In this document: piece by piece, positions 1 to 23,235 of the stretch
Layout of the letters: each line of letters opens with the position of its first letter
Numbering within the stretch: position 1 is the stretch's first letter
Position numbers and translations under genes: made by a program
Source of the DNA: a virus
IMG/VR virus record: IMGVR_UViG_3300005915_003986
Coordinates: 1 to 23,235 of that record
Direction: 5' to 3' (one strand)
DNA length: 23,235 bases
Notes under the pieces: model-generated
Told to the model about the DNA's origin: nothing
Database searches by the model: none
The model's input: only the letters and a program-made list of their open reading frames with translations

Positions 1-1
1 A

Positions 2-673
2 AAACAAGAATGCTGCTGTAAAAACTGTGCGAATAGATTAAAAACAGGAAAAAGTAATGTCAAGTTAAAACTTCGAAGGGAAACAAGACAGTGCGCTTGT
101 GGGTGCGGTGAAAAGTTTGAATGTACAGTGACATCTAAGAAGAGATTCGTTAGTGGGCATAACACACAAAAAGGCTTTAGAATCTTGAGAGAAATACGTG
201 TTTGTATTTGTGGATGTGGTAAAAACTTTGAAGTTTCAATAAACGATCCTAAAAAGTATTTTAGCAGACAATGTCAACATAAAACATTAGTGGGTAGAAA
301 GCTCTCTAAAAAAACAAAATTAAAACAGAGACAAGCTGCAATAAGAAGAATAAAAGAAAATAATGGTATTTGTTGGCCAAGTTATAACAAAAAGGCTTGT
401 GAATTTTTTAAATCTTATGATGAAAAGAATAATACAAAAGGTCATTATGCAGTTTATGGTGGAGGAGAATATCACATTAAAGAACTTGGATATTTTCCTG
501 ATTATATCAATTTTGAAAAGAAAATAATAATAGAATGGGATGAAAAATATCACAAATATCGAAAAGAAAAAGATAAACAAAGACAAAAAGAAATTCAAGA
601 ATTTTATCCAGATTTTAAATTTTTAAGGTATAAAGAAGAAGGAATAAATACAGCGGTTCAGAGAAAGGGATAA
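2..673 (+). CDS. Homing endonuclease, Vsr/DUF559-like, 5' end outside window
   Basis: The frame is open from the first base of the window, with no in-frame ATG before the GTG at 128, so the gene starts to the left. Visible order: Cys-rich zinc-binding repeats (CACGCGEKFE, then CICGCGKNFE, each followed by a GHN/QCQH-like end), a short basic linker (GRKLSKKTK, NUMOD3-like), then a nuclease domain containing YNKKACEFF, GYFPDYINFEKKIIIEWDEKYH and YPDFKFLRYKEE. The D...E-x-D...H pattern resembles the Vsr/DUF559 branch of PD-(D/E)XK nucleases. Its C-terminal half closely matches those of the genes at 11416 and 13102, while the zinc modules differ. Likely role: site-specific DNA cleavage that spreads its own gene. 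Family assignment is from motifs only. Confidence 0.75.
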   Translation, partial: KQECCCKNCANRLKTGKSNVKLKLRRETRQCACGCGEKFECTVTSKKRFVSGHNTQKGFRILREIRVCICGCGKNFEVSINDPKKYFSRQCQHKTLVGRKLSKKTKLKQRQAAIRRIKENNGICWPSYNKKACEFFKSYDEKNNTKGHYAVYGGGEYHIKELGYFPDYINFEKKIIIEWDEKYHKYRKEKDKQRQKEIQEFYPDFKFLRYKEEGINTAVQRKG

Positions 674-703
674 AAGAAACAGAAAAATATCTAGGAGAAA
701 TAA

Positions 704-1309
704 ATGAAATACATAAACAAACACTTAGAGGAAGTTGAAGAAATAGTTAAAGGTATAAAAGGTATAGACAGAGAATCTATAGAAAATATAATTAAGATTA
801 TTATAAAGGTACGAGAAAATAAAGGGAGATTATTCTTTCTTGGCGTTGGCGGGAGTGCAGGAAGTGCTTCGCACGCAGTAAATGATTTTAGAAAAATAGC
901 GGGAATAGAGGCTTACACTCCAACAGATAATGTTAGCGAATTAACAGCGAGAACAAACGATGATGGCTGGAGTTCAGTTTTTTCAAATTGGTTAAAGACA
1001 AGCAACTTAAATAAAAATGACGCTGTATTTATTCTTTCAGTAGGCGGAGGAAATGCAGAGAAAAATATAAGTGCAAATCTTGTGGAAGCAATGAAATACG
1101 CATTAGAAGTAGATGCTAAAATTTTAGGGATTGTTGGTAGAGATGGAGGGTATACAGCCAAGGTTGCGAATGCTTGCGTTGTAGTTCCCACAGTAAACCC
1201 TCAAGCAATAACTCCTCACACTGAATCTTTTCATGGGATTATTTGGCACTTAATCGTTTCACATCCAACAATTGCAGTAAATGAGGCAAAATGGGAATCA
1301 ACAAAATAA
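704..1309 (+). CDS. gmhA: SIS-domain phosphosugar isomerase, GmhA-like (sedoheptulose 7-phosphate isomerase candidate)
   Basis: 201 aa, close to the usual GmhA length (~190). Starts after AGGAG. The phosphosugar-binding SIS loop is GVGGSAGSASHA (residues 47-58); a second phosphate-binding segment is LSVGGGNAEKN; the C-terminal helix carries HTESFHG (172-178), where GmhA has its catalytic His region. Known GmhA converts sedoheptulose 7-phosphate to D-glycero-D-manno-heptose 7-phosphate, the first step to ADP- or GDP-heptose. The acidic residue after the SIS loop is Asp61 rather than the usual Glu, so substrate is not certain. It overlaps the GmhB-like phosphatase by 19 bases, and a transaldolase lies two genes on; both support a heptose role. 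Alternative: another SIS sugar isomerase. Confidence 0.8.
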   Translation: MKYINKHLEEVEEIVKGIKGIDRESIENIIKIIIKVRENKGRLFFLGVGGSAGSASHAVNDFRKIAGIEAYTPTDNVSELTARTNDDGWSSVFSNWLKTSNLNKNDAVFILSVGGGNAEKNISANLVEAMKYALEVDAKILGIVGRDGGYTAKVANACVVVPTVNPQAITPHTESFHGIIWHLIVSHPTIAVNEAKWESTK

Positions 1310-1866
1310 AAGCAATATTTTTAGATAGGGACGGTGTAATAAATAAACCAGTATTCCACTCTGAGACAAATTGTTATTGTGCTCCAATGAAAGCTGAAGA
1401 TTTAAAGCTATATCCTTGGACTATAGAAACTTTAAAAAAGGCATATGAAAATAATTATGATTTATTTTTATTTTCTAACCAAGCTGATTACGAAAAGGGT
1501 AATTGTAAGTTTATTGATTTGTTAGAAACTCATAAATATCTTGATTCTATATTAAACGACAACGGTATAATATTTACAGATTATTTTTATTGTTATCATA
1601 AGCTAGAATCAAACTGTCATTGTAGAAAACCAAGCCCATATTTTGTAGAAACTTCAATTGAAAGATATGGTTTAGATAAAGATAGTTGTTATTTTATAGG
1701 TGATAGAGATACAGATATTGAATGTGGACAAAATGCTGGAATAAAAACAGTATTGGTAAATAGTGAAGAGACAGAATTTAGAAAAAAAGAATGTTTACCT
1801 GACTATAGGGCAGAAAACTTAAAAGAAGCAATAAACTTAATTATAAAAGGAGAAAAAAATGCCTAG
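1291..1866 (+). CDS. gmhB: HAD-IIIA phosphatase, GmhB-like (heptose bisphosphate phosphatase candidate)
   Basis: 191 aa, usual size for GmhB. HAD motifs are complete: DRDG (nucleophile Asp12 and Asp14), FSNQ (61-64), RKPSP (112-116) and GDRDTDIE (137-144). The zinc site typical of GmhB is present as C101-x-H103 and C109-x-C111. Known GmhB removes the 7-phosphate from D-glycero-manno-heptose 1,7-bisphosphate in the cytoplasm. Histidinol-phosphate phosphatases share the fold, but the SIS partner favours the heptose reading. Start at ATG 1291, inside the end of the isomerase gene, after GAGG. No heptose kinase/nucleotidyltransferase (HldE/HddA/HddC) is visible in the window, so the pathway would need outside steps. 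Confidence 0.85.
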   Translation: MGINKIKAIFLDRDGVINKPVFHSETNCYCAPMKAEDLKLYPWTIETLKKAYENNYDLFLFSNQADYEKGNCKFIDLLETHKYLDSILNDNGIIFTDYFYCYHKLESNCHCRKPSPYFVETSIERYGLDKDSCYFIGDRDTDIECGQNAGIKTVLVNSEETEFRKKECLPDYRAENLKEAINLIIKGEKNA

Positions 1867-2644
1867 TGGGACATATATTAAAACTGAAAAAAATAAACGA
1901 AATAGGAGAAAAAATAAAATGAAAAAAACAAATTCTCTAAAAGGTCGAACTTACGAAGAAATACATGGTATTGAAAAAGCAAAAGAATTAAAGGAAAAGA
2001 GAAGATTGGCAAGAATCGACTATGTTTTTCCAAAAGAAACTATAGAGAAAATCAGAAAAAGTAATACAGGCAAGCCCCATCCAACAACATCTGGGGACAA
2101 GAATCCATCAAAACGTCAAGATGTTAAAGATAAAATAAGTAAATCAAATACGGGTAAAATCAAAACAAAAAAACAAAGGCAAAATATGAGTAAGGCAGCT
2201 AAATTATCTCATAGCAAAAAAGGTTATAGAGAAAATCAAAGTAATAGTATGACAAAAAGAATTATTAATGGTGAATTTAAACCAAATACTCGATTTAAAA
2301 ATGGCTATTTTTATTCAGAATTAAACAATAAGAAAATTTGGTATCGTTCTTCTTATGAATTAAAAGCATATGAAATTTTAGATGATGAAGATTCAAAAAG
2401 TATAATAAAGTCTTGGAAAACAGAACCTTTTAAAATTCCTTATAAAAAAGATGGAGTAATAAAAAATACAGTTCCAGATATTTTAGTAAAATATAAGTCA
2501 GGAAAGAAACAATTAATAAGCGTAAAGCCTGAAAAGAGATTAAAAGAAAGAATAAATATTTTAAAACATGAAGTAATGGAAAAGTATTGCAAAAAAAATA
2601 ATATAGTTTTTTCAATTTGGACTGAAAAAGAATTAGATATATAA
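1859..2644 (+). CDS. Free-standing homing endonuclease with NUMOD3 repeats and TnsA-like nuclease domain
   Basis: 261 aa, very basic. The start overlaps the GmhB stop by 8 bases and uses AAAAGGAGA. Order: N-terminal segment beginning MPSGTYIKTE; NUMOD3-type DNA-binding repeats (IRKSNTGKPHP, DKISKSNTGKIK); then a nuclease-like domain with IWYRSSYELKAYEIL, EPFKIPY and VPDILVKYKSGKKQLISVKP. The pattern RSSYE...PD...K resembles TnsA-type PD-(D/E)XK endonucleases found in phage homing genes. This family differs from the genes at 11416 and 13102. It sits between two sugar-metabolism genes and does not visibly interrupt either. Function inferred from motifs. Confidence 0.75.
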   Translation: MPSGTYIKTEKNKRNRRKNKMKKTNSLKGRTYEEIHGIEKAKELKEKRRLARIDYVFPKETIEKIRKSNTGKPHPTTSGDKNPSKRQDVKDKISKSNTGKIKTKKQRQNMSKAAKLSHSKKGYRENQSNSMTKRIINGEFKPNTRFKNGYFYSELNNKKIWYRSSYELKAYEILDDEDSKSIIKSWKTEPFKIPYKKDGVIKNTVPDILVKYKSGKKQLISVKPEKRLKERINILKHEVMEKYCKKNNIVFSIWTEKELDI

Positions 2645-2662
2645 AAATAAAAGGAGAACAAA

Positions 2663-3364
2663 ATGAAAATTAAAATTTATGGAGATGGTGCAGATTTGAA
2701 AAGCATATTAAAAGCAAGAGATGAAGGTATTATTGATGGGGTGACAACAAATCCCACTCTTATGAAAGCAGCTGGAATTAAAGATTATGAAAAATTTGCA
2801 AAAGAAGTATTAGAAAAGATAACATTATTACCAATATCATTTGAAGTATTTTCTGACGATTTTGAAAATATGGAAAGAGAAGCAAAAATTATTAATAGTT
2901 GGGGAGATAATGTAAATGTTAAGATTCCTATAACAAATACTAAAGGTGAGTCTTCAATACCTCTAATTGAAAAATTAATTAAAGAAGGAATTAAATTAAA
3001 TGTAACAGCAATTTTCACAATAAAACAATTAGAAGAACTTAAAGAAGTTATTGATTACAATGATAGTATTATTCTTTCAATATTTGCAGGAAGAATTGCA
3101 GATGCTGGAATAGATCCAATGCTTATTGTAAAAAAAGCAAGACAAGAAATATTCAGTATGCATGACAATGTTGAAATCTTATGGGCTTCTACAAGAGAAG
3201 TATTAAACATAGTTCAAGCAGAAGAATGTGGTTGTGATATTATTACAGTGACTTATGATATACTTAAAAAATTACCAAGTCTTGGTAAAGATTTAACTGA
3301 ATTTTCTCTCGATACTGTAAAAATGTTTTACAATGACGCTAAAGAAAGTGGGTTTAAGATATAA
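2663..3364 (+). CDS. tal: Transaldolase / fructose-6-phosphate aldolase family (TalC/FSA type)
   Basis: 233 aa, the short transaldolase subfamily (~220 aa). Motifs: GVTTNPTLM (26-34), NVKIP with the Schiff-base Lys87, LNVTAIFT, FAGRIADAG and LWASTRE. Class I aldolase TIM barrel, cytoplasmic. Known reaction of transaldolase: transfer of a C3 unit between fructose 6-phosphate and erythrose 4-phosphate, giving sedoheptulose 7-phosphate; FSA members instead form fructose 6-phosphate from dihydroxyacetone. Sequence alone does not separate these. Sedoheptulose 7-phosphate is the GmhA substrate, which fits the gene group. Cyanophages carry related talC genes for pentose phosphate flux. Start follows AAAAGGAG. 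Confidence 0.88.
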   Translation: MKIKIYGDGADLKSILKARDEGIIDGVTTNPTLMKAAGIKDYEKFAKEVLEKITLLPISFEVFSDDFENMEREAKIINSWGDNVNVKIPITNTKGESSIPLIEKLIKEGIKLNVTAIFTIKQLEELKEVIDYNDSIILSIFAGRIADAGIDPMLIVKKARQEIFSMHDNVEILWASTREVLNIVQAEECGCDIITVTYDILKKLPSLGKDLTEFSLDTVKMFYNDAKESGFKI

Positions 3365-4101
3365 TGCCTCGTATACATTGCCATTTTCTTGCAAAAAATG
3401 AAGGAAGAATATTACCATATTTCTTTAAACATTACGATCAATATGTTACTCAATATTTTGCGTATTTCAATACTACTTCTAAAGATGGAACTCGTGCTTT
3501 TTTAGAAAGCAAACCAAATGTTACAATTATTAGAGACAATTATCCAAAATTAGATGAACGAGTTTTAATTTTAATGAAGAATGTTACTTGGATGAAATAC
3601 TCAAATCCGAGTAATTGTGATTGGGTATTTCTCTTGGATACAGATGAAATATTGTATAATCCAGATTTATTAGGGTTACTAAAAAAATATGATGAAGAGG
3701 GAGTAAACTTTCCGCAAGTTAAAGGCTACCAAATGTTTAATGAAGAGTTCCCAACAGAAGATAAGCAAATTTGGGAATTAATAAAAAAGGGAATAGAATA
3801 TCATCCTTACAACAAACAAGTAGTTTTAAAACCAAATATAGCCCCTAATTATTCCTATGGATGTCATTTTTCGAGTCCAACAGGCCCGGAAATAAAAACA
3901 AGTGAAAATATAGATATAAAATTACTACACTATAAAATATTTGGAGAGGCATATGTACAAGAAAGAATGGATTTACAAAAAACATTAAGTGCCTTTAATA
4001 TAGCAGTGGATTGTGGCACATACAGCTTAGACCCAAATAGCCGTTGGAATCCAAAAACAGAATTAGAAAAAATAAGAAAGGAAGCGAAGGAAGTAATATG
4101 A
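3364..4101 (+). CDS. Glycosyltransferase, family 2-like (Glyco_tranf_2_4 type)
   Basis: 245 aa. Begins MPRIHCHFLAKNEGRILPYF, the opening strand of a GT-A fold, and has the metal-binding DxD as LLDTDEIL (Asp92, Asp94). Further shared blocks are NCDWVF, YNPDLLGLL and VKGYQMF. It is homologous to the C-terminal half of the next gene and to the gene at 5984, forming a local paralogue group. Start overlaps the transaldolase stop (TAATG). Donor and acceptor are unknown. Lacks membrane segments, so it probably acts in the cytoplasm on a nascent glycan or on phage protein. Confidence 0.8.
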   Translation: MPRIHCHFLAKNEGRILPYFFKHYDQYVTQYFAYFNTTSKDGTRAFLESKPNVTIIRDNYPKLDERVLILMKNVTWMKYSNPSNCDWVFLLDTDEILYNPDLLGLLKKYDEEGVNFPQVKGYQMFNEEFPTEDKQIWELIKKGIEYHPYNKQVVLKPNIAPNYSYGCHFSSPTGPEIKTSENIDIKLLHYKIFGEAYVQERMDLQKTLSAFNIAVDCGTYSLDPNSRWNPKTELEKIRKEAKEVI

Positions 4102-5984
4102 GAATAATTTCTAAAATGAAATTAATGTTAAATTGGAAATCAAATGGCGTAAGATATTCTTTTGAACCAAATGTTGAATATGAAGTATCAGAAGCTGTGT
4201 ATCGATATTTAACCTTTAAATATGGGGATAAATTTGAATTAAAGGAACTAAAAAGGGAAATAATAGAAGGAAAGCTAGAAGAAGAAAAAGTAGTAGAAGA
4301 AAAAGTAGATAATTTAAGGAATTATTTTACAAAGCCAAATATGAAAACAGATGAAATTTTGTGGACTATTGGAATTGTTAATTACAAATCTCTTTCTTTT
4401 ATGGAATATCAATTAAAGTCTTTATATTATTTTAATTCTTTACCATTTAAACTTATAATTGTGGATAATTCTATCCCCTCTGAAATGCAAAAGTTGAAGA
4501 AACTTTGCAAAGGTTATGCTAATGTAACTATTATAAAAAGTAATTCAAAAGAAATTCCAACAAGTAGTCAACATTCCGAAGGATTAAGTAAAATTTTAGA
4601 TATAGTAGACACAAAATATCTGCTAATAAATGACCCTGATTTTTTCTGGGTCCAAAAAGAATATTTATATACTCTTCAAAAAATCTTTGAAGAGGGATAT
4701 GTATGCGTAGGAGCACCATGGTTTACAGCAAATCCGGAATTGAAAGATACAACTCCTGTTTTGTGGGGGTGTGCCTATGATACTAAAATTTTAGAGAAAA
4801 GCGATTTTTATTCTCATGAAGGTGAGAGTAAAGAAAAAATATTTAAAATGGTTTCAGAAGGAAAGGATACAGGATGGAAGTTAAGAGAAAAATTTAAACG
4901 AGAAAATCTAAAAACATTTTCCTTTGGTGATAAATTTGGGATATCTATACCAAATGAGTTTGACCAAGGTATTAAACATTTTTCTACAAATATGTATGAT
5001 TCAAAAATAGGAACAACAGCAAAAGACATTCATGAATATTCATATAATGGGAAAATAATTGCATATCACCTACAACATGGCTGTCATGAAACAGAAAGTT
5101 CTTTTCCTTCATTAGGACAAAGAAGAAAGGCACCGGCAATTTGTGGATGGACAAATGTAAGAAATAAATATAAAGACTTTTTTTATAATATATTATCAAA
5201 GGAAAAAGAAATAAAGCCCTTAGAGATTCATTTACATTTTCCTGTTAAAAATGAAGAAAGAATTCTCCCATACTTTTTTAAACACTATGATAAATATGTT
5301 ACTAAATATTTTGCGTATTATAATATTCATTCGACTGATGAAACTTTAGAAATTCTAAAATCAAAGCCAAGTGTTACAATTATACCAAAAAAGAATACTC
5401 AAGTAGATGACAGGATATATAGAGATATAAAAAACTATGAATGGAGAGAACATTCCACTGTGAAAAACTGCGATTGGGTAATAATTTGCGATTCAGATGA
5501 GTTTCTATATCATCCAGATTTACTAGGACTGTTGAATTCTTATGATGAAAAGAGAATCAATTTACCAAAAGTTAAAGGATATCAAATGTTTGCAGAATTT
5601 TTTCCAATTGATAAAGAAAAACAAATATATGATATTATAAAAAATGGGATAAAAAAGGAAGCTTATAATAAATATGTACTAATGAAACCAGATGTTTGGC
5701 CAGAATTTTCTTATGGAGCGCATTTTATGTGTCCCGGATCTTTAAAAGGGATAACATTTAGTGATGACTTAGAGATAAATAATGTTGAGAAAGCTAAGCT
5801 AAAATTATTGCATTTTGCCATTTTTGGAGACGATTTTATAGATAAAATGTTTGAGAGGCAAAAAAATATGTCAGAATTTAATTTAACTTTTGGTTTTGGA
5901 ATTTATAATCTAAATGAAGGTAGTATTTGGAATCCAGAACAAGAATGTATAACAATTAGGAATACAAATGATAAAGTAATATAA
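4098..5984 (+). CDS. Two-domain glycosyltransferase fusion
   Basis: 628 aa. ATG at 4098 is chosen over the earlier in-frame ATG at 4044: it gives an ATGA overlap with the upstream stop and has AAGGAAG just before it. Domain order: short N-terminal segment (MRIISKMK to about residue 47, with EYEVSEAVYRYL); a GT-A-like domain from about 83 to 350 with LLINDPDFFWVQK (Asp179, Asp181), homologous to the whole gene at 12236; then from about 373 a second GT domain with HLHFPVKNEERILPYF and CDSDEF (about 465-469), homologous to the genes at 3364 and 5984. A short acidic/Lys-rich linker (EEEKVVEEKV) separates the first two parts. This suggests two successive sugar transfers by one protein. Substrates unknown. 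Confidence 0.8.
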   Translation: MRIISKMKLMLNWKSNGVRYSFEPNVEYEVSEAVYRYLTFKYGDKFELKELKREIIEGKLEEEKVVEEKVDNLRNYFTKPNMKTDEILWTIGIVNYKSLSFMEYQLKSLYYFNSLPFKLIIVDNSIPSEMQKLKKLCKGYANVTIIKSNSKEIPTSSQHSEGLSKILDIVDTKYLLINDPDFFWVQKEYLYTLQKIFEEGYVCVGAPWFTANPELKDTTPVLWGCAYDTKILEKSDFYSHEGESKEKIFKMVSEGKDTGWKLREKFKRENLKTFSFGDKFGISIPNEFDQGIKHFSTNMYDSKIGTTAKDIHEYSYNGKIIAYHLQHGCHETESSFPSLGQRRKAPAICGWTNVRNKYKDFFYNILSKEKEIKPLEIHLHFPVKNEERILPYFFKHYDKYVTKYFAYYNIHSTDETLEILKSKPSVTIIPKKNTQVDDRIYRDIKNYEWREHSTVKNCDWVIICDSDEFLYHPDLLGLLNSYDEKRINLPKVKGYQMFAEFFPIDKEKQIYDIIKNGIKKEAYNKYVLMKPDVWPEFSYGAHFMCPGSLKGITFSDDLEINNVEKAKLKLLHFAIFGDDFIDKMFERQKNMSEFNLTFGFGIYNLNEGSIWNPEQECITIRNTNDKVI

Positions 5985-6814
5985 TGAGAATACACGTTCA
6001 TGCAATGATTTGGAATGAAGAAAAAATGTTACCTTATTTTTTAAGACATTATGAAACATTTTGTGAAAAAATATTTATTAGAGTATTTCCATCTACTGAT
6101 AAAACTCTTGAAATAGCCAAAAATAACTCTAAAGTTGTTTTGCTTGAGCCTGAGTGTACATTTTCTAAAGATTTAAATAAATATAATTTAAAAGATCAAA
6201 TGAAATTTAAAAACGAAGAATGGAAAAAATATTCAACATCTGAAAACTGTGATTGGGTAATACTTGCAGATTGTGATGAGTTTATATATCACTCAAATAT
6301 TGTAGATTTATTATCTATATACACAGAAAAAGGAATAACTTTTCCAAAAATTCTTGGATTTCAAATGTATTCTGAAAAGCCTCCATCAACAAATGGTCAA
6401 ATATATGAAGAAATAAGAAATGGCTATCCAATGGCAGAGTATTCAAAAAGGGCAGTTTTGCATCCAAATATAATTCCTCGTTATACACCCGGATGCCATA
6501 GTTGTAATCCTAACTCTAGTGGAGAAGTTGTTGAAAGTTCGCAAAAAGAAATAAAATTATTTCATTATTCAAAACAAGTATGGAGTAGAGATGAGTTATT
6601 AGATTTTTGGATAAAAAAAATGAAAAGAATAGCTCCTGAAAAAAATAAAGGTATACCAGACGAAAAATTTTATATTTACGCTTTTAATAGTTTATATAAT
6701 TTATACAATTTGACTATCGGAAACTATATGAGGTATATAAATGAAAATAATGTTGATAGAGGAATTCCCTATTTTGATGTTGTAGAGGATAATATTAATA
6801 AAGGAGGAAAATAG
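5984..6814 (+). CDS. Glycosyltransferase, family 2-like, paralogue of 3364
   Basis: 276 aa. Same family as the gene at 3364 and the C-terminal half of 4098: opening strand MRIHVHAMIWNEEKMLPYF, NCDWVILADCDEF with DxD at Asp96 and Asp98, and ILGFQMYSE. Its ATG shares a base with the previous stop (TAATG), implying translational coupling. The C-terminal 70 residues (after KLFHYSKQVW) extend beyond the paralogue and may bind the acceptor. Substrate unknown. Confidence 0.78.
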   Translation: MRIHVHAMIWNEEKMLPYFLRHYETFCEKIFIRVFPSTDKTLEIAKNNSKVVLLEPECTFSKDLNKYNLKDQMKFKNEEWKKYSTSENCDWVILADCDEFIYHSNIVDLLSIYTEKGITFPKILGFQMYSEKPPSTNGQIYEEIRNGYPMAEYSKRAVLHPNIIPRYTPGCHSCNPNSSGEVVESSQKEIKLFHYSKQVWSRDELLDFWIKKMKRIAPEKNKGIPDEKFYIYAFNSLYNLYNLTIGNYMRYINENNVDRGIPYFDVVEDNINKGGK

Positions 6815-7380
6815 TGAGTAGATTTATAAAACAAAATAGCAGTGATGAATATAATGTGTATCCAAAATTATGGGATACCTTGTTAAAAGATTTTGATATT
6901 AAATCTGTTATTGATATTGGATGTGGAAAGGCATTAGCGTTAAAGTATTTTAAAGAGCGAGGATGTGATATTGAGGGAGTAGAATTTTGGAAACCTTCAA
7001 TAGAAGAAAGTCCTGTAAAAGAGTTTATAACACATCATGATTACGAAATTGCTTCTTATTCGCCTAATAAAATTTATGATTTAGCTTGGTGTCATGAATT
7101 TGTTGAACACGTTGATGGGGAATTTGTTAATAACTTTATAGAAACATTTAAAAAATCTAAGATGATTATTATGTCTCATGCAGTCCCTAATCAACCTGGG
7201 ATAAATCATGTAAATTGCCAAACAGATGAATATTGGATTGATTTAATGACAAAAAATGGATTTAGTTATGATGATCTTATATCTAAAAAATTAAGAGAGA
7301 TAGCAAAACAAGAAAAAGATTTTAATTATTTTTCTCCAAGTGGACTAGTGTTTTTTAATAATTTAAAGGAAGTGGAATAA
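6814..7380 (+). CDS. SAM-dependent methyltransferase (class I)
   Basis: 188 aa. GTG start at 6814 shares a base with the preceding TAG and sits just after AAAGGAGG. SAM-binding motif I is VIDIGCGKA (32-40); GVEFW carries the acidic end of strand 2; LAWCHEFVEHV corresponds to motif II/post-II of Methyltransf_11/23-type enzymes. Lying between glycosyltransferases in a coupled run, it probably methylates a sugar or an amino-sugar intermediate, as in O-antigen clusters, but the acceptor cannot be read from sequence. Confidence 0.8.
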   Translation: MSRFIKQNSSDEYNVYPKLWDTLLKDFDIKSVIDIGCGKALALKYFKERGCDIEGVEFWKPSIEESPVKEFITHHDYEIASYSPNKIYDLAWCHEFVEHVDGEFVNNFIETFKKSKMIIMSHAVPNQPGINHVNCQTDEYWIDLMTKNGFSYDDLISKKLREIAKQEKDFNYFSPSGLVFFNNLKEVE

Positions 7381-8159
7381 TGATTATAAGTAAAATTTAT
7401 GGAGGAGTTGGGAATCAAATTTTTATGTATGCAATGGGATTATCTCAAGCTAGAAGATTAAATGTAGAGTTAAAATTAGACATAGATATTCTTATATATA
7501 ATCCTTTTCATTATACCCCTTATGATTTCGAGTTAGTACATTTTAATGGGATGAGCGAAGAGATTGTAACAAAATCAAGTTTACCGGTTGTTAATGAGGG
7601 ATCCTCGCATCAATATAAAGATTATGACGTACAAGACAATCATATTTTAGATGGTTATTGGCAAAGTGAAGAATTTTTTGAAAGTATAAAAGACGAATTG
7701 AGAGAAAAATTAATCTTTAGGAAAGAATCTATAAAAAATCTAGATCAAAGTATTGTTGAGGAAATAAAAAATTCAAATTCTGTTTTTATTCATGCTCGTA
7801 GAGGGGACTATTTAAATGGAGATTATTTTGTAGATTTATCTAGTACAGAATATTATCAAAAAGCAATAAATATAATATTGGAAAAAGTAGAAAATCCTAA
7901 GTTTTTTATATTTTCAAATGATGAAATATGGGCAAGAAATTATTTCGCATTTATTAATCAAGATAAGTCTTTTTTAAGAAACAATACAATAGAGGATTTA
8001 TATTTAATGAGTTTGTGTAAAAATTCGATTATTGCAAATTCGTCATATAGTTGGTGGGGAACGTGGCTAGGTAATAAAGAAATAATAATTCAGCCTAAGA
8101 AATGGACAAAAATAAGAGATCTTGACAATTTGAAATTAAAAAATAGTATTGTAATTTAA
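7380..8159 (+). CDS. GT11 family glycosyltransferase (alpha-1,2-fucosyltransferase-like)
   Basis: 259 aa. Hallmarks of GT11: N-terminal GGVGNQIFMYAMG (8-20), GYWQSEEFF, the GDP-sugar binding HARRGDYL (138-145), a late FSND, and NSSYSWWGTWLG. Known members move L-fucose from GDP-fucose onto galactose in O-antigens and Nod-like glycans. Somewhat short for the family (usually 280-300 aa). The neighbouring GDP-fucose-synthase-type gene and ColD-like gene supply possible donors, GDP-fucose or GDP-colitose. Starts on the last base of the methyltransferase stop (TAATG). Confidence 0.88.
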   Translation: MIISKIYGGVGNQIFMYAMGLSQARRLNVELKLDIDILIYNPFHYTPYDFELVHFNGMSEEIVTKSSLPVVNEGSSHQYKDYDVQDNHILDGYWQSEEFFESIKDELREKLIFRKESIKNLDQSIVEEIKNSNSVFIHARRGDYLNGDYFVDLSSTEYYQKAINIILEKVENPKFFIFSNDEIWARNYFAFINQDKSFLRNNTIEDLYLMSLCKNSIIANSSYSWWGTWLGNKEIIIQPKKWTKIRDLDNLKLKNSIVI

Positions 8160-8171
8160 AAGGGAGAAAAA

Positions 8172-8303
8172 ATGGATAAATCGACATTTGATGAAAATAT
8201 AAAGCGTTTTATCGAGGAGAATAATCAAAAAAAGAGGTTTGATTCAATAGGAGAGGAAATGGTTAAGGAAGAATATGAGAAAATTATACAAACAATTATT
8301 TAA
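8172..8303 (+). CDS. Small acidic/basic protein of 43 aa, unknown
   Basis: Begins MDKSTFDENI after AAAGGGAGA and ends at TAA 8301, overlapping the start of the epimerase gene by 29 bases. Predicted fully helical and charged (E/K-rich), no Cys, no membrane segment. It fills the only gap in an otherwise coupled run, and the SD of the next gene (AAGGAAG) lies inside it, so it may serve mainly to couple translation. I do not recognise a family. Confidence 0.5.
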   Translation: MDKSTFDENIKRFIEENNQKKRFDSIGEEMVKEEYEKIIQTII

Positions 8304-9237
8304 TAAGAACAAAAAAATATTAATAACCGGGGCAACTGGAATGGTTGGATCTGCCTTATATAAAAAATTAACAGATCAAGGATTTAATAATATAATAGCA
8401 CCAGGAATTAATTATTCTAGACGTGATTTAACAAATGAAACGGAAGTAAAAGATTTAATATTAGGTAAAAAACCAGATTATGTATTTATGCTTGCTGCTA
8501 AAGTTGGTGGAATACAAGCAAATATAGATAATCCTGTTAAATTTTTAGACTCAAATTTAAGAATAAATATAAATGTTTTTAAATATTGCAACGAAGCAAA
8601 AGTAGAAAAATGTTTATTTTTAGGTAGTTCATGTATTTATCCAAAAGAATGTAAACAACCAATGAAAGAAAAATATTTGATGAGTGGTCCCTTAGAAGAT
8701 ACAAACGAAGGATATGCTCTATCTAAAATAGTGGGATTAAAATTAGCACAATACTATTATACTCAATATGCAATGAAAACTGTTTGTCTTATGCCTTGTA
8801 ATGTATATGGGACTGGAGACAATTATGATTTAAAAAATTCACATGTACTTTCTGCTTTAATAAGGCGATTTGTAGAAGCTAAAAAATCAGGGAAAAGAAA
8901 AGTTACTCTTTGGGGTACGGGAACTCCTAGAAGAGAATTTATGCATGTAGGTGATGTTGTAGATGCAATGATTTATTTATTTCCAAAAATAGATTCACCA
9001 GAAATTGTAAATATTGGAACAGGTAAAGATTTAACTATAAGAAAGCTAGCTCAAACAATTGCAAAAGAAGTAGGATATAAGGGTAAAATAGAATGGGATA
9101 TTACAAAACCAAATGGAATGATGAAGAAGTGTTTGGCTGTAAGTAAAATGAAAAAATTAGGATTTAACCCACAAATATACTTAGCAGAAGGAATACGTAG
9201 AAGTGTAAAAGAATATAGGGAGAAATGTAATGGATAA
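8275..9237 (+). CDS. fcl: GDP-L-fucose synthase-type NADPH epimerase/reductase (Fcl or ColC)
   Basis: 320 aa, standard length. Rossmann motif GATGMVGS (19-26); family signature LGSSCIYPKECKQPM (from 116); catalytic Ser/Tyr/Lys with Y147-x3-K151 in GYALSK; YGTGDNYD and RREFMHVGD further on. Known Fcl takes GDP-4-keto-6-deoxymannose to GDP-L-fucose; ColC is a homologue acting on the 3-deoxy product of ColD to make GDP-L-colitose. The adjacent ColD-like gene (8-base overlap) makes either possible. The upstream dehydratase Gmd is not in the window and would have to come from elsewhere in the phage or from the host. Start ATG 8275 follows AAGGAAG. Confidence 0.88.
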   Translation: MRKLYKQLFNKNKKILITGATGMVGSALYKKLTDQGFNNIIAPGINYSRRDLTNETEVKDLILGKKPDYVFMLAAKVGGIQANIDNPVKFLDSNLRININVFKYCNEAKVEKCLFLGSSCIYPKECKQPMKEKYLMSGPLEDTNEGYALSKIVGLKLAQYYYTQYAMKTVCLMPCNVYGTGDNYDLKNSHVLSALIRRFVEAKKSGKRKVTLWGTGTPRREFMHVGDVVDAMIYLFPKIDSPEIVNIGTGKDLTIRKLAQTIAKEVGYKGKIEWDITKPNGMMKKCLAVSKMKKLGFNPQIYLAEGIRRSVKEYREKCNG

Positions 9238-10405
9238 AGAAAAAATCATACCATTAATGAAAACAGCCTTCTTTAATGAAGAAGAAACATGCAAAAGATT
9301 GGCGGACTTTATAAACACAATTCCCAGATTAAGTATGGGTGATAAGTGTAGAGAATTTGAAAAAGCCTTCGCAAAATATCAAAGTAGAAAATATTGTATA
9401 TTAGTCAATAGTGGTGGGAGTGCAAATTTCTTATTATTGCAAGCATTAAAAAATATGGGTAAAATAAAAACAGGAGATAACATTGCGTTTTCTTCATTGA
9501 CTTGGTCAACAAATGTAATGCCAATAATTCAACATGGAATGAATCCAATCCCATTAGATTGTTCAATAAGTGAATTAAATGTAACAGTTGATATACTAAG
9601 GGAGGCAATTAAAAAGAGAAAAATAAGTGCATTTTTTAGTACTAATGTATTGGGATTTGCGTCTGATTTAGCTGCTATAAAAGAATTGTGCAAAGAAAGT
9701 AATATTCTTTTTATTGAAGACAATTGCGAATCGCTAGGTACTGAAGTAAATGGGATAAAAACTGGTAATTTTGGATTAGCTTCCACATTTTCGTTTTTTG
9801 TTGCACACCATATGAGTACTATAGAAGGTGGAGCTATTTGTACAGATGACGTAGAATTGGCTAAAATACTTATAATGAGTAGAGCGAACGGATGGGATAG
9901 ATCTTTGTCATTTTCTCAACAGCAAGAATTAAGAAATAAACATGGTATTGAGTCAGAATTTAAGTCAAAATATGTATTTTATGAATTAGCATTCAATTTT
10001 AGACCCACGGAAATTACTGGGTTTATTGGATTAGAACAATTAAAATATATTGAAGAGATGTTTAAAACTAGAGAAAAAAACTATCTTGAAGTAGCTGAAG
10101 TTATGAAATTAAATCCGGAATTGAAAACTGTAAATACAAATCATCTTTCTTTTGTATCTAATTTTTCTATTCCCGTGATTAGCGATAATATTGACAAGTA
10201 CATAAATAGGTTTAAAGATAAGGTAGAAATTAGGCCTTTAATTTGTGGTTCCATTGTTAAGCAGCCTTTTTGGAGAAAATATATTGGAATGGATTTTGAA
10301 TTACCTGGTACAAATTATTTACATAAGAATTCTTTTTATTTTGGGAATTATCCAGAAATGACCCAAGAAGATATAAACATTATAAAAGGATTATTAAGAG
10401 GGTAA
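9230..10405 (+). CDS. colD: PLP-dependent DegT/DnrJ family sugar 3-dehydratase, ColD-like (His for catalytic Lys)
   Basis: 391 aa, very near ColD length (388). Fold type I PLP enzyme of the DegT/DnrJ/EryC1 family: VNSGGSANFLLLQAL near 59-73, FIEDNCESLGTE with the PLP-binding Asp164, and SFFVAHHMSTIEGG at 188-201. In aminotransferases of this family the aligned residue is the Schiff-base Lys; here it is His193. That replacement is the known hallmark of GDP-4-keto-6-deoxymannose 3-dehydratase (ColD, His188) and of the E1 3-dehydrase. ColD lacks the iron-sulfur Cys of E1; no such cluster is evident here. Inferred reaction: removal of the 3-hydroxyl of GDP-4-keto-6-deoxymannose on the way to colitose. 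Confidence 0.8.
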   Translation: MDKEKIIPLMKTAFFNEEETCKRLADFINTIPRLSMGDKCREFEKAFAKYQSRKYCILVNSGGSANFLLLQALKNMGKIKTGDNIAFSSLTWSTNVMPIIQHGMNPIPLDCSISELNVTVDILREAIKKRKISAFFSTNVLGFASDLAAIKELCKESNILFIEDNCESLGTEVNGIKTGNFGLASTFSFFVAHHMSTIEGGAICTDDVELAKILIMSRANGWDRSLSFSQQQELRNKHGIESEFKSKYVFYELAFNFRPTEITGFIGLEQLKYIEEMFKTREKNYLEVAEVMKLNPELKTVNTNHLSFVSNFSIPVISDNIDKYINRFKDKVEIRPLICGSIVKQPFWRKYIGMDFELPGTNYLHKNSFYFGNYPEMTQEDINIIKGLLRG

Positions 10406-10444
10406 TAGAAAAGAAGAAAATTAATATAAAAAGGAGGAAAAATT

Positions 10445-11125
10445 ATGTCTAGAACAGGAACAGGAACAATAGAAAAAGGAGAAATGGAAGTAGTTGTTGC
10501 AGAAACAGGTGTTGCGGCAAATGCTTTTATAGGGGTTTGTTTAACACAAGATCCATCACAAACAGCAGGAAGCTCCTTAGTTGATTATATAGAGAAAGAA
10601 AATGGAGTTGGTTTCACAATCCATTTAACAGGAGCACCTACAACAGATGTAACTTTTGATTATTATTTGCAGACAAAAGAGGGAGCAAGTAATGTTGTAA
10701 AGGATGACAGAAGTGTAGAAGTAACAGATTCAGGGTTAGCATCTGATTTTGTTGTTACAACTCAATTTGTAGAAAGTCCAAGTGAAAAATCAGGGGGAGT
10801 TGTACAAAAATATGTTGTTATTGACAGTGCTACACAATTTACACTTCACCTTTCCAATACACCAGATAACACTGCTGAGTTTGATTATTATTTTGTTGTA
10901 GCAGATGCTGATGCTACAATTTCAAAGGGAGATGATTTGTGTATTGTTGAAGATGCAAGTGTAGCTGCAGATTCTTTTGTAATCATCATGTTTACTCAAG
11001 ATACAAGTACTGCAAGTATGGGAGCTTCTGTTGAATGGGTTGAAAAAACTGTTGGAGTTGGGTTTACACTCCATCTTAACAATGCTGTACAGCAAGATGT
11101 AACATTTCATTACTTATTAGCATAG
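10445..11125 (+). CDS. Probable virion structural protein of three beta repeats
   Basis: 226 aa, strong AAAAGGAGG site. Three degenerate repeats of about 70-75 residues are visible; each has a V-x-D/E-x-G/S-V-A-A start, a central hydrophobic strand (FIGVCLTQD, VVTTQFVES, VIIMFTQDT), GVGFTIHL/QFTLHL/GVGFTLHL, and a closing TFDYYL/EFDYYF/TFHYLL. No Lys-rich tails, no signal peptide, one or two Cys only. This pattern resembles repeat beta-sandwich proteins on phage capsids and tails. Product role is inferred; a surface-exposed glycan acceptor is possible given the neighbouring glycosyltransferases. Confidence 0.55.
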   Translation: MSRTGTGTIEKGEMEVVVAETGVAANAFIGVCLTQDPSQTAGSSLVDYIEKENGVGFTIHLTGAPTTDVTFDYYLQTKEGASNVVKDDRSVEVTDSGLASDFVVTTQFVESPSEKSGGVVQKYVVIDSATQFTLHLSNTPDNTAEFDYYFVVADADATISKGDDLCIVEDASVAADSFVIIMFTQDTSTASMGASVEWVEKTVGVGFTLHLNNAVQQDVTFHYLLA

Positions 11126-11149
11126 AATTAAAAAGGAAAGAGGAGAAAA

Positions 11150-11407
11150 GTGGGAACAATAGAGTTAAAAAAAGTAAAGTCTTCAAATATAAAGGCACTG
11201 GGGTATAACAAAGAATTAAAAGAATTATATGTAATGTTTAATAATAACACTATATATAAATATACCCCAGTTGAAGAACATGCATATGATTCATTTAAAA
11301 CTACACAATCTATAGGTAAGTTCTTTTATGCGTTTATAAAGTCAAATAAACTTTATAAGTTTGAAAAAGTAAATCCTCAAACTAAAGAAATAGAAATAAA
11401 GGAGTAA
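11150..11407 (+). CDS. KTSC domain protein
   Basis: 85 aa, GTG start after AAAGAGGAGA. Matches the KTSC pattern: VKSSNIKALGYNKELKELYV, NNTIYKYTPVEEHAYDSF, then a small-residue SIGKFFYAFIK end. KTSC domains are found alone in phages and fused to lysyl-tRNA synthetase C-termini; the function is not established. The lysine-rich tail (KFEKVNPQTKEIEIKE) is unremarkable. Confidence 0.8.
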   Translation: MGTIELKKVKSSNIKALGYNKELKELYVMFNNNTIYKYTPVEEHAYDSFKTTQSIGKFFYAFIKSNKLYKFEKVNPQTKEIEIKE

Positions 11408-11415
11408 GAGAAATA

Positions 11416-12243
11416 ATGCTCAATGTAGATTATATAATTTGTCCAATTTGTAAAAAAGAAGTAAAAAAAATTACTGTTCAGCATATGAGAATGCATGGAT
11501 TTAGTAATACTCAAGAATTTTTATTAAAGTTTCCTAATCAAAAATTAACATGTAGTAGTGTAATAAAAAAAATAAGTAATTCATCTAAATGTAGAAAAGC
11601 ATGTCTAGGAAAGACATGGAAGTTGTCTGAAGAATCTAAGAAAAAGCATAGTGAGTTATTAAAGGGAAAAGAAAAATCTGACGAACATAAACAAAATATA
11701 AGTAAGGCGAAAAAAGGTAAAAAGCATACAAAAGAGCATATTGAAAATGCAGCAAAAACCAGAAGAAATAAAAAACAATCCGAGAAGCATAAGAAAAATA
11801 GAATAGAGTCATTTAAAAATACTTGGCAAAAAATTAAAGATAGTTCTCGTATTCTAGAAAGAAATAGAAAACTAAGAGTTATAAGAATCGAGCAAATGAA
11901 GAAAAATGGAATGAAATTTTCTTCTTATAATGAAGGTTCTATATCTTTTTTTCAAAAATTTGATAAATTAAACAATACTAAAGGTCAATATGCGACGTTT
12001 CCCTATGAATATGAAATAGAATACCTTGGGTATTTTCTTGACTACATTAATTTTGATTTAAAACTTATTATTGAAGTAGACGAAAGACATCACTTCAAAA
12101 AAGATGGAAATTTGAGAGAAAAAGATATAATTAGACAAAAAGAAATCCAGAAGCTATATCCTGATTTCGAATTTTTAAGATTTAAGGATACTGAAATGGA
12201 TAAAATTTTAGAAATAAAAGAAAAGGAACTTGTTAATGTCTAA
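11416..12243 (+). CDS. Free-standing homing endonuclease, MucR/Ros-type finger plus NUMOD3 plus Vsr-like nuclease
   Basis: 275 aa. N-terminus CPICKKEVKKITVQHMRMHG is a C2H2-like finger in a MucR/Ros-like context (FLLKFPNQKL follows). The middle is basic NUMOD3-type repeats (LSEESKKKHSELLKGKEKS, HKQNISKAKKGKKHT). The C-terminal nuclease has SSYNEGSISFF, LGYFLDYINFDLKLIIEVDE, RHH and LYPDFEFLRFKD. It is a close paralogue of the gene at 13102 along its whole length and of the first gene over the nuclease part. Its last 8 bases overlap the next glycosyltransferase start, so it has been fitted into the operon without separating the neighbour from an SD. Confidence 0.8.
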   Translation: MLNVDYIICPICKKEVKKITVQHMRMHGFSNTQEFLLKFPNQKLTCSSVIKKISNSSKCRKACLGKTWKLSEESKKKHSELLKGKEKSDEHKQNISKAKKGKKHTKEHIENAAKTRRNKKQSEKHKKNRIESFKNTWQKIKDSSRILERNRKLRVIRIEQMKKNGMKFSSYNEGSISFFQKFDKLNNTKGQYATFPYEYEIEYLGYFLDYINFDLKLIIEVDERHHFKKDGNLREKDIIRQKEIQKLYPDFEFLRFKDTEMDKILEIKEKELVNV

Positions 12244-13099
12244 GAAATTTTTATGGGGTTCTGTTAATTATAAAACAGAAACATATTTACCTTGGCAATT
12301 AAAGATAGCATATGAATTTAATAATTCAGAAGATTTTGACTATATAATTGTAGATAATAATCCAGTTCATGTTTCTGAATTTTGGGAAAGTTTGAAAAAA
12401 GATTATCCAAGTCTAAAATACATTCCCCATACTCCAGTTGATGTAAATAGAACAAGTGGAGAACATGGGAGTGGGTTAGATGTAATATTAAATTATGCAA
12501 AGAAAAACAATTATCAATATCTGATATTAAATGATCCTGATTTTTTTTGGGTACAGAAAAACCTATTAGATTGGATGGAAAGAGAGGTAAAAGGAAATGG
12601 CTATGTAGCAATAGGAGCTCCATACACTATTCCTTTACAACATTTTGATTATAATACTCCATGTGCTTTTGGTGCATGTTATACTATGAAATTTTTAGAA
12701 GGAATAAGTTTTAAGTGTCATAAGGATCAACATCAAGTTGTTATAGGTGGTAAGGATGTTGGTTGGGAAATAAGACAAAAACTTGCTCAAACTAGAGCAA
12801 AGCATTTAACATTTAGGCAAAGTGATGTTCCAACAACTGAATTTGTAGGTGGAAGTCATGAAACTGGAATGCACTATTCTTTTCAGGCTTTGTTAAAGCA
12901 GTATTATATAAAAGGTAAAAAAATTGCATATCACTTACATAGGGGAAGTTTTTCAGATCATTTAGATAATTATTCAAAAGAAAATTGGAGAAGTGATAGA
13001 AGTATTGATATAGCTCCACCACCAGATTTATGGACAAAAACTAGAAATGCTTATTGTGAAAAATATTTTCAAGAACTACAAAATTCACAAGGATTATAA
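12236..13099 (+). CDS. Glycosyltransferase, GT2-like, paralogue of N-terminal half of 4098
   Basis: 287 aa from ATG 12236, preferred over the TTG at 12230 because AAAGGAAC lies 6 bases before it. Blocks: FLWGSVNYKTETYL, DYIIVDNNP, LILNDPDFFWVQK with a DxD-like D100-P-D102, GGKDVGWEIRQKL and KIAYHLHRGSFSDH. The same blocks appear in the first GT domain of 4098 (INDPDFFWVQK, GKDTGWKLREKF, IAYHLQHG). This supports one ancestral enzyme now present alone and in fusion. GGSHETG has a parallel in CHETES there. Donor unknown. Confidence 0.75.
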   Translation: MSKKFLWGSVNYKTETYLPWQLKIAYEFNNSEDFDYIIVDNNPVHVSEFWESLKKDYPSLKYIPHTPVDVNRTSGEHGSGLDVILNYAKKNNYQYLILNDPDFFWVQKNLLDWMEREVKGNGYVAIGAPYTIPLQHFDYNTPCAFGACYTMKFLEGISFKCHKDQHQVVIGGKDVGWEIRQKLAQTRAKHLTFRQSDVPTTEFVGGSHETGMHYSFQALLKQYYIKGKKIAYHLHRGSFSDHLDNYSKENWRSDRSIDIAPPPDLWTKTRNAYCEKYFQELQNSQGL

Positions 13100-13101
13100 A
13101 A

Positions 13102-13851
13102 ATGAAAATAGAAAACATAGATTATGTAGTATGTCCTATTTGTAAGAAGCAATTTAGGCGAATTACAACTGGACATATTAGAATACATAAAATTAATAAT
13201 ATTAAAGAATTTTTGAATTTATATCCAGGGCAAAAAATAATGTGTAAAAACTATATAAAAAAGTTGAGTAATTCTCATAAAGGAAAAATTATTTCAGAGA
13301 AAACAAGAAAAAAATTAAAAGAAATAAATATAGGAAAGAAATTTTCTAAGAAGACAAGAGATAAAATAGGTAATAAGTCTAAAGAGCGATGGTCTAATGA
13401 GAAATATAGAAAAAGATTATCGAAAAAACACAAAGAAATAGGATCAGGAAAATCTAATTTAGGAAGAAAATGCTCTGAAAAAACAAGAAAAAAATGTAGA
13501 GTTTCTAGAATTAAAAATATGAGAAAAAATGGAAATAAATTTCCTGGATATAATAAAAATGCCGTTAATTATTTTAAATTTTTTGATTATTATTGGTCTA
13601 CAAAAGGTCAATATGCGACAAATCCTCATGAACATGAAGTAAAAGAACTAGGGTATTTCTTAGATTATTTTAATAAAAATTTAAAACTTATTATAGAGGT
13701 TGATGAAAAACATCATGAAAAACAAAAAGAAAAAGATGAAATTAGAGAAAAAGAAATACAGAGGCTTTATTCAGATTTTACTTTTATAAGAATAGAGGAA
13801 GAAGATATAAAAAAATATTATAATGAATTGGCTGTTTCTCGTGGACTTTAA
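13102..13851 (+). CDS. Free-standing homing endonuclease, paralogue of 11416
   Basis: 249 aa. Same order as 11416: finger CPICKKQFRRITTGHIRIHK, NUMOD3-like repeats (LSNSHKGKIISEKTRKKL, IGKKFSKKTRDKIG), then PGYNKNAVNYF, KGQYATNPHEHEVKELGYF, LDYFNKNLKLIIEVDEKHH and YSDFTFIRIEEED. The two genes flank the glycosyltransferase at 12236, as if that gene were bracketed by two copies of one homing lineage. It starts 3 bases after the preceding stop. The end overlaps the GNAT gene by up to 29 bases. Confidence 0.8.
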   Translation: MKIENIDYVVCPICKKQFRRITTGHIRIHKINNIKEFLNLYPGQKIMCKNYIKKLSNSHKGKIISEKTRKKLKEINIGKKFSKKTRDKIGNKSKERWSNEKYRKRLSKKHKEIGSGKSNLGRKCSEKTRKKCRVSRIKNMRKNGNKFPGYNKNAVNYFKFFDYYWSTKGQYATNPHEHEVKELGYFLDYFNKNLKLIIEVDEKHHEKQKEKDEIREKEIQRLYSDFTFIRIEEEDIKKYYNELAVSRGL

Positions 13852-14410
13852 ATTACGATTTGTCGAAGAAGAAGATTTAAATTTTTTAAGTGAGATAAGA
13901 AAAGATCCAGAAGTAGAAAAAAATTTGGGTACCTTTGCAATGTTGAATAAACTAAAACAAAGAGAATGGTTTTATTCAATGTGTAAAGATGAAACAAAAA
14001 TGTATTGTATTTTTGAAAATAAAATAAAAGGATTTTTACAGAAAAAAATCCAAAAAATAGGGTATGTAAGAATAATAAATATTGACCAACAAAATAAATC
14101 AATGTGTGTTGGAGGAGATATCCACAAGGAATTTAGAAATAAAGGTTATAGCAAAGAGATGTATAAGTTAATCTTTGAATTGGGTTTTGAAAAACTAAAT
14201 ATGAATCGGTTATGGTTATTAGTTTTGGCTGACAATAAAAGAGCAAAACATATTTATGAAAAAATGGGTTTTATAGAAGAAGGTAGACAAAGACAAGCAA
14301 TATTTAAAAACGGAGAATATAGAGATTATATTATGATGTCTATTTTAAAAGATGAATATAATAAAAAATATTTGGATGATTTAATAATTAAAGTGAATAA
14401 TAAAAAGTAA
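13823..14410 (+). CDS. GNAT family N-acetyltransferase (RimJ/PseH-like)
   Basis: 195 aa from ATG 13823. A GTG at 13841 gives MDFKLRFVEEEDL, which looks like the natural family N-terminus, so the true start may be there; neither has a clear SD. GNAT motifs: LRFVEEEDLNFLSEIRKDP; VGGDIHKEFRNKGYSKEM carrying the acetyl-CoA loop (R/Q-x-x-G-x-G/S form, FRNKGYS); LLVLADNKRAKHIYEKMGF; and EYRDYIMMSIL. PseH/FdtC relatives acetylate nucleotide amino sugars, which would suit the cluster, but RimJ-like protein acetylation is equally possible. The upstream endonuclease may have replaced its original leader. Confidence 0.82.
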   Translation: MNWLFLVDFKLRFVEEEDLNFLSEIRKDPEVEKNLGTFAMLNKLKQREWFYSMCKDETKMYCIFENKIKGFLQKKIQKIGYVRIINIDQQNKSMCVGGDIHKEFRNKGYSKEMYKLIFELGFEKLNMNRLWLLVLADNKRAKHIYEKMGFIEEGRQRQAIFKNGEYRDYIMMSILKDEYNKKYLDDLIIKVNNKK

Positions 14411-14427
14411 AAATACAAGGAGAAAAT

Positions 14428-14964
14428 ATGAAAAAGTTTTTAATAATTTTGGTAAGCATTTTGGTTTTAGGAAGTGCAACATTTGCTGATACATTTCCTA
14501 TTGATATAGAGGATTGTATTATAAGAAATGGAAGAGTGAGAATAGCAGGTTGGTATAATCAAAGAAGATCTTATGGAAAACATAAAGCAATTGATATTCC
14601 AGCAATTGTAGGAACACCTGTAAAGACATTTAGAAAAGGAAGAGTAATAAAAATAAGTCATGAATATTGGTCTAGAAATAACATGCATGCATATGGAAAC
14701 TATATTGTAATTGAAGAGAGAAATGGAACTAAGTGGTTATATGCTCATTTAAACGCAACTAATGTTAAATTAAATGAAAATGTAAAAGAAGGCGAAATAA
14801 TAGGGTTCGTAGGTTGGACAGGGCTACCATATATTGCACCTCATTTACATATGGAAAAAAGAGATAAATATGGTAAAAAAATAATGTTTACTAAACAATT
14901 AGGAGATAGTGTAAGGAAATATTTACCTAATCCTAAAACTAAATATACTTTTGTATTAAGATAG
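14428..14964 (+). CDS. Secreted M23 (LytM-type) peptidase, probable cell-wall endopeptidase
   Basis: 178 aa. Residues 1-20 form a signal peptide (MKKFLIILVS start, cleavage likely after SATFA). M23 metal site: H52-x3-D56 in GKHKAIDIP and H141 of APHLHME, with H139 and H107 (LYAHL) as catalytic His residues; all are present. Known M23 enzymes cut peptidoglycan cross-links. With an export signal it may act in the periplasm or cell surface at lysis or during infection, or as a secreted exolysin against rivals. No transmembrane helix beyond the signal, no SH3 or LysM binding domain. SD is AAGGAGA. Confidence 0.85.
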   Translation: MKKFLIILVSILVLGSATFADTFPIDIEDCIIRNGRVRIAGWYNQRRSYGKHKAIDIPAIVGTPVKTFRKGRVIKISHEYWSRNNMHAYGNYIVIEERNGTKWLYAHLNATNVKLNENVKEGEIIGFVGWTGLPYIAPHLHMEKRDKYGKKIMFTKQLGDSVRKYLPNPKTKYTFVLR

Positions 14965-15018
14965 GTGCCTAACCCATAATGGGCTTGAAGAGTAGTTAGA
15001 GGTTTCACTACTCGCCTA
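14962..15018 (+). ncRNA. Compact folded RNA candidate before tRNA-Thr
   Basis: Pairing seen by eye: outer helix TAGGTG (14962-14967) with CGCCTA (15013-15018), 6 bp including one G-U; hairpin A CCCA (14973-14976)/TGGG (14980-14983); hairpin B AGTAGT (14991-14996)/ACTACT (15007-15012), which would stack on the outer helix. The junction CTAA (14969-14972) can also pair with TTAG (14996-14999) in hairpin B, a possible pseudoknot. The outer helix includes the peptidase stop codon. No T-run follows. Could be a regulatory RNA, a tRNA-processing element or a shrunken tRNA. No known family recognised. Confidence 0.35.
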
Positions 15019-15030
15019 AAAATAAAAATT

Positions 15031-15105
15031 GCCTTGCTAGTATAACGGTTATTATAGTTGACTTGTAATCATCAGATCTAGGTTCGATTCCTAGGCTCGG
15101 CTCCA
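15031..15105 (+). tRNA. tRNA-Thr (TGT)
   Basis: 75 nt with encoded CCA. Anticodon TGT at 15064-15066 in loop CTTGTAA; T arm CTAGG/CCTAG with TTCGATT loop. Acceptor GCCTTGC against GCTCGGC has two adjacent mismatches (T-C, T-T), and the anticodon stem has one T-T; the D stem is 3 bp. Discriminator T. Still an acceptable tRNA, slightly degraded. Confidence 0.85.
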
Positions 15106-15120
15106 TGAAAGGAATATAAT

Positions 15121-15153
15121 ATGAGAAAAATAAGGAATGGTGCTGTCTTCTAG
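15121..15153 (+). CDS. Possible 10-aa leader peptide
   Basis: ATG after GAAAGGA encodes MRKIRNGAVF and stops at TAG 15151-15153, inside the inverted repeat that covers the next gene's SD. Too short to judge as a protein; noted because its stop falls on the hairpin. Confidence 0.2.
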   Translation: MRKIRNGAVF

Positions 15154-15163
15154 CTTATGCTAG
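15150..15163 (+). promoter_or_regulatory. Inverted repeat overlapping the SD of the 15175 gene
   Basis: CTAGC TTAT GCTAG, a perfect 5-bp hairpin with a 4-base loop. Its 3' arm runs into CTAGGAGGTG, so pairing would hide the start of the SD of the TTG gene. Translation of the short frame at 15121 would end within the hairpin. Confidence 0.35.
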
Positions 15164-15174
15164 GAGGTGTAAAA

Positions 15175-15375
15175 TTGAGTCGAAGTTATAGAAGGCCATT
15201 TGTAACACAAACAATGTATGGTGGGGCAAAATGGGGGAAAAGACAAGCAAATAAAAAAGTTAGAAGAACAAAAAATGTAGGAAACGGAAAGAATTATAAA
15301 AGAATATATGATTCTTGGAATATATGTGATTATAGATTTTATATGCCTGAATATAAAAAAGGATATAGAAAATAA
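15175..15375 (+). CDS. Small basic phage protein (MSRSY type), unknown
   Basis: 66 aa from TTG 15175, chosen over ATG 15157 because AGGAGGTG lies 7 bases before the TTG and the product then starts MSRSYRRPFV, the usual opening of this uncharacterised small family. It contains KWGKRQANKKVRRTK and YDSWNICDYRFYMPEY; high Lys/Arg/Tyr content suggests nucleic-acid contact. It lies between tRNA genes. Confidence 0.7.
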   Translation: MSRSYRRPFVTQTMYGGAKWGKRQANKKVRRTKNVGNGKNYKRIYDSWNICDYRFYMPEYKKGYRK

Positions 15376-15382
15376 CTATAAT

Positions 15383-15458
15383 GGGGTGTTAGCTCAGTTG
15401 GTAGAGCATCTGCCTTGCACGTAGAGGGCCGAGAGTTCAAGTCTCTCACGCTCCACCA
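15383..15458 (+). tRNA. tRNA-Ala (TGC)
   Basis: 76 nt including CCA. Acceptor GGGGTGT/ACGCTCC (two wobble pairs), D stem GCTC/GAGC, anticodon stem TCTGC/GTAGA with loop CTTGCAC (anticodon TGC), T arm GAGAG TTCAAGT CTCTC. Canonical. Confidence 0.95.
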
Positions 15459-15463
15459 AAAGT

Positions 15464-15538
15464 GGCTTTATGGTGTAACGGCTAGCACGGCAGATTGTCG
15501 ATCTGTAAGTTAGGGTTCGATTCCCTGTAAGGCCGCCA
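15464..15538 (+). tRNA. tRNA-Asp (GTC)
   Basis: 75 nt including CCA. Acceptor GGCTTTA/TAAGGCC, anticodon stem GCAGA/TCTGT, loop TTGTCGA (anticodon GTC), T loop TTCGATT, discriminator G as expected for Asp. Canonical. Confidence 0.95.
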
Positions 15539-15542
15539 AAGC

Positions 15543-15618
15543 GGGGCTGTAGGCAAGCGGTCAAGCCACTTGCTTTTCAAGCAAGGTATCACAGGTTCAA
15601 ATCCTGTCAGCCCTACCA
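15543..15618 (+). tRNA. tRNA-Glu (TTC)
   Basis: 76 nt including CCA. Acceptor GGGGCTG/CAGCCCT, anticodon stem CTTGC/GCAAG, loop TTTTCAA (anticodon TTC), T arm ACAGG TTCAAAT CCTGT. Body and D arm (GCAAGCGGTCAAGC) look more like tRNA-Gln, and the discriminator is A rather than the usual G of Glu; identity is called from the anticodon. Confidence 0.9.
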
Positions 15619-15630
15619 AAATTGAAATAT

Positions 15631-15726
15631 AATTCAGTGGCGAAAGTTAGACGCTAATCCTTATGAGATATGGTTAAGGGTTTATAAGAAACCATATCGT
15701 GCAGGTATCGAGTCCTGTCTGAATTT
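15631..15726 (+). tRNA. Leu-type tRNA-like element with non-canonical anticodon region
   Basis: 96 nt, no encoded CCA. Acceptor AATTCAG/CTGAATT pairs 7 of 7; D stem GCG/CGC and the phrases GTGGCGAAA, TAGACGC and GTGCAGG match class II tRNA-Leu. The anticodon region does not form a 5-bp, 7-loop arm. Options: AATCC/GGGTT with a 17-nt loop; or a perfect 9-bp hairpin GATATGGTT (15667-15675)/AACCATATC (15690-15698) as a giant variable arm, leaving only 12 nt for the anticodon arm. The T loop has one extra base (TATCGAGT) and the D loop lacks a G. Probably decaying or atypical. Confidence 0.5.
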
Positions 15727-15734
15727 AATAATGT

Positions 15735-15811
15735 TGCGGAGTAGAGAAGTGGTCCATCTCGTCTGGTTCATACCCAGAAGAACACGAGTTCAAATCTCGT
15801 CTCCGCTACCA
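15735..15811 (+). tRNA. tRNA-Met (CAT), initiator-like
   Basis: 77 nt including CCA. Anticodon CAT at 15769-15771, stem TCTGG/CCAGA, T arm ACGAG TTCAAAT CTCGT. Initiator traits: positions 1 and 72 are T and T (unpaired) above six good acceptor pairs; pair 11-24 is A-T; D arm GAGA/TCTC as in bacterial tRNA-fMet. The three G-C pairs of the anticodon stem are reduced to two (29-41 is T-A). tRNA-Ile(CAT) is less likely with an open 1-72 pair. Confidence 0.85.
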
Positions 15812-15831
15812 AAAAAAAGAGGTGAAAAAGT

Positions 15832-16032
15832 ATGCTAGGTTATGATTTTGGAGATTTAGTTATAGAAGATGATGGTGATTTAGGTTTTTCTATTTACAAA
15901 AAAAATGGACCTGACACTATAAACACAAAATTGTGTTTCATCAATAGCTTAGGTGAGAAATATTTGCTAGAAATTCTTTTTGCAAAACACAATAAAAATT
16001 GTTTATTACAAACGATAGGTAGGGTAAAATAA
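15832..16032 (+). CDS. Small acidic protein, unknown
   Basis: 66 aa, SD AAAGAGGTGA. Opens MLGYDFGDLVIEDDGDLGFS, acidic, then a hydrophobic stretch (KYLLEILFAKH) and a basic end. No motif recognised. It sits inside the tRNA region. Start and SD are good; function unknown. Confidence 0.6.
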   Translation: MLGYDFGDLVIEDDGDLGFSIYKKNGPDTINTKLCFINSLGEKYLLEILFAKHNKNCLLQTIGRVK

Positions 16033-16081
16033 AAAACGATATCAAGTCGCTATTCTAATATTTTTGGAAGTTATAGTATTA

Positions 16082-16136
16082 GGACGGAGTCAAGCGTTGG
16101 TTGTAAAACCTGAGTGTTAAAGACTAGTTTGGTCCC
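16082..16136 (+). ncRNA. Folded RNA candidate between 15832 gene and tRNA-Val-like
   Basis: Nested pairing: GGACGGAG (16082-16089) with TTTGGTCC (16128-16135), 7 of 8; hairpin GGTT-GTAA-AACC (16099-16110) closed by a GNRA tetraloop; TGAGT/ACTAG (16111-16115/16123-16127), 4 of 5, around a 7-nt loop. About 55 nt, similar in plan to the element at 14962. Upstream, CTAATA and TATTAG (about 16054-16082) can also pair. No CCA. May be a degenerate tRNA. Confidence 0.25.
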
Positions 16137-16143
16137 GAAATTT

Positions 16144-16217
16144 GCTCGATTCGTATAATAGAAGTACGTCTCTTTTACACGGAGAAAGCGGAGGAGCATA
16201 ACCTTCATTGGGTACCA
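16144..16217 (+). tRNA. tRNA-Val (TAC)-like, without canonical elbow loops
   Basis: 74 nt with encoded ACCA. Every arm pairs: acceptor GCTCGAT/ATTGGGT 7 of 7 (three wobbles); D stem GTAT/GTAC; anticodon stem TCTCT/GGAGA with loop TTTACAC (anticodon TAC at 16176-16178); variable AAGC; T stem GGAGG/CCTTC. T8 and A14 are kept. But the D loop is AATAGAA (no GG) and the T loop AGCATAA (no TTC), so the usual D-T elbow contacts cannot form. Discriminator A fits Val. Standard tRNA models would probably miss it. Confidence 0.55.
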
Positions 16218-16232
16218 CAAAAATAAAAAAGG

Positions 16233-16288
16233 ATGTGTGTATAATGAAAATTAAAAATATAATAAAAAAGGTACAATTGTACGCACAT
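16233..16288 (+). repeat. 9-bp inverted repeat
   Basis: ATGTGTGTA (16233-16241) pairs with TACGCACAT (16280-16288), 9 of 9 with one G-U. Inside lies a TATAAT-like box and a 19-codon frame (16244-16303, MKIKNIIKKV start), plus the palindrome GTACAATTGTAC (16271-16282). Function unknown. Confidence 0.3.
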
Positions 16289-16310
16289 TTTAGCGTTCAC
16301 TAATAATTCG

Positions 16311-16387
16311 TGGTGAGCGTAGTGTAAGGGTTAGCACACTAATCTGTGGAATTAGTAGAATGAGTTCAAATCTATCTGCAGCAACCA
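16311..16387 (+). tRNA. tRNA-His (GTG)-like, mismatched acceptor
   Basis: Anticodon arm CTAAT/ATTAG with loop CTGTGGA (GTG at 16346-16348) and D stem GTG/CAC are perfect; T loop TTCAAAT and ACCA end are present; a G precedes the first base as in tRNA-His. However the T stem pairs only 2 of 5 and the acceptor strands do not match: GTGAGCG at the 5' side would need CGCTCAC, but the 3' side reads TGCAGCA. The 3' 16 nt look replaced. Confidence 0.6.
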
Positions 16388-16475
16388 TAAATAATTATAA
16401 TAAATGGAATGACAAATATATAACGAAGGGAGTAAAGTTAGGTAAGTTAAGAAAAAAAATAAAGGAGAAATAAAA
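16388..16475 (+). other. Leader between the tRNA region and the 16476 gene
   Basis: AT-rich spacer after the last tRNA. I see only the SD (AAAGGAGA at its end) and no convincing frame, terminator or -35/-10 pair. Confidence 0.4.
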
Positions 16476-16727
16476 ATGAGAAATGGAATAGAAATTCAAA
16501 GTGAAATGTTAGTAGTGGACAAAGAATTGGCAATAAAAACAGTTGAAGTTAGCGAGTTAAGAACAAAAAAGGTAAAATTAGAATTGGAAGTTGCAGAAAT
16601 AAGACAAGCGAATTTCGCAGCTCAAATTGAAGCACAGAAAAAGGCTCAAGTTGAAGCAGAAGCAACACAAAAGAAAGCAGTAGCAGCTGCAGAAGCAGAT
16701 AAACCAGATTTAAAAATCGTAAAATAA
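16476..16727 (+). CDS. Small coiled-coil protein, unknown
   Basis: 83 aa, SD AAAGGAGA. Composition is Ala/Glu/Lys/Val with heptad-like spacing from about residue 10 to 70 (ELAIKTVEVSELRTKKVKLE, then EAQKKAQVEAEATQKKA), ending in a basic DLKIVK tail. No Cys or aromatic core, so probably a rod-like helix that may oligomerise. It lies just before the actin-like gene and might be a partner, but only position suggests this. Confidence 0.65.
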   Translation: MRNGIEIQSEMLVVDKELAIKTVEVSELRTKKVKLELEVAEIRQANFAAQIEAQKKAQVEAEATQKKAVAAAEADKPDLKIVK

Positions 16728-16738
16728 TTAGCTTTTTC

Positions 16739-16765
16739 GTGTCGTTTGGCCTAATTAAACGGCAC
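16739..16765 (+). promoter_or_regulatory. 9-bp hairpin upstream of the first actin exon copy
   Basis: GTGTCGTTT (16739-16747) pairs with AAACGGCAC (16757-16765), 9 of 9 with one G-U, loop of 9. Not followed by a T run, so not a standard intrinsic terminator; it may protect or separate the downstream transcript. Confidence 0.35.
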
Positions 16766-16792
16766 ATACATATAAGTACAAGGAGGAAAAAG

Positions 16793-16861
16793 ATGACAGT
16801 TGCTTTGGATTCTTCTGTCTATATTCAAAATTCGGAAATAATCTACGGAGGATTAGAGTGA
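16793..16861 (+). pseudogene. Duplicate first exon of the actin-like gene, now a 22-codon frame
   Basis: Starts with AAGGAGG then ATG and codes MTVALD, the same six residues as the exon at 17619, using different synonymous codons (GTT/GTA, GCT/GCA, TTG/CTG). It then runs on as SSVYIQNSEI and stops at TGA 16859, overlapping the GTG start of the endonuclease (GTGA). Likely the remnant of the original gene start, now serving as a translated leader for the endonuclease. Its end (TTGGAT, 16805-16810) could still pair with the intron guide at 17647-17652. Confidence 0.65.
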
Positions 16862-17622
16862 TTAAAAAATGTAGATATTGTGATAATACAAAAAAGTTAC
16901 CAAATAAGTCATGGTATATTTGTGATAATTGTAAGAAAACAAATAAAGAATATTTAAAAAGAGTAAGAGAGACAAGTAAGAGAAGAAAAAAGACAACTTT
17001 TAAAAAATATGGAACAACTAATAATTTTTTATCAACAAATAGAAATGGAAGTCTAAAAAGAGAAGATACTTGTTTAGAGAAATTTGGAGTAAAATCTCCA
17101 CTACAAAATAAAAAGATACACAAGAAATTAGAAAAAACTTGTTTAAATAAATATGGTGTAGATAATGTTAGAAAGATTCCAGAAGTAATAGAAAAGATTC
17201 AGTCAAAAAGAGATATGGAAAAGATTATTGAAAAATGTAAAAAGACATTAAAAAAAAGATATGGAGTTGAATATACATGGCATATTCCTAGATGGAATCC
17301 AGGATATATTGATGGAAGACATATATTAAATAGAGAAACAAAAGAAGGTAAAAAGTTTTTTAGAGGAAAATTTTGGAAAAAGATAACAAAGGAAATAAAA
17401 GAAAGAGATGGATATAGATGTGTAGAGTGTAATACTAGACACAAGAGATTGAATATTCATCATAAAAAGCCGTGGGTAGATATTTTAATAAAAAATAATT
17501 TTGATTTAGAAAAGACAGAGAAGGAGGCAAATAAGCCAAGTAACTTAGAAACACTTTGTCCAAGGTGTCATAAAACTAAAGACAAAGAATTTATAAAAAT
17601 AAGAAAAGGAGAAAAGGTATGA
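16858..17622 (+). CDS. HNH homing endonuclease next to the group I intron
   Basis: 254 aa, GTG start with GGAGG 6 bases before. Order: N-terminal zinc ribbon (CRYCDN, CDNC); three to four KYGV-type DNA-binding repeats (KKYGTTNNF, EKFGVKSPLQ, NKYGVDNVRKIP, KRYGVEYTW); C-terminal HNH nuclease with RDGYRCVECNTRHKRLNIHH and NLETLCPRCHKTKDKEF (about residues 181-247). HNH enzymes of this plan nick or cut intron-less alleles. Its stop overlaps the second exon-1 ATG (ATGA). It lies upstream of, not within, the minimal 223-nt intron, but would be inside a 1,049-nt intron if the first exon copy were used. Confidence 0.85.
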   Translation: MIKKCRYCDNTKKLPNKSWYICDNCKKTNKEYLKRVRETSKRRKKTTFKKYGTTNNFLSTNRNGSLKREDTCLEKFGVKSPLQNKKIHKKLEKTCLNKYGVDNVRKIPEVIEKIQSKRDMEKIIEKCKKTLKKRYGVEYTWHIPRWNPGYIDGRHILNRETKEGKKFFRGKFWKKITKEIKERDGYRCVECNTRHKRLNIHHKKPWVDILIKNNFDLEKTEKEANKPSNLETLCPRCHKTKDKEFIKIRKGEKV

Positions 17623-19587
17623 CAGTAGCACTGGATTAGTTTCATGGTCCAGTATAAATTCCTTAAATTGCGGGAATATCCTTAGAGCATTTAATACAAA
17701 ACAATAAAACCTTAAATGGTTTAAGTTGAAGGTAAAAATTTAAATGATTGGACAATCCGCAGCGAAGCTCGAAAGAGAACGTTCAACGACTATAATAGGA
17801 ACTACATAGTAGATGGGATAGTCTGATCTTTATAGAGATATAAAGCTAACAAAAAAATGATAGGAACTATGAATATTGTTGCCGCAAGAACGGATGACGG
17901 AAAAACAATTTTTCGAAGAGAAAGAGATATTTTTGTTGAACTTCCAGCAGAATCAAATGATGCTAAAGCATTCTTAGATATGGCTGGTGCAAAATTAGTT
18001 ACCTCGGGAAATAAAAATTATGTTGTAGGTGAAGAAGCAATGAATTTTGCTTCTTTTTTAGATGTAGAATTTAAAAGGCCATTGAAAAGTGGTTTGATTA
18101 ATCCCCATGAAGAAGATACAGCAATTCAAATGTTGGATATAATTATAAAAAGTGTTTTAGATAAACCAAGATACGAAAATGAAACATGCGTTTTTTGTAT
18201 TCCAGCCGAACCAATTGATGATACAAGAAATGTTTCCTATCATCAAAAAACATTAGAGTATTTAGTTAAACGTGCTGGATTTACTCCAAAAGCGATTAAT
18301 GAAGCAACAGCTATTATATATTCAGAATTGCAAAACAATTCACTTTCAGGTATTGGAATTTCTTTTGGTGCAGGTATGATTAACTTAGCTTGTTTAAGAG
18401 GTGATACAAAAATTCCATTATTGAGTGGAGAGACAAAAACAATTAAAGAATTATCTGATTTAGGTCCAGATAATGAATTTTGGGTTTATTCTTGTAGAGA
18501 AGATGGGCAAATTGTCCCAGGAAAAGCTTGGAATGCTCATAAAAAGCAAGAAAAAAAGGAAATTATAAGATTGTGGTTTGACAATGATGAATACCTAGAT
18601 TGTACAAGAGATCATAAAATAATGATGAGAGATGGAACATATAGAGAGGCTCAAGATTTAAAAGAAAAAGACTCTTTGATGCCCTTATATACAGAAATAG
18701 CATCCAAAGAAAATAAGTATACTAAAAATTATGCTAGAGTAAAAAATAATAAAACGAATCGATGGAATTTTATACATCGGTTAGTTTCAAGTTATTTTGG
18801 AGAAATCAAAAAAGGTGAAGTAATTCATCATAAAAATTTTAACAAGTTAGATAACTCTCCAGATAATTTATTGGTTTGTACAACAGAAGAGCACGGAAAA
18901 ATTCACAAAAGAAAAATTAGTAAAACTTTGAAATCAAAATATGAAAGTGGAGAATTAATATCATCAAATCAATATACTAAAAATGAATTAGAATTAGTTT
19001 TACATAATCATAAAGTTAAAAGAATAGAAAAATTAAATATTGTAGAAGATGTTTATGATATAACAGTAGAAAAATATCATAATTTTGCTATAGATTCTGG
19101 GATTTTTGTTCATAATTGTACATGGAAAGGCTTCCCAGTATTTTCTTTTAGTATAGGGAGAAGTGGAGATTGGATTGATGAACAAGTAAAACAGGCGTCT
19201 GGTAAAACAGCTGCCGAGATTACTGGCATTAAAGAAACAGAACTTGATTTAACGGTAGAAGGTGAAACAAGAATTCATAGATATTTAAAGGGATATTATG
19301 AAGAACTAATGGATTATTTAATTAGAAATATAATTAAAAAATTTGAAGTAAGTAAAATAAATTCAAAACTTAGTAAAAAAAGTAGCCAAGCAGAAGCTCT
19401 ACCAATTGTTGTAGCCGGAGGAACTTCAATACCAAAAGGCTTTGCAGAAATGCTAAGAGATAGAGTTGAAAAATCTGATTTTCCTTTTAAAATTTCAAAA
19501 ATCATAGTAGCAGCAGATCCTTTATATACAGTTGCAAAAGGGCTAGCTAAATATGGTGAAGTACAAGTTAAAAGTCAAATAAATTAA
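17619..19587 (+). CDS. Actin-like ATPase, split by group I intron and intein
   Basis: Exon 1 (17619-17636) codes MTVALD; exon 2 (17860-19587) begins ATA GGA ACT. Joined, they read MTVALDIGTMNIVAA, the phosphate-1 loop of actin/ParM ATPases; unspliced, a TAG follows codon 6. After removal of the 242-aa intein the protein is about 339 aa, ParM-sized. Phosphate-2 loop is GISFGAGMINLA-C; adjacent blocks include CVFCIPAEP, GFTPKAINEATAIIYSE, FSFSIGRSGDWIDEQ and the adenosine region VVAGGTSIPKGFAEML. Known relatives form filaments for plasmid segregation or cell shape; a phage one could position genomes or replication centres. Both invaders lie in ATP-binding loops. SD for this copy: AAAAGGAGA. Confidence 0.85.
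17637..17859 (+). mobile_element. Group I intron (223 nt) in the actin-like gene
   Basis: Core elements are readable: P-like AAATTGCGGGAA (17665-17676) pairing with Q-like ACAATCCGCAGCGAAGC (17752-17768) through GCGG/CCGC (P4); R-like GTTCAACGACTA (17781-17792) and S-like GATAGTCTGATC (17817-17828), with GACTA/TAGTC as P7. P1 is exon CTGGAT (17631-17636) with guide GTCCAG (17647-17652), ending in the required U-G pair at the 5' splice site. The intron ends in G17859. Splicing restores LD|IGTMN. No frame inside the 223 nt; the endonuclease is upstream. Confidence 0.9.
18391..19116 (+). mobile_element. Intein with HNH endonuclease domain
   Basis: 242 aa inside the actin-like protein. Block A starts at Cys (ACLRGDTKIPLLSGETK); block B is CTRDHKIM with the T-x-x-H motif; block F DVYDITVEKYHNFAI; block G IFVHN followed by extein Cys (codon 19117). 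Between B and F lies an HNH homing domain: FIHRLVSSYFGEIKKG, EVIHHKNFNKLDNSPDNL, EEHGKIHKRK. Removal joins GAGMINLA to CTWKGFP. All splice residues (Cys1, block-B His, terminal His-Asn, +1 Cys) are present, so it is probably active. Confidence 0.92.
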
Positions 19588-19615
19588 CTATAATATAAAG
19601 TATAAGGAGAAGAAT

Positions 19616-19876
19616 ATGTTTGGATTAGAATATATCACCGCATTTATAAAGATAGCCTTTCAAATAGCTTTTGCTATTATTTCTGCTATCCCTTTTAATA
19701 TCGCTTGGAATAGTATAGCTCCAATCTATATGACTTTTTTACCAAAAGTGTATCATAATATTCCTTATTGGAAGTTTGTAGGTATAATCTTGGTATGTAG
19801 TTTTCTAGGAGAGCAGATTAGTAAACTTGTTCCAAAAATTATTGAAATAAAGTCAGAACAAAATAATAAGGGGTAA
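19616..19876 (+). CDS. Small membrane protein, unknown
   Basis: 86 aa, SD AAGGAGA. Two hydrophobic spans: about residues 9-30 (FIKIAFQIAFAIISAIPF) and about 53-67 (VGIILVCSFLGEQ). Basic/polar C-terminus (EIKSEQNNKG). Two-span small proteins in phages include holin-like and membrane-anchor types; the M23 peptidase is 5 kb away, so a lysis link is weak. Follows the actin gene with 28 bases between. Confidence 0.65.
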   Translation: MFGLEYITAFIKIAFQIAFAIISAIPFNIAWNSIAPIYMTFLPKVYHNIPYWKFVGIILVCSFLGEQISKLVPKIIEIKSEQNNKG

Positions 19877-19879
19877 AAA

Positions 19880-20161
19880 ATGGCGCATGTAATTAATGAT
19901 AAGGGGGAAGTAAGGGTTGATTGGGAAACTGGTGATTCCGAAAAGGACAGAGCTTATTTATTCAAAGCTTATTGGGCTTTTTTGAAAGAGATTAGAAAGA
20001 TTTGTGAAGAAGCAGGAAAAGATAGCACAAATGCTATAGGAATTGCAAATAAAATTGAGCAATTATTTAAGGACTGGAAAGTAAAAAGGTTAAGAGAAGA
20101 TTCATTTCCTAGAATTCAAGTAAAATACCCCGAAGGATATAATATAGAAGGAGAGGATTAA
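19880..20161 (+). CDS. Small helical protein, unknown
   Basis: 93 aa, SD AAGGGG within the end of the membrane-protein gene. Charged, mostly helical (RAYLFKAYWAFLKEIRKICEEAG), ending RIQVKYPEGYNIEGED. No motif recognised. It starts 3 bases after the previous stop and ends 1 base before the next ATG context, so it is part of a small-gene operon. Confidence 0.65.
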   Translation: MAHVINDKGEVRVDWETGDSEKDRAYLFKAYWAFLKEIRKICEEAGKDSTNAIGIANKIEQLFKDWKVKRLREDSFPRIQVKYPEGYNIEGED

Positions 20162-20162
20162 T

Positions 20163-20306
20163 ATGCCAGGATTTGATGGAACAGGACCGGCAGGAAAAGG
20201 GCCACAGACTGGAAGAGGAGATGGAGTTCGTTTAGGTAAGAAAAGGCAAAAACTCCCAAGACAAAGAAGAGGAAGAAGAGGAAGAGTTGGGAAAGAAAAT
20301 AAATAA
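20163..20306 (+). CDS. DUF5320-like short protein with Arg/Gly tail
   Basis: 47 aa, SD AAGGAGAGGA. The opening MPGFDGTGPAGKGPQTGRGDG matches the conserved GTGP-x-G-x-GP-x-TGRG start of DUF5320 proteins; then KKRQKLPRQRRGRRGR is extremely basic. Function unknown; the tail suggests RNA or DNA contact. It overlaps the next Cys-rich frame by 20 bases. Confidence 0.7.
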   Translation: MPGFDGTGPAGKGPQTGRGDGVRLGKKRQKLPRQRRGRRGRVGKENK

Positions 20307-20445
20307 AAATTGCCCGTGTACAATTGATTGTATAAGGCATGGAAAATGTTCAGAATGTCGGGCCTTTCATAAAAAAAATGGTGGAACACCTGCTTGTAAA
20401 AAAGTAAGGATGACAAAAAAGATTAAGGCAGGTGAAAAAATATAA
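20287..20445 (+). CDS. Small Cys-rich probable zinc-binding protein
   Basis: 52 aa from TTG 20287 after AGAGGAAGAG. Cysteines at CPCTIDCIRHGKCSECRAFH and PACKK form the C-x-C-x3-C-x2-HG-x-C-x2-C pattern of small uncharacterised bacterial proteins (RHGNC-x2-C type). It ends TAATG, sharing a base with the RRM gene. The TTG start is uncertain; no ATG exists before the Cys cluster. Confidence 0.6.
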   Translation: MGKKINKNCPCTIDCIRHGKCSECRAFHKKNGGTPACKKVRMTKKIKAGEKI

Positions 20446-20696
20446 TGACTAACAAACTATACGTAGGTGGAATCGCTTATGCTACCGAAGAAGATACATT
20501 GAAAGATGAATTTGCTAAGGCTGGTAATGTTCAATCTGTAAAAATAATTATGGATAGAGATACTGGAAAATCCAAAGGATTTGGATTTGTAGAAATGGAA
20601 ACCGAAGATGAAGCGAAAGCAGCAATTGAAATGTTCCATGAGAAAGAATTAGATGGTAGAACTATTAGAGTGAATGAAGCGAGACCACAGAGATAA
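20445..20696 (+). CDS. RRM RNA-binding protein
   Basis: 83 aa, a single RRM. RNP2 is LYVGGI (5-10) and RNP1 is KGFGFVEM (44-51), with the aromatic residues used for RNA stacking; the fold ends RTIRVNEARPQR. Nearest type is the single-RRM proteins of cyanobacteria and other bacteria, themselves resembling eukaryotic glycine-rich RNA-binding proteins, but without the Gly tail. In a phage it could bind its own intron-bearing transcripts, tRNA precursors or host mRNAs; this is inference. A terminator follows directly. Confidence 0.9.
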   Translation: MTNKLYVGGIAYATEEDTLKDEFAKAGNVQSVKIIMDRDTGKSKGFGFVEMETEDEAKAAIEMFHEKELDGRTIRVNEARPQR

Positions 20697-20724
20697 TATC
20701 AACGAAATCCCACTATAATATATG

Positions 20725-20757
20725 GTAGCAAAGGAGTTGATTTCTTTGCTACTTTAT
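20725..20757 (+). terminator. Intrinsic terminator after the RRM gene
   Basis: GTAGCAAAG (20725-20733) pairs perfectly with CTTTGCTAC (20744-20752), loop of 10, followed by TTTATT. It closes the run of small genes that ends with the RRM. Confidence 0.75.
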
Positions 20758-20765
20758 TATATAAT
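20737..20765 (+). promoter_or_regulatory. Sigma-70-type promoter overlapping the terminator
   Basis: TTGATT (20737-20742) and TATAAT (20760-20765) are 17 bases apart. The -35 box lies in the terminator loop. It would drive the genes from 20794 through the topoisomerase. Confidence 0.55.
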
Positions 20766-20793
20766 AACCATATAATAAAGATAGGGGGAGAAA

Positions 20794-20997
20794 ATGTATT
20801 TAGAGATAAAAGTTCCAAAAAAGATAAAAGTTAATACATTAACAAAGTTGATGAAAGAATTAGATGGATGGGTTATTAATTATGATTTTAACCCAAAAAA
20901 AGAATTAATAAGAATTTTGACAATTCCTAATAATAAACAAGTTATTACAGACCTAGTTGAAAAATTTGCAAAAATATTTAGTGAGCAAAGAATATGA
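20794..20997 (+). CDS. Small protein, unknown
   Basis: 67 aa, SD AGGGGGAG, first gene after the predicted promoter. Alternating strand/helix (MYLEIKVPKKIKVNTL, then KLMKELDGWVINYDF), basic. No motif recognised. Its stop overlaps the next ATG (ATGA). Confidence 0.65.
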   Translation: MYLEIKVPKKIKVNTLTKLMKELDGWVINYDFNPKKELIRILTIPNNKQVITDLVEKFAKIFSEQRI

Positions 20998-21299
20998 ATA
21001 AATTAAGAAAGTACTTTAATTTATATAAGGAAGACCCTAAAAGACTTGATAGAGAAATTGAAGAAGCAGAGTCAAAAATTATTAAAAAAGTAAAAAAAGC
21101 TATAAAGCCTATTTTTGTAATACATAAGAAAAGTAAAAATCCCGTAAATGTATATAAAAGAAGTGATGTACCTCTCAATTTAGGAGATAGATATTTAAGA
21201 ATAATGGGCTTAGAAAAATATTCTAAGCTACATGGTCAAGTTGTATCGTTATATAAAAGTAAAAGAACTGGTAAAAGATATGGAGTAATAGTAGGATGA
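20994..21299 (+). CDS. Small basic protein, unknown
   Basis: 101 aa, strongly Lys/Arg-rich. N-terminal helix (YKEDPKRLDREIEEAESK) then a beta-rich half (VNVYKRSDVPLNLGDRYLRI, GQVVSLYKSKRTGKRYGVIVG). Coupled by ATGA overlaps on both sides. No family recognised. Confidence 0.65.
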   Translation: MNKLRKYFNLYKEDPKRLDREIEEAESKIIKKVKKAIKPIFVIHKKSKNPVNVYKRSDVPLNLGDRYLRIMGLEKYSKLHGQVVSLYKSKRTGKRYGVIVG

Positions 21300-21448
21300 A
21301 AAATTATAAAACTGGAGTATACAAAACAATCTATGGAAATGCTTGTTATTATATAGAAGGTGATACAGAGGTAGAAGATTTAGATATGAGAAAGGAAATA
21401 TCAATTGAGATGGTAGATTTTTCTAAATTTATAAGAGAAGAGCAATGA
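21296..21448 (+). CDS. 50-aa protein, unknown
   Basis: Begins MKNYKTGVYKTIYGNACYYI and ends KFIREEQ. ATGA overlaps join it to the genes before and after, which strongly supports it as real despite its size. Acidic centre (EGDTEVEDLD). Its position directly before topoisomerase IB suggests co-expression. No motif recognised. Confidence 0.65.
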   Translation: MKNYKTGVYKTIYGNACYYIEGDTEVEDLDMRKEISIEMVDFSKFIREEQ

Positions 21449-22728
21449 AAAATTTTACAATAAAGCGTTATAAAAAAGATGGAAAAAAGATGATTCCTGT
21501 TAGGGTTAAAGATGGAATATGGGTTGAACCCCATTCAGAAGAAGAATATAATAAAAATATAGAAGCAAATAAACTTAAAGATAAACAAAGTAAGTTTATG
21601 TACTATCCTGGTACAAAAGTTCCCCATATTCACTACATGGAAGCTAAAAAGTATGATAAGTATGGTTATCTTTCGGGTGGACCAATGCCTTGGTGTAAAT
21701 TGGAAACAATTGAAACAAATAAGGAACTACTTGCGACAGAAGGCCTATATGAAAAATTAGCACAGGCAGAAAAGGATGATGACAAGGAACAGCTTAGATT
21801 TTTAACAAGACCATTATTAGTTTGGATAGATCCTTGTACAGGAAAAAAGAATGGCGTATATGCTCAAGCTGTAACTATTACAAATAGAAATAATAAGTCA
21901 AATTATGTATATAAAAATCTTGATAGATTCGAACAAGCTGTCAAGGACCTTGAAACACTATATTTAGAAAAAAGAATAAGTACTAAAACTGGAATATGTG
22001 CTCTTATAAATCTACTATCTTATAAATTAGCATTTAGAGTTGGTAATAATGAAAATCCTAAAAGTGGTGTTGGAGTAACAACATTTAGAATACAACATAT
22101 AGAATTTGAACAAGATTATAACAATAAAAAGGTTCAATTCAAATTTAAAGGAAAAAAAGGTGTTCAATGGAATAAAACTTTAAATCCTAAAAATGAATTA
22201 GAAGAATGTATGGTAAAAGATGTAAAAGAATTATGGAATATTTATTATAATTGTCCTTCTGGATTTTTATTTCAGTGGGGTGGAAAAAGAATAACAAGTG
22301 CTGATGTAAATGAATTGTTTAGAAAAATATTAAAAGTTACTCCAGATGAAGAATTATATCTTTCATTTCATAGCTGGAGACATTATTTAGCTTCGAAAGC
22401 TTTTTTGAAAGAATTAGATAAAATTAAGATAAAAAAAGATATTAAGAAGATTGAAGAAAAAAATGATATTAACTCTACCATCAGAAAAGGTAGATTAATT
22501 ACAAGAGAATTAAATAAAGTATTTAAAAAAGTATCAAAAGTATTAAATGATACTCCAGGAGTTGTCTCTAGTACCTACGCAGGTGGAAAAATATTTAGAG
22601 ATTTTTATAATAAATATGGTGTAGAATTTGATGAGAAGAAAAGATCTTGGAGTAAAGAAGCTCATAGTGATGAAGTAGAGGCTGAAAAAGAAAGAAAAGA
22701 GCAACGTAAAATTAAAAAGGAAATTTAA
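21445..22728 (+). CDS. DNA topoisomerase IB (viral/bacterial type)
   Basis: 427 aa, longer than poxvirus enzymes (~314). Catalytic set: Arg in KLAFRVGNNENP; Lys in FKFKGKKGVQW; Arg in SFHSWRHYLAS; Tyr378 in NDTPGVVSSTY, matching the TopIB L-x-NTPAV...Y ending. It relaxes supercoils by a 3'-phosphotyrosine nick. The box around the second Arg (HSWRH) looks more like a tyrosine recombinase H-x-x-R-H than typical TopIB, but the RVGN-x-E block and the -DTP- region favour TopIB. N-terminal 100 residues have WCKLETIETNKEL and LLVWIDPCTGKK. The long charged tail after Tyr378 (49 residues) is unusual. Confidence 0.82.
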   Translation: MKNFTIKRYKKDGKKMIPVRVKDGIWVEPHSEEEYNKNIEANKLKDKQSKFMYYPGTKVPHIHYMEAKKYDKYGYLSGGPMPWCKLETIETNKELLATEGLYEKLAQAEKDDDKEQLRFLTRPLLVWIDPCTGKKNGVYAQAVTITNRNNKSNYVYKNLDRFEQAVKDLETLYLEKRISTKTGICALINLLSYKLAFRVGNNENPKSGVGVTTFRIQHIEFEQDYNNKKVQFKFKGKKGVQWNKTLNPKNELEECMVKDVKELWNIYYNCPSGFLFQWGGKRITSADVNELFRKILKVTPDEELYLSFHSWRHYLASKAFLKELDKIKIKKDIKKIEEKNDINSTIRKGRLITRELNKVFKKVSKVLNDTPGVVSSTYAGGKIFRDFYNKYGVEFDEKKRSWSKEAHSDEVEAEKERKEQRKIKKEI

Positions 22729-23235
22729 TTGATTATATATAAAACTATAAATTTAATTAACAATAAAATTTATATAGGACAGGATTCAAGAAATAGGTCT
22801 GAATATTTAGGCTCTGGTCAAAATATTAAAAGAGCAATTAAAAAATATGGTAAAGAAAATTTTAAAAAAGAAGTAATAGAAAAATGTAGAAGTGCTAAGA
22901 AATTAAATGAAAGAGAGATATATTGGATAAATTTTTATAATTCAATGAATAGTAATATTGGATATAATCTAGTAGAAGGTGGAAACAGTACTTTAGGATA
23001 TAAATTTACAAAAAAACAAAGACTAAATGTTAGTAGAGCAAATAAAGGTAAATCAAAGCCTAATCAATCAAAAACTAGGCTAAGACTATTTAAAGAGGGA
23101 AGACTTACTACGCCATGCCAAGGATTAACAAAAAAAGATAGAACTATAAAAGAGTTACAAAAGAAAAGAAAAAAGACGATGCTAAGGAGATATGGAAGTA
23201 ATTTTAATGGTAAAATTCCCTGGAATAAAGGATTG
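22729..23235 (+). CDS. GIY-YIG homing endonuclease, 3' end outside window
   Basis: Open to the last base. Start TTG 22729, directly after the topoisomerase stop, with AAAAGGAA before it. GIY-YIG core: IIYKTINLINNKIYIGQD, catalytic Arg in SRNRSEYLGSG, then YGKENFKKEVIEKC and REIYWINFYNS, closing GYNLVEGG. NUMOD3-like repeats follow (KFTKKQRLNVSRANKGKSKP), then a KYG-type unit (LRRYGSNFNG). I-TevI/SegA-like plan. Fully consistent with another free-standing homing gene. Confidence 0.85.
   Translation, partial: MIIYKTINLINNKIYIGQDSRNRSEYLGSGQNIKRAIKKYGKENFKKEVIEKCRSAKKLNEREIYWINFYNSMNSNIGYNLVEGGNSTLGYKFTKKQRLNVSRANKGKSKPNQSKTRLRLFKEGRLTTPCQGLTKKDRTIKELQKKRKKTMLRRYGSNFNGKIPWNKGL

What the first reader, a model, noticed from the sequence alone, without database searches (positions are those of the whole stretch)
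16144..16217. tRNA-Val(TAC) with full cloverleaf but no GG or TTC elbow
All four stems pair, T8/A14, T33 and ACCA are kept, yet the D loop (AATAGAA) and T loop (AGCATAA) lack the bases that lock the elbow. Such tRNAs are known from mitochondria, not normally from phage. It may evade tRNA-cutting host defences or recognition by modification enzymes.
Basis: partly seen in the sequence, partly recalled or inferred. Interest (0 to 1): 0.65.

Follow-up and report, generated by a model that had tools for sequence, protein, structure and literature searches.

The report
Phage tRNAs with a rewired elbow
This viral valine tRNA is not missing its elbow: it belongs to a large, apparently undescribed class of phage and bacterial tRNAs, covering all 20 amino acids, that swap the near-universal bases holding the tRNA elbow together for a different matched set.

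Summary
In detail: window 16144-16217 is a 21/21-pair tRNA-Val(UAC) with CCA, D loop AATAGAA and T loop AGCATAA. The elbow is not absent but recoded. G19-C56 is kept, G18-U55 becomes A18-G55, and U54-A58 becomes A54-U58.

Searches found the same recoding in 205 distinct tRNA genes, of all 20 isotypes, mostly in uncultivated phages. A loop-blind cloverleaf scan gives 18x55 counts (7-nt D loops) of G-U 160, G-C 8, A-G 123, A-C 2 and nothing else. Positions 54x58 covary as U-A, A-U, G-G, A-A and C-A, and 19x56 covaries as Watson-Crick pairs. Changing one base of the query (A18 to G18) drops true tRNAs from 57/86 to 0/37. Discriminator bases and the Ala G3-U70 pair fit each isotype, so these look like working, chargeable tRNAs. 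ARAGORN misses half of them.

Whole arrays of such tRNAs also sit in Verrucomicrobiota genomes, several beside RNA-repair genes, while the sampled host tRNAs are canonical. Best reading: reserve tRNAs that keep the L shape but escape factors reading the standard elbow. The recoding is well supported; the evasion is inference. No paper in the held library describes it.

The parts
16144..16217 (+). tRNA-Val(UAC) gene with encoded CCA and recoded elbow
   Evidence: RF00005 38.4 bits; 21/21 stem pairs
16157..16163 (+). D loop AATAGAA: A18 at 16160, G19 at 16161
   Evidence: sequence; 205 relatives with AG, 18x55 covariation
16176..16178 (+). anticodon TAC (UAC, Val) in loop TTTACAC
16195..16201 (+). 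T loop AGCATAA: A54, G55, C56, A57, U58
   Evidence: sequence; 54x58 and 18x55 covariation
16190..16206 (+). T arm GGAGG-AGCATAA-CCTTC, identical in a tRNA-Ile(UAU) of another phage contig (L038)
15031..15105 (+). neighbouring canonical-elbow tRNA-Thr(UGU)
15383..15458 (+). neighbouring canonical tRNA-Ala(UGC)
15464..15538 (+). neighbouring canonical tRNA-Asp(GUC)
15543..15618 (+). neighbouring canonical tRNA-Glu(UUC)
15735..15811 (+). neighbouring canonical tRNA-Met(CAU)

Best explanation
Shown: this is a structurally intact tRNA-Val from a phage tRNA cluster. It is one of a large class in which the tertiary pairs that close the tRNA elbow have been exchanged by compensating changes: 18-55 from G-U to A-G, 54-58 from U-A to A-U or G-G, 19-56 kept or exchanged for another Watson-Crick pair. 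Inferred from conserved isotype identity elements and from filling otherwise missing anticodons: the tRNAs are charged by host synthetases and decode on the ribosome. Inferred, less certain: they are reserve tRNAs kept for when the normal pool is attacked. The recoded elbow keeps the L shape but removes the bases that elbow-reading agents use (tRNA nucleases or toxins, and the m5U54, pseudouridine-55, Gm18 and m1A58 enzymes), so these tRNAs survive or mature independently.
For: Loop-blind scan: 18x55 = GU 160, GC 8, AG 123, AC 2, all other combinations 0; 54x58 = UA 637, AU 86, GG 83, AA 12, CA 10, others about 10. 24 of 28 tRNAs with U55 and non-C56 carry G18 followed by the Watson-Crick partner of base 56. 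One-base query control: ATAG 57/86 true tRNAs, ATGG 0/37. Intermediates are coherent: GTCAGTA or ATCGTAA loops go with GG, TGCAATA with AG. Ala 12/12 have G3-U70 and 0/195 others do; discriminators match isotype. 85/90 supply an anticodon no canonical tRNA of the same phage supplies. Nearest body relative is often a canonical tRNA of the same isotype (56 cases), so switching was repeated. Verrucomicrobiota arrays: 10/10 and 20/20 G55 while 20/20 sampled host tRNAs are U55. RlaP is present in 8/8 array genomes against 30/280 others; RtcB, RNA ligase or Band_7 lie beside arrays.
Against: No expression, charging, modification or nuclease data. Anticodon nucleases cut elsewhere than the elbow, and many phage clusters mix recoded and canonical tRNAs, so no single elbow-specific enemy is evident. 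In G209, G212 and G221 the RlaP genes lie on another contig than the array, although RtcB or RNA ligase is close. The non-redundant-anticodon rate is little above that of canonical tRNAs (365/409). The sampled arrays may be related, so the RlaP association is not fully independent.
Confidence: 0.7

Rival explanations
1. Compensatory drift: phage and reserve tRNAs are under weaker selection for elbow modification and recognition, so the elbow pairs wander through neutral compensating changes, with no evasion benefit.
For: Several independent solutions exist at three pairs; recoded and canonical tRNAs share clusters and behave alike as members of one non-redundant set.
Against: Single-step intermediates (A18-U55, G18-G55) are absent among 7-nt D loops although two changes are needed; 18-55 and 54-58 recoding co-occur strongly (odds ratio 17.5 without the seed loops); whole 10-20 gene arrays are uniformly recoded beside canonical hosts.
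Confidence: 0.3
2. A non-translational role: tRNA-like decoy, sponge, regulatory RNA or non-ribosomal amino-acid donor, as in staphylococcal cell-wall tRNA-Gly.
For: Loss of bases read by many tRNA partners (sequence; general knowledge of elbow-reading factors, PMC4810234).
Against: All 20 isotypes, correct discriminators, Ala G3-U70, normal anticodon loops and non-redundant anticodons point to decoding.
Confidence: 0.1
3. A decaying tRNA pseudogene, or an assembly error.
For: A neighbouring His-like copy (16317-16387) is decayed; ARAGORN misses the gene.
Against: 21/21 stem pairs; the same loops in about 70 independent loci with freely covarying stems.
Confidence: 0.02

Closest known systems
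Canonical bacterial tRNA-Val(UAC), e.g. KVP40, VH7D and Bobbio phage tRNA-Val
   Same: Cloverleaf, anticodon arm and D stem nearly identical, A73, CCA
   Different: Canonical copies have G18 G19 and CTCGATT/TTCGATT T loops; here A18 and AGCATAA
tRNA-Pyl
   Same: Lacks G18G19 and the T-psi-C sequence and uses another D/T-loop contact (PMC7609411)
   Different: tRNA-Pyl has a 5-nt D loop, one base between acceptor and D stem and a longer anticodon stem; here normal 7-nt D loop, two linker bases, 5-bp anticodon stem, and G19-C56 kept
Type II mitochondrial tRNAs
   Same: Elbow consensus not conserved (PMC7609411)
   Different: Mitochondrial forms lose the D/T contact; here it is exchanged pair for pair and covaries
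Eukaryotic initiator tRNA-Met (A54-A58)
   Same: 54-58 pair altered (PMC7912444)
   Different: Initiator keeps the rest; 18-55 is not exchanged
Reserve tRNA arrays (Anabaena trn operon, mycobacterial tRNA array units)
   Same: Second tRNA set in one cluster beside housekeeping tRNAs; the Anabaena set is induced by translational stress (PMC10272220)
   Different: The texts read mention no elbow recoding; whether those arrays carry it was not testable here
Anti-defence phage tRNAs (against PrrC/RloC, PARIS, retron Eco7)
   Same: Proposed replacement of damaged host tRNAs (PMC10264068, PMC11555353)
   Different: Known escapes are in the anticodon loop or by supply; the elbow is not mentioned

Membership tests
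tRNA (Rfam RF00005) | Score over gathering cut-off with cloverleaf | tested here: met
   38.4 bits against 29; 21/21 pairs
tRNA (Rfam RF00005) | U8, A14, U33, CCA end, discriminator fitting isotype | tested here: met
   sequence; A73 as in 17/17 recoded and 30/30 canonical Val
Canonical-elbow tRNA | G18 G19 in D loop | tested here: not met
   A18 G19
Canonical-elbow tRNA | U54 U55 C56 and A58 in T loop | tested here: not met
   A54 G55 C56 U58
Recoded-elbow (A18-G55) class proposed here | A18 with G55, G19 with C56 | tested here: met
Recoded-elbow (A18-G55) class proposed here | Aminoacylated and used in decoding | not testable with these tools
   only identity elements and anticodon non-redundancy
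tRNA-Pyl | Single linker base, 5-nt D loop, CUA anticodon | tested here: not met
   two linker bases, 7-nt D loop, UAC anticodon
Type II mitochondrial tRNA | No conserved D/T-loop contact | tested here: not met
   18-55 and 19-56 covary
Reserve tRNA array with RNA-repair genes | RNA-repair genes beside the tRNA cluster | tested here: inconclusive
   met for Verrucomicrobiota arrays and in part for two phages rich in recoded tRNAs; none recognised in this 23-kb window

The most novel reading that the evidence does not exclude
Phages and some bacterial chromosomes carry a parallel, fully chargeable tRNA set with an orthogonal elbow code (A18-G55 and exchanged 54-58/19-56 pairs). It was selected because a widespread tRNA-damaging or tRNA-sensing defence reads the standard elbow, so the set keeps translation running while normal tRNAs are destroyed.
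Probability: 0.35. Interest if true: 0.95.

Novelty: new variant of a known kind. Interest (0 to 1): 0.87.

Why it matters
The G18-psi55, G19-C56 and U54-A58 contacts are textbook near-invariants of tRNA, built into gene finders and read by RNase P, the ribosome, T-boxes and modification enzymes. A natural class across all 20 isotypes that keeps the contacts but changes the bases shows the elbow can be recoded. It explains why phage tRNA counts are underestimated (ARAGORN missed 45 of 90). It offers natural designs for orthogonal tRNAs and gives a direct way to ask what in the cell reads the elbow. The link to RNA-repair loci makes the old question of why phages carry tRNAs testable.

Tried and rejected
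MFE folding of the single RNA was uninformative. The closest relative of the window by its Volactin gene (L002/G001) and two huge phages (LR745208, LR756511) have no strong recoded tRNA, so orthologous position could not be followed. The topoisomerase query found no relatives. A single clonal origin by T-arm copying was considered after L038 and rejected, because T stems and bodies vary freely and nearest neighbours include canonical tRNAs of the same isotype. The first seed pattern fixed G50-U64 and 59-60 AA; the R1 search and the loop-blind scan removed that bias. The Anabaena trn plasmid record and Santamaria-Gomez 2021 were not held. Bacillota and Pseudomonadota samples gave 0/348 and 0/349 at E 1e-11, but the fast search scores few candidates per genome, so this shows rarity, not absence.

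Full report
THE OBJECT. The window is a 23,235-base IMG/VR virus record. It carries phage-type genes, and its Volactin-family actin has tblastn relatives in two uncultured phage records of 485 and 595 kb, so it is probably a fragment of a large phage. A tRNA cluster lies at about 15.0-16.4 kb. At 16144-16217 stands GCUCGAU UC GUAU AAUAGAA GUAC G UCUCU UUUACAC GGAGA AAGC GGAGG AGCAUAA CCUUC AUUGGGU A CCA. All 21 stem pairs form. Rfam accepts it (38.4 bits, cut-off 29); ARAGORN does not list it. Bodies very like it with canonical loops occur in Vibrio and Dickeya phages as tRNA-Val(UAC).

NOT A LONE ODDITY. An exact search for the T arm returned a tRNA-Ile(UAU) from another phage contig with the identical T arm, and blast returned an unannotated tRNA-Val in Streptomyces phage Coruscant with T loop GGCAGAA. 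A degenerate pattern with no D-loop constraint gave 17 tRNA-quality matches (15 in viral contigs or the window, one in Coruscant, one in a bacterial bin), every one with AG instead of GG in its D loop. A pattern using the D loop gave 119 or more stretches. In all, 83 tRNAs with loops AGCAUAA (44) or GGCAGAA (39) were found. The mixed loops AGCAGAA and GGCAUAA, which the pattern equally allowed, occurred in 41 of 82 non-tRNA matches but in no convincing tRNA; two weak matches passed the stem filter (L052, L066), and I judge them chance: L052 holds no ARAGORN tRNA and both lack a tRNA-like D arm.

COVARIATION. A covariance model from 64 of them and a search of 81 loci showed a wider repertoire: AGCGUAA, AGCAUUA, AGCGUUA, GGCAGUA, GGCGGUA and others. 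They also showed informative intermediates: GUCAGUA, AUCGUAA and AUCGAAA loops (U55 kept) sit with GG D loops, while UGCAAUA, UGCGACU and CGCAAUA loops (G55, A58 kept) sit with AG D loops. So the 18-55 and 54-58 pairs change separately. To remove detector bias I wrote a cloverleaf scanner that uses only the stems, U8 and U33 (838 distinct tRNAs, 5 hits on reversed sequence). For 7-nt D loops, where positions 18 and 19 are unambiguous: 18x55 is G-U 160, G-C 8, A-G 123, A-C 2, all else zero. 19x56 is G-C 281, A-U 6, C-G 1, U-A 1, others 4. Over all: 54x58 is U-A 637, A-U 86, G-G 83, A-A 12, C-A 10. Among tRNAs with U55 but not C56, 24 of 28 have G18 followed by the Watson-Crick partner of base 56. 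The cleanest control: replacing A18 by G18 in the search pattern and rescanning all of IMG/VR gives 46 stretches, none of the 37 checked a tRNA, against 57 of 86 with A18.

FUNCTIONAL tRNAs. The 205-207 recoded tRNAs cover all 20 amino acids. All 12 Ala members have G3-U70, and none of 195 others do. Discriminators follow isotype (G73 in Asp, Asn, Trp and mostly Gln; U73 in Cys and mostly Gly; A73 in Ala, Ile, Val, Leu, Met, Pro), as in canonical neighbours; 153 of 207 have an encoded CCA. In 20 phage genomes, 85 of 90 supply an anticodon that no canonical tRNA there supplies (canonical baseline 365 of 409), and 45 of 90 are missed by ARAGORN. Body sequences are often nearest to canonical tRNAs of the same isotype, so switching happened repeatedly. 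Charging and decoding are thus inferred, not shown.

WHERE THEY OCCUR. Sampled named phages have mostly canonical elbows. Coruscant has two A18-G55 tRNAs (Val, His). Asterius, Atuin, DLP_6 and Bobbio have 54-58 exchanges but no A18-G55. In 288 Verrucomicrobiota genomes (the phylum of a Limisphaerales bin), eight have strong matches. Three of these (G293, G121, G221) were checked for other tRNAs and have them dispersed over the genome. In G293, 20 sampled host tRNAs all have U55, while its array has 10 of 10 G55; the G121 array has 20 of 20. Samples of two other phyla gave none at the same threshold. The arrays sit in a repair context: RlaP, Band_7, AAA, RNA ligase and RtcB. RlaP is found in all eight array genomes against 30 of 280 others (relatedness not corrected; in three genomes RlaP is on another contig). 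Phage clusters rich in recoded tRNAs carry a CCA-adding enzyme, Thg1 and Band_7 (L231), or Band_7, TROVE/Ro60 and an anti-Pycsar protein (L244/L245). TROVE also occurs beside canonical clusters (Atuin, Alone3), so it is not specific.

MECHANISM. Best reading: reserve tRNAs whose elbow is held by exchanged contacts, so that the L shape is kept but the bases read or modified by elbow-recognising factors are gone (m5U54 and psi55 cannot form; G18 and A58 are absent in most). Whether the benefit is escape from damage, independence from modification, or none (compensatory drift) is open. The absence of single-step intermediates, the co-occurrence of two exchanges, the uniform arrays and the repair neighbourhood favour selection.

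NOVELTY. Reviews of non-canonical tRNAs and of the elbow describe loss or other variants (tRNA-Pyl, mitochondrial types, initiator A54-A58) but not this. Ten full-text searches found no description. Only open-licence papers were searchable. It is a new variant of a known kind, tRNA.

Noticed in passing
window 16317-16387: His(GUG)-like tRNA with intact D and anticodon arms but unpaired acceptor and T stems; 27.9 bits, under the Rfam cut-off: probably a decayed copy.
   Followed up: partly
window 15631-15726: 96-nt Ser/Leu-like tRNA candidate with perfect acceptor stem AATTCAG/CTGAATT, an 8-nt anticodon loop (TGAG as read by ARAGORN) and an 8-nt T loop; no GG in its D loop.
   Followed up: partly
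window 17857-19587: Volactin-family actin gene interrupted by an intein with an HNH nuclease; rare in phage collections.
   Followed up: partly
window 21445-22728 and 20445-20696: Eukaryote-type topoisomerase IB and an RRM RNA-binding protein in one phage segment.
   Followed up: no
window 704-9237: Sugar pathway block: SIS isomerase, HAD phosphatase, transaldolase, several glycosyltransferase-like ORFs and a GDP-fucose-synthase-like epimerase (the last two by eye from the translations).
   Followed up: no
L045, L047, L051, L060, L062, L068, L075, L078, L081, L082, L084, L089: A near-identical non-tRNA stretch (AAAAAAGGGGGCGGGGCAGAACCCTCACCCCCTTGAGG) recurs in a dozen phage contigs without tRNAs.
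   Followed up: no
L290:11311-11460 (phage Asterius), L291:12489 (Atuin), L292 (DLP_6): Cultured phages carry tRNAs with A54-U58 instead of U54-A58 but normal G18-U55: isolates in which half of the recoding can be tested.
   Followed up: partly
L264, L265, L266, L267, L268: Verrucomicrobiota chromosomal arrays of elbow-recoded tRNAs beside RlaP, RtcB, RNA ligase or Band_7 genes; a sampled host set (G293) is canonical.
   Followed up: yes
L269:10475-11971: Weak phage-integrase-like gene next to two recoded-type Gln tRNAs in a Limisphaerales bin.
   Followed up: no
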